Assembly (NCBI GenBank): GCA_016179765.1 | Contig: JACPCL010000030.1 | Coordinates: 1 to 64,000, forward strand | DNA length: 64,000 bases | Source of the DNA: Chloroflexota bacterium | Lineage (GTDB): Bacteria > Chloroflexota > Dehalococcoidia > Lucifugimonadales > JACPCL1 | Direction of reading: 5' to 3' | In this document: in pieces, positions 1 through 64,000 of the stretch | How positions within the stretch are numbered: the stretch's first letter is position 1 | Layout of the letters: each line of letters opens with the position of its first letter | Made by a program: the position numbers and the translations under genes | The notes under the pieces: generated by a model | Told to the model about the DNA's origin: nothing | Database searches by the model: none | The model's input: only the letters and a program-made list of their open reading frames with translations

Positions 1-359
1 AACCACTCAGAGTCCGGGCCATAGGCCAGGAGCGCGTCGCAATTCAGGTCGCCCCACAGGTGCTGGCCGCCGCCGCTGTTGACGACGCAGAACAACTCCT
101 CGGAGTTATCTGGCGCGCCGTAACGGAAGGTGCCGCCATACTTCCCCCTCCGCACGATGCCGCCCACCGGGGTCGCTGTGGGAGTGGCCGTTGCCACTAC
201 TGTGGGAGCTGCCGCCTTGGTCGCCGTTGGCGTCGCGGGTGCACTGGTGGATGTTGGCGTGGCCGCCTGCTGGGCAGGTCCGCAAGCCATTATCCCTAAC
301 AGCGCCACGGCTATGGCCGTTCCCAGAATGCTCATGGACCCTATTCCCTTTGGTTTCAT
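1..359 (-). CDS. ABC transporter substrate-binding lipoprotein, family 5 type (N-terminus only)
   Basis: This open frame runs off the left edge of the window, so the ORF track misses it. About 119 codons are present. The protein starts with a short basic stretch, a hydrophobic signal and a lipobox (LLGIMACG), so it should be a lipid-anchored periplasmic or surface protein. A Thr/Ala/Pro-rich linker follows (TPTATKAAAPT), then GGIVRRGKYGGTFRYG, the usual start of the mature domain in peptide/nickel (DppA/OppA-like) binding proteins. The ATG is preceded by GGGAGG. Its build matches the second binding protein at 9710. No permease or ATPase is visible in the window, so the ligand is unknown. The family call rests on the N-terminus only. 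Confidence 0.75.
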   Translation of the reverse strand, partial: MKPKGIGSMSILGTAIAVALLGIMACGPAQQAATPTSTSAPATPTATKAAAPTVVATATPTATPVGGIVRRGKYGGTFRYGAPDNSEELFCVVNSGGGQHLWGDLNCDALLAYGPDSEW

Positions 360-722
360 CTAGAACCTCCCAGACGCAGAATTTCGCCGCTTTGACGCCC
401 TATTGGTATGGGATACTGGTTCCTAAACACCAGAGAACGAACTGGCTGAGCACAGGGGTAGCCGCCATTGTCTCCGCAGCAGGGGTATTTGTCAAGCGGG
501 TGTACTAGCGCCAAATGTCGGAGAACCAAACCAGGTCGGGCAAACCTGGGGTGCTCTACTGCCAGGTTCGTAGCCACGACTCCCCCGACACAGTCTGGGA
601 AAAGCAAATCAACTGAAAGCAAAGGGATTGGACTTCCCAGGTGACCAGACTGGGTTGGCTCCTCGGGCTGCCGCGGGAATCTTGGATGATCATTACAAGG
701 TATGTGACAAAGCAAAGGGAAG
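360..722. other. Intergenic region upstream of the lipoprotein
   Basis: About 360 bp lie between the PHP gene and the lipoprotein start. Listed ORFs here (for example 356-715 minus) have no family features and are Arg/Pro-rich shadows. The only signal I can support is a sigma70-like promoter on the minus strand at 467-495. Confidence 0.5.
467..495 (-). promoter_or_regulatory. Putative sigma70 promoter for the lipoprotein gene
   Basis: On the minus strand a perfect TTGACA is followed after 17 bases by GACAAT (4 of 6 matches to the -10 consensus). It would give a leader of about 100 nt before the ATG at 359. Confidence 0.4.
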
Positions 723-1358
723 CTAGACCTTGATTAGTTCGACGCCGTTTGTGCTTGGGGCCAAGCGAACGGCGCTGACACGGCCCGCCCGCATTTCCCT
801 CACCATTTCCTCTTCCGTCCTTACTGGGTTCTGAAAGAGGGTGGCGCACTTGCCTACTGCTCCCAAGCTGTGCGAGTCGCTGCCACCGGTACCAAACTTG
901 CCCAGCGCAGTGGCCATCGCCTCCACGTAGTTATTGGCGTCGTTCGTTACCTCTCCGTTCAGCACCTCCAGCCCATGGAAGTGCTCCGCGATCACGTCCG
1001 GCGACGGGCCTCGCCCGACGTTTCCGACCCATTGAGGATGAGCCAGGACCAGGACACCGCCTTCGGACTCCACGACACGGCAGAGCTCACCAAAGTCAAA
1101 CATGGAGTTGCGAAATGCCCGGAGCCCGAACACAAGGACATGGCCGTACTGAGAGTTCACCTCCATACCTCGGAACACGGCTATGCCATGCCGATGTGCG
1201 GCGGCCTCCAATCGCGCTGTGTTTTGCCATACGGCGTTGTGCTCCGTCAAGCACACGCCGTCCAGACCGCGTTCCTTGGCCCGCCCGAGCAACTCGTCCA
1301 GTGTGAGGGCGCTGTCCATAGAGAGGTGCCGAGTATGGTTGTGGAGGTCTATCAGCAC
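723..1358 (-). CDS. PHP-domain metal-dependent phosphoesterase
   Basis: A 211-residue single-domain PHP protein. The metal-binding motifs of the family are visible in order: DLHNHT at residues 4-9, CLTEHN near 38, a conserved Glu in GMEVNS, VLAHPQ in the middle and GGSDSH near the C-terminus. PHP proteins of this size are usually phosphatases acting on nucleotides or small phosphate esters; the substrate here cannot be told. The start is GTG with no clear ribosome-binding site. It lies 48 bp downstream of etfA on the same strand and may be co-transcribed, but nothing links it functionally to the ETF genes. Confidence 0.85.
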   Translation of the reverse strand: MLIDLHNHTRHLSMDSALTLDELLGRAKERGLDGVCLTEHNAVWQNTARLEAAAHRHGIAVFRGMEVNSQYGHVLVFGLRAFRNSMFDFGELCRVVESEGGVLVLAHPQWVGNVGRGPSPDVIAEHFHGLEVLNGEVTNDANNYVEAMATALGKFGTGGSDSHSLGAVGKCATLFQNPVRTEEEMVREMRAGRVSAVRLAPSTNGVELIKV

Positions 1359-1406
1359 GTCCGTTGCCTACGATCTACGGGAGTAAGCATCACTGGATTC
1401 GCTCCC

Positions 1407-2405
1407 TTAAGAATGGCTCTTTAACTTGCGGCATTCCGCTATGAAGGCGGGGAGAAACTCCACGCAATCCAGCGTTACACCGTAGCGAGCGTATTTGAAG
1501 ATGGGGGCTTTAGTGTCTGTGTTCACCGCCACGATGACCTTGGAAGTTGACATACCTGCCAGGTGCTGGCTAGCTCCTGCAATCCCCACGGCCATGTAGA
1601 GGTTGGGGAAGACCCTGGTGCCCGTGAGGCCTACCTGACGCGCCCGGGCGGCCCAGCCGAGATCGCAAATGGCTCGCGATGCCCCAGGCAGGCCACCCAA
1701 TACCTCCGCCAACTCCTCTATATACCGGTAGTTCTTCGCCTCTCCTAGCCCCATGCCGCCAGACACCACAACGTTGGCCTCTTCCAGTCGCGGCCCGCTT
1801 CTGGCGGACCTTTCCACTAGCTTCACCTTGTCCTTGAACCCGCCCAGTCCGGGGTCCACAGGGATCACCCTCCCACGGCTATGGCTCACCCGTTCCGCCG
1901 TGCTCTTCACCGTACGCTGGAAGCCCACCACCGATGGAGGGGACTCCGACACCCGATACACCGCCTGGACGCCGCCCCCGTAGATTGGACACACCACCTC
2001 CGTTGCCCCGGATGCGTCCAGGCGCAACTCCGTCGCGTTCATTATGACGCCGGCGTCCATCCTGGCTGCCAGATAGGGAGCTAGGTCTCTCCCCAAGAGC
2101 GTTTGTCCCACGAGTACGAGGGATGGTCTTGCCTGCCGCACGGCAACTGCCACCGCTCGGGCGTGCGAGTCCGCTCTCGGTTCAGCCAGGGCAGCGTGTT
2201 CAGCGACGTACACGTCAGCGACACCTGTGGCCCACAACTCCTCCGCCAGGGCTTGCGTCCCGGGAGGGCCAGTGAGCACTGCTGCAACTCCACCTTGGGC
2301 TCCGCCTGTTAGTCGCTTGGCGGCGGTCACTGTGTCAAAAACCACGGGGTCTAAGCGCCCACCATCATCTTGGGCTACTATGAGGACAGACTTTTTGGCT
2401 GTCAT
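1407..2405 (-). CDS. etfA: Electron transfer flavoprotein alpha subunit
   Basis: EtfA binds FAD and, with EtfB, carries electrons between acyl-CoA or related dehydrogenases and the quinone pool. At 332 residues it has normal length. The C-terminal FAD-binding signature is clear: RQVGLTGTRVFPNLYMAVG, then GASQHLAGM and NTDTKAPIF. The N-terminal part is the adenine-nucleotide-hydrolase-like domain shared with EtfB. The ATG has AAGGAG seven bases upstream. It follows etfB by about 100 bp, in the usual B-A order. The neighbouring CoA-transferases suggest a CoA-thioester oxidation pathway, although no acyl-CoA dehydrogenase is in the window. Confidence 0.95.
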   Translation of the reverse strand: MTAKKSVLIVAQDDGGRLDPVVFDTVTAAKRLTGGAQGGVAAVLTGPPGTQALAEELWATGVADVYVAEHAALAEPRADSHARAVAVAVRQARPSLVLVGQTLLGRDLAPYLAARMDAGVIMNATELRLDASGATEVVCPIYGGGVQAVYRVSESPPSVVGFQRTVKSTAERVSHSRGRVIPVDPGLGGFKDKVKLVERSARSGPRLEEANVVVSGGMGLGEAKNYRYIEELAEVLGGLPGASRAICDLGWAARARQVGLTGTRVFPNLYMAVGIAGASQHLAGMSTSKVIVAVNTDTKAPIFKYARYGVTLDCVEFLPAFIAECRKLKSHS

Positions 2406-2506
2406 CCTAGCTCCTTTTCGGGCACGGGTTATCTCTCCTCTGTTGCGAGCCCGCGCCGACTGACAAACGACTGCTCCACCGGAAGGCCGCAGTGGTTGCC
2501 CTACCC

Positions 2507-3328
2507 TCAGATGACACTTTCCTTGCTGAGGGCCTGAGCCAGCTTTGCAGCCACGTCAGAAGCGCTGTTGCCTTCCAGGAACTGGCACGTACCTTCGCGT
2601 TTGGGGATGTCTATCTCCACCCGGCGCACTCTCTCCCCGGATAGAGCAACGCGAGCAGCGTCAAGGCCAATATCTGCCGCGGAAAGGGTTACTGGCTTTT
2701 TTCGCCGGGCGGCAAAGGCGGCCATCGCCGTGGGGTAGCGCGGTACCCCCAACTCATTGCTGATGGTTACTACTGCGGGCAACTCCACATCCACAGTTTC
2801 CTCCCCATCCGGAATCGCCCGGACCACCCGCGCAATGCCCGGAGATACCAGCCGGACATCCTTGGCGATGGAGACGCAGGGTATATCCAGAAGGGCCGCC
2901 ACCGTTGGACCCACGACACCCTGGTCGTAGTCGGTTCCCTGCCGGCCACACAGGATGAGGTCAGCGCCACCCAGATGACGAATGGCTGCCGCCAGAATAT
3001 GTGCGCAACCCATGCTGTCCACTCCCGCGAAGCTGTTGTCCACCAAGTGGTAGCCTTCGTCGGCGCCCAGCGCGAAAGACCGCTGGAACAACGCCTGCGG
3101 GGCTATGCCTCCTACCGACAACACCTGGATGGTGCAGTCCACCCCAGCGTCGCGGAGTCGCATAGCCGCTTCCACGGCCTGCGCGTCATAGGAGTTCATA
3201 CCCACAGCGATGTTTTCGCGGCGTATGGTCTTTGTGGCGGGGTCTATCTGGAGACGTCCAGCAAAGGCAAAGGCATCCACAATATCTGAGTCCGGTACTT
3301 CCTTTGCCAGAACCGCTATCTTTACCAC
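2507..3328 (-). CDS. etfB: Electron transfer flavoprotein beta subunit
   Basis: EtfB/FixA family, 273 residues. It opens with KIAVLAKEVPDSD and contains the family blocks MNSYDAQAVEAA, LILCGRQGTDYDQGVVGP and LPAVVTISNELGVPRYPT. It pairs with the EtfA encoded just downstream. The start is GTG, preceded by GGGAGGAGCT. Whether the complex is a simple or an electron-bifurcating ETF cannot be decided from these motifs. No FixC/FixX or ETF:quinone oxidoreductase gene is in the window. Confidence 0.95.
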   Translation of the reverse strand: MVKIAVLAKEVPDSDIVDAFAFAGRLQIDPATKTIRRENIAVGMNSYDAQAVEAAMRLRDAGVDCTIQVLSVGGIAPQALFQRSFALGADEGYHLVDNSFAGVDSMGCAHILAAAIRHLGGADLILCGRQGTDYDQGVVGPTVAALLDIPCVSIAKDVRLVSPGIARVVRAIPDGEETVDVELPAVVTISNELGVPRYPTAMAAFAARRKKPVTLSAADIGLDAARVALSGERVRRVEIDIPKREGTCQFLEGNSASDVAAKLAQALSKESVI

Positions 3329-3404
3329 AGCTCCTCCCTGTACACTCCACAGGCCTGCGTATCAAGCCTGCGAAAGGCATGAATCCTACCCGAGGGGGCT
3401 CTAT

Positions 3405-3737
3405 TTACGGCATGAGCTTCTTCCATGCTCCCGCGTCGGCTTCCTCATCGCCCAGCAGGAAAAGGAACCCTGGCTCGCACCACACGATCTCCTCCGGGTA
3501 GTCCTCGGGGCGGTCGTGGGTAATCAGCATTTCATACCAACGCCAAGGGGGGTCGCCTTGGTCGAAGTACAGCCCCGTGAGGACCCCCTTGAAGGTCTGC
3601 CTGCCGGGCATGAGGCCCAATGATCCGTTCGGCAGCACAACGGGTAACGCGGCGCCACCATCGCACTCGGCCCACTTGCCTTTCAGGGCCTCATCCATGC
3701 CGTACTTTCGCTCGTATTTCTGTTCAGGATTTGTCAT
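3405..3737 (-). CDS. Small conserved-looking protein of unknown function
   Basis: A 110-residue soluble protein I do not recognise. It is acidic and Trp/Pro-rich, with no signal peptide or membrane segment; DPPWRWYEMLITHDRPEDYP is its most distinctive stretch. It is probably a real gene: the ATG has AGGAGG six bases upstream, and the frame sits neatly between the nitronate monooxygenase-like gene and etfB with gaps of about 80 bp. It may be an accessory of that pathway, by position only. Confidence 0.6.
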   Translation of the reverse strand: MTNPEQKYERKYGMDEALKGKWAECDGGAALPVVLPNGSLGLMPGRQTFKGVLTGLYFDQGDPPWRWYEMLITHDRPEDYPEEIVWCEPGFLFLLGDEEADAGAWKKLMP

Positions 3738-3819
3738 ACGAGACCTCCTGAGCCTTCCGAAGGCAGGCCTGCATTGGAGGTGCAGGCCTGCCCGCCATTC
3801 TCGCTTCCCGACCGTTGGC

Positions 3820-4947
3820 CTAGGTCAGGAGACCATACTGTTCAAAGGCCTCCAGGCACTCGTTCACCCACTCATCCATGATCTGCCTCGCCGGCTTCAC
3901 CTCGGTGAGCAGCCCAGCGGTCTGCCCACACCCCATGCCGTAGTAGACATCCTCCACCTTGTTGTCGGCGATCTGGTACATTATCTCCCGGTTCAGGATC
4001 CCCTGCATGGGACGGGGCAAAATGGGCGGCGCATCTTTTGATACCCACCTCTCGTCCATCCTTGACCCGACATGCCGCCTAAAAGCGCCATCGCCCCAGT
4101 TGGTGCGCACCGTGTCCTCACTGCGCGCCGCCAGTATCTTCGCCTGGGCTATGGGTTCTATATCGTGCTCCTTGGCCGTCAGCCAGGCCGTGCCTGTCCA
4201 CACCCCCGCCGCACCCAGCATCAGAGCCGCAGCCACCTGTCTCCCACACCCCACCCCGCCAGCCGCCAGCACTGGGGTGGGGGCCACCGCTCTTGCCACC
4301 TGGGGCGTCAGGGTGAAGGTACCAATCGGGCCACAGTGTCCACCGCCGTCCTGGCCGTGGGCCACTATGTAGTCTATTCCCGCCGCGTGCTCTCGCACCG
4401 CCTGCCGCACCAGACCGATGAGGCCGAGAACCTTTACCCCGCGGTGGTGCATTTCTGGAATGATGAAGGCCGGGTTTCCCTGGGCGCATGCAAAGAGGGG
4501 CACTCTGTGCTCAAGGAGCACCTCAAGCTGCGCCCTGGCATACTCCTGCGTGAATGCACCTCGTGGCTCCCTCACACGACCGTTGATAACAGTACCGTCA
4601 GGGAGGCGGGTATTGGGGATGTTGAACTCCTTCCGGAGCTTCTCAATCCAATCCCAGTGCGCTTGGGGGATCTGCGCCTCAAACTCCTCAGTGGTGCCTG
4701 TGGCGGGCATGGAGCCCGATACTATGACGTCCACCCCAAAGGGCTTGCCCTCTACCCTTTCCTCTATCCATGTGAGCTCTCGGTCAATCTCCTCCGGACT
4801 AAAACCGGCGACGCCGTACACACCCATGCCCCCGGCCTTACATATCTCAACGATCACGTCCTTGCAGTGCCCAAACGAGACTATTGGGTACTGCAGACCA
4901 AATTCCTTGGTGAACGGGGTCTCCAGGGGATTCTTGGTTTTCTGCAC
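3820..4947 (-). CDS. Nitronate monooxygenase-like FMN protein
   Basis: A 375-residue TIM-barrel flavoprotein of the NMO/2-nitropropane dioxygenase family. The N-terminal TPFTKEFGLQYPI block and the signature AHGQDGGGHCGPIG are present; the His in this signature is the usual catalytic base. The following VLAAGGVGCGRQVAAAL and LGAAGVWTGTAWL form the FMN phosphate-binding end of the barrel. Start is GTG with GGAGG upstream. Proteins of this family oxidise alkyl nitronates, but relatives include FabK-type enoyl-ACP reductases and uncharacterised oxidases, so the substrate is open. It lies 137 bp downstream of two CoA-transferases and upstream of the ETF genes. Confidence 0.85.
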   Translation of the reverse strand: MQKTKNPLETPFTKEFGLQYPIVSFGHCKDVIVEICKAGGMGVYGVAGFSPEEIDRELTWIEERVEGKPFGVDVIVSGSMPATGTTEEFEAQIPQAHWDWIEKLRKEFNIPNTRLPDGTVINGRVREPRGAFTQEYARAQLEVLLEHRVPLFACAQGNPAFIIPEMHHRGVKVLGLIGLVRQAVREHAAGIDYIVAHGQDGGGHCGPIGTFTLTPQVARAVAPTPVLAAGGVGCGRQVAAALMLGAAGVWTGTAWLTAKEHDIEPIAQAKILAARSEDTVRTNWGDGAFRRHVGSRMDERWVSKDAPPILPRPMQGILNREIMYQIADNKVEDVYYGMGCGQTAGLLTEVKPARQIMDEWVNECLEAFEQYGLLT

Positions 4948-5084
4948 GGTTTTCCCTCCTTTGTGCTACTCGGTTTATGCCACTCCCCTTGGCCCATGCC
5001 TCGGGCCGACTCCAGCATCCATCCTGCCTCAGTGTCCGATGGATTGGGGCAGCCCACTACCTAGCTAATCCAGGGCTCCCACCA

Positions 5085-6368
5085 TCAGCGTGCACGCACG
5101 CCGGGTGCGTAGGCCGTGCCGATGTGCCCTGTTTCGGTCAGCCTCTGGTACTCAGGTTCACTTATTCCCAGCACCTCCTTGTACACGTACTCATTGTCTT
5201 CCCCAAGCCGCACTGGAGGACGCCTGATGGTAAGGGGAGCGTTCCTTAGCTTGGCAATGGCCCCCGGGTACAGGTACGTACCCGTATCCTCCTGGTACTC
5301 CTCCACCAGGTATTCTCTAGCCTTCACTTGAGGGTCTTGAAAGACCGCAGCTTCGTCGAGCAAGGGCCCTGCGGGCACTCCCACTTTCTGCAAGCGGTGC
5401 ATGACCTCATAGTAGTCATGGCGCTTCGTCCAGGATTCCACCAGCTTCTCCAGCTCATCCTCGTGCTTGCGCCTGCTCAGAGCATCCTTGAAAAGCGGGT
5501 CGCGCACCCATTCCTCTGCCACCACCTTGCAGAACCCCTCCCACTGCTCGTCGTTGTAGACGCTGATGCTCACCCAATTGTCGTTGCCCTGGCAGCGGAA
5601 ATTGCCTGAAGGGACGGCTATGGGGTCTCTGTTGCCCAGAGTTCCCTGCACCCTGCCATTCATAGCGTAGTCCATGAATGGTTGGGGGTTATAGGTTATG
5701 AATTGTTCGGAGAGGGCCATGTCTATGAGCTGTCCCTTGCCTGTACGGTCGCGGTAGTTCAGGGCCGAAACGATGGCGAAAACCGCTGCAATGCCCATCG
5801 CTGGGTCTGCTGCCGAGGCGCCGGGAAGTCCAGACGACGGGTCCATATCCCGGTATCCCCGAGTAGAAGCCTGGCCGGCGATGGCATCAATGCCGTTGGC
5901 CTGGGCCCTATAGTCACGATAGGGCCCCGTATCACCGTAGCCTGAAATCTTGGCCCAGATGATATCGGGCTTCTCCGCCTTGAGCATCTCATGGGTGATT
6001 CCCAGTCTGTCTAAAACATCGGGTACGTAGTTGGAGATGAAGACGTCGCTGACTCTCACCAGCCGTTTGAAGATTTCCATCCCTTCGGGCTTAGTAATAT
6101 CTACCGTCATCGCCAGTTTGTTGCGCGCCATGGAGTTGAACGTTGCATGCCGGTTCCAGGGCCGCTCCCCAGGGTCGTCATTGGGGTACCCTGGCGCGCC
6201 CTTGGGTGGCCAGACGTACTGCCCGCGGGTGCCAGGCGCGAAGTGCTGAATAGACTCCACCCTTATCACCTCCGCACCGTAGTCCGCCAGAAACATCTCT
6301 GAATAAGGCCCTGCCAGTATCACCGTCATGCCCAGCACGCGGACTCCCTCTAGTGGAAGTTTCCCCAT
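5085..6368 (-). CDS. CaiB/BaiF family (class III) CoA-transferase
   Basis: Family III CoA-transferases move CoA between carboxylic acids without a covalent CoA-enzyme link in solution. The family start LEGVRVLGMTVILAGPYSEM, the block FLADYGAEVIRVE and the segments MARNKLAMTVDITKPEG, IIWAKISGYG and GLPGASAADPAMG fit the fold. The ORF track extends to 6533, but its first 55 residues are unlike the family. The ATG at 6368 is preceded by AAGGGGGG and avoids overlap with the upstream gene, so I use it (427 residues). It lies 31 bp after a second CoA-transferase, probably as one operon. Substrates cannot be predicted. Confidence 0.88.
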   Translation of the reverse strand: MGKLPLEGVRVLGMTVILAGPYSEMFLADYGAEVIRVESIQHFAPGTRGQYVWPPKGAPGYPNDDPGERPWNRHATFNSMARNKLAMTVDITKPEGMEIFKRLVRVSDVFISNYVPDVLDRLGITHEMLKAEKPDIIWAKISGYGDTGPYRDYRAQANGIDAIAGQASTRGYRDMDPSSGLPGASAADPAMGIAAVFAIVSALNYRDRTGKGQLIDMALSEQFITYNPQPFMDYAMNGRVQGTLGNRDPIAVPSGNFRCQGNDNWVSISVYNDEQWEGFCKVVAEEWVRDPLFKDALSRRKHEDELEKLVESWTKRHDYYEVMHRLQKVGVPAGPLLDEAAVFQDPQVKAREYLVEEYQEDTGTYLYPGAIAKLRNAPLTIRRPPVRLGEDNEYVYKEVLGISEPEYQRLTETGHIGTAYAPGVRAR

Positions 6369-6399
6369 ACTATGCCCCCCCTTTTGAAGGAAGTCAATC

Positions 6400-7617
6400 T
6401 CATATGACGTTGCTCTGCCTAAGGGCGACCATGTCCTCTTTGCTGTATCCCAGCTCTGAGTACACCTCGGTGTTGTGCTGCCCGAGCAGCGGCGCAGGAC
6501 GCCGTATGGCCCAGGGGCTCTTCTCCATGACAAAGGGCCGTCCAGGATACTTGACCTTGCCGGTCACTGGGTGTTCAACATCCACAAACAGATCCCTTAC
6601 CTTCACTTGGGGGTCCTCAAACACCTCGTCAATGGTTTTCATGGGGGCACAGACGTTGCCAGACGCTTGCCCCAGCTCAAAGATCTCCTGTTTGGTGTGG
6701 TTCATTAACCAGGAAAGAAAATAGGCCTCGTACTCCTCTCTTACCAAGGGGTCACCCTGAGTTTCGGGGTCATAGAACTTGGGGTCCCTGAGTTCAGGGG
6801 GATCTCCCATCATTTTCGTCTGCCTCTCCAGGCGTAGGCCTCCGTAGAAATGCACATACCCATCGGCGCAGGGAAACATTCCCGACCCGGTTCCGGCCGG
6901 TCCCACCCCCATGGGGGCGCCTCTGGAAGCGACCTTGCCAGAGAACTGATATTGGATCAGCGCCGAAGCCCTCCCGTCCATGGTACCGAGCTGAGTGTCC
7001 ATGATTGATACGTCTATGTAGTCTCCCTTGCCATGGCGGCGCATTCCATAATAGGCCACGACGGTTGCCATGGCGGCAACTGCCCCGGCATGATAAAGGG
7101 TAGGCGTAGCTCCGTATTTCAAAGGCTCTTTATCTGCGCGTCCCTTGTGATACATGGGCCCGCCCATACCAAAGGCCATGAGCTCGGTCATCTCGTACTC
7201 TCTATATGGGCCTGTCTGGCCAAAGGGGCTTATGGAGGTCATGACCAGTCTGGGGTTCACCTTCTCCAGAGTCTCGTAGGAGAGACCCAGGCGCTCCATA
7301 GTGCCGGGCTTGAAGCTCTCAACTACCACGTCCGCCTTCTTCACCAGTTCCAGAAAGGTCTCCTTGCCTAGGGTATTCTCGAGGTTAAGAGTAATTCCCC
7401 TCTTGTTGGTGTTGAGGTAAAGGAAGAGGCCGCTCTTCTCCGGGTGGGGCTCGTCATGGTAGAAGGGCCCCATGTTCCTTGCGCCGTCGCCTGTTCCGGG
7501 CGGCTCTATCTTGATGACGTCTGCCCCATAGTCAGCCAAACGCTTGGTGCACACTGGCCCCTCTATGTACTGGGTCAGGTCTATCACCCTCATTCCCGTC
7601 AGTGCTTGCTCCCCCAC
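6400..7617 (-). CDS. CaiB/BaiF family (class III) CoA-transferase
   Basis: A second class III CoA-transferase. LTGMRVIDLTQYIEGPVC begins the first domain, followed by RLADYGADVIKIEPPGTGD, KRGITLNLE and the segment ADVVVESFKPG. The listed ORF reaches 7785, but no family-like sequence precedes codon 57. A GTG at 7617 (VGEQALTGMRV) has GAAGGAG six bases upstream, so I choose it; the product is about 405 residues. A perfect TTGACA promoter lies 133-161 bp upstream. Together with the downstream paralogue it may activate two different acids or form a heteromeric enzyme, as some pairs in this family do. Confidence 0.85.
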   Translation of the reverse strand: MGEQALTGMRVIDLTQYIEGPVCTKRLADYGADVIKIEPPGTGDGARNMGPFYHDEPHPEKSGLFLYLNTNKRGITLNLENTLGKETFLELVKKADVVVESFKPGTMERLGLSYETLEKVNPRLVMTSISPFGQTGPYREYEMTELMAFGMGGPMYHKGRADKEPLKYGATPTLYHAGAVAAMATVVAYYGMRRHGKGDYIDVSIMDTQLGTMDGRASALIQYQFSGKVASRGAPMGVGPAGTGSGMFPCADGYVHFYGGLRLERQTKMMGDPPELRDPKFYDPETQGDPLVREEYEAYFLSWLMNHTKQEIFELGQASGNVCAPMKTIDEVFEDPQVKVRDLFVDVEHPVTGKVKYPGRPFVMEKSPWAIRRPAPLLGQHNTEVYSELGYSKEDMVALRQSNVI

Positions 7618-7749
7618 CAGGTACTCCTTCTCTATGCCTAGGGTCGTTTGGTAAGGTTTACAGCATCCCGTCTTGGGCATGGCAACAACACTGTGGTGCG
7701 TTCCATAGTGGCGGCGGGAAGTTCGTGGCTGGAAGCCATGGACGCAGTC

Positions 7750-7778
7750 TTGATACACCTTTCGTCGGCTGATGTCAA
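7750..7778 (-). promoter_or_regulatory. Putative sigma70 promoter for the CoA-transferase genes
   Basis: Minus strand: TTGACA, 17-base spacer, TATCAA. The spacer contains GACGAAAGGTGTAT, almost the same as in the promoter of the binding protein at 9710, which suggests a shared origin or regulator. It gives a leader of about 125 nt to the GTG start at 7617. Confidence 0.5.
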
Positions 7779-7877
7779 GCGCCACACCGTGTCCCCAGGA
7801 GGCACCGGATATTGGTTGTTGCCGCCAGGATGCGCATGCCGTCGCCCTGCAGGTGGCCTTTGATGACCTGCGCCATG

Positions 7878-9107
7878 CTAGCGGTCGCTCCCTGGAGGGG
7901 CATCGTTGTCCTCCGGCAGAATATGGCCAAGCTTGGTGCGCTTGGTCTCCAGGTAGCGATGGTTCTCTGCGTTGGGCGGAATCACGATGGGCACGCGTTC
8001 CACCAGGTGCAGGCCATAGCTCTCCAGCCCCACCACCTTGCGCGGGTTGTTGGTCAGCAGGCGGATGTTCCTCACTCCCAGGTCAACCAGGATCTGCGCC
8101 CCGATGCCGTACCACCGCAGGTCGGGAGGGAAGCCCAGATGCTCATTCGCTTGCACGGTGTCCATGCCCGCGTCCTGGAGCTCATATGCGCGCAGCTTGT
8201 TGTGCAGGCCGATGCCACGCCCCTCCTGCCGCATATAGAGGAACACTCCGCGCTCCGCCTCGGCGATGAGGTGCAACGACTTCTCTATCTGCTCGCCGCA
8301 GTCGCACCGCAGGCTACCGAAGGTGTCGCCGGTCAGGCACTGGCTGTGCACGCGCACCAGCACCGGCTCTGCGATGTTGACGTTGCCCTTTACCAGGGCC
8401 ACGTGCTCGTCCGGGTCCATGAGGCTCTTGTAGGCATACGCCGTAAACAGGCCGTACCGGGTCGGCAGGCGGGTCTCCGCCACGCGGGTGACCAGCCGTT
8501 CGTGCTGGCGGCGGTAGGCCATGATCTGGGCGACGCTAATGATCTTGATGCCGTGCTCCTGGGCCACTTCTTCAAGGTCCGGCATGCGGGCCATGGCGCC
8601 GTCAGCCTTCATAACCTCGCTGATGACAGCGGCGGGGTAGAGGCCGCCCAGCTTGCAGAGGTCTACGCTGGCCTCGGTCTGGCCAGCCCGCACAAGCACG
8701 CCCCCTTCAGCGTAGCGCAGGGGGAACAGGTGCCCGGGGCGCGCCAGGTCCTCGGCCCGCGTACGGGGATCCAGCATGGCATGCACCGTTGTGGCGCGGT
8801 CTGCCGCCGAAATGCCCGTGGTTGTGCCGTTGATGGCGTCCACCGAGACGGTGAATGCGGTACCCAGGCGCGCAGTGTTGGACTGGACCATGAGTGGCAC
8901 CTTCAACTCGTCCAGACGCTGGCCCAGGATCGGCATGCACACGAGCCCCCGGCCATGCATCGCCATGAAGGAGACGGCCTTCGGCGTGACCCACTCGGCA
9001 GCCACGGCCAGGTCACCCTCGTTCTCCCTGTCCTCGTCATCCACGATGATCAGGAAACGCCCTTTGCGGAACTCCTCAACAGCCTCTTCTACTGTGCAGA
9101 GTGACAT
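7878..9107 (-). CDS. ribBA: Bifunctional 3,4-dihydroxy-2-butanone 4-phosphate synthase / GTP cyclohydrolase II
   Basis: This 409-residue fusion feeds both branches of riboflavin synthesis. Residues 1 to about 205 form the DHBP synthase, with the acidic motif [11 protein letters not shown] and THG-like active-site region around GHLFPLRY. The rest is GTP cyclohydrolase II, with the zinc ligands in [17 protein letters not shown], the [10 protein letters not shown] motif and a C-terminal GLESYGL block. Length is normal. The start is ATG at 9107. No other rib genes are nearby and I see no FMN riboswitch upstream. A MITE-like repeat begins only about 14 bp before the start, so the promoter may lie in or beyond the repeat. 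Confidence 0.95.
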
Positions 9108-9121
9108 AGTGCCCCAGTTCT

Positions 9122-9270
9122 ATCAGGCGTCTGAAAAACACCCCCAAACCCCCTCAAGGGGTTCAAGGTATCCGCCTACGGCGGATTGATTTGTATCTTA
9201 GGGACACCCTCAGACTCCCGGCAAAGGGGCTTCGCCCCTCTGCACTCTCCTTTCTTCCGCAGCCTGCTAG
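9122..9270 (-). repeat. MITE-like dispersed repeat, copy 1
   Basis: About 149 bp, nearly identical in reverse complement to the copy at 30517. Shared blocks include GCGGAAGAAAGG, GTGCAGAGGGGC, ATCCGCCTACGGCGGAT, GGGTTTGGGGGTGTTTTTCAG and the flanks CCCTAGCA. One end carries the CTGAAAAA terminal motif and the other the CAGCCTGCTAG motif. Confidence 0.8.
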
Positions 9271-9709
9271 GGATCTGGATCTCAGAGATTGCGGTCTGGT
9301 CCCATGGAACCACGCCAGTATACCCCTGCCTCTGGAAACTGGTCAATCATCCCTTTCCTGCATTCCTGTGGATTTCGGACATCCTTAGCTTGTGCCCAGA
9401 CGATTCATCCTCATGCGACGGATAAAGACTCTGAATACCAGACGAAACACCCATGTCTCCGGGATCCTTCCCATCCAGTCCGAAGGGGCGCTTCCCCTTC
9501 AAGAACGTATCACACGCGCCTGGTGCGTCCGTGGAGCTTTTTCATTACATCTGCTTGACATTCCCAGACGAAAGATGTATTAATATGCTCTAATACTGCG
9601 TCCGTCAGTTCTGTTTCTGGCCTTCTGTACCAGCAGGATAGCTCGTGACCGCCTTGTCGTTGCCTGCCCCAGACCTTGTCGCCGCAAGCCGTAACACAAG
9701 GAGTTTACC
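9271..9709 (+). other. Leader region of the binding-protein gene
   Basis: No gene is supported here. The small ORFs are Pro/His/Ser-rich shadows. The only element I can support is the promoter at 9555-9583; the remaining leader to the ATG is about 120 nt and shares the block ACTGCGTCC with the leader of the CoA-transferase gene. Confidence 0.5.
9555..9583 (+). promoter_or_regulatory. Putative sigma70 promoter for the binding protein
   Basis: Perfect TTGACA, 17-base spacer, TATTAA. The spacer and -10 (GACGAAAGATGTATTAA) closely resemble the promoter at 7750-7778 on the opposite strand (23 of 29 positions). Confidence 0.6.
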
Positions 9710-11464
9710 ATGCTGAAAGTCGTTTGGGCTCATCGTCCCTTCCTGCTTTCTCTGTCTGTCGTAATTGGGCTCCTTGGGGCAGCGGCGTGTGGCGGCGCGG
9801 AAGAGCCAACCCCTACCCCCACAGCCACGCTGGCCCCCGTTGTAACGTCCACGATTGCCACCCCTACTCCCACAGCTACAGCCACACCCACGCCAATGCC
9901 GGCCGTCAAGCCCAAGCGTGGCGGCGTCATCAACTACTGGAGTTCCGACGACCCCGTGAGCTTTGATATCCCAAACGCTGCGTCCTCTCGCCACAGCATC
10001 CACAACGCCAAGTTGTACAACAACCTGCTGTGGAACCCCGATGGCAAATCCATCGCCCCTGACGTCGCCGAGTCCTACACCATTAGCACCGACGGCAAGG
10101 TCTGGACCTTCAAACTCCGCAACGATGTACGGTTCCAGTCGTACTCGGATAATCCTGGACCCAGGGATGGCACTCTCCTGACGGCCAAGGACGCAGCGTA
10201 CAGCCTGAAGAGGATGATGGGACTGGTTGACGGGACGACGTCTGAGCGCTGCGGCTGGATCAAGGAGTTCATTGACATTGACCGTCCGGACAGGGGGCTT
10301 GCAGCCGTGGACGACTCCACCCTTCAGGTGTACATGAGTGTGCCGTTTGCCGAATTCCCCAACGTACTGGTCCTTTCCCACTGCGGCCTCTCTCCCGATG
10401 GCACCACAAAGGACATGCTCAAAAAGAGGCCCTATGGGTCCGGCCCCTTCAAGCTGAAGAGCTCCCAACGGGGCGCTCTCTGGGTGTTCGAACGCAACCC
10501 TGATTATTTTGAAGAAGGTGTGCCATACCTGAACGAGATACAGAACATCATCTTCAAGGGGGGCTCCGCAATTATTCAGGCGGCATTCCTGACCGGTCGG
10601 CTGGACATTGATAACACCGCCCCCGACCCGGACAACAAGGCCTCCTACGACAAGATGGTGGCTGAGGGTAAGGTCGTGCTCGATCGGATGCCTGGCACGT
10701 GCACTGTGCAGGGCCTTTACATGAACTCTACCAAGCCACCCTTCAACAATCCGAAGCTGCGCAAGGCGGTCCATCTAGCCCTGGACCGCAAGGGGTATAT
10801 CAATGCCGTGTTCGATGGCGAAGGTGTTCCTGTCACTTTCGTGCCTACCGGAGACGTCCCCTGGTTCCGCACCGAGGAAGACGTATGGAAGTTGCCCGGC
10901 TACCGCCAGCCCAAGGACCAGGACCTGGCAGAGGCAAAGCGCATCATGGCCGAGGAATACCCCAGCGGCCTGGAGGTGAAGCTACTCGCCAGAGACTCTT
11001 CTAACTACCCTGCGATGGCGGAGTTCAACGCTGGGGAGCTAAAGAAAATAGGCATTAACGCCACCATAGAGATTCAGACCTCCGCCGTGCTGTTCCCGAA
11101 CCTCAGCAACTGGAAGTACGACCTAGCCAGCTATTGCATGACGATGATTACCATGACTGCCGCGGAGCAATTCGGCTCCTACTACATCACCGGGGGCTCC
11201 CGAAACTGGATCGGCTACAGCAAGCCCAAGATCGACGAGTTGTTCCCGCGGATGGTGGCCGCGTCAGGAGCAGAGAAGGTCGCCCTGATCAGGGAAATGG
11301 AGCGGATGATGTGGGAAGACATCGCCTACGCGCCCATGGCCGTAGAGATTGGAGCAGAGAGCAGATACGCCTACGTGCAGAACTATCCTACAGCCGATCC
11401 TCGAAAGGGGTTTAGCAACTATAGCACCCAGAGGTGGTCCCTGATTTGGAGGAGCGACGTCTAG
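9710..11464 (+). CDS. ABC transporter substrate-binding lipoprotein, family 5
   Basis: A 584-residue extracytoplasmic solute-binding protein of the DppA/OppA type. The signal peptide ends in a lipobox (LGAAACGG) and is followed by a long Thr-Pro linker (TPTATATPTPMP), typical of Chloroflexota surface lipoproteins. The mature part begins KRGGVINYWSSDDPVSFD and contains the family block TISTDGKVWTFKLRNDVRF, then YGSGPFKLKS and KLRKAVHLALDRKGYI. Such proteins bind peptides, nickel chelates, sugars or other oligomers; the ligand is not evident. The ATG has AAGGAG seven bases upstream and a strong promoter at 9555. No permease or ATPase follows, so it is an orphan in this window. Confidence 0.9.
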   Translation: MLKVVWAHRPFLLSLSVVIGLLGAAACGGAEEPTPTPTATLAPVVTSTIATPTPTATATPTPMPAVKPKRGGVINYWSSDDPVSFDIPNAASSRHSIHNAKLYNNLLWNPDGKSIAPDVAESYTISTDGKVWTFKLRNDVRFQSYSDNPGPRDGTLLTAKDAAYSLKRMMGLVDGTTSERCGWIKEFIDIDRPDRGLAAVDDSTLQVYMSVPFAEFPNVLVLSHCGLSPDGTTKDMLKKRPYGSGPFKLKSSQRGALWVFERNPDYFEEGVPYLNEIQNIIFKGGSAIIQAAFLTGRLDIDNTAPDPDNKASYDKMVAEGKVVLDRMPGTCTVQGLYMNSTKPPFNNPKLRKAVHLALDRKGYINAVFDGEGVPVTFVPTGDVPWFRTEEDVWKLPGYRQPKDQDLAEAKRIMAEEYPSGLEVKLLARDSSNYPAMAEFNAGELKKIGINATIEIQTSAVLFPNLSNWKYDLASYCMTMITMTAAEQFGSYYITGGSRNWIGYSKPKIDELFPRMVAASGAEKVALIREMERMMWEDIAYAPMAVEIGAESRYAYVQNYPTADPRKGFSNYSTQRWSLIWRSDV

Positions 11465-11513
11465 CAGGTTGCGGTAGTCCCAGGCCACGCCGTGCCGGTA
11501 GCGTTCCACGAAC

Positions 11514-11713
11514 TTGTTGACGGCGCTGTGGGCCAAGGCAACCGTTGGGGAACGCCGGAGCATCCTCCTCTCCATGTTGGACGCCATCTACGTGGGCACG
11601 CTAGAGATTATCACGCTGAGACCTGAAAGCGGCATCGCCCTCGTTGTGGAGCCGAAGCTTGGCTTTGAGAAGAGCGATGCCGCTATCGGGTGTTTCTGGT
11701 GGAGACGGGGGAG
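11514..11713 (+). pseudogene. Possible C-terminal remnant of a large serine recombinase
   Basis: A short open stretch reads ALWAKATVGERRSILLSMLD then AIYVGTLEI, SGIALVVEPKLG and GCFWWRRG. The ERRxLLxxMLDAxYV pattern followed by a basic/hydrophobic tail resembles the extreme C-terminus of large serine recombinases. There is no upstream catalytic domain and an in-frame stop lies just before it, so it would be a broken remnant. The frame runs straight into a copy of the ssrA 3-prime end, the expected place for an ssrA-targeting integrase. This is pattern recognition from a short piece; it could be chance. Confidence 0.4.
11691..11713 (+). repeat. Duplicate of the ssrA 3-prime end (att-like direct repeat, distal copy)
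   Basis: Twenty-three bases are identical to 13893-13915, which include the last 17 bases of the tmRNA gene and six bases beyond it; the core is TGGTGGAGACGGGGGAG. The two copies are in the same orientation and bracket 2.2 kb. This is the layout left by site-specific integration at ssrA. Confidence 0.7.
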
Positions 11714-12064
11714 CCCAGAACTCTACGATAACAATCCGGCCCTGATAGCTGAGGAGCGATGGGAGGCGATGCCGGTGGGCTAGTTGTATGCAGCAGACAG
11801 CAGCCATCCCATCTTTCTGATAGCAGCGGCAATGTTCGCGCAACTGTTCAGCCGCAAGCCACAATCAGTCCCAAGGGAGCGCGCAGTCGTTTGTGAAACC
11901 GCTTGTTCTGTCATTCAGCACATCGAGCTACGGTGAACCAACCACTTTGGGAGAGTTTATTAGGAAGGCATGGCTGAAGAAAGGACTCAGGCAACTGAAC
12001 GCGGCCAACTTCGTAGAGTGTCGATAAGATGACGGTCGCGAATTTGCGAGGACTATGTTCCCTC
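11714..12064. other. Gene-free stretch inside the putative island
   Basis: About 350 bp with no family-like frame in either direction. The listed ORFs (11911-12261, 11928-12242) partly overlap the amidase C-terminus in other frames and show no coding features. I see no hairpin or promoter I would defend. Confidence 0.4.
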
Positions 12065-13426
12065 TTAGGCTTTGGCCAAGGGAGGGGCAGGGAGACGACC
12101 GAGCGCCCTCTCGCACCAGGCCCCGATCTGAAGCAGGCGGTAGTCTTGCTTCGGGGCCGCGACGAACTGAAGCCCAAGAGGCAATCCCTCTGCCGAGAGG
12201 CCTCCATTGATAGTGATGGCTGGGTAACCCAAAAGGCTCCACGGGCCAAGGAGCGAGGCATCCCCGGTGCTTGAGAGGCCCTTGGGGGCAGGCGCCGGTG
12301 CTACCGGCATCAGGAGCGCGTCTACGTCGCGGAAGTTGCTCAAGACTTTCATATACAGTAACTGCCGGATCCGCTGGGCCTGCAAGTAGTAGGTCGCGGG
12401 TATGAGAGAAGCAGGTCTTCTATCTCCCACGCCTGCAGTGCCATCTGGCCTGTTGGCTGGCGCAGGACGATGGGCATTGAACGTCGCCCCTTCTACTCCG
12501 AAGATGATCTGGTGCGCGGGCCAGGCCATGCCGAACATCTCGGGTAAGAGGGCATCACGCACCTCGGCTCCAGTTTCCCGTAGTCGTGCCGCTGCCTCGT
12601 CAACGGCCTCCCGCATCACGGGTTGCGAGCGGTCTGGAAAGAAGTTTCGCACGATTCCAATGCGCGGGGGCCGCAATCCCCAAGAATCCAAGCTAGCCGG
12701 CGGCGCAGGGTCCGGGAGGGTGGTGGGATCACGAGGGTCCGGCCCGGCAATGACAGAGAAGACAAGGGCGATGTCTTCCATGCTGAGGCCGATGATGCTT
12801 GTATGATCCAGGGACCATGCGAACGGATAACAACCGAAGCGGCTGATGCGGCCGTAGGTGGGTTTAAGGGCATCTACCCCGCAGTACGCCGCAGGACGGA
12901 GACCCGACCCTACGGTTTGCTCAGCTAGGGCAACGGGAACCATCCGCGCGCCTACGGCGGCCCCGGAACCGCTGCTGGAACCACCGGCTGTGTGCTCCAA
13001 GTTCCACGGGTTGCGAGTGGGGGGCATCCTACCGCCGACTGGCATATGCGTCTTCCCCACGATAAGCGCCCCGGCGGCTTTCAGTCGCGCCACAGGAGTG
13101 GCGTCTTCGGGTTCGGGCACGGGTGTTGGAAGATCACGAAACCCCGTAGGCATGCCCTGCACATGAAACTCATCCTTTATGCCTACGGGCACACCGTGCA
13201 GCGGGCCACGCAGCCTCCCGGCCGCTGCCTCTGCGGTAAGGGACCTGGCTTCGGCTCGCAGCCTCTGCGCGTCCAGGAAGCTCCATGCTTGCACGCGCTC
13301 TTCCATGTTCGCAATCCGGCTCAGCACCGCCTCGGCGACGTCAGTGGGTGTGAGTTCGCCCTTTGCAACGCCATCGGCGATGGCGCCTACCCCTAGTTCA
13401 ATGATTTGAGAAATGGTGAGCGTCAT
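12065..13426 (-). CDS. Amidase signature family hydrolase
   Basis: A 453-residue amidase-signature enzyme. The catalytic Lys is in VPVGIKDEF (residue 84), the Gly/Ser-rich stretch is AGGSSSGSGAAVGA (about 147-160), and the nucleophilic Ser is in TVGSGLRPAA (about 174, compare TGGSIR in most members). The C-terminal LGYPAITINGGLSAEGLPLG block is typical. Such enzymes hydrolyse aliphatic or aromatic amides, or act as subunits in AtzE- or GatA-type complexes. The gene directly upstream encodes a GatC-like small protein, which favours a two-subunit amidase. Both genes lie between the two ssrA-derived repeats. The natural substrate is unknown. Confidence 0.88.
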   Translation of the reverse strand: MTLTISQIIELGVGAIADGVAKGELTPTDVAEAVLSRIANMEERVQAWSFLDAQRLRAEARSLTAEAAAGRLRGPLHGVPVGIKDEFHVQGMPTGFRDLPTPVPEPEDATPVARLKAAGALIVGKTHMPVGGRMPPTRNPWNLEHTAGGSSSGSGAAVGARMVPVALAEQTVGSGLRPAAYCGVDALKPTYGRISRFGCYPFAWSLDHTSIIGLSMEDIALVFSVIAGPDPRDPTTLPDPAPPASLDSWGLRPPRIGIVRNFFPDRSQPVMREAVDEAAARLRETGAEVRDALLPEMFGMAWPAHQIIFGVEGATFNAHRPAPANRPDGTAGVGDRRPASLIPATYYLQAQRIRQLLYMKVLSNFRDVDALLMPVAPAPAPKGLSSTGDASLLGPWSLLGYPAITINGGLSAEGLPLGLQFVAAPKQDYRLLQIGAWCERALGRLPAPPLAKA

Positions 13427-13442
13427 CTGGCCCTCCTCGCGC

Positions 13443-13658
13443 CTAAGATGTCATACCAAACGATGCCGCCGAGTGCGGAAAGTAAAGCGGCTCCACGTCT
13501 TCCGGGACTTCCGCCGCGCTGACTGCTGCCATCGCCTCAGCCAAAGACCGGAGCTGTGTCTCCATCGCACGCGCCGCTTCTGCACCCCAGAGCGCAATCG
13601 CCTGGTTTGTCAGCACAGTTAAGGCCTCGTCCTTCGTCACCTTTGGGTGTAATCGCAT
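13443..13658 (-). CDS. GatC/AtzG-like small amidase partner
   Basis: A 71-residue acidic helical protein ending LAEAMAAVSAAEVPEDVEPLYFP. The pattern of a helix followed by an Asp-Val-Glu-Pro segment resembles GatC and AtzG, which embrace an amidase-signature subunit. It lies 16 bp upstream of the amidase on the same strand, the arrangement seen for atzG-atzE pairs. The functional link is inferred from position and shape; sequence similarity is weak at this length. Confidence 0.55.
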   Translation of the reverse strand: MRLHPKVTKDEALTVLTNQAIALWGAEAARAMETQLRSLAEAMAAVSAAEVPEDVEPLYFPHSAASFGMTS

Positions 13659-13820
13659 TTGTACATCCCTCTACTGCCATCATGAGATGGTACGGTTGTA
13701 CTGCGGGAGATCTTGCCGCCGCCTCCCTTGCCGTAGGGAACACTAGCCGGCGGATGTATTCTAACACACAGAAGTCTCTGCCCAAGCCTACGACATTCCG
13801 CGACCCGATAGCCAGATGAC

Positions 13821-13849
13821 AAAAAAACACCTCTGGGACGCGCCAGAGG
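13821..13849 (-). terminator. Rho-independent terminator of ssrA
   Basis: On the minus strand CCTCTGG-CGCGTC-CCAGAGG forms a 7-bp stem with a 6-base loop, followed by TGTTTTTTT. It lies about 50 bp after the tmRNA 3-prime end and would stop ssrA transcription before the amidase pair. Confidence 0.8.
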
Positions 13850-13892
13850 CGTTCATCTCCATAGGGCCTCCTCGGAAGGTGAGCCCCGGATA

Positions 13893-13915
13893 TGTTTCTG
13901 GTGGAGACGGGGGAG
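13893..13915 (+). repeat. ssrA 3-prime end direct repeat (gene-proximal copy)
   Basis: The chromosomal copy of the 23-bp direct repeat. It contains the 3-prime acceptor strand and CCA of tmRNA (minus strand) and matches 11691-11713 exactly. Confidence 0.7.
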
Positions 13916-14251
13916 AGTTGAACTCCCCGTCCAGAAGATACTCTACGCGGATATGCTACAGGCGTGTCCAGCTTTTAGTGTCTCGCCAGGATGGTGCTCC
14001 GCCGGCGGGATACCCACCCTCGCCAGCCGAAGGTCTTAGGCCCTGCCCATCGGCGTCAGCAGGACAGCACTCCGATTTGAAGTCGCCTGCTCCTTACCCT
14101 CGGAGGTAGGCTTGGGCAGACGTAGCCGCCTTAGGCGGCTAGAGCCAGTTGAGGCTTGGCGTTTACTGTTTTGCCGCCGGTTTAACGAGGTGTGACGGCG
14201 CCTCGGCCTGCAATCCGGCAGAGTCATCCCCTGTCGAACCCACGCGTCCCC
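13899..14251 (-). ncRNA. ssrA: Transfer-messenger RNA (tmRNA)
   Basis: This 353-nt gene is not in the ORF track. The 5-prime end reads GGGGACGCGTGGGTTCGACA, the usual tmRNA start, and the 3-prime end is CGTCTCCACCA. The two form a 7-bp acceptor stem with a G-U at the third pair, as in alanine tRNA. The T-arm GGGAG-TTCAACT-CTCCC is intact. The tag reading frame ends NAKPQLALAA-stop (stop at 14131-14133), probably starting at a GGC codon as GGKTVNAKPQLALAA or one residue shorter. It rescues stalled ribosomes with SmpB, whose gene is at 28551. A TATAAT lies just upstream and a terminator downstream. Confidence 0.95.
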
Positions 14252-14261
14252 TTATGCACCC

Positions 14262-14267
14262 ATTATA
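14262..14267 (-). promoter_or_regulatory. -10 element of the ssrA promoter
   Basis: A perfect TATAAT on the minus strand ends 10 bases before the mature tmRNA 5-prime end. I do not see a good -35 hexamer at the expected distance. Confidence 0.5.
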
Positions 14268-14376
14268 CCATCAGGCGGCTCCCTGTTGGGAAGCAGCTAG
14301 CCAGCCCCAACATCACCACACCCTCCGGAACTCCTCGCCCGCATCCCAACTCTGGCCTAGCAATCAAACCCATGCG

Positions 14377-14404
14377 TTGCCTGGCGCCTTTGAAGGACTA
14401 TAAT
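14377..14404 (+). promoter_or_regulatory. Putative promoter of the histidine kinase operon
   Basis: TTGCCT, 16-base spacer, TATAAT, about 45 bp before the GTG start of the kinase. It is divergent from the ssrA promoter. Confidence 0.5.
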
Positions 14405-14449
14405 AGCCCCGGATGAACGACGGCGCCTTTCATAGCGAGGAGAGTTCAC

Positions 14450-16924
14450 GTGAGGGTGAATTCCTATTCAGCGATGCTGCGCAAGTTTCAGCGCCTCAAT
14501 CTCTGGCCCAGGCTGGCAATAGCTGTAAGCCTGGGCTTCCTCCTCCTGTTTGGCGTATTCAGCCTGCTGAGCCTGCGGGCGGTGAACGATAGCACAGACC
14601 GCATTCTTCAAGAGAGACTCGTGATTGCCCAGATGGCGGCGCGAGAGATAGACGGCCTCCTGGAGCGGAGCTTCTACGAGCTGGAGAAGGCCACGGAGTT
14701 CGCCGCCTTCAATCCGCAGGCTCCTTCCCTCGGAGAAGAGTACCACATGCTGGCCCACTCCTACGGGCGCATTGGGACGCTGTCTCTGGGGGTCCATTTC
14801 CTAGATGCTCAGGGACGAGTGGTGCTCTCTGAGCCTCCTGACAGGCTGCCCCAGGGTGCTGATCTCTCCACGGAGAACCATGTTCGTCAGGTGATACAGA
14901 CGCGCAGCCGAAGCGTCTCTGACCCTTTTGTTGACCCGGCCACCAGCAGACCCGCCGTGGCCCTCACGATTCCCATATTTGCTCCTGACGGCGCCCTCAT
15001 CTCTTTGCTCACTGGCCTCATTGACCTCTCCAGCGTAGAGGTGATTAGCCCCTTGGAACACGCCCGCGACCTGGGGCACACCGGCCATGCGGAACTGGTG
15101 GATAGCAGGGGGCTCGTCGTCGCCGCTACCGGCGGCGGCGGTTTTCTGAAACCCGGCGAGCACCTCTCCTATTACCTGAAAAGGTTCAAAGAAGGGGGGC
15201 CCGGGGTAGAGAACGTGCCCTATGTCCCCTGGCATCCCTTGCCAGAGGGCGTCAACGCGGGCAAGCACGTCATGGCCTTCGCACCCCTCACTTCAGCCCC
15301 TTGGGGACTTTCCGTTGGGGGCACAGACTCCGAAACCTTCGCGCCAGCGAGGAAACTACGAAACACCATTTTCCTGGCCGGAGCGCTCACACTTGCCTTC
15401 TTATGGGTCTTGACATTGATCGGCGCTAGGCTCCTGGTCCGTCCTGTGCGCGCCCTGACGACAGCAGCCCAACGGATGACCTCTGGGAATCTGGGCGAGT
15501 CTATCAAGGTGCCAGAAGGAGGAGAGATAGGCGTTTTAGGTGAGAGCCTGGAGGCCATGCGGGTACAACTCAGGTCTTCCCTGGACCAGGTGCGAAGGTG
15601 GGGGGAGGAGCTGGAGGTGAAAGTCGCCCAGCGAACGGAGGAGCTGGCGGCTCGGAACCGCCAGTTGGCCGCCGTGTCCGCCGTTGCCACCGCAGCCAAC
15701 GAGATCCGAGACCAGGATGGGATGCTGAATCGCTGCTTGGAGGTTGTCCTAGAGCATACACGAATGGATGCGGCAGCCATCCGCCTCTTGGATGGGGCCA
15801 GCAACCACCTGGTCGTAGCCGGCGCCAAGGGAGACTATTTGGACCTGCCCTGCGCCAACCAAGCTGTGGGTCTCCACGAGTGCCCCTGTGGCTACGTAGC
15901 ATCCAACGGTATCCCCCTGTACCTTGGTCATGAGGAGCGCCAGCGCTTCCAGCCTGTGTGCCAAGCACCCCTCCACCACGCCGTATCTGTGCTGCCCCTG
16001 AAATCCCCAAAGGGAGTCCTGGGGGTGCTGTACCTATCTCGTGGCCAAGGGGTCGTGCCAAGTTCTGAGGAGCGCAACACCCTGGCCGCCATCTGCAACC
16101 AGATAGCGGTCGCCATTGAAAGCGCAAATCTGCTCGGCGAGTTGCGTCGGGTGGAGGCTCAGCGAGAACTGGACCGGATCAAGGCCGAGTTTATCTCCGC
16201 CATCTCCCACGAGCTGCGGACGCCCCTGGGGTTCATCAAGGGGTATGCTACCACCTTGTTGAGAGACGATATATCGGTAGACCCCGCCACGCGCCAGGAG
16301 TTCTTGCAGGTCATTGACGAGGAGTCAACCAAGCTCCAGCGCATGATTGACGAATTGCTGGACGCTTCCCGCCTACAGGCGGGAAGGCTCCAAATGGACC
16401 GCACCAGTGTCAGCTTAAGAGGCCTGTTAGAGGCCGCCCTGCACAGAGCCACCCCCGGCCTTCAACAGGCTGGCCACGCCCTTGAAGTCACCTTACCCAC
16501 AGAAAGCACTACCGTCCTGGCCGATGCAGGCAGGATTGAGCAAGTGCTACATAACCTGCTGGACAACGCCGCCCGCTATTCAGACCCCGGCTCCCCTATT
16601 GAGGTAGCAGCCACGGTGAGTGAGCGGCGCGTCTTCGTCAGCGTTAAGGACCACGGCGATGGTATTTCAACCCATGAGCTGGAACGGGTCTTTGAGCCGT
16701 TCTACCGAGGAGAAAACTCACGCCGGCGAGGCGCCTGGGGCGCCGGCCTCGGCCTCGCCATATGCAAAGGTATCGTTGAGTCCCACGGCGGTCATCTGGG
16801 GGTGGAAAGCACCCCGGGCGCGGGAAGCACCTTCCTCTTCACCCTTCCTCTGGCAGAACGGGCTGAAGCGGAGGGTACGGAGCAAGAGCTCGCCAGCACG
16901 GTCATGAAAAAGGGAGAGGGATGA
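14450..16924 (+). CDS. Membrane sensor histidine kinase (Cache-HAMP-GAF-HisKA-HATPase)
   Basis: An 824-residue hybrid-input kinase. Order of parts: first membrane helix about 20-42, an extracytoplasmic dCache-like sensor about 45-300, second membrane helix about 305-328, HAMP to about 380, coiled coil, GAF about 415-560, HisKA with the phosphoacceptor His587 in ISHELRTPL, and HATPase with NLLDNAARYS, KDHGDGIS and WGAGLGLAICKGIVESHGG. The GAF domain has a Cys cluster (LPCANQ, HECPCGYV, QPVCQAP) that could bind a metal or sense redox state. Start is GTG after GAGGAGAG. It overlaps the regulator by ATGA, so the two are translated together. It probably controls the redox genes downstream. Confidence 0.92.
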   Translation: MRVNSYSAMLRKFQRLNLWPRLAIAVSLGFLLLFGVFSLLSLRAVNDSTDRILQERLVIAQMAAREIDGLLERSFYELEKATEFAAFNPQAPSLGEEYHMLAHSYGRIGTLSLGVHFLDAQGRVVLSEPPDRLPQGADLSTENHVRQVIQTRSRSVSDPFVDPATSRPAVALTIPIFAPDGALISLLTGLIDLSSVEVISPLEHARDLGHTGHAELVDSRGLVVAATGGGGFLKPGEHLSYYLKRFKEGGPGVENVPYVPWHPLPEGVNAGKHVMAFAPLTSAPWGLSVGGTDSETFAPARKLRNTIFLAGALTLAFLWVLTLIGARLLVRPVRALTTAAQRMTSGNLGESIKVPEGGEIGVLGESLEAMRVQLRSSLDQVRRWGEELEVKVAQRTEELAARNRQLAAVSAVATAANEIRDQDGMLNRCLEVVLEHTRMDAAAIRLLDGASNHLVVAGAKGDYLDLPCANQAVGLHECPCGYVASNGIPLYLGHEERQRFQPVCQAPLHHAVSVLPLKSPKGVLGVLYLSRGQGVVPSSEERNTLAAICNQIAVAIESANLLGELRRVEAQRELDRIKAEFISAISHELRTPLGFIKGYATTLLRDDISVDPATRQEFLQVIDEESTKLQRMIDELLDASRLQAGRLQMDRTSVSLRGLLEAALHRATPGLQQAGHALEVTLPTESTTVLADAGRIEQVLHNLLDNAARYSDPGSPIEVAATVSERRVFVSVKDHGDGISTHELERVFEPFYRGENSRRRGAWGAGLGLAICKGIVESHGGHLGVESTPGAGSTFLFTLPLAERAEAEGTEQELASTVMKKGEG

Positions 16925-17619
16925 TGTCGGAAGAGCGCATCCTGGTAGTAGACGATGAACCACGCTACCTGCGCCTCATCCGCTTCAATCTGGAGACGGC
17001 GGGCTATCGTGTGACGGGCGCCGCCACGGGCGAGGAGGCCCTGGTCCTCTTAGCCGACTACCCCCCAGAGCTGGTAGTCCTGGATATCATGCTCCCGGGC
17101 CAAGATGGCTTTGAGGTATGCACCCGCATCCGGAAGGTATCAGACGTGCCCATCATCATGCTGACCGCCAGGGGCGCCGAGGCGGACAAGGTGAAAGGGC
17201 TACGCCTTGGGGCCGATGATTACGTGGTGAAGCCCTTCTCCGCCCAGGAGCTCCTGGCCCGAGTGGAGGCAGTCCTGCGCCGGGCTCGCTCAGCCGAAAC
17301 GCCTGGCCTGCAGACCCCCTTCGCCATAGGCGCCCTGCGGGTGGACTTCCTGACCAGAAAGGTCACGATGGGGGAGCGGGAGGTACGGCTATCTCCCACC
17401 GAATACCGGGTCCTCCGTTATCTCGCCCTTAATGCCGGCAAAGTAGTCACCCAGGACGACCTGTTGGAGAAGGTCTGGGGAGCAGGTTACCGGGGCGAAC
17501 ACGAGGTGCTGCGGGTCACCGTATGGCGACTGCGTCAACGGCTAGAGGACGACCCGCAACATCCGCGATTCATCGTCACTGTCCCCGGAGTGGGCTATCT
17601 CCTGGAAAGTCCCACGTAA
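16921..17619 (+). CDS. OmpR/PhoB-family response regulator
   Basis: A 232-residue regulator. The receiver domain has the acidic pair in VVDDEP, the phosphoacceptor Asp55 in LVVLDIMLPGQDG, the Thr in IIMLTARG and the Lys in DDYVVKPFS. The C-terminal winged helix contains LSPTEYRVLRYLALNAGKVV and the recognition-helix region EVLRVTVWRLRQRLEDDP. It partners the kinase immediately upstream (4-base overlap). A terminator follows at 17645, and a set of 11-bp phased repeats typical of OmpR-type sites lies before the next gene, so it is likely to act on the cupredoxin/cytochrome genes. Confidence 0.93.
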   Translation: MMSEERILVVDDEPRYLRLIRFNLETAGYRVTGAATGEEALVLLADYPPELVVLDIMLPGQDGFEVCTRIRKVSDVPIIMLTARGAEADKVKGLRLGADDYVVKPFSAQELLARVEAVLRRARSAETPGLQTPFAIGALRVDFLTRKVTMGEREVRLSPTEYRVLRYLALNAGKVVTQDDLLEKVWGAGYRGEHEVLRVTVWRLRQRLEDDPQHPRFIVTVPGVGYLLESPT

Positions 17620-17644
17620 AGACCTGCTGCCGCCTCGGATGGGT

Positions 17645-17672
17645 GGGGAGCTCAGGGAGCTCCCCTCTTTTT
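17645..17672 (+). terminator. Rho-independent terminator after the two-component genes
   Basis: GGGGAGCTC-AGG-GAGCTCCCC forms a perfect 9-bp stem followed by TCTTTTT, 26 bp after the regulator stop codon. Confidence 0.85.
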
Positions 17673-17716
17673 ACGACTGCTGCAGTATTCCATGCCCTTG
17701 CTAAGGTGACCTCTCC

Positions 17717-17758
17717 CCCGTAGTCCCCCTCCCCGCGATGGGGAGGGGGGACTACGGG
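17717..17758. repeat. Long C-rich/G-rich hairpin
   Basis: CCCGTAGTCCCCCTCCCC pairs with GGGGAGGGGGGACTACGGG with one bulged base and a GCGAT-type loop. It resembles the C-rich/G-rich palindromes found in other intergenic regions of this window. It has no U tract, so a second terminator is less likely. Confidence 0.5.
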
Positions 17759-17768
17759 TCTAAAAGGC

Positions 17769-17821
17769 TGTAACGGACCTGTTACGGCCTTTGCCGTCCT
17801 TGTAACGGAACCGAAACGACT
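17769..17821 (+). promoter_or_regulatory. Phased 11-bp repeats, likely response-regulator binding box
   Basis: TGTAACGGACC is followed directly by TGTTACGGCCT, then by a degenerate unit, TGTAACGGAAC and CGAAACGACTC. Units start at 17769, 17780, 17801 and 17812, so they lie on the same face of the helix. OmpR/PhoB-type regulators bind such 11-bp direct repeats. The box sits about 65 bp before the first cupredoxin gene and downstream of the regulator gene. Confidence 0.5.
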
Positions 17822-17883
17822 CCTTGTGCTATTCATATAGAAGGAAATCTATTTCTCGGCTCAGCCGGAAGAAGGGAGAGGGA

Positions 17884-18492
17884 ATGAACAAAGGACCGCA
17901 CTATCTGCTTTTTGGAGGAGGGATAGCTGTTTTGCTCCTGGCGGCTGTCGCCTGCACGGACATCAAGCCCGTGGAGGACAGGGTCGGGGCCGCGGAGCAG
18001 AGCATCGCCGCAGCTCAGGCGAAGCTGACCAGTCTGGAAGGCAAGGTGGGGAAGATCGCAGCGCCAGCGGGAAAGGTCGAATACACTGTGCGCGGCGTGG
18101 AAATCAAAGGCGCTACCAGCACCGACAGCCTGGCAGCGCCGACTAGCGACCCGGCGAAGCTCTCTGACGGCTATCGCTACAAGGGACCTGGAGTATTTGA
18201 GCCGGCCAACCCCAAGAGGTGGGAGGTTTCCACCTACATCTGGACGCCCGGTGCGATAACAGCGCTCCAGGGCGACCAGGTGAACTTGAGGATCTTCATC
18301 ATCAATGGGGACAAACACACCACCTGGGTAGAGGGCCCGGATGGCAAAGAGGTTGTGAAGGAGGAGGTACAGAACCGTGGGCGCGAGTACCTTATGACCT
18401 TCACCGCCTCGCAGGTGGGCACCTACAAGCTCATCTGTAACGAGCACGACCCCACGATGAGGGCGGTCATCACCGCGCTGCCCAGGTCCTAG
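17884..18492 (+). CDS. Lipoprotein cupredoxin (type 1 copper-like)
   Basis: About 202 residues from the ATG at 17884, which has GGGAGAGGG upstream; the listed upstream extension lacks family sequence. A short signal ends in LLAAVAC, so it should be lipid-anchored outside the membrane. A helical, possibly coiled-coil stretch (VEDRVGAAEQSIAAAQAKLT) separates the anchor from a C-terminal cupredoxin domain. Copper ligands are visible: His in GDKHTTW (about 145) and Cys-x2-His-x3-Met in LICNEHDPTM (185, 188, 192). The ligand loop is between amicyanin and plastocyanin in length. It likely carries electrons to or from the membrane oxidoreductase encoded downstream. Confidence 0.82.
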   Translation: MNKGPHYLLFGGGIAVLLLAAVACTDIKPVEDRVGAAEQSIAAAQAKLTSLEGKVGKIAAPAGKVEYTVRGVEIKGATSTDSLAAPTSDPAKLSDGYRYKGPGVFEPANPKRWEVSTYIWTPGAITALQGDQVNLRIFIINGDKHTTWVEGPDGKEVVKEEVQNRGREYLMTFTASQVGTYKLICNEHDPTMRAVITALPRS

Positions 18493-18532
18493 TAAAAGCC
18501 CAGGCTCCATAAGGGAGCCGTTGTGCGAAGGG

Positions 18533-18592
18533 GGCGTCCACCTGGTTTGGCCAGTGATAATTGTCATCTTTCAGGCTGACCAGGTGGACGCC
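18533..18592. repeat. Inverted repeat between the two cupredoxin genes
   Basis: GGCGTCCACCTGGT at 18533-18546 is the exact reverse complement of 18579-18592, with a 32-base spacer. As RNA it would form a 14-bp stem. It could be a processing or attenuation structure, or a regulator-binding site. There is no U tract. Confidence 0.6.
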
Positions 18593-18626
18593 ATGTCCCA
18601 TAGGCTTGGGGAAGCCGGAGGGCTTA

Positions 18627-19145
18627 TTGGCTATTGAACCGTGGATTGCACCCCCTCGCGTGGCTGAAGCAAAGGTGATAACTGCGCTCCCTGGCATGGC
18701 GCTGCTCCTGGCTATCGCCCTTACCCTGGCCGCGTGTGAATATCCTGGAGTAACGCACCCGCTTGCAGCCCAGGCAGCAAGCACCGCCTTAGCAACAGCT
18801 TCCCCTACCCCTACGCCCTCTACGGCCCAGAACCCGGACTCGGGAACACAAGAGCCTCCGCCCCTCACCGGTAAGGCCCAGGTCAGCTTGAAAGACTTCC
18901 GCCTTGACCCCGACCGGGTGACGGTGAAGGCAGGAGCAACCACCTTTGTGCTGAAGAACGAGGGCCGCTACACCCACGACTTTCGCGTGGAGGGCCAAGG
19001 CGTTGATGAAAAAGCCCCCAAAGTTGGACAGGGCAGGACATTTGAATGGCAGATCACCTTGGCGCCGGGCGCCTACCGCATCTCCTGCCCCATCAGCAAC
19101 CACGCCGACCGTGGCATGAGTGGGAGCTTGGAGGTGGCGCCGTGA
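18627..19145 (+). CDS. Second lipoprotein cupredoxin
   Basis: A secreted cupredoxin with signal MALLLAIALTLAAC (lipobox) and a Ser/Thr/Pro linker (TASPTPTPSTAQ). The copper site is complete: His in YTHDFRV, and Cys-x4-His-x4-Met in SCPISNHADRGM. The loop is longer than in the first cupredoxin, so the two probably differ in potential or partner. The start is uncertain: the ORF track begins at a TTG at 18561 with no ribosome site and inside an inverted repeat. A TTG at 18627 has GGAGG five bases upstream and I prefer it. The stop overlaps the GTG start of the next gene. Confidence 0.8.
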   Translation: MAIEPWIAPPRVAEAKVITALPGMALLLAIALTLAACEYPGVTHPLAAQAASTALATASPTPTPSTAQNPDSGTQEPPPLTGKAQVSLKDFRLDPDRVTVKAGATTFVLKNEGRYTHDFRVEGQGVDEKAPKVGQGRTFEWQITLAPGAYRISCPISNHADRGMSGSLEVAP

Positions 19146-20140
19146 CATCCTTTCACGCAAGGCTCAGCAAGGGAAGAAACTGGATGTTCGGCAGGGCGGT
19201 CGAGGGGAGAAAAGCCATGCTGAGACAGCAACTAAGAGAAAATGTCGCCCTCAGGTTCGCTTTAGCGGCTTCGGTGATGTCGCTGACGGTGGTTGTCGTG
19301 GGGGTGGGCATTGCCTATGCCTTGCGGATGCCTATTGAGAGCGCAGTACGAGAGGAGGCGGTGCGTGACACTGTGACAGAGGTCCTGCCCCGCCTCCTGA
19401 AAATGGTCGCACCGCAGGACGTAGCGCAGCCCATAACGGGGGCGTCGTACGAACATCTGGACCGAATGGTCAGGGATTATGCTTTGAGCACCCATGCGGT
19501 GCGTCTGAAGATCTGGAACTCGGAGGGCCTGGTGGTCTATTCCACCCTGGAGTCCCAGGTCGGGGAATCCTACCCTGATAGCGAGGAGTTGCAGGAAGCC
19601 CTGCAGGGGAAAACGGTTTGGGAGGTGAGCCGGGAGACGGAGGCGCCTGAGGAACGTGCCTTCGGAGAGTTGATGGAGATCTACGTGCCTCTGGCCTGGG
19701 AAGCTGGGGCAAAGCCTGCGGGGGTTATGGAGGTGTATCTTGATTATGCCCCCTATTCCCGCCTCCTGACCCTTATCAGGAACGCCATCTTTGGGGCCGT
19801 GGCGCTGGTAGGCGCCAGCGTCATTCTAGCTATGTTCGTGTTGTATCGAACCGGGTACCAGACGATACAAAAGCAGCGAGACGTCGCTCTTCAGCGCCAG
19901 CGAGAGGTGACGGCCCTCAATCACCTCCTGCAGCAGGACCTCGCTCACTACTACGATCTGAAGGGTCGCCTCCTCGGCCTGAGGGCTGAGATAGCGCAAG
20001 ACCCCAGATTCCAGCCCGACGCGGCGCCTGTCTCCGCCCGAGACGCCTGGCTGCTGATGCAGCTCCGCGAGCTGGCGGAGTTCGCGGCGGATATCATGGC
20101 CGCAGAGGAGCAGAAGCAGCCAGAGAGGGACGGCGGCTAG
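19142..20140 (+). CDS. Membrane sensor-like protein without an output domain
   Basis: About 332 residues. Two membrane helices (VMSLTVVVVGVGIAYAL and AIFGAVALVGASVILAMFVLY) flank an extracytoplasmic domain of about 150 residues resembling a Cache sensor (RLKIWNSEGLVVYSTLESQVG). The C-terminal part is a cytoplasmic coiled coil with no HisKA, GGDEF or methyl-accepting segment. The ORF track starts inside the previous gene. A GTG at 19142 overlaps that stop codon (GTGA) and has GGAGG six bases upstream, so I choose it. It may pass a signal to the kinase at 14450 or act as an assembly or scaffold protein; this is inference from position. Confidence 0.7.
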   Translation: MTSFHARLSKGRNWMFGRAVEGRKAMLRQQLRENVALRFALAASVMSLTVVVVGVGIAYALRMPIESAVREEAVRDTVTEVLPRLLKMVAPQDVAQPITGASYEHLDRMVRDYALSTHAVRLKIWNSEGLVVYSTLESQVGESYPDSEELQEALQGKTVWEVSRETEAPEERAFGELMEIYVPLAWEAGAKPAGVMEVYLDYAPYSRLLTLIRNAIFGAVALVGASVILAMFVLYRTGYQTIQKQRDVALQRQREVTALNHLLQQDLAHYYDLKGRLLGLRAEIAQDPRFQPDAAPVSARDAWLLMQLRELAEFAADIMAAEEQKQPERDGG

Positions 20141-20142
20141 AG

Positions 20143-21696
20143 ATGCCCATAGATATCCCTGTCATAGGCGCAAGGTCGGCCGTCTGGATGGCGGCACAGC
20201 TCCATCTCTACTTTGCCGCCTTTGTCTTAGGGGCGCCTATTTTCATCGTGCTGTGCGAGTACCTGGGCCTGCCCCGAGGGCGCTGGGACTGGCGGGTACG
20301 GCTTCCTGCAGCCATTCTTATAAGTGTCTTCGGCCTGGTAGCTGTGGTGTTCGCCCACACCGTTACCGACCGGGTCGTCTTCCTCATGTTCGCGGGCCTT
20401 TTCCTGGCGGTGGTCTTGCTCCTCCGGTCCGGTGGGGATAGTCGTTACGAGCGGCTGGCCCACGAGACCATGAAAGTGGTGACCATTGCTTATAGTTTGA
20501 CGGCCCTGACCGGCGCTGCCTTCGCCTTCTCGCTCATGGGTTCCTACAGCCCCGTGGTCACACACCTCTTTCAGCGTTTCGGGCCGGTCTTCGGTCTCTA
20601 TGTCGCCCTCTTCTTTGTAGAGACCATCGTGATGTACCTCTACTGGTACTCCTGGGAGCCCCTGGCGCAGCGAAAGGGGCTTCACATCTCCCTTGGCGTG
20701 GCGCTCAACCTGGTAGGAACCGTGGTCATGCTCCTCATGAACGCCGTAGGGTCCTACATGCTCACGCCCCCAGCGGGATCAGAGACAGCCACTCTCTGGA
20801 CCCTGGTGAATAACCCTACGTGGACCGGACTGAATCTGCACCGGTTTATCGCCAACGTCACCTTTGGCGGCCTAGTGGTAGCACTGTTCGCTGCCTTCAT
20901 GTTCCTCACCGCCAGGAAAGACGAGGACCGCGTCTTCTACGACTGGATGGGCTTCATCGGCAACTTTATTGGCGTGGCCACTCTGATGCTCCTTCCCTTG
21001 GCAGGCTACATCCTGGCCAAGGAGATCTTCCTCTACGATGCCACCATCGCCACCTTCATGATGGCGGACAAGCTCTCAGGCTTTTTCGTCATCCAAGGCC
21101 TTCTGGTGAGCCTCCTGTTCCTGGGAGCCAACTACTACATGTGGATGAGCATCCGGCGGATCAACGGATCCCAGCTCTACCTGGGTTTCATGCGTCCTAC
21201 CTTCGCCGTGATTTTCGTGGGCACCATCATCTGGGTGACCCCCCAGAGCTTCCTACCAGACCTTACGAGTCCTATCCCCGAAGGCGTTAGCGAGGCGGCT
21301 ATCTTCATTCCTGAGCGGGCTGCCTTTATCGGCCTGATGATGGCCAAAGCTCTTGCCGTAACCGCCATCATCATGTTCACCTTCTTGACTTACATGGTCT
21401 ACCGACGGGCCATGGCACAGGGCTCCATGCGTTGGGGAGAGATCGCGCCTCAAGCCCAATACGCCCTGGTGTTTATTCCCACGGTGGCGGTGTACCTCAT
21501 GGGGCTCATGGGAGCCATCCGAGAGCTGGCCCGCCAGGACTGGCATGTGTACACGGTCCTCCGCGATACCACACCCTACTGGTACACCACGCCCCTGGCC
21601 CACACGAGCATCATGGTAGGTAGTGTGACCCTGGTGTTCTTCACCCTAATGGCCTTCATCTTCTGGGTCGGATTCAACCTGGGCAAGGTGGAGTAA
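20143..21696 (+). CDS. Cytochrome bd-like oxidoreductase subunit I
   Basis: A 517-residue protein with about 13 membrane helices that resembles CydA. The first helix has the haem-ligand-like His21 in AAQLHLYFAAF. A later His in LNLHRFIANVTFGG matches the haem b558 ligand region. ARQDWHVYTVLRDTTPYW resembles the GRQPWxVYxxLRT end of the quinol loop. No CydB gene follows; instead come a cytochrome c and small membrane proteins, as in the cytochrome-bd-like proteins reported from some nitrite oxidisers and related lineages. It starts 2 bp after the previous stop. Function as an O2, NO or other reductase cannot be decided from sequence. Confidence 0.8.
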   Translation: MPIDIPVIGARSAVWMAAQLHLYFAAFVLGAPIFIVLCEYLGLPRGRWDWRVRLPAAILISVFGLVAVVFAHTVTDRVVFLMFAGLFLAVVLLLRSGGDSRYERLAHETMKVVTIAYSLTALTGAAFAFSLMGSYSPVVTHLFQRFGPVFGLYVALFFVETIVMYLYWYSWEPLAQRKGLHISLGVALNLVGTVVMLLMNAVGSYMLTPPAGSETATLWTLVNNPTWTGLNLHRFIANVTFGGLVVALFAAFMFLTARKDEDRVFYDWMGFIGNFIGVATLMLLPLAGYILAKEIFLYDATIATFMMADKLSGFFVIQGLLVSLLFLGANYYMWMSIRRINGSQLYLGFMRPTFAVIFVGTIIWVTPQSFLPDLTSPIPEGVSEAAIFIPERAAFIGLMMAKALAVTAIIMFTFLTYMVYRRAMAQGSMRWGEIAPQAQYALVFIPTVAVYLMGLMGAIRELARQDWHVYTVLRDTTPYWYTTPLAHTSIMVGSVTLVFFTLMAFIFWVGFNLGKVE

Positions 21697-21708
21697 GAAC
21701 TCTCACAC

Positions 21709-22386
21709 ATGTCTCTACACCCTTCAGAGGCCTCTCAGCCAAAACAACCCCTCAGGCCAAAGGTGCGGCTCCCCTCCCTCAAAGGCGGCCTTGCCCTCTT
21801 TTTGGCGCTCCTGCTCCTCATATGGCTGGCTCTTCCCCTTGTGCCAGAGGGGACAGGGCTGCGGTTCGGCACGGGCTACAGAATCTTCTTCACCGCCATG
21901 ACCCTCCTGGGAACCCTCTTTTTCTGGTTCCTCGGAAAGGAGCGTATTCCTTACCCCAGGGGACCGGCGGGGGTCCTCATCAGCCTTACCGCCGTCTACC
22001 TTGTAACAATTGGCCTCCTCGTCCTGGCTGGGGTGGTCTACCCACAGTTCCAGCGACCTCAGCCTGCGGGAGCAGCGGCGCAGGAAGCCGCAGGCCGGGG
22101 CAAGGATCTGTTTTGGAGCGACAACGTGGGCTGCTTCCGGTGCCACTCCGCAGGAGGCAGGGGAGGCGCCCGCGGGCCGGACCTCACCCAGGTTGCTTCC
22201 AGGGCGGGCGCCAGGGTGGCCGGCCTGACAGCCGACCAGTACCTCTTGGAAAAGGTGAGCGCAGGTATGACCTATAGGTTCACCGTTCCCGAGTACGCGC
22301 CTATGATGCCCCCCTTCGGCCAGATACTTTCCGAGGAACAAATTGGGGATCTGGTGGCCTACCTACTGTCGCTAGAAGGAGAATAG
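21709..22386 (+). CDS. Membrane-anchored monohaem cytochrome c
   Basis: A 225-residue protein with three predicted membrane helices (about 27-45, 57-75, 88-110) and a C-terminal class I cytochrome c domain. The haem motif is CFRCH (142-146), and a Met in YAPMMPPFG (199 or 200) is the likely axial ligand. The end SEEQIGDLVAYLLSLEG is typical of small cytochromes c. It follows the bd-like gene by 12 bp and may replace the missing second subunit, linking the quinol site to the cupredoxins outside the membrane. Confidence 0.9.
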   Translation: MSLHPSEASQPKQPLRPKVRLPSLKGGLALFLALLLLIWLALPLVPEGTGLRFGTGYRIFFTAMTLLGTLFFWFLGKERIPYPRGPAGVLISLTAVYLVTIGLLVLAGVVYPQFQRPQPAGAAAQEAAGRGKDLFWSDNVGCFRCHSAGGRGGARGPDLTQVASRAGARVAGLTADQYLLEKVSAGMTYRFTVPEYAPMMPPFGQILSEEQIGDLVAYLLSLEGE

Positions 22387-22403
22387 AAGGCGCGGAGAGG
22401 CAC

Positions 22404-22643
22404 ATGGCAGCGGGACTCAAAGGACGTATCGTGGCGTTGCTGGCGGCTGTGGCCCTGGTGGGTGGAGCAGTGGTGATTCGGGTGTGGCTGGCCGCCACTG
22501 GCGGTTATAGTGCAGGCGGCCTTTCGATATCCCTCAGGGCTATGAGCGCCGTAGCACTCTTCGCCGGACTCTTGCTGGCAGCCCTTGCCGTGGCCTGGCC
22601 CATGCGAAAGCCTGGCGGGCCACCACGACCGGAAGGAGGATAA
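22404..22643 (+). CDS. Small membrane protein
   Basis: 79 residues with two hydrophobic helices (ALLAAVALVGGAVVIRVWLA and VALFAGLLLAALAVAWPM). I do not recognise a family. It lies 17 bp after the cytochrome c gene on the same strand, suggesting a small subunit or assembly factor for the membrane complex. Coding is likely from context and hydrophobic pattern only. Confidence 0.55.
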   Translation: MAAGLKGRIVALLAAVALVGGAVVIRVWLAATGGYSAGGLSISLRAMSAVALFAGLLLAALAVAWPMRKPGGPPRPEGG

Positions 22644-22645
22644 CG

Positions 22646-22747
22646 TGCGGCAAAAACCCTTACGAGACCGGCAGCCTCACGTTCTATTGCACCGTGCCCA
22701 GACACCGGGGCGCAGGTAGCAAGGGAACCCTAAAGGTTACTGAATGA
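22646..22747 (+). pseudogene. C-terminal relic of a third cupredoxin
   Basis: In a frame without any start codon the sequence reads YETGSLTFYCTVPRHRGAGS then KGTLKVTE-stop. This is the C-terminal copper loop and last strand of a plastocyanin-like cupredoxin (compare Cys-x4-His-x4-Met followed by GTLxV). The Met ligand is replaced by Ser. The N-terminal part, including the first His, is missing. It is best read as a truncated gene, or as the trace of a deletion in the assembly. Confidence 0.6.
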
Positions 22748-22765
22748 GCTACAGCAGGCATCACA

Positions 22766-23200
22766 ATGAGCGAAGATAGCGAGTCCCTTCCAAAGACAGC
22801 CACCCAAACCCTGCCATGGAGGACCATCGTGATGGCCCTCGCACTCAGCGTGGCGGGGACCGCTGTCCTGGGCGGGATGTTGTTCCTCCTTCAGCAAAAC
22901 GTGTGGTTGATCGCCATGGGTGGCCTTGCTGCCCTCTTCGGAGCGGGCGTCTATCTGGGCTGGCGGAGCGGCGAGCCGGAGCCACTGTACAGCACGGTAT
23001 TAGCAGTCCTCTACTTTGGGCTGGTCGTGGGCATCCTCTTCGGTGGCGAGCTGGCCGAGGCTTTGCCTGACCCCCTGCCAGGTCTGGCCATTGGCGACTC
23101 TACCTTCTTTTTCGTCTCGCCACTCCTCATGTTGGTCGCCAGCGTGGCTGGCAGCGTCGCGGGAGGACGTTGGCGCAACTCTGGTAGCGGGGGACACTAA
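22766..23200 (+). CDS. Four-helix membrane protein of unknown function
   Basis: 144 residues with about four membrane helices and a short soluble N-terminus (MSEDSESLPKTATQ). It ends in a small Gly/Ser tail. I do not recognise a family. The next gene begins one base after its stop codon, so the two are probably translated together. Its position in the redox block suggests a membrane subunit or assembly factor. Confidence 0.6.
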   Translation: MSEDSESLPKTATQTLPWRTIVMALALSVAGTAVLGGMLFLLQQNVWLIAMGGLAALFGAGVYLGWRSGEPEPLYSTVLAVLYFGLVVGILFGGELAEALPDPLPGLAIGDSTFFFVSPLLMLVASVAGSVAGGRWRNSGSGGH

Positions 23201-23201
23201 G

Positions 23202-24857
23202 TTGTTGAACAAGATTTACGTAGCGGTAGATAACTCACCTCTGAGCGATGCGTGTTGCACCGCGGCCATATCACTGGCGCGGGCTTTCGGCTCCCACGTC
23301 GTGGGAGCTCACGTTTACGCCGCAAGAATGCACGAGCGCCGGTTCCGTCAGTTGGAGGCGACTCTCCCAGAGGACTACCTGGAGGACAATGAGCTAGAGC
23401 GCCAGCGCACCATCCACGATTCCCTCATCTCCCTGGGCCTTCAGCTCATCTCCGACTCGTATCTGGACGCCCTAGAGCGACGTTGCCAGGGAGCAGAGGT
23501 GCCCTTTGCCCGCACTACCTTTGACGGCAAAAACTGGGAGAAGCTCGTGGGGGCGATCAATGGCGGGGGCTACAACCTAGTGATTCTTGGCGCCCGCGGG
23601 CATGGCGCCCTTCGTCCCGACGCCATCGGCAGCGTATGCCTCCGAGTTTTGCGGCGCACGAAAACGGACACCCTGGTCATCAAAGAGCCGGAGGCCTTCC
23701 TGGACGGAGCGGGGCGCGGCATCCTGGTAGCGTTGGATGGCAGCCAGGAAGCCTTTGGCGCCCTCCAGGTTGCCCTGGCCCTAGGAAAGGCCTACCGTCG
23801 GCCCGTGGAAGCGGTTGCCGCCTACGATCCCTACTTTCATTACACCGTGTTCCAAAGCATGGTCCTGGTGCTCTCTCCAGAGGCAGCCAAGGTGTTTCGG
23901 TTCAAGGAACAGGAGCGGCTCCACGAGGAGATCATTGACACGGGGCTGGCGCGCCTCTACCAGACCCATCTGGAGGTGGCGCGGCGCATCGCCGAGGCAG
24001 AGGGCATGAACCTGAAGACAACCCTCCTGGCCGGCCGCGCCGCCGATGAGGTGCTCAAATATGGCGAGAAGGTCAACCCCTGGATGCTCCTTTTGGGCCG
24101 CATCGGGATTCACAGCCAGGAGGAGATGGACATCGGCAGCGTCACCGAGCACCTGGTGCGGACTGCTCCTTGCAACGTGCTGGTGGGAAGTCGGCGTTTC
24201 ATGCCCCCCATGGAGCTGTGGGGGCGCTCCTCCCTGAAGTGGACCGAGGAGGCCAACGCCTCCCTGTCGCGGGTACCCACGGAGTACCAGGGGGCCATGC
24301 GCCTCCTCATCCATCGGCTTGCTCTGGAGCGAGGACATTCGGTGGTAACAGCCTCCCTGGTGAGCGAGGCGGCAGCAAGTCTGAGGCCTGCCAGAGGGGC
24401 CGCCGAGAGCATGCATGAGGCTGCATTGACGGTGGCCCTCCAGGCCCTCCACCCAGAGGCTGGTACGATATACCTGTGTAATGGCTGCGGCCACGCCTCA
24501 CGGGAGATTCGCCCCACCATCTGCCCTGTTTGCAAGGCGCCGGGAGAGGGTTTCCTGACCGTGGAGGCCGCCGAGTTAGAGGCTGCAGCGCGTCGGCAGG
24601 GAGGGGTGGAGGTGGAGGAGGCCTTTGATGGAAGGCGTCTCAGGTGGGCGAGAGCCGCCCTGGGCGCCTTGAGGGCGGTTGACGACCCCGGTCAACGCCG
24701 GCGGATGCGTCTGCGTGTGGAGAAGGAGGCCCGGCTGAAGAAACTATCGGTGATCACGCTGGAGCTCACGCACCATGTCCTGCAAGAAGCCCCAGGAGCA
24801 AATGTCTCACAACCACAACCATCCTTGGACGCCCAAGAGACAGGCAAGACCCCATGA
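23202..24857 (+). CDS. Double universal-stress protein with PCP_red-like domains and a zinc ribbon
   Basis: About 551 residues from a TTG at 23202; the ORF track begins far inside the previous gene. Two USP domains follow each other: KIYVAVDNSPLSDACC to VILGARGHGALRPDAIGS, then ILVALDGSQEAFGALQVAL to GRIGIHSQEEMDIGSVTEHL. A three-helix segment WTEEANASLSRVPTEYQGAM and its sequel match the pattern of the PCP_red domain (PF08369, protochlorophyllide reductase C-terminus). Then comes a zinc ribbon CNGCGH...CPVCKAP and a second, weaker PCP_red-like segment (WARAALGALRAVDD). A soluble redox- or ligand-responsive protein is likely. The downstream radical SAM protein ends in the same type of domain. 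Confidence 0.75.
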   Translation: MLNKIYVAVDNSPLSDACCTAAISLARAFGSHVVGAHVYAARMHERRFRQLEATLPEDYLEDNELERQRTIHDSLISLGLQLISDSYLDALERRCQGAEVPFARTTFDGKNWEKLVGAINGGGYNLVILGARGHGALRPDAIGSVCLRVLRRTKTDTLVIKEPEAFLDGAGRGILVALDGSQEAFGALQVALALGKAYRRPVEAVAAYDPYFHYTVFQSMVLVLSPEAAKVFRFKEQERLHEEIIDTGLARLYQTHLEVARRIAEAEGMNLKTTLLAGRAADEVLKYGEKVNPWMLLLGRIGIHSQEEMDIGSVTEHLVRTAPCNVLVGSRRFMPPMELWGRSSLKWTEEANASLSRVPTEYQGAMRLLIHRLALERGHSVVTASLVSEAAASLRPARGAAESMHEAALTVALQALHPEAGTIYLCNGCGHASREIRPTICPVCKAPGEGFLTVEAAELEAAARRQGGVEVEEAFDGRRLRWARAALGALRAVDDPGQRRRMRLRVEKEARLKKLSVITLELTHHVLQEAPGANVSQPQPSLDAQETGKTP

Positions 24858-25249
24858 AAGAGGTGAGGCACAAGGCCAGAGTGGATGTGGCCCTGATAGC
24901 TATCTACCTGGGCGCCAGCTTGCCCCTCCAGGTATGGTCATTGCTCAACGGGCCGGTCCCCTGGCTCAACTACGGACACGGCTGGGCGAGCACCCCCGCC
25001 TATGGGATTGCCGCTCCCTTGGTTGCCTTCCTCCTGTGGCGGCATAGCCCACGGGCGCGGCTGGCCGCCTACGTCTTCCTGACCTTTGACGCCATGAGGT
25101 CCTTGAGGTTGGCTCACTGGCTTCCCTTGGCTCTAGACCTCGCCATCATTCTCTACCTGCAAACACCGGCCATGCGACACCTCTATCCCTCCATGTGGAG
25201 CCGCTGGGCAGCCCTGCACCTTCCGTGGACGCGGAGCAAGGAGGCATAG
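24854..25249 (+). CDS. Membrane protein of unknown function
   Basis: 131 residues with three to four hydrophobic helices (VDVALIAIYLGASLPLQVW, APLVAFLLW, LAAYVFLTF, LPLALDLAIILYL). The ATG overlaps the previous stop (ATGA), and the stop overlaps the next start, so the gene sits firmly inside the operon. No family is recognised; a partner of the radical SAM protein or of the membrane complex is possible. Confidence 0.6.
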   Translation: MKEVRHKARVDVALIAIYLGASLPLQVWSLLNGPVPWLNYGHGWASTPAYGIAAPLVAFLLWRHSPRARLAAYVFLTFDAMRSLRLAHWLPLALDLAIILYLQTPAMRHLYPSMWSRWAALHLPWTRSKEA

Positions 25250-26526
25250 TGGACTACCACCCACGGATTATCTCCTGGAACATCACCGGGGCTTGCAACC
25301 TTCGCTGCCCCCATTGCTACCTGGATGCGGGCCATCGCTGGAAGGATGAACTCACCACCACGGAAGGACTCCACCTTATTGACCAGATGGCCGAGATTGG
25401 CACAGAGCTCCTTATCCTTACAGGGGGAGAGCCCCTTCTCCGCAAAGACCTTCCGCTCCTGGCTCACCACGCCACGAGTAAAGGCATAAACGTGGTCTTG
25501 GGAACAACGGGGACACTGGTCACCCACCCGGTAGCCAGAACCCTCAAAGATGCGGGGGTAGCAGCCGCTGGAATCAGCATCGACTCCTTGGACCCGGTCA
25601 AGCACGACGCCTTCCGGGGCCTCCCGGGAGCCTGGCAGCGGGCTGTCCAGGGCATACAGGCCTGCCACGAGGAGGGCCTGGAGGTCCTGGTCCACACCAC
25701 CGCTCTGAAAATGAACCAGCAGGAGATCCCAGACATCGTTCGGTTCGCCCAAAACAAGGGAGCGAGGGCCTTTCACCTCTTCTTCCTAGTGTGCACAGGG
25801 CGAGGGGAACGCCTCACCGACCTCTCTCCCCAGGAGTATGAAGACCTTCTCTCCCTTGTCTTGGATACCCAGGAGCGGTACCCAGACATGATGGTGCGGG
25901 CTAGGTGCGCTCCGTACATCGGGAGACTAGCCATAGAGCGAGGAGTGCCGCCCATGGGGAGCGCCGGCTGCCTGGCAGGCGCCAGCTACTGCCGCATCAC
26001 GCCCACCGGGGACGTGACGCCTTGTCCCTACCTACCGACAAAAGCGGGCAACGTCCGGCAGCGCGGCTTCCAGAAGGTCTGGGCCACATCCCCGGCGCTG
26101 ATGCAGCTCAGAACCCCCCACCGACAACTGGGGGGAAAGTGCGGCCAGTGCACCTTCAGCCAGGGCGACGACCCCCTCTGCGTTGGATGCCGGGCCCGGG
26201 CCTTCGCCCTTGCTGGAGATGTCATGGCCGCCGACCCATGGTGCCGCTACCAGCCCAGCGAGGCGCACGGCTCCCACAAAGAAGGGTGGCCTGCTCCTCT
26301 CGTGGCCGTCCAGAAGCCCGCCGAAGAAGCCCAGGTCCCCTGGACCAAAGAGGCGCTGGACCGTGTCCAGCAAGTCCCTTTTTTCATCCGTGGGAGGGTA
26401 AAGCAGGCCGCGGAGGCATACGTCCGCCAGCACAGCCTCTCCCAAGTAACCCCTGAAGTTCTCGCCCACCTGCGTCAGAGGGCATACGGTCCACCATCAT
26501 CGGCGGGTGACCCCCCGGCACGGTGA
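25249..26526 (+). CDS. Radical SAM/SPASM protein, AhbD/NirJ-like, with a C-terminal PCP_red-like domain
   Basis: 425 residues. The GTG at 25249 overlaps the previous TAG by one base and has AAGGAGG five bases upstream. The radical SAM cluster is CNLRCPHC (C16, C20, C23), and LTGGEPLLRKDL is the SAM-binding GGE motif. The SPASM region has many Cys: YCRITPTGDVTPCPY, CGQCTF, LCVGCRARAFA and ADPWC, a pattern seen in AhbD and NirJ, which modify haem precursors. The C-terminus WTKEALDRVQQVPFFIRGRV fits PCP_red. A role in making or inserting a haem-type cofactor for the redox complex upstream is a reasonable inference; peptide modification is the alternative. Confidence 0.83.
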   Translation: MDYHPRIISWNITGACNLRCPHCYLDAGHRWKDELTTTEGLHLIDQMAEIGTELLILTGGEPLLRKDLPLLAHHATSKGINVVLGTTGTLVTHPVARTLKDAGVAAAGISIDSLDPVKHDAFRGLPGAWQRAVQGIQACHEEGLEVLVHTTALKMNQQEIPDIVRFAQNKGARAFHLFFLVCTGRGERLTDLSPQEYEDLLSLVLDTQERYPDMMVRARCAPYIGRLAIERGVPPMGSAGCLAGASYCRITPTGDVTPCPYLPTKAGNVRQRGFQKVWATSPALMQLRTPHRQLGGKCGQCTFSQGDDPLCVGCRARAFALAGDVMAADPWCRYQPSEAHGSHKEGWPAPLVAVQKPAEEAQVPWTKEALDRVQQVPFFIRGRVKQAAEAYVRQHSLSQVTPEVLAHLRQRAYGPPSSAGDPPAR

Positions 26527-26606
26527 CCTAGGAGCCAGACAGAGCTAAGAGCCGCCTTCCAGGGCAAGAGCAGCCATGCATGGCGAGACGCAGGGCTGAA
26601 TAACCA

Positions 26607-26638
26607 GCGAGGCAGGCGTTACAGGACGCCTGCCTCGC
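26607..26638. terminator. Hairpin between convergent genes
   Basis: GCGAGGCAGGCG-TTACAGGA-CGCCTGCCTCGC is a perfect 12-bp stem, between the convergent radical SAM gene and the membrane protein at 26668. It has no U tract on either side, so its strength as a terminator is uncertain. Confidence 0.6.
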
Positions 26639-26667
26639 GTGACAACTCCGCGTTGGGGTACGGCCAA

Positions 26668-27345
26668 CTACATCGCTTTCATCTCCCTGCGAGTGACCCA
26701 AACCCCCACCACCAGAGCCCAGAGGGAGGTCAGCCCCGCCAGGACACCGAAGATGAGCTGCTGGTTTTCTGTAGGCGTGGAAAAGACTGAGGGTACGCCG
26801 CTGATCCCCACCGTCACAACCCCCAGCACCAAGAGCACCCACCCCGTCCACTTGGGGTATGCGGTGCTGAGCAGCATCCCCAGGCCCACGAAGGCCAGGG
26901 CAAGCCACCAGCCCACCACCGCTACCGCGAAAAGGGATTGGCCAGCCGTGACAATGGCAGTCATGGTGGGGATGGCTGTTTGTCCCTGCTCCGCCGCCAT
27001 GATGGCCCCAACAAACAGCGCGAAGGCTGCCGAGATGAGCCCAGAGGAAACCACCACGCCATAGAAACCAAGCCGCGCCCATGCGCTCGCCGCGCCCGTG
27101 GTGATGGACCGGTACACCCCCATGAAACCAGCGACCAGGAGCCAGATACCCACGGCCAGGCCAAAGAACGCAAGTTTACCCAGGTCAGGATTCTTCGAGA
27201 GCGCAGCATAGACCTTGGCCATGTCCGATTGATCATCCGCCCGGGGCGCAATGACATTGAACACGATCGTCGCAATAGCGCCGAGAATAAAAGCTACGCC
27301 AGCGATTCGCTGGAGCACGTCACGTTTGTAAGCCTGTTGCGCCAT
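26668..27345 (-). CDS. Six-helix membrane protein of unknown function
   Basis: 225 residues with about six membrane helices and a cytoplasmic N-terminus. The first loop (APRADDQSDMAKVYAALSKN) is soluble and probably extracytoplasmic, resembling DUF4386-type small membrane proteins, but I cannot confirm the family. It converges on the redox operon and is separated from it by a hairpin. The upstream sequence carries GGAGG (gaaggaggaaac) before the ATG, which supports the start. Confidence 0.65.
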   Translation of the reverse strand: MAQQAYKRDVLQRIAGVAFILGAIATIVFNVIAPRADDQSDMAKVYAALSKNPDLGKLAFFGLAVGIWLLVAGFMGVYRSITTGAASAWARLGFYGVVVSSGLISAAFALFVGAIMAAEQGQTAIPTMTAIVTAGQSLFAVAVVGWWLALAFVGLGMLLSTAYPKWTGWVLLVLGVVTVGISGVPSVFSTPTENQQLIFGVLAGLTSLWALVVGVWVTRREMKAM

Positions 27346-27453
27346 GTTTCCTCCTTCCCGTTTTTGGTCTGCGCTCTTAGTGACACTTGACCTCGGTCCA
27401 AACTTCCGTCATCGCCTTTCTCCAGTCTTAAAACCTCACGTCAAGCCTGCCAA

Positions 27454-27777
27454 CTACATGCGAGCTAGCCGTTCTTGCAATAGGCTATCAACTCGTTCTG
27501 CAAGCTTTCGGTGTGCCTCAGCCACTGGCCTGCTCCATCCGACTCCCCGGGCAACAGCACCTCGAAGTCCTGCAACCGTGCGCAGCGCCTGTCTAAACCC
27601 GCCACGTACTTCTCTCACCTCTGCCCCAGCCCACAGTCCACAACTCAGCCCTATTACCAACGTCTCCCCCTGCATAGCACCAACCCGCCATAGCCCAGAG
27701 ACCACGAGGCCGCTGAGCACAAAAACCTTCCCTACGCCTCTGGACCAGAGTACAAATTGCTCTGTAAAGCGCTTCAA
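27454..27777 (-). CDS. Possible small membrane-associated protein
   Basis: 107 residues from a TTG. One or two hydrophobic stretches (VFVLSGLVVSGLWRVG, LVIGLSCGLWAG) precede a long basic amphipathic helix ending AEAHRKLAERVDSLLQERLARM. It is tandem to a protein of similar build at 27827. No ribosome-binding site is clear, and the gene could be degraded or not real. Confidence 0.35.
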   Translation of the reverse strand: MKRFTEQFVLWSRGVGKVFVLSGLVVSGLWRVGAMQGETLVIGLSCGLWAGAEVREVRGGFRQALRTVAGLRGAVARGVGWSRPVAEAHRKLAERVDSLLQERLARM

Positions 27778-27826
27778 GCCTGGCCAGGCCGCTATGGACT
27801 ACCTTGAGGCGGACAAGTGGGAACCC

Positions 27827-28153
27827 TTAGGCTCCCACTTCCCTTTCCGCTAGGGCCCGGAAGAAATCGTCCACGGTGACGGCCAACTGGCGCGTAAACA
27901 CAGTCACTATGGACCCGATGCGCAGAGCCACCGCCGCGATCCCCCAGAAAACCGCCGCTATGATGCGAGTCCAACCAACGCGTGGCGCCTCTGCGGGACG
28001 GATACCCTCTTCGCTACGCTCTGCCAGCGAAGTGATGAAACCATCCAACCTCTCCGCAGCAAAGCGAATGGGGATAGTGAACACTCGCGCCAGGTTGATG
28101 AGGACCAAAGCAATTTGCGTCGCCAAGTCACCTACACGCTCTGCCCAAGTCAT
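27827..28153 (-). CDS. Small membrane protein of unknown function
   Basis: 108 residues. An amphipathic N-terminal helix (WAERVGDLATQIALVLINLARVF) precedes one clear membrane helix (IIAAVFWGIAAVALRIGSIV) and a C-terminal helix VTVDDFFRALAERE. No family is recognised. The helical periodicity and strand continuity with the next ORF favour coding. Confidence 0.45.
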   Translation of the reverse strand: MTWAERVGDLATQIALVLINLARVFTIPIRFAAERLDGFITSLAERSEEGIRPAEAPRVGWTRIIAAVFWGIAAVALRIGSIVTVFTRQLAVTVDDFFRALAEREVGA

Positions 28154-28299
28154 TTGTATACCCCCTCGTTAGAGAGCTTTCAGCCTCCGTTATTATACAC
28201 CCTTTTGTCAAATCAATCGCCTTTTCGTAGATACAAGCTACGACGAATTCATGAAGTGATAACAACACCACAAGACCAGGTGCGAAAGCATCATGGAAC

Positions 28300-28515
28300 T
28301 AGCAGGGCGCTGAAAAAGGGGAGCGCAGAGGGGCGAAGCCCCGGAGCCTGCCCTTGAGTGAACCGAAGCCCTGGTGAGCCAAAGCCCTGAGCGCAGCGAA
28401 TGGGACAGCGAATGAGGAAGCGAAGGAGTGTCCCTCAGATACAAACTGCTTCCCCCTTCCTGGCCAGGAAGGGGTTCAGGGGAATGGTGGAAAGAGTTTT
28501 TCCGCACCCTGCTAG
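28300..28515 (+). repeat. MITE-like dispersed repeat, copy 2 (diverged, longer)
   Basis: About 216 bp bounded by AGCAGGGCGCTGAAAAA and TTTTTCCGCACCCTGCTAG, which are inverted repeats of each other with a few mismatches. It shares GCGCAGAGGGGC and TGTCCCTCAGATACAAA with the other copies. An extra segment of about 60 bp built from GAAGCCCTGAG-like units enlarges it. It lies just downstream of smpB. Confidence 0.65.
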
Positions 28516-28550
28516 TGAGCAAGAAGAGGCGGAGGAAGGAGGCCACAGAC

Positions 28551-29027
28551 TCACCGCTGACGCAACGCCCGCTGGATCTCCCGCTCAGTGGTGCGCTCGG
28601 CGATGACCCTGCGCTTATCATACTCACGGCGACCTCGGCAAACGCCCAGGTCCACCTTGGCCACGTGGTTGCGGATGTACAGGCGTAGCGGGATCAAGGT
28701 GAGGCCCTTCTGCTGCACCGTTTGTATCAGACGGGCCAGTTGCTCTTTATGCAGCAGCAGCTTGCGAGGACGGGTAGGCTCGTGGTTGTAGTGGCTGGCC
28801 TGGGCGTACTGGGCAATATGCGCTCCCAGCAGCCACAGCTCCCGCCCTTGCGGGCGCGCGTAGGCGTCGCTCATGTTGGCGCGTCCCGCTCGGACGGACT
28901 TGATCTCCGAGCCGGTCAGGACAAGACCGGCCTCTACCCGCTCCAGTACATCGTAGTCGTGCAAGGCCTTGCGGTTCACCGCAATGACCTTGACCTCGCT
29001 CGTCTTGGCGCCCCTTGTCTGGCTCAT
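28551..29027 (-). CDS. smpB: SsrA-binding protein SmpB
   Basis: SmpB binds tmRNA and takes it to stalled ribosomes. The 158-residue protein has the OB-fold core VNRKALHDYDVLERVEAG, the conserved LTGSEIKSVRAGRANMSDAYA, and AQASHYNHEPTRPRKLLLHK. The basic C-terminal tail GRREYDKRRVIAERTTEREI enters the decoding centre. It starts 21 bp after the stop of a processing protease gene and is probably in its operon. The tmRNA gene is 14 kb away. Confidence 0.97.
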   Translation of the reverse strand: MSQTRGAKTSEVKVIAVNRKALHDYDVLERVEAGLVLTGSEIKSVRAGRANMSDAYARPQGRELWLLGAHIAQYAQASHYNHEPTRPRKLLLHKEQLARLIQTVQQKGLTLIPLRLYIRNHVAKVDLGVCRGRREYDKRRVIAERTTEREIQRALRQR

Positions 29028-29048
29028 GGAGTGAGCTTTCCGCGCCCT

Positions 29049-30455
29049 CTAACCCGCCGCGGGCAGGGCCCTGGAGGCAAGCTCCGCCTCCAGCATACTC
29101 ACCGCCGTCTCTAGCTGGCGGTCAATGATCTGCACCAGCAACTCCCCCCGGCTTTGCACGATGGCCCTTTCGTTCAGCACCTCCACGTCTGGCCCCAGGC
29201 CCTCCCCCTCAATAAGCCTGCCCTTGGGGGTATGCCACAGCGCGGCGGTAATGTAGAGGCCGGAGCCATCGGCCAGCTTGCGAAGCTCGTTGACACTGCC
29301 CTTGCCAAAGGTACGGGTACCCACAATAGTGGCTCGGTCGTGGTCCTGAAGCGCACCCACCAGCACCTCACTGCCACTGGCGGAGGCGCCGTTCGTCAGT
29401 ACGACAAGGGACATGTCCAGGGCTACGCCGCCGCTCTGGACGGGGAAGTCTTTGCGCTTGCCACGGGCGTCAACGTGATACAGCACCAGCCCATCCTTGA
29501 GAAACTGGCTGGCCACGTTCACCGTGCTGGTCAGCAGCCCGCCGGGGTTGTTCCGTAGGTCCAACACAAGGCCCTTGTAACCCTTGGCCCGGATCTCCTC
29601 CAACGCCTCCGTCACACGCTCATCCGTCTGGTCCAGGAACTCGGTGATTTGCAGGATGGCGATCTCTTGGGTCAGGCCTTCCCAGACCGCCGAGGGTTGC
29701 TCCACCGTGTCACGGACCACGGTGAAAGTACGAGGCTCAGGCTCCCCAGGGCGCTGCACCAGCAACGTGACCGGCGTGCCCCGGGGGCCGCGGATCATAA
29801 GGACGGCCTCGGTCACGGTCAGGCCCGTCAGGGGCGTGCCATCCGACTCAAGAACAACGTCCCCCTCCTGCATGCCCACCCCTTCCGCGGGGGTATTGGG
29901 AATCAGCCCCACAATGGTGAGCTGGCCCTCCTTCAGGTCCACCCACGCTCCAATGCCCTCAAAGTTGGAGTGCAGGTTCTGCTCCTCCAGGGTGTAGCGG
30001 CCTGCGTTCAGATAGGCGGTGTACGGGTTGCCCAGGCCCATCAGCATCCCGCGGATAGCGCCTTCCCGCAGCTCCTCCTGGGTTACCTTGGCGCCCGTTT
30101 CTCTGGCGTGGGCAGCAATGATGCGCCAGGCCTGCCACACCCCTCCCAGGTCAGGAGCATTGAGGTCATAGGCACCATCGGTAAGGTAGGAGGTGTCCTC
30201 TTCTCCCAGGGTCTTCAGCATACCCTGGACAGCGCCTTCCGCCATGCGGCGCTGGTCAAGCGGCTCCTTGCCCGCATAGTCCGCCCTAACGGTCTGATAC
30301 ACCTCCCACAGGGTGACCATCTCCTTTGGGACCTGGCGCTCCTGGCGAAGCTCCTGCACCCGATCCACCACGGCGCAGGAGGGGGCGAAGGAGACGATAA
30401 GGAAGAAGGTCAGAAGCCAAGGCAGGCGCTGTTGAACAGAATGCAAGGTGGGCAA
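29049..30455 (-). CDS. C-terminal processing peptidase (S41 family)
   Basis: 468 residues: an N-terminal signal or anchor (LPWLLTFFLIVSFAPSCAVV, possibly a lipoprotein), a PDZ domain (TIVGLIPNTPAEGVGMQEGD), and an S41 protease domain with LDLRNNPGGLL, the catalytic Ser in GASASGSE and the Lys in FGKGSVNEL. CtpA-type enzymes trim or degrade exported proteins outside the membrane. The start is TTG with AGGAACGAG upstream. The N-terminal domain before the PDZ is longer than in minimal members. It precedes smpB by 21 bp. Confidence 0.92.
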   Translation of the reverse strand: MPTLHSVQQRLPWLLTFFLIVSFAPSCAVVDRVQELRQERQVPKEMVTLWEVYQTVRADYAGKEPLDQRRMAEGAVQGMLKTLGEEDTSYLTDGAYDLNAPDLGGVWQAWRIIAAHARETGAKVTQEELREGAIRGMLMGLGNPYTAYLNAGRYTLEEQNLHSNFEGIGAWVDLKEGQLTIVGLIPNTPAEGVGMQEGDVVLESDGTPLTGLTVTEAVLMIRGPRGTPVTLLVQRPGEPEPRTFTVVRDTVEQPSAVWEGLTQEIAILQITEFLDQTDERVTEALEEIRAKGYKGLVLDLRNNPGGLLTSTVNVASQFLKDGLVLYHVDARGKRKDFPVQSGGVALDMSLVVLTNGASASGSEVLVGALQDHDRATIVGTRTFGKGSVNELRKLADGSGLYITAALWHTPKGRLIEGEGLGPDVEVLNERAIVQSRGELLVQIIDRQLETAVSMLEAELASRALPAAG

Positions 30456-30516
30456 CTCGTTCCTACAAGGAGAGACATCCCTCTCATTGTAGCATGGGTC
30501 AGGAGGGCATGGTCCC

Positions 30517-30666
30517 TAGCACACTGCGGAAGAAAGGGGAGTGCAGAGGGGCTTTGCCCCTCTGCCGGGAATCTGAGGGTGTCCTTCAGATATAAATCAA
30601 TCCGCCATAGGCGGATACCTTGAACCCCCTTGAGGGGGTTTGGGGGTATTTTTCAGCACCCTGCTA
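30517..30666 (+). repeat. MITE-like dispersed repeat, copy 3
   Basis: About 150 bp, the near-identical inverse of the copy at 9122. It fills much of the 345-bp gap between the protease gene and the decarboxylase beta gene, which are both on the minus strand. The rest of that gap (30456-30516 and 30667-30800) holds nothing I recognise. Confidence 0.8.
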
Positions 30667-30800
30667 TCACAGGGAGAGGGGCGGTCAATGACCGCCCCTC
30701 TGGCATGAGTGCACTCAACCGGGATCCCCCTGGCAACGAACTCACCCACCGCCCCGTCCGCAGTGGTGCGCCACAGAACCCGGACCGTTGCCGGATTGAG

Positions 30801-31391
30801 CTATCCGACCTTGATACCAATCTCTTGGCGAAGATCATGAATGACCTCCGCCCGGCTCCTTGCAGCTACGCGCTGGCGGCGGCCAATGGGCTCGTTCTCA
30901 ACTTCCGGCTTGACCTTCATGGAAATGAACACGGGCCCCTGCTGCTTGAGGATCTGCCCCACGTTCGTGGAAAAATCCTCAAGGTTGTCAAAGTGATAGG
31001 CGGCGGCATAGCCCGCCGATTTCGCCAGTCCAGCATAGTCCACGTTCTGGGCGTTGGGGACGGGCTGCCCGCCGGTGGTGGCGTAGCATTCGTTGTCCAT
31101 TAAGAAATGGAAAAAATTCTTGGGCTGCTTGCCCGCTATCGTGGTCAGGATGCCGAGGTTCATCTGAAGGGCACCCTCGGAGTCAAAGAGGCACACCTTC
31201 TCCCCCGGCAGCCCCAGGGCTAACCCCAGGCAGGCAGAGGTCGTGTGGCCCATGGCGCCACCCAGGGCAGCGTCACGCTTCTCGTTCGTGGAAACGCCTC
31301 TCCAGTGACGGCCGGAGGTCCCCGAAACGATAACTATGGCCTTTTCACGGTGCTTTTGGAAAGCCCTGAATGCGTCCGCTGCGTTCATCAT
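30801..31391 (-). CDS. Thiamine-diphosphate decarboxylase, beta (PP-domain) subunit
   Basis: About 196 residues. The ThDP-binding domain alone: GAMGHTTSACLGLALGLPG, the metal/diphosphate loop LFDSEGALQMNLG (in place of GDGx..N), and MDNECYATTGGQ. This is the shape of ComE or of the C-terminal half of phosphonopyruvate decarboxylase. The ATG at 31391 has AAGGAG seven bases upstream, better than the listed start at 31409. With the alpha subunit upstream it likely decarboxylates sulfopyruvate or a related 2-oxoacid; the exact acid is not certain. Confidence 0.82.
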   Translation of the reverse strand: MMNAADAFRAFQKHREKAIVIVSGTSGRHWRGVSTNEKRDAALGGAMGHTTSACLGLALGLPGEKVCLFDSEGALQMNLGILTTIAGKQPKNFFHFLMDNECYATTGGQPVPNAQNVDYAGLAKSAGYAAAYHFDNLEDFSTNVGQILKQQGPVFISMKVKPEVENEPIGRRQRVAARSRAEVIHDLRQEIGIKVG

Positions 31392-31499
31392 CTTCTGACT
31401 CCTTTTCATCAGCTTGGGTGTACAGGAGAACCCGTAGCCCCCGCGACAAAAGCATTGCCGGAGGGTTGCGGGCCGCCAGCGACTACCAGCGTTCCCTGT

Positions 31500-32015
31500 T
31501 TAACGGTTGAAGCCGTGGTACTCGTCACCGACCAGGACCACAACGGGTCTGTTGGTCGCCCGGGCATCCTGGAAGGCCAGGGATATGCGGTCAGCATCGC
31601 CGTCGTGCTCAACCAGGTAGTACTTGAGGCCGAAGGCTTGCAAGAAAGGCTCCGTATACCGGGCGGCGGAGTCCGGCGTAATGCCGTGACGCGTCCACCC
31701 CCGGTAGCCGACCACCAGGACCAGGGGCAGGCCCGAGTCCAGGCCCATGCCTCTAATAGAGTCCCCCGACTCCATCATGCCGGTATTCTGAATAAGGCAA
31801 ACGGGCGTCTTGCCAGCGATGGACAGCCCCATGGCGATGGCCATGGTCTCCCCCTCACGGCTGGCAGGAATGACGTCTAGCCAGGGCTGAACCCTCATCA
31901 ACTCGTACAGATAGTTGGTCTCACTGTCGGGAATGGTAATAATGTGGGTCACGCCATTCTTCTTGAACTCAGCCACCAGGGCTTCGGGGCTGAGGAGCGC
32001 GGCTTGCTGCACCAT
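31500..32015 (-). CDS. Thiamine-diphosphate decarboxylase, alpha (PYR-domain) subunit
   Basis: About 171 residues holding the pyrimidine-binding half of a ThDP enzyme. The conserved Glu is in ASREGETMAIAMGLSIAG, and IQNTGMMESGDSIRGMGLD is typical of the sulfopyruvate/phosphonopyruvate decarboxylase branch. The ATG at 32015 has AGGAGG six bases upstream. It precedes the beta subunit by 108 bp. A split enzyme of this kind in bacteria points to sulfonate breakdown or coenzyme M-like chemistry, but no other genes for that are near. Confidence 0.82.
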   Translation of the reverse strand: MVQQAALLSPEALVAEFKKNGVTHIITIPDSETNYLYELMRVQPWLDVIPASREGETMAIAMGLSIAGKTPVCLIQNTGMMESGDSIRGMGLDSGLPLVLVVGYRGWTRHGITPDSAARYTEPFLQAFGLKYYLVEHDGDADRISLAFQDARATNRPVVVLVGDEYHGFNR

Positions 32016-32706
32016 GGACAACCTCCTGTGTGTTCAGGCCTGTACCCAACCCACTCCCCCTGTCCCAAAGGGGAGTAGAATCGGCCTGCTGGCGCCGAAT
32101 GAAAACGTGCCCGCATTATAGAAGCATCCCCCGCAGCCGTCAAATGGGCCGGGGATCCACCCCGCGTTTCCTTGACGACACCGCCGAACGGCTACGGGAG
32201 TAGTAGCCCCATTGGAGGCTACATCATGTGGTCCACAGCGCCGATTCGTTCCTGACGTTATGTCTAGTACGTGTACCTGGGCCATATCTGGACGGAAATA
32301 TTTTTCTGGGAAACGAATCCGATCCCTCGGCAAGCTCAGGACAAGATTTCGCAGTGGAGGCCGGGGGAGCGCGAGGAAACGCTGTGATGGCTGAAAGCGT
32401 GCCTTGAGTATAGGCGGCGCGCTGTGGTACGGGGAAGGGGCAGATGGCGGGTAAGGAAAGCGGTCCGAATCCCCTATGGTGGGGCATTGTGGACAATAGC
32501 AAGAACTCAGCCCACCTTTGAACTCACGGTTCAGCTAGCAGTCTAGCACCGGTTCGAATCCAGTTTGGTGGGGCTCAGCGGACAGTACTCGAACTTTCTG
32601 CGGCCGGACCTGGTGCCGAGGCAACTCCTAGCCAGCAATTCGTGACTTCATGAGCGCGCCATGGCCCTTGGGTGTGCCGTACCACGCGTCGTACTGGCCA
32701 GCGTAG
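32016..32706. other. Long intergenic region with two tRNA-3-prime-like segments
   Basis: About 690 bp without a supported gene. Two 26-base segments at 32461 and 32550 match at 21 positions and both read GGTxCGAATCC...TGGTGGGGC, like the T-arm and acceptor end of a tRNA. For the second, AGCCCACC at 32508 nearly matches GGTGGGGCT at 32567, so a decayed tRNA of about 67 nt is possible. Neither has a sound D-arm or anticodon arm, so I do not call a tRNA. Confidence 0.35.
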
Positions 32707-33356
32707 TCATCCAAGGCGGGATACCCGATAGACTGCTATCTGCCACGGACCGGCATTTCGATGGAAACACTGCTCCAGGCCCTGGCTGTGCACCTCCGCC
32801 TCGACGGCGCGGGTAGCGTGCACGAAACCACGAAAGCGCTTCCGCAGGGCCCACATGCCGAAATTGAGTGCGGCGAAGGCGGCCTTCATCCACCAGGTGT
32901 CCCGTGGATAGACTAGGCCATACAGCTTCAGGGCCCTGGCCGCCGACGGCCCCACCAGCCCCCTCATATCGTGATAGCAGCAGATAACTCGGTCCAGGGT
33001 GACGATGTCGGCGGCCGCAACGTCCTGGGCCAGGTCCACGAAGTTGCCATGGCGGTAGGTCACCCGGTCGGCCAAGCCCTGTCGCTGGGCCTCTTCCCTG
33101 GCCCCTCAAGGTAGGCTGTCGAGGCATCCACGTTGGTCGCGCTGCCGGCGCTAGCCTTGAGCAGCTCATGCTGGATGGCCCCCACACCTCCACCAATGTC
33201 CAAAAGGGTCGCTCCTGAGAGGCCCTCCCTCTTGAGGGCTTCGATGAGCATGGTGGTGGTCTTCCAGGGGCCCTTCTTGCGATAGTGCTTGAGCTCCCTG
33301 GCCGCCAACCTGCTACTGAAGAAATCCTCGATTCCCTGACACTGGCAGCAGTTCAC
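32707..33356 (-). pseudogene. SAM-dependent methyltransferase with a frameshift
   Basis: Two overlapping ORFs (33060-33356 and 32707-33075) together make one class I methyltransferase of about 216 residues. The N-terminal part has the SAM motif LLDIGGGVGAIQHELL, and the C-terminal part continues ADRVTYRHGNFVDLA and VTLDRVICCYHD. The frame changes at a G run near 33102-33106; one more G would restore it. The start is GTG with GGGAGG six bases upstream. It is either a recent pseudogene or a sequencing error. The substrate is unknown; small metabolites and quinones are common for such enzymes. Confidence 0.75.
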
Positions 33357-33435
33357 AGTTGGCCTCCCTCTCTAGAAAACAATGACCTTGTCCGCCCAGC
33401 GGGTCCATTCGGCCATCTCATCCACTCTTCAGCAC

Positions 33436-33597
33436 TCAAAGCAGGTCCCGCTTCTTCTCCTCGTACTCTTCTTTGCTGATGTCGCCTCGGGCATACCGCC
33501 GCTTCAGAATCTCCAAAGCTGAGTCCTCGCGGGACGCGCCCATAGGGCTATCGGCAGCAAAAGTGTCAGTCGTCGCATCTTCTATCCCCTCGCCCAT
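33436..33597 (-). CDS. Small SHOCT-domain protein or relic
   Basis: The end of the frame reads ALEILKRRYARGDISKEEYE then EKKRDLL, a clear SHOCT motif, usually found at the C-terminus of membrane-associated proteins. An ATG at 33597 would give 53 residues. The longer listed ORF overlaps the HdrB-like gene in another frame and is not credible before that. No ribosome site is clear, so it may be a leftover of a longer gene. Confidence 0.45.
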   Translation of the reverse strand: MGEGIEDATTDTFAADSPMGASREDSALEILKRRYARGDISKEEYEEKKRDLL

Positions 33598-33656
33598 AGC
33601 GCCACGGGAGGTCCGAAACTCGATGGTGGGCCGTAGGGGATGCGAACCCACCTCTG

Positions 33657-34553
33657 CTACGCCCGGGCTGGCTGCGCTTCCCGTATCTTCGCCTCCACCG
33701 CTTTCGTGGAGACGATGTGGCGCTCCAGCCCCATCTCTTTGGGGCTGAAGCCCATGGCCAGCCCCATGAGCTGAGGCAGGTGCAGGATGGGCATGTGGAT
33801 GGCGATGCCGGACTGCTTGGCCGCCTTGGGCTGATAGCCGTCCAGGTTCAGGTGGCACAGAGGGCACGGCGTCACCATGGCGTTGGCCCCCAGGTTCTGA
33901 GCCGTAGAGGTGTGCTTGGCCACCATGTCCACGGAGTTCTTCTCGTTGATAAGCAGGATAGGCAGGCCACAGCACTTGGTCTTCCCCTCAAAGTCCACCA
34001 CCGTTGCGCCTACAGCCTCAATCAGCGTCTCCAGGGCCCCCTGGCGGTCGGGGTGCTCGCTAAAGCCTAACGCCCAGGACGGGCGCACGATGTAGCACCC
34101 GTAGAAGGGTGCGATGCGCAGGTCTTGCAGCTTACGGGTGAAGAGGGCCTTCACCTTATCCACGCCTATGTCTTCCACCATCACCCAGAGGAGGTGCTTG
34201 ATCTCCACGTTCCCCTTGTACTCCAACCCCTCCTCCTTCAAGACCTCGTTGATCTGCGCCCGGTAAGCGTCGTCATCCTGCAGGCGCTTGTTGGCCTGGG
34301 ACATGACCCCCTGGCACGTGGAGCAGATGGTCATGATGGGCAGGCCCTTCCTCTCCGCCATGGCAAAGGTCCGGGCGTTCAGGGCGTCGCCCAGCTTGCG
34401 GTCCTTCTCTTGCAGGACGCCCGCGCCGGTGCAGGCCGCGCCGGTCAGCTCCTCCAGCTCGATGCCCAGCTTTTGGCACACCAGGAGGGTAGCGGGGTAC
34501 AGCTCCGGGCAGCCGCCCCTTGCCACACAGCCGGGGTAAAAGGCGACCTTCAT
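33657..34553 (-). CDS. HdrB-like CCG-domain subunit of succinate dehydrogenase/fumarate reductase
   Basis: 298 residues with two Cys-rich CCG domains: [29 protein letters not shown], then [19 protein letters not shown] and [11 protein letters not shown]. This is the heterodisulfide-reductase-B-like subunit (SdhE-type) that replaces or anchors the usual membrane part in some Sdh/Frd and thiol:fumarate reductases. The ATG overlaps the sdhB stop (ATGA). Downstream there is no cytochrome b subunit, so the enzyme is probably of this type E arrangement, with quinone or thiol as partner. Confidence 0.88.
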
Positions 34554-35515
34554 GGCTTGGGGCCCTCCACTTTCTCAAAGATGCGGCGCACGTGCTCCGC
34601 CCCCTCACGCTTCGGGTGCAGTGGAGTGGGCAACTTGCCGCGACGCAAGGCTCGCCAGGCCACCGGCAGGGCCGCGAACATAGCGTTGAGGTTCATAAGG
34701 TTGAACATGCCGTAGGTGCGCGGCACCAGCCAGAACTCGTTGAGCCACCCGGTGTGCTTCACCATTTCGGCGAAGGACTCGGCGTGGCGCGCGCCGTTGG
34801 TGCCGTGCATCCCAGCAGCGATGGCCTTGTCCCGCAGGACCATGATGCGCTCCATGGGAGCCACGCCCTTGGGGCAGACCTGAACGCACTCCATGCACCG
34901 GGTGCAGTCCCAGATGCCGCTGTATTCGTTCAGCCGTTTCAGACGACCTTTGGTGGCACCGTCCCGGGGGTCGCCCACAAAACGGTAGGCCTTGGCCAGG
35001 GCTGCGGGTCCCAGGAAGTTCTTGTCCACCTCCAGCACCGTACAGTCGGAGACGCATGCGCCGCACATGATGCAGCCCATGACGCCCACCAGGTGCAGCA
35101 TCGCCTCCTGAGGCGCGATGTACTCCTCCACCGGCTCCGGGCCTTCCGGTTGAAGGTACGGCTCCACGGCGCGGATCTTGTCCCAGAAGGGCTTCATGTC
35201 CCACACCAGGTCTTTCACGGGGGCCATGTTGCCCACGGGGTCTACCCGCACCCGGCCGTTCCTGTCCATGACGCTGATGAGCTTGGTCTTGCAGCCCAAG
35301 CCAGCGTGGCCGTTGATGCGCAGGGCGCAGGAGCCGCAGATGGAGGCACGGCAGGAGCACCGGACGGCCAGCGTTGGGTCTTCATACTCCCGGATGTGTA
35401 TCAGTCCGTCCAGGACGGTGTAGTACTCCTCCACCTCCAGGGCAAACTCCTGGCGGTACGGCTTCGGGTCGGCGGCCTCGGGGTTGAATCGGCCAATGTC
35501 CAGCGTAACCCGCAT
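34550..35515 (-). CDS. sdhB: Succinate dehydrogenase/fumarate reductase iron-sulfur subunit
   Basis: About 321 residues. The plant-type [2Fe-2S] motif is [20 protein letters not shown], and two ferredoxin-type motifs follow: [13 protein letters not shown] and [15 protein letters not shown]. The C-terminus is longer than usual, which suits docking to the HdrB-like subunit. The ATG at 35515 shares one base with the sdhA stop and has AAGGAG upstream, so I prefer it to the listed 35542. It carries electrons from the flavoprotein to the CCG subunit. Confidence 0.93.
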
Positions 35516-37197
35516 CAGTAGCTCCTTACCTGAGGCTTCCACTTGGTCACGGTCACAGGGGTGTAGCTGATTTCCGGCCCCCGGGGACCCATGGTGACCA
35601 TCGTATGCTTCATGAACCCCTCGTCGTCACGCTTGGGGAAGTCGGTGCGGAAGTGGGCGCCGCGGCTCTCCTTGCGGGCGATGGCGCCCAGGCAGATGGC
35701 TTCGGCGGTGTCCAGCATGAACCCCACCTCCAGGGCGAAGATGAGGTTGGTGTTGAACACCTGCCCCTTGTCGTGCACCGCCAGGCGGGAGTACCGCTCC
35801 TTCAGCTCCACAATAGTCCTGAGGGCGCGCTGCATCCCCGCCTCATCGCGAAAGACCGCCACGCCCTCGTTCATGACGCGCCCCATCTCCAGCCGTATCT
35901 TCGCGGGCGTATCGCTCGTGGGAGCGCGGTCCATGAGTTTCTTGATGGCCTCCCTCTCAGGGGAGAGGGCCGATTCCGTCAGCTCGCTTTCGCCCACCTC
36001 TTGAGCATCCCCCGCGGCGGCCTCGCCCGCCCTGCGGCCAAAGATGATGGTGTCCAGCAGGGAGTTAGCGCCCAGGCGGTTGCCGCCGTGGACGCTGACG
36101 CAGGCGCATTCGCCGGCGGCGTACAGGCCGCGAACGGAAGTGCGCCCGTTGACATCGGTCTTGATGCCGCCCATCTCGTAGTGGTTGCCTGGACGAATCG
36201 GGACAGGCTTCTCCGCCAGGTTGACGTTGGCGAAGTCCAGGGCCACTTCGTTGATGTAGCTGAGCTTGGTTTCAATGAGCTCCCGACCCAGGTGTCGCAA
36301 GTCCAGGAAAACGCAGTCATCCACGCCGCGGCCCTCATTGATCTCCGTCTGCTCGGAGCGGGAGACCACGTCCCGGGAGGCCAGCTCCATCATGTTGGGC
36401 GCGTACGTCTTCATGAAGCGGTCGCCGTCTTTGTTAATGAGGTAGGCCCCCTCGCCGCGGGCTGCTTCCGTCATCAGGATGCCGTTGCCCTTGAGGGTGG
36501 TAGGATGGTATTGCACCATCTCCATGTCCATCAGGGGCGCGCCAACGTGGTAGGCAAGAGACTGGCCGTCAGCCGTGACGATGAGGCCGTTGGTAGAAGG
36601 CTCGTAGATGCGGCCGGTGCCGCCCGTGCACAGGATGACCGCCTTGCCCTTGATGAGGTGCAACTGGCCGGTCAGCATCTCAAGAGCCGCCACGCCCCGC
36701 ACGGCGCCATCCTCCATGACCAGGGAGGTGACGAACCACTCCTCGTACACCCGTGCCCTGGCCTTCACGATCTGCTCGTACAGGACGTGCAGCATGGCCT
36801 GGCCGGTGATGTCCGCAACGAAGAATGTCCGGGCGCGTTGCTGCCCACCGAAGCGGCGTGTGCCAAGCCGCCCCTCCTCATCCCGGTTGAAGATGACGCC
36901 CATGTGCTCCATCTCAATGATGGCTGGGCCGGCCTCCTGGCACATCACCTCAATGGCATCCTGGTCGCCCAGGTAGTCGCTGCCCTTGACCGTCTCAAAG
37001 GCGTGCTCCTCCCAGTCGTCGCCACGGCTGGTGAGGGCTGCGTTGATGCCGCCCTGGGCGGCGTTGGAGTGGCTCCTGACGGGGTGGACCTTGGTGATCA
37101 TGGCCACGTCGGCGCCCTTTTGGATGGCCGCCAGGGTGGCCCGCATACCCGCAAGGCCCGCGCCCACTACCACCACGTCATGCTGATATACGGCCAT
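35515..37197 (-). CDS. sdhA: Succinate dehydrogenase/fumarate reductase flavoprotein
   Basis: About 560 residues. It has the FAD-binding VVVVGAGLAGMRATLAA, the His of the covalent flavin site in RSHSNAAQGGINAAL, the active-site block YHPTTLKGNG and EAARGEGAYLINKDGDRF, and GGNRLGANSLLDTIIFGRRA. It oxidises succinate to fumarate in the TCA cycle, or runs in reverse. A GTG at 37203 and an ATG at 37197 are both possible; I use the ATG. It leads the three-gene operon sdhA-sdhB-HdrB-like. Confidence 0.95.
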   Translation of the reverse strand: MAVYQHDVVVVGAGLAGMRATLAAIQKGADVAMITKVHPVRSHSNAAQGGINAALTSRGDDWEEHAFETVKGSDYLGDQDAIEVMCQEAGPAIIEMEHMGVIFNRDEEGRLGTRRFGGQQRARTFFVADITGQAMLHVLYEQIVKARARVYEEWFVTSLVMEDGAVRGVAALEMLTGQLHLIKGKAVILCTGGTGRIYEPSTNGLIVTADGQSLAYHVGAPLMDMEMVQYHPTTLKGNGILMTEAARGEGAYLINKDGDRFMKTYAPNMMELASRDVVSRSEQTEINEGRGVDDCVFLDLRHLGRELIETKLSYINEVALDFANVNLAEKPVPIRPGNHYEMGGIKTDVNGRTSVRGLYAAGECACVSVHGGNRLGANSLLDTIIFGRRAGEAAAGDAQEVGESELTESALSPEREAIKKLMDRAPTSDTPAKIRLEMGRVMNEGVAVFRDEAGMQRALRTIVELKERYSRLAVHDKGQVFNTNLIFALEVGFMLDTAEAICLGAIARKESRGAHFRTDFPKRDDEGFMKHTMVTMGPRGPEISYTPVTVTKWKPQVRSY

Positions 37198-37277
37198 AGT
37201 CACTTCCCAGCGCGAAGATGTCGGAAATGCCCCTCACTATACCACAAAACCCTCTGGCCAACCCACGAGAAGGGGCC

Positions 37278-37820
37278 TCAGCTTGAAATATTCAGGCGTT
37301 TTTCAGCCAGCAGCAACGCCGCGATGGTCTTGCCGTCCACAATCTCTCCGGTGCTTATCATCTTGATGGCCTGGCAGAGCGGCACAAAGGTCACGTCAAT
37401 GTGCTCATCCTCCTCCGGATCCGCCCGCCCGGCCACCAGGCCCGTCGCCAGATAGGTGTGCATCAGCTCTGTGCAGAACCCAGGCGAAACGTAAAAAGAG
37501 GCCAAATGCTCCATCTTGCGGGCCGTGTAGCCCGTCTCCTCCCGCAGCTCCCGCCGGGCAGCCGCCTCCGGGTCCTCCCCCTCGTTCATGCCGCCGGCAG
37601 GGGCCTCCAGCAGCCACGCCTCCACTGGCTTACGGTACTGCCGCTCCAGCAGCACGTTGCCCTGACCGTCCACCGGCAGGATAGTCACCGACTGGCTGTG
37701 CTCCACCACCTCCCGCCTGGCGGTGCCGCCATCGGGCAGGGACACGGTATCCACCCGCAGGCCCACCACCCTCCCCTGGAAGATACGCTTGGTCTCTACG
37801 GTTTTTTCAGGCGGCTGCAT
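37278..37820 (-). CDS. Nudix hydrolase, ADP-ribose pyrophosphatase type
   Basis: 180 residues with the Nudix box G-x5-E-x7-REL-x-EE-x-GY (MNEGEDPEAAARRELREETG). The N-terminal strand with REVVEHSQSVTILPVD and the later PGFCTELMHTYLA are typical of ADP-ribose pyrophosphatases, which split ADP-ribose to AMP and ribose 5-phosphate. It is followed by sdhA in the divergent-to-tandem arrangement with no obvious link. Confidence 0.88.
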   Translation of the reverse strand: MQPPEKTVETKRIFQGRVVGLRVDTVSLPDGGTARREVVEHSQSVTILPVDGQGNVLLERQYRKPVEAWLLEAPAGGMNEGEDPEAAARRELREETGYTARKMEHLASFYVSPGFCTELMHTYLATGLVAGRADPEEDEHIDVTFVPLCQAIKMISTGEIVDGKTIAALLLAEKRLNISS

Positions 37821-37835
37821 CGTCGCTCACAACAG

Positions 37836-37921
37836 TCCCCCCTTCCCTTGAGGGAAGGAGACTAGAGCCTGTCCTTGAGTCCCGATGTAGTCGGGACGAA
37901 GGAGGGTTAGGTCAAGTCACC
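37836..37921. repeat. C-rich palindromic intergenic repeat
   Basis: CCTTCCCT-TG-AGGGAAGG is followed by AGAGCCTGTCCT, a GTCCCGA/TCGGGAC hairpin, and GGGTTAGGTCAAGTCACC, which ends just before the stop of the MFS gene. The last block recurs at about 39513 next to the nadK stop, and AGAGCCTGTCCT recurs at 44688. It is a member of a loosely conserved family. Confidence 0.55.
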
Positions 37922-37953
37922 GTGCTCCCCGTACCCTCGCCTAGCTTACACCA

Positions 37954-39263
37954 TCAGACGGGGAGACGGGCGTCTGAGGAACGCACTGGTGGGGCGGGCC
38001 GCTTGGTCAAAATAAAAAAGATGGAACCGAGGCCGCTCACTACCGCAAGGACAAGAAACCCCTGGACATAGTTCCCCTGGATATCCGCCATGTAACCGGC
38101 AAGGATAGGGCCTACGATGGAACAGGCCGTGGTGAGCATTCCGGCAGTGCCAGTGATGGCGCCGAACGAGGTCCGCCCAAAGTACTGTCCGCGGATGGAA
38201 CTCATCATGGGACCTCGCATGCCCCAAAAGATGCCGTAGAACACCGCAAAGACGAGCACGTGCCACAAGACCGTCGCCAGGGCAAAAATGGCTAGCGCAA
38301 TGGATGTCCCCACCATCGCGCCGGCGGCCAGGTAGCGCATATCGCCTCGGTCCCCCCCAGGATGCCTCCTAGAACACGGCCGGCGACCGTCGCCACGCCC
38401 ATCACCCCAACCATAAGGGCCGCAGCGGAGGACGAAAGCCCGACACCCTGCTCAACGTGAGCGAACTGGTGAACCGTCACCGCTGAAATGATCATCACCG
38501 CCATACCGTGCCCGAGGCCAATGAACCAGAAGCTGCGTGTCCTCAAGGCTTCTACCAGGGTGAAATCAACGCTAGGCCCTGCGGCCTCTTGCGAGCGTCT
38601 GTCCTCAACACCTCTAGCGGAAGAAGTAGATGCCGTGGACGCGCCGTCGGGGAACACTCCATACGGCTCCGGGGCTCGCCGTACCAGAAACGCCAGGGGA
38701 ATGCCAACCACCCAGACGAATACGCCCGAAACGATAGCAGCCGTGCGCCAACCAAACGTGGACAGGACAATCAGCAGCAAGGGCACAACGAGGATTCCTG
38801 AAAAGCCGTTGCCGGTCTGTGTAAGCGCCATAGCCAAGGTCCGCTTTCGCCGGAACCAGTTGTTGAGCGCGACGAAGAGGGCGATGGAACCTGACAAGCT
38901 GGCGCCGATGGCGAGGACCACGTGGGCGGCATAATAGGCCCACAGCGAGCTAACGAAGCCAAGGAGTACCATGCCGAGGCCAAAGATCACCGCCCCGATC
39001 ACCATGATCGCCTTCGGTCCCAACCAGTCCACCAGAAAGCCCTCAATGGGACCGAGGAGGCCGCTCTCCAACTGCATCACAGACCGCCCGCCAGCCAGAG
39101 CAGTTTTGCTCCACCCAAACTGCTTCTCCAGAGGAACAAGGAAGGCGCCAAGCCCCTGCCCTCCAACGCCACTACTAAGCGTCTGGATGACCGTCCCCAC
39201 CGCCACAATAACCCACCCGTAGAAAACCGTTCGCCTCTTCCCTAACAGCGGTACCTGCAACAA
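37954..39263 (-). pseudogene. MFS transporter with a frameshift
   Basis: Two overlapping ORFs (38292-39263 and 37954-38340) form one 12-helix major facilitator protein of about 436 residues. It starts MLQVPLLGKRRTVFYGWVIV and resembles the oxalate/formate-antiporter-like group of monocarboxylate carriers (ALAGGRSVMQLESGLLGPIEG, NNWFRRKRTLAMALTQTG). The break is at seven Gs (CCCCCCC on the plus strand, 38352-38358); one extra G would join the two parts as GGILGGDRGDMRYLAA. The start is TTG and uncertain. It may be a real pseudogene or a homopolymer error. Confidence 0.8.
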
Positions 39264-39526
39264 TGTGGACTTCCTTCTCTTGAGGGCCAGCTAACTTCCT
39301 GGGGAGCATGCGCTAGCGACAGCTTTCGTCCCCTGCAGCCGGTGACATCTCATCTCATTCGGCGAGACTGAGCCGCGCCGAATACTCACCATGCTCTTTT
39401 CCCCATTTGCTTCATAGCCTGCACGAGTGAGCCGCCGCCGCCAAAAGCCTGAATCTCAATGCAGTCGGGATGAAGGGGAAGCCAATGGGGCAGCCGAAGG
39501 GGGAAGGGGCTAGGGGTTAGGTCAAG

Positions 39527-40417
39527 TCACCGCAGCGCCCGTGGCTTGAGCTCCCCGCCCTCCAGCCCCAGGCGTCGCATCAGGGTGGCGTAGTAGTGGG
39601 AGGGCGGCTGCGACCGCAAGAACCGCGCCTTGTAGGGGCTGGCTTCCAGCAGCACCTCGTCCCCTTCACTCACACGAAGGTCTATGAAGCCGTCCACGCT
39701 CAGGGTCGCCGGCCCCTGGGAGACCACGCCCAGCCGGATACGGCTGGTGGGCGGCAGCACCAGGGGGCTGCTGAGGCCCAGATGCACCGCCACGGGGTTC
39801 AGGATGATGTCCCGGGACAGGGGATGCAGAATGGGGCCGCCCGCCGACAGCGAGTACCCCGTACTCCCTGTAGCCGTCGCCACTATCACCGAGTCCGCCC
39901 GGTACTCCGCCAGGAAAGCATCATCCACAAAAACGCGGATGGTCGCCATCCGGGCCACGGCGCTGCTGCCCACTACCGCCTCATTCAATGCGAGGCACAG
40001 GGGCGCCGCCGCCCAGGGGTCGTACCCCTCCTCCCCCTGCCCCACCCCCGCGGGGGCGATGCGCGCCTGAAGCATGGCCCGCTCCTCTATCCACAGCTCC
40101 TCCACCAGGTAGCGCTCCACGTTCTCCAGGGCCTCTTTGCCACCCAGCTCCGTCATGAACCCCAAACGCCCCATGTTGATGCCCAGGATGGGCACACCTT
40201 GCGGGGCGGCCAGGTGGGCTGCGTGCAGGATCGTGCCGTCGCCTCCCACGGTGAGCAGCAGGTCAACCTTCAGGCTCCCCTCACCCCGGCGCTCCAGGTC
40301 CTCTATGGAGGTGTACAGGGCACGCCTGTCCAGCTTCAGGCGCTGGAGGAGCTTGCCCACAAGCTCCTGCGCTCCATTGATGGAAGGGTTGTACACGATG
40401 GCTACGGAGCGGCGCAT
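39527..40417 (-). CDS. nadK: NAD kinase
   Basis: About 296 residues. The family motif GGDGT is in LLTVGGDGTILHAA; NMGRLGFMTE, LALNEAVVG and TGSTGYSLSAGGPI follow. It phosphorylates NAD to NADP. The listed ORF begins at 40483, but MRRSVAIVYNPS at 40417 matches the usual start. It is divergent from rex, the NADH-sensing repressor, across about 280 bp; the pairing is suggestive but I see no Rex operator. Confidence 0.94.
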   Translation of the reverse strand: MRRSVAIVYNPSINGAQELVGKLLQRLKLDRRALYTSIEDLERRGEGSLKVDLLLTVGGDGTILHAAHLAAPQGVPILGINMGRLGFMTELGGKEALENVERYLVEELWIEERAMLQARIAPAGVGQGEEGYDPWAAAPLCLALNEAVVGSSAVARMATIRVFVDDAFLAEYRADSVIVATATGSTGYSLSAGGPILHPLSRDIILNPVAVHLGLSSPLVLPPTSRIRLGVVSQGPATLSVDGFIDLRVSEGDEVLLEASPYKARFLRSQPPSHYYATLMRRLGLEGGELKPRALR

Positions 40418-40547
40418 GGCACCCTGAATCTCAACACTGCTGTGGCTCCTGATGACCCAGTGACGGCAGTGGGAGTCTACCAACTGGCCCCAGGGGTGTC
40501 AACGAAGGGACGCGCCAAACTTGACCCTTCCCACCCTGGCAGAGTCG

Positions 40548-40577
40548 TTGACTCTCCCCAGTATCAAAGACTACAAT
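40548..40577 (+). promoter_or_regulatory. Putative promoter of rex
   Basis: TTGACT, 18-base spacer, TACAAT, about 125 bp before the rex ATG. Confidence 0.5.
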
Positions 40578-40701
40578 CAAGCTAACACAAGGCTAATGGT
40601 GCCCCCATGGCCCCTCCAGCGACCACTCCCTGTCCACTCCTGCCCTCCGGCCCTTTCTCCTTTCCTCCCTCTCACGTACTCGCCCGCGGGGTTCACCACC
40701 T

Positions 40702-41385
40702 ATGACAGCACGACCCGCCCAAAGCCCTAACGGGGCCGCTGAAGTCCCCGAGGTAGTGGTGTCCCGCCTGCCGCAATACGTGCGGGCCTTGACCCGCCTG
40801 AGCCAGCAGGGGACCACCGTGGTCAGCTCCCAGCAGCTTGGCGAGCTTATCCAGATGACCCCCGCCCAGATTCGCAAGGACCTCAGCTACTTTGGCCGCT
40901 TCGGCAAGCAGGGGCGCGGCTACTCCGTCAAATATCTGTTAGGAGAGCTGCGGCGCATTCTGGGCCTGGACAGGGAGTGGCGCGTGGGCCTGGTGGGTGT
41001 GGGCCGCCTGGGACGGGCCATCCTCAGCTACCCCGGCTTTTCGCCTGAAGGGTTCAGGATCGTGGCCGCCTTTGACGCCGATCCACGTCAAGTGGGCCAG
41101 ATGGTGGGCGGCATCATGGTGCAGCCCATGCACCGCCTACGCGAGGGGGTACAGGAACTGGGGATACGCATCGGCATCGTTGCGGTACCCGCCTCCCAGG
41201 TGCAAGAGGTCATTGACCGCCTGGTCCAGTGCGACGTCCGCGCCATCGTAAACTACGCGCCGGTCAACGCCCAGGTACCGGCCCACGTACGCGTCCGCAA
41301 CATTGACCCCGTCCTGGCCCTCCAGTCCATAACCTTCTACCTCACCACCCTGGAAAACGCCGAAAAGCGTGGAGCAGCCAGATAG
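40702..41385 (+). CDS. rex: Redox-sensing transcriptional repressor Rex
   Basis: 227 residues. The N-terminal winged helix (VVVSRLPQYVRALTRLSQQG, MTPAQIRKDLSYFGRFGKQG) binds operators. The C-terminal Rossmann domain with LVGVGRLGRAIL senses the NADH/NAD ratio. Rex usually controls respiratory and fermentative genes. The C-terminal swap helix ends FYLTTLENAEKRG. It is followed by rpsP with its own promoter. Confidence 0.95.
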   Translation: MTARPAQSPNGAAEVPEVVVSRLPQYVRALTRLSQQGTTVVSSQQLGELIQMTPAQIRKDLSYFGRFGKQGRGYSVKYLLGELRRILGLDREWRVGLVGVGRLGRAILSYPGFSPEGFRIVAAFDADPRQVGQMVGGIMVQPMHRLREGVQELGIRIGIVAVPASQVQEVIDRLVQCDVRAIVNYAPVNAQVPAHVRVRNIDPVLALQSITFYLTTLENAEKRGAAR

Positions 41386-41420
41386 GGCCTCCCTGGCTTG
41401 CACAGCATTGCAGCGGCGCG

Positions 41421-41450
41421 TTGACAACTCAGCGGTGCGCCAGATACAAT
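41421..41450 (+). promoter_or_regulatory. Putative promoter of rpsP
   Basis: TTGACA, 18-base spacer, TACAAT, 32 bp before the rpsP start codon. It is a near-consensus promoter, as expected for a ribosomal protein operon. Confidence 0.6.
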
Positions 41451-41482
41451 TTGAGCATTCTCATTTGATCCAGCGAGGTTTC

Positions 41483-41731
41483 ATGCTACGAATTAGACTA
41501 CGGAGAGTCGGGGCCAAGAAGCATCCTGCCTACCGCATCGTGGTGGCTGACTCCCGCAAACCCCGCAACGGCGCCTACGTGGACCAGGTAGGCCACTACG
41601 ACCCCATGTCCAATCCGCCTACCATCCTGTTGGACGAGGCGAAGCTGCAAGGGTGGGTTAACAAGGGCGCACAGCCTTCAGAATCGGTGCACCGCATCCT
41701 GAAAAGCCGCGCAACTCCCAAAGAAGGGTAG
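41483..41731 (+). CDS. rpsP: 30S ribosomal protein S16
   Basis: 82 residues from the ATG at 41483 (MLRIRLRRVGAKKHPAYRIV), with GAGG upstream; the listed extension before it is not family sequence. ADSRKPRNGAYVDQVGHYDP is the conserved core. It heads the rpsP-khpA-rimM group. The usual trmD and rplS do not follow. Confidence 0.97.
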   Translation: MLRIRLRRVGAKKHPAYRIVVADSRKPRNGAYVDQVGHYDPMSNPPTILLDEAKLQGWVNKGAQPSESVHRILKSRATPKEG

Positions 41732-41737
41732 CCCAAC

Positions 41738-41965
41738 GTGCTGGAACTGGTTGAGTACATGGCCAAGTCCCTTGCCACTAAGCCCGACGAGGTCAGGGTG
41801 ACCGAGATTGTGGAGGACGGCAGAACCATCCTTCGCCTGGAGGTAGCTGCCGAAGACAAGGGCAAGGTCATAGGCCGGGAGGGCCGCGTCGCCCAGGCCA
41901 TGCGTATCCTGGTACGGGTGGCCGCCGTCAAAGAGGGCACACGGGCCATCCTGGAGATTGTGTAG
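41738..41965 (+). CDS. khpA: KH-domain RNA-binding protein KhpA
   Basis: 75 residues with one KH domain; the GxxG loop is in DKGKVIGREGRVAQAMR. It starts at a GTG six bases after rpsP, the standard location of khpA between rpsP and rimM. It binds RNA, in some bacteria together with KhpB. Confidence 0.93.
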   Translation: MLELVEYMAKSLATKPDEVRVTEIVEDGRTILRLEVAAEDKGKVIGREGRVAQAMRILVRVAAVKEGTRAILEIV

Positions 41966-42043
41966 CCCAGCCGCTCTTTGCCGCGCCCGCCCACAATCCC
42001 CTTCCCCTTGCCGCCCCTACCCACCAGCCTGCCGAGCCCCTCC

Positions 42044-42526
42044 ATGCCAACCATCCTCGTCGGCATCATCACCGCCCCAGTAGGGCTGGACGGCTCCGTC
42101 CGCGTGGAATCCCTCTCCGACGTACCGCACCGCTTCGCTCCCGGCTCAACCCTCCTCCTTCATGGTGCGCCACATAAGGTCCAGCGCCTGCGCAAAGGCC
42201 GCCTGCCCGTCCTCAAGCTGGAGGGCGTGAACACCCGGGAGGCCGCGGAGCGGCTGCGCGACGCAGAGCTCCACGTGCCGGAAGGGGATTCGCCACAGCC
42301 CCCCAAAGACACTTACTACCACTACCAGCTCCTGGATATGCAGGTGGTAGACACCCTGGGCAACCCTCTAGGCGTCATCACCGAAATCCTCTCCTCTCCC
42401 GCCAACGATGTCTACGTTGTCACGAGCGTTGGCCGTGAAACCCTCGTGCCCGCCCTAGCCGACGTCGTGAAAGAGGTAGACCTGGCGGCCAGACGCATGG
42501 TGGTAGACATGCCTGCCATCGTATGA
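42044..42526 (+). CDS. rimM: Ribosome maturation factor RimM
   Basis: About 160 residues from MPTILVGIITAPVGLDGSVR at 42044. The RimM N-domain and the PRC-barrel C-domain (YYHYQLLDMQVVDTLGNPLG, VPALADVVKEVDLAARRMVV) are both present. It helps assemble the 30S head. The Pro-rich stretch before the ATG in the listed ORF is not part of the family. Confidence 0.95.
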   Translation: MPTILVGIITAPVGLDGSVRVESLSDVPHRFAPGSTLLLHGAPHKVQRLRKGRLPVLKLEGVNTREAAERLRDAELHVPEGDSPQPPKDTYYHYQLLDMQVVDTLGNPLGVITEILSSPANDVYVVTSVGRETLVPALADVVKEVDLAARRMVVDMPAIV

Positions 42527-42638
42527 GAGGAGCCACCCTGATGGCTCACCCCTCATATCCTGGTATCCCTGACATTTCGCCAAACCGCTACGTTACTATC
42601 CACGGACTTTCCACACGCTCCAGTTTAAGGCGGGCGTC

Positions 42639-44630
42639 ATGCTTACCCTCTTCAAAACCATCAAGCTATGGCAGGCGCTGGTCCTGCTCCTCGTGGCAGC
42701 CGCCGGAATCGGTGGAGGCTACCTCGCCTACGCCGCCGCCACCAACAGTGGACAGACGGCCCTCGCCAAAACCCAAGAGCTCATCCCCGTGCAGCTCGGA
42801 GACCTGGTAAACCAGGTCTCCACCAGCGGCGGCCTCCTCTTTCCCAACAAAGAGGCCCTTACCTTTGGCGCCCAGGGCACGGTGGCGGAGGTGCTGGTGA
42901 GTGAGGGCCAGGCCATAGAAGCGGGCCAGCCCCTGGCCCGCCTGGACGCGGCCACCATCGCCTCCCTGGAAAAGTCAGCGGCCCAGGCGAGAGTCACCCT
43001 GCGCAACTCCCAAGACGCCCTGGACCAGGCCCGCACGCCCCATTCGGCCCAGGAGATCGCCCTGGCTCAGGCCGCCGTAGCCAACGCCCGCCTCAGCCTG
43101 CGCAACGCTCAGGACGCCCTGGATACCCTTCTAGATAAGGACTCCCTCGAACATCTGGCCGAAGCCCAGGCCGCCGTGGACAATGCGTCACTCAATCTCG
43201 CCAGCACCGTGTTGGAAACGGCCATCACCCTCAAGGACTGGGACAAGAAGCTGGCCGCCGCCGAGGAGGCCTTGGCCGCCGCCGAAGATGGCTACCGGGG
43301 CGTCATGAGCAAGTGGCTGGGCATGACCTTGACCGGTGAGCAACTGGCAACCCCGCCTGAGACGCTGCTTGTCCTCCTGGGCGTCCCTCTCGCCTCCCTC
43401 TATAACTCCCAGAGCCGCTTTACCGACATAGGCCAGTGGATTAACACCCAGGGGCCACCCTCGGATGACCCGGCCACCCCCTGGAGCGAGCCGGTGGTGT
43501 ACGCCTGGCTCAACTACCTGCCAGCGCCCATCGTGGCCACCTGCGAGGGTAGCTTCATTCCTCCTGGGGGTGTCTGCATCATGAAAGAGATGACGGACGC
43601 CTGGAACGCCTTTCAGATCGCGCAGGACAATTTGGCCTCCCAGCAAAACCAGGCGGTCAAGGCCGTTGTTAAAGGGGACTCATCGGCTACGCAAGCGCGG
43701 AACGCCTTGGCAGGGGCCCAGGATACCCTGGCGGCCCTGAAGGCTGGCGCCGATCCCCTGGAGCTGGACGCTAAACAGAAGCAGGTGGCCGTGGCCCAGG
43801 CCAACCTGTCCAAGGCCGAGGAGGACCTGGCGGATGCTCTGGCCGGCCCAGACCTCCTGGACCTTGAGCTGCGCCAGAAGGACGTGGCCTCGGCCCAGGC
43901 AGCACTGGATACCGCTCTTGAACGGCTGAAGGGGGCCACCCTCACCTCCCCCCTGAAGGGCATTGTCACCCTGGTCAACATAAAAGCGGGGCAGGCGGTC
44001 AATGCCAACGCCGTAGTGGTGGAGGTGGCTGACCCCCTGGTGGTGCAGATGGACGGCACGGTGGATGAGATTGACGTGCTCTTCATCAGAGAGGGTGCTC
44101 AGGCGGACGTCTCCATGGATGCCCTGCCCGGCCAGACCCTGACCGGTAAGGTCACCTACATCTCCTCCGCCGCACGCACGGCCCAGGGCGTCGTGACCTA
44201 TCCCATCCAGGTCCAGCTTCAGGTTCCCGAAGGCGTCCAGCTTCGGGAAGGCCTCAGCGCCACCGCCAACATCATCATCCGTAGCGAGCAGAATGTCCTC
44301 CTTATTCCCACCCAGGCGGTGTACGGGAGCTTCCAGCAACCCACCGCCAAGGTCATGAGCAATGGGAAAATAGTGGAGCGGCCCGTCATTCTGGGCAACA
44401 GCGACGACTTCTGGGTTGTTGTCAAAGAGGGCCTTGCCCAGGGAGACCGGGTGGTGATGGAGACCGCCCAGGTCACCACCTCCGGCCAGTTGGGCAACCT
44501 GCGGGGCGCCTTTACCGTTACCGGCCAGGGCGGGCTGGGAGGCGTCACGGGGGGCGCCGGCGGCCAGGGTTTTGGGGGTGGTCAGCGCCCGGGCGGCGCC
44601 GGCGATCGCAACCAGAACCAGAATCGGTAG
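42639..44630 (+). CDS. Membrane fusion protein, MacA/HlyD-like
   Basis: 663 residues: a membrane anchor (ALVLLLVAAAGIGGGYLAYAA), a split lipoyl domain (FGAQGTVAEVLVSEGQAIEAGQPLARLD and TLTSPLKGIVTLVNIKAGQAV), a long coiled-coil region with Ala/Gln-rich repeats and an inserted loop of about 120 residues containing Trp/Pro segments (AWLNYLPAPIVA), a beta-barrel, and a Gly/Gln/Asn-rich tail (GGQRPGGAGDRNQNQNR). The insertion and tail are larger than in typical MacA. It is followed by an ABC ATPase and a MacB-type permease, so it likely forms an efflux or export system in a monoderm-like envelope. Confidence 0.9.
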   Translation: MLTLFKTIKLWQALVLLLVAAAGIGGGYLAYAAATNSGQTALAKTQELIPVQLGDLVNQVSTSGGLLFPNKEALTFGAQGTVAEVLVSEGQAIEAGQPLARLDAATIASLEKSAAQARVTLRNSQDALDQARTPHSAQEIALAQAAVANARLSLRNAQDALDTLLDKDSLEHLAEAQAAVDNASLNLASTVLETAITLKDWDKKLAAAEEALAAAEDGYRGVMSKWLGMTLTGEQLATPPETLLVLLGVPLASLYNSQSRFTDIGQWINTQGPPSDDPATPWSEPVVYAWLNYLPAPIVATCEGSFIPPGGVCIMKEMTDAWNAFQIAQDNLASQQNQAVKAVVKGDSSATQARNALAGAQDTLAALKAGADPLELDAKQKQVAVAQANLSKAEEDLADALAGPDLLDLELRQKDVASAQAALDTALERLKGATLTSPLKGIVTLVNIKAGQAVNANAVVVEVADPLVVQMDGTVDEIDVLFIREGAQADVSMDALPGQTLTGKVTYISSAARTAQGVVTYPIQVQLQVPEGVQLREGLSATANIIIRSEQNVLLIPTQAVYGSFQQPTAKVMSNGKIVERPVILGNSDDFWVVVKEGLAQGDRVVMETAQVTTSGQLGNLRGAFTVTGQGGLGGVTGGAGGQGFGGGQRPGGAGDRNQNQNR

Positions 44631-44668
44631 GGACGAAGGCCCTTTCTATCATGACCACGATAATAGCT

Positions 44669-44779
44669 TCCTCCCCCCTTGCGGGGGAGAGCCTGTCCTC
44701 GAGCGAAGCGAAGGAACTGAGGTAGGGGGTTCACCCCTATTCCTTCGTCCCAATCCAATCGGGACTCAGGAGAGGCTCT
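44669..44779. repeat. C-rich palindromic intergenic repeat
   Basis: CTCCCCCC-TTGC-GGGGGAG is followed by AGAGCCTGTCCT, GGTAGGGGGTT and a GTCCCAATCCAATCGGGAC hairpin. It is related to the repeat at 37836. Confidence 0.45.
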
Positions 44780-44808
44780 AACATTTCCCCGTCAAAGGGA
44801 TTGCCAGC

Positions 44809-45543
44809 ATGACACCCATGATCCAGCTTGAAGACGTCACCAAGGTCTATCGCATGGGCAAGGTGGAGGTGCCCGCCCTCCAGGGGGTCACCCTGTCCAT
44901 CGCCAAAGGAGAGATGGTGGCCATCATGGGGCCCTCTGGCTCCGGCAAATCCACCCTCATGAATATCCTCGGCTGCCTGGACGTGCCCACCTCTGGCCGC
45001 TTCCTCCTGGACGGCGAGGAGGTGGGTCGCCAGAGCGATGACAAACTGGCGGCCATCCGCCACCGTAAGATTGGCTTTGTTTTTCAGACCTACAACCTGC
45101 TCCCCCGGGCTACCGCCCTGGCCAACGTGGAGCTCCCACTGCTCTATGGCAATGGCAAAGACCACACCCACCGCGCCAAAGAGGCCCTGGCCAGGGTGGG
45201 CCTGGCGGACCGCATGGGCCACCGGCCCACCGAGCTCTCCGGCGGCCAGCAGCAGCGCGTGGGCATCGCCCGGGCCCTGGTCAAAAACCCTTCCCTGTTG
45301 CTGGCCGACGAGCCCACCGGCAATCTGGACAGCGCCTCCAGCGAAGAAATTTTGTCCCTCCTCACCCTGCTCAACCGTGGGGAAGACCTCACCGTCATCG
45401 TCGTGACCCACGAGCCAGACATAGCCGCCCACACCCAGCGGATCATCGCCATGCTGGACGGCCTGGTGGTCAGGGATCAGCCCACTGCTGAATGGCGCGC
45501 CGCCCTGGCTGTGGGGGCGAAGAGGGAGACGCCCCGGCCATGA
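44809..45543 (+). CDS. ABC transporter ATP-binding protein, MacB/LolD type
   Basis: 244 residues with Walker [10 protein letters not shown], the Q-loop, the signature [16 protein letters not shown] and Walker [13 protein letters not shown], ending with the H-loop VVTHEP. The start of the family sequence [20 protein letters not shown] lies at residues 5-24. It overlaps the permease by ATGA. It powers the MacAB-like system with its neighbours. Confidence 0.95.
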
Positions 45544-46784
45544 CCCCTCTATCCCTCCTCCACACCGCCTTCGCCTCCATGGCGGCCAACAAGCTGCGGG
45601 CCGGCCTTACCCTCCTGGGCATCGTCATCGGCGTCGCCGCCGTTATCTCCCTTATGTCCATTGGCCGGGGAGCGCAGAGGACTATCACCTCCCGCATAGA
45701 GGCCCTGGGCACAAACCTCCTCTTCGTGCGTCCTGGCTCAACGACCCAGGGAGGGGTGAGCGCCGGCCAGGGCTCTGCCGCAACCCTGACCTTAGACGAC
45801 GCCTACGCCCTGGCAGACCCCCTCTTCACGCCATCGGTGGCCTTGGTAGCGCCAGAGTTGGGGGCCAATGCCCAGATAGAGGCAGGGCGCAACAACACCT
45901 TCGCCCGCATCGTTGGTGTAACACCGGAGTACGCCCAGGCGCGCAACTTCCCCGTGGCCTCCGGCCAGTTCATCTCTCCCACCCACGTCAAGAGCAGCGC
46001 CCTGGTCGCCGTGCTGGGATCGCGAACCTCCCAGACCCTCTTCGGCTTCCGCGACCCCGTAGGCCAGAGCGTCCGCATCAATGGGCGGGAGTTCTCCGTC
46101 GTCGGCGTGCTGCAAAGCAAGGGCGGCAGCGTCCTGGGCAACCTGGACGACCAGGTGCTGATCCCCATCACCACCGCTTATTACCGTTTGTCCTCCCGGC
46201 GCACCACCCAGGGGGGCGTCACCGTCCAGAACATCAACATCCAGGCCACTGACCAGTCGGAGATGGACGAAGCGGCCCAACAGATTGCCACCGTCCTGCG
46301 CCTACGCCACCGTATCACCGGGGAGGACGACTTCACCATCACCAGCCAAGAGGACGCCCTGCAAACCCTGGAGGAGACGACGAACGTCTTCGTCGTCTTC
46401 CTGGGGGCCATCGCCAGCATCTCCCTCCTGGTGGGCGGCATCGGCGTCATGAACATCATGCTCGTCTCCGTCACCGAACGCACCCGTGAGATAGGCATTC
46501 GCAAGGCTATGGGGGCCAAGCGCCGCGATATCCTGTTCCAGTTCCTCTCCGAGGCCACGCTCCTGAGCCTGGGTGGCGGCATCGCGGGCGTAGCCCTGGG
46601 GCTGAGCGTTGCGAGGCTCATGGACGGCAAGTCCCTGGGCAGCCAGACCTTCCAGACCGCCTTCAGCGGCGACATCGCCATGCTGGCCCTGGCCGTCTCC
46701 GCCGCCATCGGCCTCTTCTTCGGCATCTACCCCGCCATGCGCGCCGCCCGCCTGCACCCCATTGAGGCGCTGCGCCATGAGTAG
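45540..46784 (+). CDS. ABC transporter permease, MacB/FtsX type
   Basis: About 414 residues from the ATG that overlaps the ATPase stop. One N-terminal helix ([21 protein letters not shown]), a periplasmic MacB_PCD domain (about 50-280), and a C-terminal FtsX domain with three helices ([75 protein letters not shown]). MacB-type pumps extrude peptides, antibiotics or signalling lipids by a mechanotransmission cycle; the substrate is not evident. Confidence 0.94.
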
Positions 46785-46789
46785 AATCT

Positions 46790-46885
46790 GACCTAACCCC
46801 CTCTATCCCCCTTCCCGATGCGGGAAGGGGGAGGAATAAGTGGGATGAATTGTGTTGCGGCTATACCGCAACACAATTCATCCCA
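46790..46885 (-). repeat. Composite hairpin element, copy A
   Basis: Read on the minus strand: a perfect 20-bp stem (46841-46860 with 46866-46885, loop CTATA on plus; arm TGGGATGAATTGTGTTGCGG), a short AT-rich spacer, the palindrome CCCCCTTCCCG-CAT-CGGGAAGGGGG, then GAGGGGGTTAGGTCAG. The same order with a different stem sequence is at 47694 and 52971. Confidence 0.75.
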
Positions 46886-47062
46886 GAATCTCGGTCCCTC
46901 TCTCCACAACGGAGAGAGTCCCTCATTGAATCCTTCCTCGGAAGGACGAAGGAGGGACTACAGGGGGTGAGGTAAAGCCCAGAGTGCTCAAGTATGGTGC
47001 TCATAACCATACCGGGAAGCCGCAGGATGACATGAACCCAGAAAAAGGCAAAGGAGTCCCAC

Positions 47063-47650
47063 ATGAAGACTGGCACGTTTGTGGCGCTGCTTATCGTCGT
47101 CCTGGCCTGGGGCGGCACCGTGGGAGGGGCCTTCGCCGGCGGCCTGGTCATGGGCAAAAACCAGGCCGACGCCGCGCCAGCCAGCTCCCTGACGGGCGGG
47201 AGCACAGCCTCCCCAACGCCCTCTGCTACCCCAGTCCAGGGTACGCTCCCCTTCCGGGGCTTACAGGGGCAGGCGGGAGGAGACGCCCTCACCCAGGAGC
47301 AGCTTGACCAGCTCCGGCAACAGTTCCAGAACCGCGCAGACCAGGGCGGCGCTGCCGGCCAGACAGGCGGAGCGGGGGCCTTTGCAGGCCGTGGCGGCCT
47401 CACGGGTACCGTGGACAGGGTTGAAGGAAACACCCTTACCGTGACCACCCCCCAAGGCCCCCTGACCGCCACCATCACCGGCGCGACGCAGGTAGAGACC
47501 CTGGCCGCTGCCAAACTCACCGACATCGTTCCCGGCGCCCAGGTCATCGTCGGCGGCCAGCGTGGGGCCGACGGCACCCTCTTGGCGCGCACCATCACCA
47601 TCGTGCCGCCAGGCCTGAGCGCACCGAGCGGCACACTCCGCGGCGGCTAG
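47063..47650 (+). CDS. Secreted protein with a C-terminal OB-like (DUF5666-type) domain
   Basis: 195 residues. N-terminal signal anchor (FVALLIVVLAWGGTVGGAFAGG), a Ser/Thr/Pro linker, a Gln-rich helix (TQEQLDQLRQQFQNRADQ), and a C-terminal beta domain (GRGGLTGTVDRVEGNTLTVT, GAQVIVGGQRGADGTLLART). This last part looks like the small OB-fold domains of DUF5666. The ATG has AAAGGAG six bases upstream. It follows the MacAB-like operon and may be exported or used by it; that link is from position only. Confidence 0.7.
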   Translation: MKTGTFVALLIVVLAWGGTVGGAFAGGLVMGKNQADAAPASSLTGGSTASPTPSATPVQGTLPFRGLQGQAGGDALTQEQLDQLRQQFQNRADQGGAAGQTGGAGAFAGRGGLTGTVDRVEGNTLTVTTPQGPLTATITGATQVETLAAAKLTDIVPGAQVIVGGQRGADGTLLARTITIVPPGLSAPSGTLRGG

Positions 47651-47693
47651 GCTTGGGCTGCTCTCACAGTCACGCACCCCTGAAATAATTCAA

Positions 47694-47790
47694 GGAATCA
47701 ATGTGATGCGCCGTTGGCGCATCACATTGATTCCAATAATTCTTCTCCCCCTTCCCGTACGGGAAGGGGGAGCCAGAGGGGGTTAGGTTA
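47694..47790 (+). repeat. Composite hairpin element, copy B
   Basis: A perfect 19-bp stem (47694-47712 with 47716-47734, loop GTT; arm GGAATCAATGTGATGCGCC), spacer AATAATTCTT, a perfect CTCCCCCTTCCCG-TA-style palindrome (47745-47772), then GAGGGGGTTAGGTTA. Same layout as copies A and C. Confidence 0.8.
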
Positions 47791-47931
47791 TGTTGCCAAT
47801 GACCATAAGGGACCAGTACGCCGCAGCGGCTGGGTATTCGCCCGCGCCTATGGCTATCCTTTGCTCCAGGCGCTACAATTTGGGGCCACAGCCCATCGCC
47901 TCAAAGCCCGTCGCCTCAAAGAAGGTGGAGC

Positions 47932-48273
47932 ATGACCATCTACATCCAGTTGCTAACCCTCACGCCAGAAGGCCGGGAGCGCGTATACCACCACCCCGAG
48001 AGCCTGTCCCAGATTCAGGAGAGCATTCACATCACCGGCGTGCAACTGCTTGGCCAGTACGCCGTCCTGGGAACCTACGACTATGTGAACATCGTCCAGG
48101 CCCAGGACAACGAGACCATCGCCCTCTTCTCCCTGCACCTGGGGGTGAAGGTGGGCGCCTACGTGACCACCCTGCCCACTATCCCCCTGAGCCGTTTTGA
48201 GGAGCGAGAGGAGCAGGAACTCCCCGCCCTGGAGACCGGCGCCCAGATACACGGAGAGGGACAAGGGGCGTGA
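47932..48273 (+). CDS. GYD-domain protein
   Basis: 113 residues with the GYD motif region GQYAVLGTYDYVNIVQAQDN, preceded by TIYIQLLTLTPEGRERV. These small ferredoxin-like-fold proteins are common near metabolic genes and have no assigned activity. The ATG has GGTGGAG upstream. Confidence 0.85.
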   Translation: MTIYIQLLTLTPEGRERVYHHPESLSQIQESIHITGVQLLGQYAVLGTYDYVNIVQAQDNETIALFSLHLGVKVGAYVTTLPTIPLSRFEEREEQELPALETGAQIHGEGQGA

Positions 48274-48403
48274 AGAGGGGCGACAGATGAATGATGGACA
48301 AGCACCCTGATTGCCCGTACTATGGGACGGGCCTTTAAGGGCATCCCCATATTCAGACCGAGAGGAAGGCTCCTCTGGAGCCTTCTTGAAAGGCAATACG
48401 TGC

Positions 48404-49819
48404 TTGGCCATCCAGTTTGGGACCGACGGCTGGCGCGCCATTACCGGCTGGGACTTCACCGCCGAGAACGTCCGCGCCTGCGCCCAGGGCGTGGCCCAGT
48501 ACCTCAAAGGCAAAGGCCTTGCACCCCGCGGACTGGTGGTGGGCTATGACACCCGCTTCGCCTCGGAGGACTTCGCCGCCGAGGTCGCCCAGGTCGCCGC
48601 TGGCAACGGCGTCCCTACCCTGCTGTGCGGCAAGGCCGCGCCCACCCCGGTGGTCAGCTACAACATCGTGCACCACTATGCAGGCGGCGCCGTCATCATC
48701 ACCGCCAGCCACAACCCTCCCCAGTGGAACGGCTTCAAATACAAGCCCGAGTACGCCGGCAGCGCCTCCCAGGAGGTGGTGGACGCCCTGGAACAGGAGA
48801 TAGCCCAGGCCCAGGGGCATGAGATCCCCCGCCTGCCTTTGCCAGAGGCCCGCGCGAAGGGGTTGGTCAAGGAGATAGAGCCAGGCCCGCCGTACCTGGC
48901 CCACATCGGCAAGCTCGTGGATTTGGGGGCCTTGCGCGCCAGCGGCCTTAAGGTGGGGATAGACGCCATGCACGGCGCAGGGGCAGGCTACCTGCCCCAC
49001 CTCCTGGACGGCCTGCCCGGCCTTACGGAGCTGCGGTCGGAGCGCAACCCCAGCTTCCCCGGCATGAGGCAACCGGAGCCGGTGGCACACAACCTGGCCC
49101 CTCTTTCCCAGCACGTCCTCGGCCAGCGCTGCGACGTCGGCATCGCCCTGGACGGTGACGCCGACCGCGTGGGCATCATAGATGAGCACGGGCAGTTCCT
49201 CTCCACCCTCCACACCTTCGCCCTGCTATGCCTCTACTTGCTGGAGACCAGGGGCCAGCGCGGCCCCCTGGTCAAGTCCATCACCATGACCAGCATGGTC
49301 TATCGCCTGGGGGAGCTCTACGGCGTACCCGTCCATGAGACCCCCGTCGGCTTCAAGTACCTGGGGCCCGTCATGCGCCAGCAGGACGCCCTGGCCGCCG
49401 GCGAAGAGAGCGGCGGCTACGCCTTTCGCGGCCACATCCCGGAGCGGGACGGCATCCTCAGCGGCCTCTTCATCCTGGACATGATGGCGCGCACCGGCAA
49501 GCGCCCCTCGGAGCTGGTCCAGCACCTCTACAGCAAGGTAGGCGAGCACCACTTTGACCGGTGGGACATCCCCTTTGACCCGTCCAAGCGCGCTGCCGTC
49601 GTCCAACGCGTCGCCTCCCGCAACCCAGAGACCTTGACGGGCAAACGCGTCCAGGGCCGGGACGAGACTGACGGCGCCCGCTTCCGTCTGAATGGCGGCG
49701 CCTGGGTGCTCATCCGCTTCTCTGGCACGGAGCCCCTGCTGCGACTGTATGCCGAGGCGGAATCGCCCGCCCAGGTGGAGCGCCTGCTGACGGAGGCGCG
49801 GGACATGGCAGGGGTGTGA
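48404..49819 (+). CDS. Phosphoglucomutase/phosphomannomutase
   Basis: About 471 residues from a TTG at 48404 (GAAAGG upstream), where family sequence begins (IQFGTDGWRAITG). Active-site Ser loop TASHNPPQWNGFK, metal loop DGDADRVGI, sugar loop GEESGGYAF and phosphate loop RFSGTEPLLRLYAEA are all intact. It interconverts hexose 1- and 6-phosphates. It is followed by the PGI/PMI gene, so the two form a hexose-phosphate pair for glycan precursors. Confidence 0.93.
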   Translation: MAIQFGTDGWRAITGWDFTAENVRACAQGVAQYLKGKGLAPRGLVVGYDTRFASEDFAAEVAQVAAGNGVPTLLCGKAAPTPVVSYNIVHHYAGGAVIITASHNPPQWNGFKYKPEYAGSASQEVVDALEQEIAQAQGHEIPRLPLPEARAKGLVKEIEPGPPYLAHIGKLVDLGALRASGLKVGIDAMHGAGAGYLPHLLDGLPGLTELRSERNPSFPGMRQPEPVAHNLAPLSQHVLGQRCDVGIALDGDADRVGIIDEHGQFLSTLHTFALLCLYLLETRGQRGPLVKSITMTSMVYRLGELYGVPVHETPVGFKYLGPVMRQQDALAAGEESGGYAFRGHIPERDGILSGLFILDMMARTGKRPSELVQHLYSKVGEHHFDRWDIPFDPSKRAAVVQRVASRNPETLTGKRVQGRDETDGARFRLNGGAWVLIRFSGTEPLLRLYAEAESPAQVERLLTEARDMAGV

Positions 49820-49856
49820 CGTTGGGGAGGTTCATGAGAGCTACGGCTACAACAAC

Positions 49857-50918
49857 ATGCCTTTACTAGACACACCCGAAGTCTACCAGCAGCACGATCC
49901 CACCAACATGGTGGGGCGCATCGCCAGCCTGCCAGACCAGTGCCAAAAGGCCTGGGAGCAGGCCTGCGCCGTCCAACTCCCGCCCAGCTACGCCAGCGTG
50001 GATAGCCTGGTCTTCCTGGGCGTGGGCGGCTCCGCCATCGGCGGCGACCTGGTGGCTGGCCTTGCCCAGCTTGAGGGCCACCTGCCCGCCACGGTGCTGC
50101 GCGACTACCACGTGCCCGCCTGGGTAGGTCCCCGCACCCTGGCCATCGCATCCAGCTACTCAGGCAACACCGAAGAGACCCTTACCATGTACCGCCAGGC
50201 CCGGGAGCGTAAGGCATCCCTGGCCGTGGTCACAGGCGGTGGCCTCCTCATGGACATGGCCGAGGCCCACGAAGTCCCCCTCTTCAAAGTAACCTATCAG
50301 GGCGAGGCACGCTCCGCCATCGGCTACAGCTTCATGGCGCCCCTGGCGCTTCTGTGCCAGCTCGGCCTCCTCCCCTACCGCCAGGGAGACGTAGCTGAAG
50401 CCATTGTCCTGCTGCGCCAGCTTGCAGAAGGGCTGTCCCCCCCCGTACCTGCGGTGCAGAACCTCGCCAAGTCCATCGCCCTGGCTATGCACGGAAAGCT
50501 GCCCGTGGTGTACGGAGCAGGGTTCTTGGTGGGAGCGGCCCGCCGCTGGAAGACCCAGCTCAACGAGAACAGCAAGTCCTGGGCCTTCTACGAGGAGCTC
50601 CCAGAGCTGGCCCACAACTCCGTAGAAGGCTACGCCCTCCCCACAGGGACCAGCCTTGGGGCCTACGTGACTCTGCTCCACTCCTACCTGTTGCACCCAC
50701 GCGTTTCCGCCAAGTACCAGGCGGTGGAGGAGGTGTTGGTGGAGCAGAGCGTGGCCTACCGCCAGATAGACGCCGTGGGAGAGACGCCCCTCGCCCACCT
50801 CCTGAGCAGCATCATGCTGGGGGACTTCGTCAGCTACTACCTCGCCATGCTGAACAGCGTAGACCCATCCTCACAGCAGGTCATTGACCAGCTTAAGCGG
50901 CGGCTGGCCAGAGAGTAA
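49857..50918 (+). CDS. Bifunctional phosphoglucose/phosphomannose isomerase
   Basis: 353 residues with two SIS domains. FLGVGGSAIGGDLVAGL and ASSYSGNTEETL are the phosphate-binding loops of the first; NENSKSWAFYEELPELAHN carries the catalytic Glu/His region of the PGI/PMI family. It converts fructose 6-phosphate to glucose or mannose 6-phosphate. Family members occur in archaea, Chloroflexota and Actinobacteria. It ends at a MITE-like repeat and a strong bidirectional terminator. Confidence 0.93.
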   Translation: MPLLDTPEVYQQHDPTNMVGRIASLPDQCQKAWEQACAVQLPPSYASVDSLVFLGVGGSAIGGDLVAGLAQLEGHLPATVLRDYHVPAWVGPRTLAIASSYSGNTEETLTMYRQARERKASLAVVTGGGLLMDMAEAHEVPLFKVTYQGEARSAIGYSFMAPLALLCQLGLLPYRQGDVAEAIVLLRQLAEGLSPPVPAVQNLAKSIALAMHGKLPVVYGAGFLVGAARRWKTQLNENSKSWAFYEELPELAHNSVEGYALPTGTSLGAYVTLLHSYLLHPRVSAKYQAVEEVLVEQSVAYRQIDAVGETPLAHLLSSIMLGDFVSYYLAMLNSVDPSSQQVIDQLKRRLARE

Positions 50919-50928
50919 CCCCCCATAC

Positions 50929-51080
50929 CAGGATGCTGAAAAAGGGGTGTCCAGAGGGCTTCGCCCCTCTGGCGGGGGTCTGGGGGACACCCCCAAATAC
51001 AAATCAATCCCCGGAGAGGGAAGCCCCTCTGGGGCTTCCTTGAAGGACAAAGGGGTTTGGGGGTGTTTTTCAGCATCCTG
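50929..51080 (+). repeat. MITE-like dispersed repeat, copy 4
   Basis: 152 bp with perfect 15-bp terminal inverted repeats: CAGGATGCTGAAAAA at 50929-50943 and its reverse complement at 51066-51080. Internal blocks CCAGAGGGGCTTCGCCCCTCTGG-like and GGGGTTTGGGGGTGTTTTTCAG match the other copies. It lies directly between the PGI/PMI stop and the terminator. Confidence 0.85.
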
Positions 51081-51081
51081 C

Positions 51082-51128
51082 TACGGAACAAAAAAGGCAG
51101 CCTCTTGGCTGCCCTTTTTTGTTCCGTA
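51082..51128. terminator. Bidirectional rho-independent terminator
   Basis: TACGGAACAAAAAAGGCAGCC pairs with GGCTGCCCTTTTTTGTTCCGTA (one bulge) around a TCTT loop. The A and T runs flank the GC core on both sides, so it can stop the PGI/PMI gene from the left and rpsI from the right. Confidence 0.9.
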
Positions 51129-51134
51129 CCTAAA

Positions 51135-51530
51135 CTAGCGCTTGCTATACTGCTCCTTCGCTCGGGCTCGCTTGAGGCCGTACTTCTTGCTCTCCTTGAC
51201 ACGCGCGTCGCGGGTCAGCAGGCCCCTCTTTCGCAGGGGAGCCCTGAGACTTTCGTCCAGCACCACCAGGGCTCGGGCAATGCCATGCCGGACGGCCCCC
51301 GCCTGCCCCACTACGCCGCCCCCAATCACTTTCACCTGGACGCTGTACTTGTCCAGGGCGTCGGCCACCTTTAGCGGCTCCCTGATCACGTCCTGCCACC
51401 CCTCCCAGGGGAACGCCTCCTCCAGGGGCTTGCCGTTGATGACAATGCCCCCAGGCTGAGTGTACAGGCGCACCTGGGCGATAGCCGACTTGCGCCGCCC
51501 CACGCCATGGTAGTAGTGCTCTTGCTGCAT
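51135..51530 (-). CDS. rpsI: 30S ribosomal protein S9
   Basis: 131 residues from the ATG at 51530 (MQQEHYYHGVGRRKSAIAQV). GGGVVGQAGAVRHGIARAL and the basic tail RDARVKESKKYGLKRARAKE-QYSKR are typical; the terminal Arg reaches the P-site tRNA. It ends the rplM-rpsI pair. The listed ORF start is 16 codons too early. Confidence 0.97.
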   Translation of the reverse strand: MQQEHYYHGVGRRKSAIAQVRLYTQPGGIVINGKPLEEAFPWEGWQDVIREPLKVADALDKYSVQVKVIGGGVVGQAGAVRHGIARALVVLDESLRAPLRKRGLLTRDARVKESKKYGLKRARAKEQYSKR

Positions 51531-51614
51531 CAAGTGTATAGCTCCTAAGCCACCAGCTTTGTGGTTGCCCCACCCCAAAAGAAGGAAGAGCGTCCGCCCT
51601 GGGACGGATGTGCC

Positions 51615-52070
51615 TTATTCCTTTACAGCCTTTTTCCGCGAGCCGGTCACCTGGGCCTGGTGTGGATGGTCCGGCCCGGCGTAGACCTTCAGCCGCTTCA
51701 GCATATGGATCGCCAGGTTGTTCTTGGGAAGCATCCCCTTCACCGCATGCTTGATGGCATAGTCCGGGTGCTTGTCCATCATACCCCGGTAGGAGGTTTG
51801 CTTCAAGCCGCTCGAATAGCCGGAATGGCGGTAGTAGACCTTATCCGCCACCTTGCTACCTGTCAGGCCCACCTTGGCGGCGTTGACCACAATAACGTAG
51901 TCGCCGGTGATCACGTAAGGGGTGTAGGTGGGGCGGTCCTTGCCCTGCAAGATGCGGGCCACCTCCACAGCCAGGCGGCCCATCGGCACCCCGGCGGCAT
52001 CCACCACCTGCCAGTCGCCGCCCACCTCGTCAGGTTTAGCGTTGTAGGTCTTTGTTCGCTTCACGTTCAT
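51615..52070 (-). CDS. rplM: 50S ribosomal protein L13
   Basis: 151 residues, full length: WQVVDAAGVPMGRLAVEVAR, GDYVIVVNAAKV, YYRHSGYSSGLK and KGMLPKNNLAIHMLKRLKVY. The start overlaps the end of truA by 35 bases. Upstream of rpsI as in most bacteria. Confidence 0.97.
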   Translation of the reverse strand: MNVKRTKTYNAKPDEVGGDWQVVDAAGVPMGRLAVEVARILQGKDRPTYTPYVITGDYVIVVNAAKVGLTGSKVADKVYYRHSGYSSGLKQTSYRGMMDKHPDYAIKHAVKGMLPKNNLAIHMLKRLKVYAGPDHPHQAQVTGSRKKAVKE

Positions 52071-52842
52071 GGGGAGGAAAGTCCTTATAGCGTACTTCCA
52101 TGAGACACAGTCCCTGGGGAGGGAGCGTCGGCATGAGCTTCCTGTGCTCCGGGCCAGCGTGTCCCTCCAATATTGCCTTGACCCCTTCCAGGGAGAGGCG
52201 CTTTGCCCCTACCGAGGCCAGCATACCGGCGGTCCGGCGCATCTGGTGGGGCAAGAAGGCGTTGGCCTCTATTTCAATGTGCAGCAGCTCATCTTCCTGC
52301 CAGAGACGCGCGCTGAATACCTCCCGCACCGTGCTCCTGCCCGGCCCTGTGGAGCCCCCCAGCGCCGCAAAATCGTGAGACCCGTGCAGGAGAGCCAGCG
52401 CCATCTTCATCGCCTCCACATCCAGCCCAACGGCTACCCGGTGCGCGTACCTCTCGTTCAGGGGCGACGGCCTATCCCGGCGCAGTATCGTGTATCGGTA
52501 CACCCTGCTGCGGGCGTGACGGCGCGGGTCAAACCCCAGAGGCACATCATACGCCTTCTGGACTGCGATGCCCATGGGCAGGAAGGAGTTCACTCCCTTC
52601 ACTATCGTCTCGCAAGGCAGCGCCGTGGTGGTGAGAAAGGCCACCACTTGTCCCCTGGCGTGGACGCCGGCGTCCGTCCTGCCCGCTCCACGCATCCTGG
52701 TAGGCTCCTGAGTCAAGCCAGCCACCGCCCGTTCCAGCTCTCCCTGAATGGAGGTGGCGTTGCGTTGCAACTGGAATCCAGAGTAGCCAGTGCCGTCGTA
52801 CTCCACTACCAGCGCAATGTTCCTGCAAGGCTTTTCCCGCAC
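52036..52842 (-). CDS. truA: tRNA pseudouridine(38-40) synthase TruA
   Basis: About 268 residues from a GTG at 52842 preceded by GGGAG; the listed extension to 52929 is not family sequence. The catalytic Asp is in GAGRTDAGVHARGQ; VEYDGTGYSGFQLQ and ANAFLPHQMRRTAGML are conserved. It modifies the anticodon stem of tRNAs. Its last 11 codons overlap rplM by 35 bases, so translation of the two is coupled. Confidence 0.93.
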   Translation of the reverse strand: MREKPCRNIALVVEYDGTGYSGFQLQRNATSIQGELERAVAGLTQEPTRMRGAGRTDAGVHARGQVVAFLTTTALPCETIVKGVNSFLPMGIAVQKAYDVPLGFDPRRHARSRVYRYTILRRDRPSPLNERYAHRVAVGLDVEAMKMALALLHGSHDFAALGGSTGPGRSTVREVFSARLWQEDELLHIEIEANAFLPHQMRRTAGMLASVGAKRLSLEGVKAILEGHAGPEHRKLMPTLPPQGLCLMEVRYKDFPPHEREANKDLQR

Positions 52843-52970
52843 CCTAACTCCCTCTGTTCCCCTCTCCCTTCCAATGCTTGATGCACATTCCCAGCCGCTT
52901 TGCCTGGGGGTAGTTCCACCTCTCTCCATGCAGTCCCTCTCTCCAATGCGGAAAGGGAGACTTGAGATCA

Positions 52971-53070
52971 GTGAAGATGTATGTTGCGGCTAAGCCGCAA
53001 CATACATCTTCACTTTCAATTCTTCCCCCTTCCCCTATGGAGAAGGGGGACCAAGGGGGTTAGGTTAAGG
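52971..53070 (+). repeat. Composite hairpin element, copy C
   Basis: A perfect 20-bp stem (52971-52990 with 52994-53013, loop TAA; arm GTGAAGATGTATGTTGCGGC), spacer TTTCAATTCTT, an imperfect CCCCCTTCCCC/GAGAAGGGGG palindrome, and AAGGGGGTTAGGTTAAGG. It lies between truA and rplQ, just downstream of rplQ's stop. Confidence 0.8.
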
Positions 53071-53075
53071 TAGTG

Positions 53076-53426
53076 TTACACTAACTCCACAATCGCCATA
53101 CGCGCGCCGTCGCCCGTGCGCGGGCCAAGCTTCAGCACCCGGGTGTAGCCGCCGGAGCGCTGCGCGTACCGTTTGCTCAGGTCGTCAAACACCTTTGCCA
53201 CCACATCCTTGTCCGGCAGGTGGGTCAGGGCGATGCGCCTGTCGTGCAGAGTGCCCTTCTTGCCATAGGTGATCATGCGCTCCGTCATACCCTGGACCTC
53301 CTTGGCCTTCGCCTCGGTGGTCTGGATGTGCTCCTGCAGCAGCAAGGAACGGATCAGGGTCCGGTACAGCGCCTTGCGCTGGTCGCCTGGCCGGTTGAAG
53401 CGCCTGCCATCCATGCGATGCCTCAT
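53076..53426 (-). CDS. rplQ: 50S ribosomal protein L17
   Basis: 116 residues: MRHRMDGRRFNRPGDQRKAL and RSLLLQEHIQTTEAKAKEVQ are diagnostic. It overlaps the rpoA stop by ATGA and has GGAGG upstream. End of the classical alpha operon; a hairpin element follows. Confidence 0.97.
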   Translation of the reverse strand: MRHRMDGRRFNRPGDQRKALYRTLIRSLLLQEHIQTTEAKAKEVQGMTERMITYGKKGTLHDRRIALTHLPDKDVVAKVFDDLSKRYAQRSGGYTRVLKLGPRTGDGARMAIVELV

Positions 53427-54490
53427 GGCGACACCTCCGACTCTTCCTCTCCGCCTTCGGCCCCATTAAGGTGGTTCTTGGCGCCCTCGTGGTCCTCCTC
53501 ATCCTGCGCCTCGGAGCGGGATTTGGGGCTGAGCCGCAGTTTGGCGTCTGGCGGCAGCAACCCCATCTGCTCCAGCCGGTCACACAGCTCCTCCAGAGAT
53601 TTCTCTCCAAAGTTGCGAATCTTCAGCAGCTCCGAGCGGTCCTTTTCCAAAATCTCGCCCACGCGGTTCAGGTGCGCCCGCTTCAGGCAGTTGAGGGTGC
53701 GGGCCGAAAGCTCCAGCTTCTCCACGGGCGTGTTGTAGATGTCCGCAGGGATGGAGAGGGCAAAGGAGGGCAGATCCCCCGGCGCCTCTGGGCCTTTGCC
53801 CACGTTGGCGAAGAGGAAGAAGCGGTCTAGCAAAAGCTGCCCACTCCGAGAAAGGGCCTCCACAGGGGTAATGGTCTCATCGGTCCACACCTCCAAGACC
53901 AGTCGCTCGTAGTTGGTCACCTGGCCCACGCGCATCCGCTCCACCGCATAGTTGACACGCCGCACCGGCGAGTAGATAGCGTCCACGGGCAGCACGCCGA
54001 TGGGCAAGCCGCTTTCGCCGGTGGCGGGGACATACCCGACGCCCTGCTCCACGTTGAACTCTACGGAAATCTTGGCATCCGGCGTGTCCAGGGTGGCCAA
54101 ATACAGCTCCGGGTTCACCACCTCAAAGTCAGCGGTGGCCATGATGTCCCCCGCGGTGACGACGCCTTCTCCCTTCACCTCTAGACGCAAGCGGCCGGGG
54201 CGGTCCACGGCAGAGCGCAGGCGAATGGCCTTGAAGTTCAGCAGCAGGTCCGTCACCTGCTCCTTCACGTGGGGGATGGTGGAGTACTCGTGGGTGACCC
54301 CCTCAATCTTCACCCACGTGACCGCCGTCCCAGGGATAGAGCTGAGGAGCACCCTGCGCAATGGATTGCCCAGAGTCATGCCATAGCCCCGCTCCAGGGG
54401 GCCAATGGCAAAGCGGGCATATCCTGGCAAAGACTCCTCTACCTTGACCTCAGGCCGCGGCTTTCCAACTATGAGTTCCGTTGTTGTCAC
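53423..54490 (-). CDS. rpoA: DNA-directed RNA polymerase subunit alpha
   Basis: 355 residues. N-terminal assembly domain with GYGMTLGNPLRRVLLSSIPG, linker, and C-terminal domain LELSARTLNCLKRAHLNRVG with EILEKDRSELLKIRNFGEKSL. The tail after the alpha-CTD is longer than usual and acidic (EAQDEEDHEGAKNHLNGAEG). The start is GTG with GGAGAG upstream. Confidence 0.97.
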   Translation of the reverse strand: MTTTELIVGKPRPEVKVEESLPGYARFAIGPLERGYGMTLGNPLRRVLLSSIPGTAVTWVKIEGVTHEYSTIPHVKEQVTDLLLNFKAIRLRSAVDRPGRLRLEVKGEGVVTAGDIMATADFEVVNPELYLATLDTPDAKISVEFNVEQGVGYVPATGESGLPIGVLPVDAIYSPVRRVNYAVERMRVGQVTNYERLVLEVWTDETITPVEALSRSGQLLLDRFFLFANVGKGPEAPGDLPSFALSIPADIYNTPVEKLELSARTLNCLKRAHLNRVGEILEKDRSELLKIRNFGEKSLEELCDRLEQMGLLPPDAKLRLSPKSRSEAQDEEDHEGAKNHLNGAEGGEEESEVSP

Positions 54491-54614
54491 TGCGCTACTC
54501 TCCTACAAATCACCCCCTCACCCACCCCCGCCACCTGCACAATTGCTGAACAATGAGCGATACCGCTCCCTCTGCTCTGGCGTTACCTGCCCGTATGCTG
54601 GCGAGCCCTCGGCG

Positions 54615-55244
54615 CTATTTGGAGTAGAACTCCACGATGAGGCGCGGCTCTATGTTCCTGTCCAGGTCATCCGCCCCTGGAATGCGAACCACAGCGCCTT
54701 TGAGGTTGGCCGCGTCTAAGCTGAGCCAGCCGGGCACTGGCTTGCGGGGCATAGCCAACACCAGGGCCTTCACAAACCGGCTATCCTGGCTGGTCGGCTT
54801 CCAGGAAATCACGTCCCCCTGGTTCACCTGGTAAGAGGGTATATCCATCCTCCTATCGTTGACCGTGAAGTGGCCGTGCATGACCATTTGACGCCCCTGG
54901 CTGCGGGACTCTGCAAAGTCCAGGCGATACACGACGTTGTCCATCCGGCGCTCAAGGTGCTGCATGAGCACAAGGCCCGTGGCCTGCGGGTTCTTGCGGG
55001 CAACCTGGTAGTAGCGACGGAACTGCCGCTCCAGCACGCCGTAGATTACCCTGGCCTTCCGCTTCTCCTTCAGCTGCACCCCGTAGTCGCTGAGGCGGCG
55101 GCTCCTGGCCTGGGCGGTTGCCCCAGGGGCTCGCCGGCGCTTCTCAATAGCGCATTTGGCGGTAAAGCAACGCTCCCCTTTCAGGAAGAGCTTCTCCCCA
55201 GCCCTGCGACAGAGCCGGCACACCGGTCCCGTATACCTTGCCAT
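54615..55244 (-). CDS. rpsD: 30S ribosomal protein S4
   Basis: 209 residues. The N-terminal zinc site is present (CRLCRRAGEKLFLKGERCFTAKC), and the S4 RNA-binding domain (RLDFAESRSQGRQMVMHGHF, VNDRRMDIPSYQV) follows. It is a primary 16S rRNA binder and, in some bacteria, an autoregulator of the alpha operon. Confidence 0.97.
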   Translation of the reverse strand: MARYTGPVCRLCRRAGEKLFLKGERCFTAKCAIEKRRRAPGATAQARSRRLSDYGVQLKEKRKARVIYGVLERQFRRYYQVARKNPQATGLVLMQHLERRMDNVVYRLDFAESRSQGRQMVMHGHFTVNDRRMDIPSYQVNQGDVISWKPTSQDSRFVKALVLAMPRKPVPGWLSLDAANLKGAVVRIPGADDLDRNIEPRLIVEFYSK

Positions 55245-55308
55245 GCGTGCTCCTAACTAATTCCTTTTCCTTGTCGCCTCGCCCGTCCTCAAAAGAGGAG
55301 AAGAAACG

Positions 55309-55692
55309 CTACACCCGCCGTCGCTTTGGGGGGCGGCAGCCGTTGTGAGGAATGGGCGTCACGTCCCGGATGCTGGTGACGGAGATGCCCACGGACTGCA
55401 GGGAGCGGATGGCCGCCTCCCGTCCCGCCCCCGGGCCTTTCACAAAGACATCCAACTGGCGGACACCGTTCTCCACGGCGCGCCGGCCAGCGGTTTCAGC
55501 GGCCCGCTGAGCCGCAAAAGCCGTGCCCTTGCGGGCGCCCTTGAAGCCGCCGGTGGCTCCGCTGCCCCAGGAGATCACATTCCCCTCCGGGTCAGTGACG
55601 GTGATCAGGGTATTGTTGAAGGTGGACTGAATGTACGCCTTCCCCCTGGGAATAAACTTGCGCTCACGCCTTCTGGCTGGCCTTTTCGCCAT
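55309..55692 (-). CDS. rpsK: 30S ribosomal protein S11
   Basis: About 127 residues from the ATG at 55692 with AGGAG seven bases upstream. [39 protein letters not shown] and the C-terminal [17 protein letters not shown] are typical. Confidence 0.97.
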
Positions 55693-55704
55693 GGTCAACT
55701 CCTG

Positions 55705-56088
55705 CTACTTCTTGCCTACGGTGCGGCGGCGCCCGGCCACCGTCTTGCGCTCGCCCCGCTTGGTCCTGGCGTTGGTCCTTGTGCGCTGGCCCCGAACGGG
55801 CAGGCCGTGGCGGTGCCGCGCACCGCGATAGGTCCCAATATCCATCAGCCGCCGGATGTTGATGTTCACGTCCCGGCGCAGGTCCCCTTCCACCTTATAC
55901 TGCTTATCCACCACTTCACGGATGCGGTCCAGGTCCTGCTCTGGCAAGTCCTTCACCCTGGGGTTGCCCGTGACACCCGCCTGGTCCAGGACCTTCAGAG
56001 CCAAGACCGACCCAATGCCATAGATACGGCACAGGGCCACCTCCACCCGTTTGTTGTCCGGAATGTCAATGCCCGCCACACGCGCCAT
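55705..56088 (-). CDS. rpsM: 30S ribosomal protein S13
   Basis: 127 residues from [20 protein letters not shown] at 56088, with AGGAGGG seven bases upstream; the listed extension runs through rpmJ in another frame. The tail [20 protein letters not shown] contacts the A- and P-site tRNAs. Confidence 0.97.
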
Positions 56089-56113
56089 AGAGAGTCCCTC
56101 CTGCCTTTCAGTC

Positions 56114-56227
56114 CTAGCCTTGCCGCTGCATATGCCTGGGGTTATCGCACAAGATGCGCACCACACCATGGCGGCGGACCACCTTGCACTTATCGCATCG
56201 CTTCTTCACGGAAGCTCGCACCTTCAT
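56114..56227 (-). CDS. rpmJ: 50S ribosomal protein L36
   Basis: Too short for the ORF track. The ATG at 56227 (GAGAGGTAAC upstream) opens a 37-residue protein [20 protein letters not shown] then [17 protein letters not shown]. The zinc ligands Cys-x2-Cys ... Cys-x4-His are intact, so this is the zinc form. It lies between infA and rpsM as usual. Confidence 0.97.
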
Positions 56228-56240
56228 GTTACCTCTCCGG

Positions 56241-56459
56241 TTAGCGGAAGCGGAAGGTCACGCGGCCACGGGCCAGGTCATAGGGGGAAAGCTCTACCAG
56301 CACACGGTCTCCCGCCAGCACGCGAATGAAGTTCATGCGCATCTTGCCAGAGATGTGGGCAAGCACCCGGTGCCCGTTGGCCAACTCCACGCGGAAGACG
56401 GCGTTGGGCAACGCCTCAACCACCGTTCCTTCCACCTCTATCGCCTCTTTTTTCGCCAT
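56241..56459 (-). CDS. infA: Translation initiation factor IF-1
   Basis: 72 residues, an OB-fold: [40 protein letters not shown] and [20 protein letters not shown]. The gene is 13 bp upstream of rpmJ. IF-1 occupies the ribosomal A site during initiation. Confidence 0.97.
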
Positions 56460-56493
56460 ACCTTACCGGTTCACCGCCACCTCTGTCTGGTTC

Positions 56494-57297
56494 CTACTCC
56501 CCTTCCAACGCCGTCAGCACCCAGGGGCCGCGCTCCGTAATCGCCACCGTGTGCTCAAAGTGGGCCGACAGGCTCCCGTCGGCGGTCACCACGGTCCAGT
56601 CATCATCCAGGACGCGGGTCTCCCAGGTGCCCATGTTCAGCATTGGCTCAATCGCAATGGCCATGCCCACCCGGAGCAGCGGCCCTTTGCCCCCCTCGCC
56701 CACGTTGGGCACGGCAGGGTCTTCATGCAGGGCGCGGCCAATGCCGTGGCCCACGTACTCTCTCACCACGCCGTAGCCCTGCGCCTCGGCGAACTGCTGC
56801 ACCACAGTGGAGATGTCCCCCACACGGTTGCCCGCCAGCGCCTGTCTGATACCCAGCTCCAGGCTCAGGCGAGTGGCCTCCACCAGCTTTTCCGCCTCCT
56901 TGGACGCCCTGCCCACGATGACGGTCACCGCGCTGTCCCCGTGGAAGCCTCCCACGATGGCCCCCACGTCTATGCTCACCACGTCCCCCTCTTTGATGAC
57001 GCGGTCGCCAGGGATGCCGTGCACGATCTCCTGGTTAATGGACACGCAGATGGTTGCGGGAAAGCCACGATACCCCTTGAAGGAGGGCTTGCCCCCCAAT
57101 TGGCGTATCTCCCTGGCCGCGATGGCGTCAAGCTCCTTCGTCTTCATGCCCGGCTGCACCGCTCTTACCACGGCCTCCCTGGCGGCAGCCGTCACCCGCC
57201 CCGCCTCTCGCATCACCCGCAGCTCCACAGGGGACTTGATGGTGATGCCGTTGTTGCGGCCCTCCACGGTCAGGTATAGCCCCTGGGTGCGTTCCAT
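56494..57297 (-). CDS. map: Methionine aminopeptidase, type I
   Basis: About 267 residues from the ATG at 57297. The metal ligands of the pita-bread fold are seen: Asp in VSIDVGAIVGGFHGDSAVT, the His in GHGIGRALHEDP, and Glu in MAIAIEPML and the C-terminal block. EIVHGIPGDRVIKEGD is typical. It removes the initiator Met from nascent proteins. Two hairpins separate it from adk upstream. Confidence 0.95.
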   Translation of the reverse strand: MERTQGLYLTVEGRNNGITIKSPVELRVMREAGRVTAAAREAVVRAVQPGMKTKELDAIAAREIRQLGGKPSFKGYRGFPATICVSINQEIVHGIPGDRVIKEGDVVSIDVGAIVGGFHGDSAVTVIVGRASKEAEKLVEATRLSLELGIRQALAGNRVGDISTVVQQFAEAQGYGVVREYVGHGIGRALHEDPAVPNVGEGGKGPLLRVGMAIAIEPMLNMGTWETRVLDDDWTVVTADGSLSAHFEHTVAITERGPWVLTALEGE

Positions 57298-57378
57298 AAC
57301 CACCTATTGTAGCGTACAAGCGCTGGTTTTCCAAACGCCTCCCTCAGGCGTTCCTTTGCCTATGCGTCACATTCATAT

Positions 57379-57433
57379 CCCCCGACTAAAGTCGGGGGTT
57401 AGCCGAACCCAAACCTGGCACTTTAGTGCCAGG
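57379..57433. repeat. Two adjacent perfect hairpins between adk and map
   Basis: CCCCCGACT-AA-AGTCGGGGG (57379-57398) and CCTGGCACT-TT-AGTGCCAGG (57414-57433). Both have 9-bp stems and ACTWWAGT centres but different arms. They split the spc operon at the adk-map junction, and could cause partial termination or processing. Confidence 0.7.
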
Positions 57434-57444
57434 GCAGGACCTCC

Positions 57445-58086
57445 TCACCCCACCCTGTCAATGGCCTTCACCAACTCCTCCTCCACCTGCTCCACGGGTC
57501 TCTCACCGTCAATCTCCACCAGCTTCCTCTGCCTCCCATAGAAGTCGGCCAAGCCCTGCACCTCTGGCCACTGCACCTGCAGGCGGCGGCGCACCACCTC
57601 GGGCTGGTCGTCGGCGCGCTGGTACAGCTCGCCGCCGCAACGGGGGCACTGCTTAGCGTCGTCCGCCAGCATCTGTTGCGCATAGGGCGTACCGCACGTG
57701 CGGCAACTGATGCGCCCCGCCAGCCGGCGTACCAGCTCCTCCTCACCCACCTTGATATACAGCACCCTGTCCACGGGGGCATCACCCAGGGCCCTCTCCA
57801 GTGCCTTCGCCTGGTTCAGGGTACGGGGGAAACCATCCAGGATGAACCCTTTCTGGCAGTCCCCCTGGTTGATCCGGTCCAGGATCATGCGGATGGTCAC
57901 CTCGTCGGGCACCATCTCCCCTTTATCCATGTACCCCTTCGCGAGCTTTCCTAGCTCCGTGCCCTGGGCGAGGTGATGGCGGAACATATCGCCGGAGGAG
58001 ATAAAGGCCACTCCTAGCTTCTCTGAGAGGGTCTTGGCCTGGGTTCCCTTACCCGCACCGGCCAGGCCGAGGAACACGAGCCGCAT
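57445..58086 (-). CDS. adk: Adenylate kinase
   Basis: 213 residues. P-loop GLAGAGKGTQAK, AMP-binding FISSGDMFR and GFPRTLNQAKAL. The LID domain has the zinc Cys pattern CRTCGTPYAQQM ... CPRCGGE, as in Gram-positive and Chloroflexota enzymes. It lies 7 bp after secY, the common spc arrangement. Confidence 0.97.
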   Translation of the reverse strand: MRLVFLGLAGAGKGTQAKTLSEKLGVAFISSGDMFRHHLAQGTELGKLAKGYMDKGEMVPDEVTIRMILDRINQGDCQKGFILDGFPRTLNQAKALERALGDAPVDRVLYIKVGEEELVRRLAGRISCRTCGTPYAQQMLADDAKQCPRCGGELYQRADDQPEVVRRRLQVQWPEVQGLADFYGRQRKLVEIDGERPVEQVEEELVKAIDRVG

Positions 58087-58093
58087 ACGCCAT

Positions 58094-59446
58094 CTACCTC
58101 AAAAAACCTTCATAGTTGCGCATCATCAACTGCGCCTCAAGCTGGCGCAAGGTGTCCAGGGCCACGCCCACCATGATTAACAGGCTGGCGCTGCTAATCT
58201 GGATGGCGCGGATATCGGTCACCAGGGTAGCGAAGTAGGGCAGAATGGCCACAAAGCCCAAAAACAGGGCGCCACCCCAGGTGATGCGGATGATGACCCG
58301 GTTGATGTAGTCGGAGGTGGGTTTGCCCGGCCGGATGCCGGGGATAAAGCCGCCGTTCTTCTGCAGGTTGTCCGCCAGGTTCTGCTGCTGGAAAATGACC
58401 AAGGTGTAAAAAAAGGTGAACAACATCACCAGAATAAAGACGAAAATCCAGTAGCTTGCCCCCTGGGGGGACAGGGCCGTGGCGAAGAAGTTGGCGATGC
58501 GGGCGCCCACCGAGCCGCTGGTGGGATTGGCGAAGTAGCTGGCGATGGTGCCCGGCAGGATCATGATGGAGAAGGCAAAGATGAGTGGGATCATACCTGC
58601 CGAGTTAACCCGTAGGGGCAGGAAGGATGTGCCCGACTGACGGAACATACGGCCACCCCGGAACACGCTGCGCCCATACTGCACGGGTACGCGTCGCTGG
58701 GCCTCCGTGAAATACACAATCAGGAACACAATGGCCACCCCAATGAGGGCCAGCAGGATAAGGCCTCCCAGGTTGTTGCGCTCCAGAAAGCCCTGGCCCA
58801 CAAACTGCGGGAACTGAGCCACAATGCCGCCGAATATGATAATGGAGACGCCGTTGCCTATGCCCCGTTCGGTAATCAGCTCCCCCATCCATACCAGAAA
58901 CGCGGTGCCAGCGGTGAGCGAGACCAGAATACCCAGGGTATCCAGGCCCAGTCCGCCGCCAAAGGAGTCCACGGTCAGGCCACCCAGCCGCTGCATCAGC
59001 GTGAGCTGTCCATAGGCCTGCGCCGCGGCGATGGGCACCATCAAGTAGTGGGTAAGCTGGTTCAAACGCTGGCGGCCCGCCTCCCCCTCCTTGGCCAGGG
59101 CCTGCAACCGCGGGATCACCGGCGTCATGATCTGAACAACGATGGAGGCCGTAATGTAAGGGTACACCCCAAGCGCCACGATGCTCAGGTTGCGCAAGCC
59201 GCCGCCGCTGAACAGATCCAGAAAGCCCAGGAGCTGACCCTGCGCATCGCCCCGGTCAAAGAGGCTGCGCAGCACCGCAGGGTCAATGTTCATGACCGGA
59301 ATGTGGGCCAGCAGGCGAAACACCACCAACATGCCAAGGGTAAAAAGGATGCGCGCCCGCAGGTCCGGCGTGCGAAAGGCGTCAATGACCGCCTGAAGCA
59401 GCGCCGGCCGGCCGGCAGTTGGTGTTCGTGTCACGGCTGCGCGCAC
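58094..59446 (-). CDS. secY: Preprotein translocase subunit SecY
   Basis: 450 residues with ten membrane helices. VSLTAGTAFLVWMGELITER, GIGNGVSIIIFGGIVAQFP and LRVNSAGMIPLIFAFSIMIL are conserved blocks. Start GTG with GGAGGAGC upstream, 2 bp after the rplO stop. It forms the SecYEG channel. Confidence 0.97.
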   Translation of the reverse strand: MRAAVTRTPTAGRPALLQAVIDAFRTPDLRARILFTLGMLVVFRLLAHIPVMNIDPAVLRSLFDRGDAQGQLLGFLDLFSGGGLRNLSIVALGVYPYITASIVVQIMTPVIPRLQALAKEGEAGRQRLNQLTHYLMVPIAAAQAYGQLTLMQRLGGLTVDSFGGGLGLDTLGILVSLTAGTAFLVWMGELITERGIGNGVSIIIFGGIVAQFPQFVGQGFLERNNLGGLILLALIGVAIVFLIVYFTEAQRRVPVQYGRSVFRGGRMFRQSGTSFLPLRVNSAGMIPLIFAFSIMILPGTIASYFANPTSGSVGARIANFFATALSPQGASYWIFVFILVMLFTFFYTLVIFQQQNLADNLQKNGGFIPGIRPGKPTSDYINRVIIRITWGGALFLGFVAILPYFATLVTDIRAIQISSASLLIMVGVALDTLRQLEAQLMMRNYEGFLR

Positions 59447-59448
59447 GG

Positions 59449-59895
59449 CTACAGCTCCTCCACCGCGCCGCCGGCGGCCTCAATGGCCGCGCGGGCTGCC
59501 TTGGAGAACCGGTGGGCTGCCACCCTCAGTGGCTTGTCCACATCGCCACGGGCCAGCACCTTCACCCGCAAAGAGGCGTTCTTGATGAGGCCCGCCGCTT
59601 GCATCTCAACGGGCGATACCCTTGCCCCTGGGAGGAAGGAGGTCAGCCTTTCCAGGTTCACCTCGGTGTACTCCACACGAAAGATGTTGGTGAAGCCGCG
59701 GAGCATGGGCAGACCCTTCATCAGGGGGTTCTGGCCTCCCTCAAAGCCCCGGCGAGCGCCCCCCCCGGCCCGCGCCTTCTGCCCTTTGAGGCCTCGGGTG
59801 GAGTAGCTGCCCATGCCGCTGCCGTCGCCGCGTCCCACGCGGCGACGGTCCGTGCGGGCCCCCGGGTTTGGTTTCAGTTCGTGTGCTTTTACCAT
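59449..59895 (-). CDS. rplO: 50S ribosomal protein L15
   Basis: About 148 residues from the ATG at 59895 (MVKAHELKPNPGARTDRRRV), where family sequence begins. A GTG at 59940 that overlaps the rpmD stop (GTGA) could add 15 residues. RGDGSGMGSYSTRGLKGQKA and RRGFEGGQNPLMKGLPMLRG are typical. Confidence 0.95.
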   Translation of the reverse strand: MVKAHELKPNPGARTDRRRVGRGDGSGMGSYSTRGLKGQKARAGGGARRGFEGGQNPLMKGLPMLRGFTNIFRVEYTEVNLERLTSFLPGARVSPVEMQAAGLIKNASLRVKVLARGDVDKPLRVAAHRFSKAARAAIEAAGGAVEEL

Positions 59896-59936
59896 GCTCT
59901 TGCCGTATGCCTGAGCCTCGCCGACCCTCAGTCCTC

Positions 59937-60128
59937 TCACTCCACCATCACCTCTTCCACCTTTAACAGATGCCGCACCTTGTGCACCATACCACGGATG
60001 GTCGGGCTGTCCGCCCGCTCCACCGTGTGGTGCAGGCGATACAGCCCCAGAGCCTGGATGACCCTACGCTGAGGCTCATGGTAGCCGATGGTGCTCTTGA
60101 TCCAGGTGATGCGTAGCTTCTTTGCCAT
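59937..60128 (-). CDS. rpmD: 50S ribosomal protein L30
   Basis: 63 residues: KKLRITWIKSTIGYHEPQRR, VIQALGLYRLHHTVERADSP. Normal place between rpsE and rplO. Confidence 0.95.
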   Translation of the reverse strand: MAKKLRITWIKSTIGYHEPQRRVIQALGLYRLHHTVERADSPTIRGMVHKVRHLLKVEEVMVE

Positions 60129-60176
60129 AGCAACGTCTCAAGCCGCCTTCTGTCCACTATCAATAACTCCTACCCG

Positions 60177-60767
60177 CTAAACCGTCGCCCCCTCAACCAT
60201 TGCTGCCAGTGGCTGGTCAGTTGCCGCCACCGGAGGCGCAGGCGGCTCCACCAACGGGGCCTGCGCGATGCTCTGGCCAGCCCCGGGTGGGGCCAGGAGC
60301 TTCATGTCCCGCAGGGCAGCCAGGGTGGCCCACACCACGTTAATTGGGTTCTGGCTCTTGAAAGACTTGGCCACCACATCCTTCACGCCCGCCAACTCCA
60401 GCACCGCGCGCATGGAGGAGCCGGCGATGATGCCCGTGCCCTGGGGCGCAGGCTTGAGGAGCACATGGGCCGCGCCGAAGTGGGCCTCCACCTGGTGCGG
60501 CACGGTGCTCCCTTTGAGAGGGAAGGTGATTAGGCTCTTCTGGGCGGTGGTGGTCCCTTTGCGCACGGCGTCCGGAATGGCGTCCGCCTTCCCCACGCCT
60601 GCGCCCACGCGCCCCGTGCCGTCACCCACCACCACCAGGGCGCGAAAGCTCATGTGCCGGCCCCCCTTCACCACTTTCGCCACGCGGCTGATATCCACCA
60701 CCTTCTCAGAGGTGGCCGCCTGCTGCTGCTCAAGCTCTTCTTCCGGCTGAACTATTGGATTGACCAT
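60177..60767 (-). CDS. rpsE: 30S ribosomal protein S5
   Basis: 196 residues. The S5 core (VVKGGRHMSFRALVVVGDGT, GKADAIPDAVRKGTTTAQKS, GTGIIAGSSMRAVLELAGVK) is intact. A Gln-rich N-terminus (QPEEELEQQQAATSEK) and a Pro/Ala-rich C-terminal tail of about 35 residues lengthen it. The ATG shares one base with the rplR stop. Confidence 0.97.
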   Translation of the reverse strand: MVNPIVQPEEELEQQQAATSEKVVDISRVAKVVKGGRHMSFRALVVVGDGTGRVGAGVGKADAIPDAVRKGTTTAQKSLITFPLKGSTVPHQVEAHFGAAHVLLKPAPQGTGIIAGSSMRAVLELAGVKDVVAKSFKSQNPINVVWATLAALRDMKLLAPPGAGQSIAQAPLVEPPAPPVAATDQPLAAMVEGATV

Positions 60768-61135
60768 TAGAACTCCAGACCTCCCTTACGGGCGGCCTCG
60801 GCCAGGGCCTTCACCCGGCCATGGTACCGGTTACCACCCCGGTCAAAGACCACCTGGTGGACGCCAGCTTCCGTAGCCTTGCGAGCGATCTCCGCTCCCA
60901 CCAGCCGGGCCTCATCCGTCTTGGTTGCTTTCGCATCGCCCTCGGCCTTGGGCAGCTTCAGGCTCGTGGCCGCGGCCAGCGTTCGGCCAGCGCCATCGTC
61001 AATCACCTGGGCGTAGATCTCCTTGATGCTGCGGAACACACTGAGGCGAGGCCGTGTTGTGGTACCCTCCACGCGCTTGCGCACACGGAGGTGACGGGAG
61101 CGTCGCCGCTCTCCCTTTGTATTCAGGCGTGCCAT
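60767..61135 (-). CDS. rplR: 50S ribosomal protein L18
   Basis: 122 residues: [40 protein letters not shown] and [20 protein letters not shown]. It binds 5S rRNA. Start and stop overlap its neighbours by one base each (TAATG). Confidence 0.97.
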
Positions 61136-61683
61136 TACCTGGTACTCCTGCTGGCGCTCTTGCCAGCCTTCCTGCGCACTAGCTCTCCGGCATACCGGAT
61201 CCCCTTGCCGGTGTACACGTTGGGCGGGCGGATGGCCCGGATGCGCGCCGCGGTCTCCCCCACCTTCTGCTTGTCCGTACCCATAACGCTGACCCGGGTG
61301 TTGGCCTCCACCGCGAAGGAGACCCCCTCCAGTGGCTCCACCACTACGGAGTGGGAAAATCCCACCGTGAGGCTCAGGTTCTTGCCCGCTCCCTGGGCTC
61401 GGTAACCTACTCCCACCAGCTCCAGGTTTTTCTGGAACCCTGCGGTCACGCCGGTCACCATATTGGCGACTAACGTGCGGGTGAGGCCGTGCAGGGCCTT
61501 GTGCCGCTTTTCGTCGGAAGGGCGAGTCACGATGACCACCCCGTCCTGCACCGCAACGGAGAGGTCCTCACTGACTTCCTGGCTCAGGGTCCCCTTAGGG
61601 CCTTTCACCGTCACTATGTGTTCCTGAACGGTCACCGTCACGCCCTGGGGTAGAGGTATGGGTTGCTTGCCGATCCTGGACAT
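61135..61683 (-). CDS. rplF: 50S ribosomal protein L6
   Basis: 182 residues from [20 protein letters not shown] at 61683; the listed ORF starts 20 codons too early. [20 protein letters not shown] and the C-terminal [20 protein letters not shown] are conserved. Confidence 0.97.
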
Positions 61684-61690
61684 GTTTGCC

Positions 61691-62089
61691 TCACCAAATA
61701 TAGCACAGAAGCTCGCCGCCAATGCCCCGGCGCCACGCTTCACGGCCCGTGAGAATCCCCTGGGAAGTGGACAGCACCGAGATGCCGCGCCCTCCGTAGA
61801 AGCGGGGCAGGTCCTTCTTGTCCACGTAGATGCGCAGCCCAGGCTTGCTCATGCGCCGCAGCCCGCCAATATGGGGCTGATTCTTCTCGTTGTAGCGCAG
61901 GCGGACGCGCAACATCTCGCGGACGCCTTCCTGGGCCGCCTGGTAGTCGGCGATGTACCCTTCCGACTTCAAGAGCTCCAGAACGGCCTTCTTCAGCTTT
62001 GAGGAAGGCACCGATACCACGTCCCGTCGCACGCCCTGAGCGTTGCGGATACGCGTCAGCATGTCTGCAATGGGGTCAGACTGGGTCAT
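61691..62089 (-). CDS. rpsH: 30S ribosomal protein S8
   Basis: 132 residues from MTQSDPIADMLTRIRNAQGV at 62089 (GGTGAG upstream). The C-terminal GISVLSTSQGILTGREAWRR binds 16S helix 21. Confidence 0.97.
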   Translation of the reverse strand: MTQSDPIADMLTRIRNAQGVRRDVVSVPSSKLKKAVLELLKSEGYIADYQAAQEGVREMLRVRLRYNEKNQPHIGGLRRMSKPGLRIYVDKKDLPRFYGGRGISVLSTSQGILTGREAWRRGIGGELLCYIW

Positions 62090-62097
62090 CGTCTCAC

Positions 62098-62283
62098 CTA
62101 CCAACTCGCCTTGCGCACTCCGGGCAACTCGCCCCGCAGGGCCAAGGTCCGGAAGCATATTCTACACAGCCCCACGTGCCGGATGTAGGCGCGGGGCTTC
62201 CCGCACAGGTTGCACCGGTTGTGGAACTGCACCGCATACTTGGGCGGCTTCTTCCACTTGACAATCTTCGCCTCTTTAGCCAT
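62098..62283 (-). CDS. rpsZ: 30S ribosomal protein S14, zinc type
   Basis: 61 residues with Cys-x2-Cys ... Cys-x2-Cys ([20 protein letters not shown]). This short zinc form is usual in Gram-positive and Chloroflexota ribosomes. ATG with AGGATAGCT upstream. Confidence 0.97.
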
Positions 62284-62498
62284 AGCTATCCTTTATCCAC
62301 GGATATCTGCACCTCAAGGAGCCTTTCCTTCCCTCCCTGCCTCTTCCCTTCGGTTTCTCCATTGGCATCCCTTCACGCCGTTCAGGGCTTCGGCGGCTGC
62401 GGCTCACTCAGGGCAAGCTCTTTTCAGGAAAGGGGTAAATCTTGTTTCTGGGGGACACCCCCATCCGCCTACGGCGGACCGCCAAAGAGCTGCTCCTC
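62284..62498. other. Unusually long gap inside the spc operon, with a repeat fragment
   Basis: 215 bp between rpsZ and rplE, where most spc operons have only a few bases. It contains TTCTGGGGGACACCCCCA and ATCCGCCTACGGCGGA, blocks shared with the MITE-like family, so a decayed copy probably sits here. No gene or terminator with a U tract is seen. Confidence 0.5.
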
Positions 62499-63341
62499 CT
62501 ACGCCTTCGCAAAAGGCATCCCCAGCAGCTCCAGGAGCCGGAAGGCCTCCCGGTCGCTCCTGGCCGTGGTCACAATGGTAACCTGGAAACCCCGGATCCG
62601 GTCAATCTTGCTGTAATCAATCTCCGGGAAAATCACCTGCTCTCTAATGCTCAAGGAGTAGTTACCCCGTCCGTCAAAGCTGCCCCTGGGCACCCCTCGA
62701 AAGTCCCGAATACGAGGCAGGGCCGCGTTCAGCAGACGGTCCATGAACTCGTACATGCGGCGGGAGCGTAAGGTGACCATGGTACCGATGCTCATCCCCT
62801 CACGTAACTTAAAGTTGGCGATGGACTTCTTGGCCTTGGTCACCACCGGCTTCTGTCCGGCAATCGTTGCCAGCATCTGGCTGACGTTGTCAATGGCGTT
62901 GGCGTTGGTCAGCGCCTCTCCCAGGCCAACGTTCAGCACCACCTTCTCCAGGCGCGGCGCCTGGAGGGGTACCCGGTAGCTGAACTCCGCCATCAGCTTA
63001 GGACCTATCTCCTCCCGGTACCGCTTCAGCAGGCGCGGCGTGGGAAGGGGCCCCGCCGGTGTGGACTGCGAAGCCGCCTGAGCAGGGGCAGGAGGACCAC
63101 TACCGCGACGGCCCTGCCCACCGCCCCCTGCACCCTGGCTTCGCGAACCACTCGGGCGCCCCTGGCCCTGGGGCTGACCTCCGCCCTCTTGGCCCCTTTG
63201 GCGGGCGGGCCGGGGCTGTGGCTGGCCTTCCTGGCGAGCCTCACCCTGTGGCTGGCCCTCCTGCCTTGGCGGCTGTCTGCCCTGCCGGCGTTGCTCCCGT
63301 GGTGGAGCCTCGCCCTCTACAGGTCTATCATTTCCTTGCAT
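62499..63341 (-). CDS. rplE: 50S ribosomal protein L5 with a long disordered N-terminal extension
   Basis: The last 180 or so residues are a normal uL5 ([60 protein letters not shown]). Before them lie about 100 residues rich in Gln, Gly, Arg and Pro ([20 protein letters not shown]). No ATG, GTG or TTG occurs in this frame between the core and an ATG at 63341, which lies inside the end of rplX and has AGGA before it. The extension is therefore probably translated, unless initiation uses CTG near the core. The listed start at 63419 is further into rplX and less likely. The core binds 5S rRNA. Confidence 0.85.
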
Positions 63342-63628
63342 TTCCTGCACATCCTCACCTTTCGTCCGTCTTCCAGAGTGTGGTAGCCCACACGCACGCC
63401 CTTGTTGCAGCGTGGGCACACCAGCATCACCTTGGCAAGGGGCATGGGCGCCTCCTTCTGGATGATACCCGCCTGTCGCATCATGGCCGTGGGCTTTTGG
63501 TGGCGCTTGACCATATTCAAACCCTCCACCACCACCCGGCTCTCCTTGGACAGCACCAACTGCACCTTGCCTTGCTTGCTGCGGTCCCTGCCAGTGATGA
63601 CCACAACCGTATCGTTCTGGCGCACGCG
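63317..63628 (-). CDS. rplX: 50S ribosomal protein L24
   Basis: 103 residues from [20 protein letters not shown] at 63628 (GGAGGTG upstream). The KOW motif [20 protein letters not shown] is intact. The C-terminus has Cys-x2-Cys ... Cys-x2-Cys (CPRCNKG, CRKCKEM), the zinc form. Its last bases overlap the start of rplE. Confidence 0.96.
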
Positions 63629-63632
63629 CATG

Positions 63633-64000
63633 TTACAGCACCTCCGGCGCCAACGATACGATGCGCATATAGTTCTTCTCCCGCAGCTCCCGAGCCACGG
63701 GGCCAAAGATGCGGGTACCCCTGGGGGTGTTGGCCTCGCTCAGGATGACAGCGGCGTTGTCGTCAAAGCGAATGTAAGAGCCGTCAGCACGACGATATGG
63801 GTGGTTGACACGCACAACCACCGCCCTTACCACCGTACCCTTTTTCACCGCTCCGTTGGGGATGGCCTCCTTCACCGCCGCAACGATGACGTCGCCAATG
63901 GAGGCGTAGCGGCGCTTGCTGCCTCCTAGAACGTTGATGCACATGATGACCCGTGCGCCAGAATTATCGGCCACGGTCAGTCTGGTGTAGGTCTGTATCA
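63633..64000 (-). CDS. rplN: 50S ribosomal protein L14 (start codon at the window edge)
   Basis: The listed ORF starts at an internal GTG (63974). The frame continues upstream as IQTYTRLT before [20 protein letters not shown], and the last two bases of the window supply TG of an ATG whose A is at position 64001. So the gene is complete except for one base: about 122 residues. [20 protein letters not shown] and [20 protein letters not shown] are typical. Confidence 0.96.

Follow-up and report, generated by a model that had tools for sequence, protein, structure and literature searches.

A probable decayed tandem array of ssrA-targeted islands around an amidase gene pair in an uncultured Chloroflexota lineage

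The ssrA 3′ end, its direct repeat and the enclosed amidase segment

The analysed stretch of 64,000 nucleotides (in the following termed the window) contains the tmRNA gene ssrA on the minus strand (13899–14251), recognized by ARAGORN and by the Rfam model RF00023 (140.6 bits), with the tag AKPQLALAA, an encoded CCA and a 3′ end that constitutes the integration target discussed below. A 23-mer, TGTTTCTGGTGGAGACGGGGGAG, made up of the terminal 17 nt of the tmRNA gene and the 6 nt that follow, is found on the plus strand both at ssrA itself (13893–13915, ssrA-proximal att copy, including the 6-nt island arm TGTTTC) and at 11691–11713 (distal att copy). The two copies agree in 23 of 23 positions, are directly oriented and lie 2202 bp apart from start to start, which bears out the original prediction of a same-orientation repeat of the ssrA end at a distance of 2.2 kb. 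Within the window no third copy was detected at up to 3 mismatches, the same search yielding 0 in 100 shuffles, and the 19-nt inner part of the 23-mer, searched with up to 2 mismatches, is confined to these two sites in the 2.29 Mb genome. Chance recurrence of the 23-mer, which had been named beforehand as an outcome speaking against an island, was not seen; about 6.5e-8 exact matches are expected by chance across the genome.

The segment bounded by the att copies (11714–13892), which has no integrase left and is referred to below as island B, harbours an amidase of the amidase signature family with an intact frame of 453 residues (12065–13426, minus strand; PF01425, 285.7 bits) and, upstream of it, a partner ORF of 71 residues (13443–13658, minus strand). 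The best NCBIfam match of the amidase is AtzE, with 232 of 461 bits. Its nearest relatives, 69% and 64% identical, stem from other families of the order, and no further homologue reaching 64% was detected among 250 order genomes; no ssrA repeat was found near the relatives in genomes G028 and G071. The 71-residue ORF is conserved beside the same amidase in two other genomes of the order, at loci L111 (56% identity) and L112 (60%), and may resemble small amidase subunits. The anticipated pair of an amidase and a GatC-like partner is thus upheld as to the Pfam Amidase assignment and the conserved small ORF, but not as to the GatC label, since none of the Pfam or NCBIfam models matched the ORF. 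Near the expected catalytic serine the amidase of the window reads TVGSGLRP as compared to TGGSNLRP in a close relative, a replacement which may alter its activity. An intrinsic-terminator-like hairpin (13825–13854, minus strand; fold z −3.15) lies 45 nt beyond the 3′ end of ssrA.

A recombinase remnant and the class-wide attachment sequence

Outside the distal copy, a short frame had been suspected to encode the end of a large serine recombinase running straight into the repeat. A Pfam scan of this frame alone (ORF 11514–11783, plus strand) gave no match, and a family-specific profile was needed. When the window frames were searched by hmmsearch with a profile built from 20 DsiB-type C-termini, the stretch 11517–11702 (plus strand) was recognized as what is left of the C-terminus of a large serine recombinase of the DsiB type (E 5.9e-14). 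The remnant comprises about 60 residues with an 18-residue in-frame gap, reads into the distal att copy and is devoid of the catalytic domain, in line with the predicted broken integrase. It aligns with the intact recombinase of the genus mate G001 at 49% (tblastn, E 2.7e-19), and on the DNA level the positions 11627–11710 are 80% identical to the orthologous distal recombinase arm of a second genus mate, G003. At the ssrA-proximal copy the profile gave a non-significant 13-residue match (E 0.34). A 21-bp inverted repeat, 86% complementary and with a 29-nt loop, is located within the remnant at 11621–11691 and might be what is left of an arm hairpin, lacking the T tract. The source genome (G000) encodes three other large serine recombinases on contigs C14 and C46, away from the ssrA contig, and no 23-mer core was found near them.

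The attachment sequence is not restricted to the window. With up to 1 mismatch, the 23-mer was retrieved from 43 of 393 class genomes, the reversed-pattern control giving 0. The att contexts inspected, window included, comprise 33 ssrA sites and 29 internal sites; a DsiB C-terminus lies upstream of 24 of the former and 12 of the latter, and all recombinase homologues from the class of at least 47% identity with the C-terminus present (14 of 14) end at an ssrA-type core. In Dehalogenimonas formicexedens NSZ-14, with which we equate genome G296 from the agreement of coordinates, exact copies of the 23-mer at 1384280 and 1407199 match both ends of the published ssrA island (1384297–1407259; PMC13390414). 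An internal att site of G110 (L168) contains a sequence agreeing by eye in 14 of 15 positions with TTCAGRSMGMRKCCA, a 15-bp motif which has been reported from the direct repeats of Dehalococcoides.

At the internal sites the arms TGTTTC and GAAACA flank the core, and it is for this reason that the repeat of the window reaches six bases past ssrA. The inner arm TGTTTC is found at both att copies of the window; judged from these comparisons, the six bases past the tmRNA end represent a conserved attachment arm contributed by the islands. The outer arm of the distal copy (11714–11738) gave no recognisable match to a weight matrix for attP arms, about 4.5% of random positions scoring equally, and some genuine-looking internal sites elsewhere score low likewise.

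Probable tandem integration at ssrA and its alternatives

The three genus mates (G001–G003) are represented by incomplete MAGs (77–86%), whose ssrA contigs end inside the array. In G001, an intact recombinase with Resolvase, Recombinase and Zn_ribbon_recom domains runs into ssrA and is neighboured by ParB and Mom; this integration module is not retained at the array of the window, and a Mom gene was not found elsewhere in the source genome. In G003, ssrA is followed by an att site, a decayed recombinase with an ABC-F gene, a further att site and a second recombinase arm. The ABC-F ATPase of this ssrA-proximal island (L043:5582-7498), located beside the decayed recombinase, has Uup as best model. 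In G037 (L049/L163), two att/recombinase ends are arranged in tandem less than 400 bp from ssrA. The recombinase end adjoins ssrA, inside the island, in every intact example. The remnant of the window adjoins the distal copy, outside the amidase segment, and is therefore attributed to a neighbouring island (island A), which implies at least two integrations. We consider it likely that ssrA-specific islands integrated here in tandem and have since decayed, the order being ssrA, att, amidase segment lacking an integrase, att and remnant of the neighbouring island. The scar of an ssrA-targeted island, as originally proposed, is supported by the repeat, the recombinase remnant, the intact ssrA-linked relatives and the class-wide att sequence, and its description as fossil or accreted agrees with the integrase stub and the tandem layouts of G003 and L049.

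The relatives had been expected to offer an empty site lacking the amidase pair and one repeat copy. The amidase pair is indeed missing from the three incomplete genus mates, in which no close amidase homologue was detected (at most 41% identity), but a truly empty ssrA site was not found in these MAGs; instead, G003 carries a different island between ssrA and the distal recombinase arm. Fixation of the amidase pair together with both repeats in all lineages, an outcome that would have argued against an island, was not seen.

Mechanistically, a DsiB-type large serine recombinase would recombine the ssrA 3′ end with the attP site of a circular island, and the gene end would be kept intact because the island attP carries the same 17–20 nt. 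The recombinase gene would thereby come to lie at the ssrA-side edge of the island, in convergent orientation to ssrA and with its last codons crossing the att core. We infer that the older island A integrated first and that island B followed at the ssrA att site, pushing the end of island A outward. Of island A, only about 190 bp from the 3′ end of the recombinase gene persist, adjoining the distal att copy. Today, island B would correspond to the 2.2-kb amidase segment with the amidase pair as its presumable cargo and the integrase gone, and mobility of the array is not expected unless a related integrase is supplied in trans.

Alternatively, the amidase segment and the recombinase end might belong to one single island, in which the recombinase end came to lie outside the repeats through a rearrangement or a large deletion. 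The presence of just one recombinase remnant and the outer arm of the distal copy, which differs from a normal attP arm, are compatible with this scenario. However, the position of the recombinase end at ssrA and inside the island in all intact examples, as well as its position at the distal copy in the tandem islands of G003 and L049, render it rather unlikely. Still more doubtful is the possibility that the amidase pair and the terminator form the native downstream flank of ssrA and that only the distal recombinase end and the core are island-derived. A native flank would conform to the good predicted ssrA terminator inside the segment and to the lack of any compositional island signal there (GC of 60.4% versus 62% in the window, tetranucleotide rank 37 of 124). 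It is nevertheless hard to reconcile with the absence of the amidase pair from the genus mates and with the island arm TGTTTC at the ssrA-proximal copy; moreover, by recombination logic an integrase end with core precedes ssrA or another island end and not native flank, and island arms often contain terminators of their own. A false joining of two contigs at the 23-bp repeat, conceivable in a MAG of 53 contigs, is highly improbable considering that read assemblies normally use words longer than 23 and that independent genomes (L043, L049) show a matching layout.

Relation to known islands and terminator-like hairpins in the island arms

The proposed decayed array finds its closest counterpart in the ssrA islands of Dehalococcoides with their DsiB integration module, including vcr-GI (McMurdie 2011, PMC3146451), and the link to these islands drawn in the original prediction is substantiated by the shared target, the repeat, the DsiB-type recombinase and the module in G001. 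Common features are the ssrA 3′ end as target, a direct repeat of about 20 bp, a DsiB-type serine recombinase which overlaps att and is convergent with ssrA (in the window a C-terminal stub at the distal copy only), tandem arrays, islands without integration module, and, as far as the intact relative G001 is concerned, a module with ParB and Mom. Among the published islands, the ParB and Mom integration module is present in 16 of 31 and module-less islands are common (PMC3146451). In contrast to the Dehalococcoides islands, the host belongs to an uncultured lineage of another family, the cargo is an amidase pair rather than a reductive dehalogenase, the module has shrunk to a recombinase stub, and G001 showed no second small recombinase (DsiA). 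The dcpA-containing ssrA island of Dehalogenimonas (PMC13390414), which shares the exact 23-mer, differs by its size of 23 kb, intact modules and distinct GC from the 2.2 kb without integrase described here. SCC elements are more distantly comparable; they likewise use a single-copy chromosomal target, and the intact G001 recombinase resembles their CcrB (4.8e-31), yet it remains far under the NCBIfam CcrB cut-off (108 of 900 bits) and the target gene is a different one. The type of integration hotspot is already known and is here encountered in an uncultured Chloroflexota lineage, in which a decayed DsiB/ssrA array with non-dehalogenase cargo can now be placed. Since the att sequence hardly varies among many class genomes, searching for its 23 bases allows such islands to be located.

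A possible new detail is an ssrA terminator borne by the arm of the islands. Terminator-like hairpins with a stem of 7 or more are present in 21 of 35 ssrA-side arms and in 11 of 27 internal arms; shuffling predicts about 0.5, and the control stretches gave 0 of 50. A broader scenario, to which we assign roughly even chances, is that DsiB-type islands use ssrA as a hotspot across much of the class and that each integration brings ssrA a new terminator; the predicted hairpin and T tract would, with the same evenly balanced confidence, reside inside the last codons of the integrase, about 10 nt past the core. McMurdie 2011 (PMC3146451) does not mention terminators in ssrA islands, and none surfaced in the titles and abstracts of further literature, a scope outside of which most subscription papers lie. 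If the scenario is true, the arm terminator would explain the harmlessness of repeated integration beside an important RNA gene.

Several observations concern the wider surroundings of ssrA. The gene order ctpA–smpB–DUF4386-like near ssrA is common to the window and G001, and smpB and the DUF4386-like gene also occur in G003. Between the DUF4386-like gene and ssrA, the window contains about 12 kb of extra genes (14252–26667), among them those for a histidine kinase, a response regulator, a cupredoxin-like protein, a cytochrome and a radical SAM protein, the names being given partly by reading. On the other side, the positions 9118–9272 hold a dispersed element of about 150 bp, of which some 30 copies with 77–94% identity are scattered over the genome and shorter copies are found in the genus mates.
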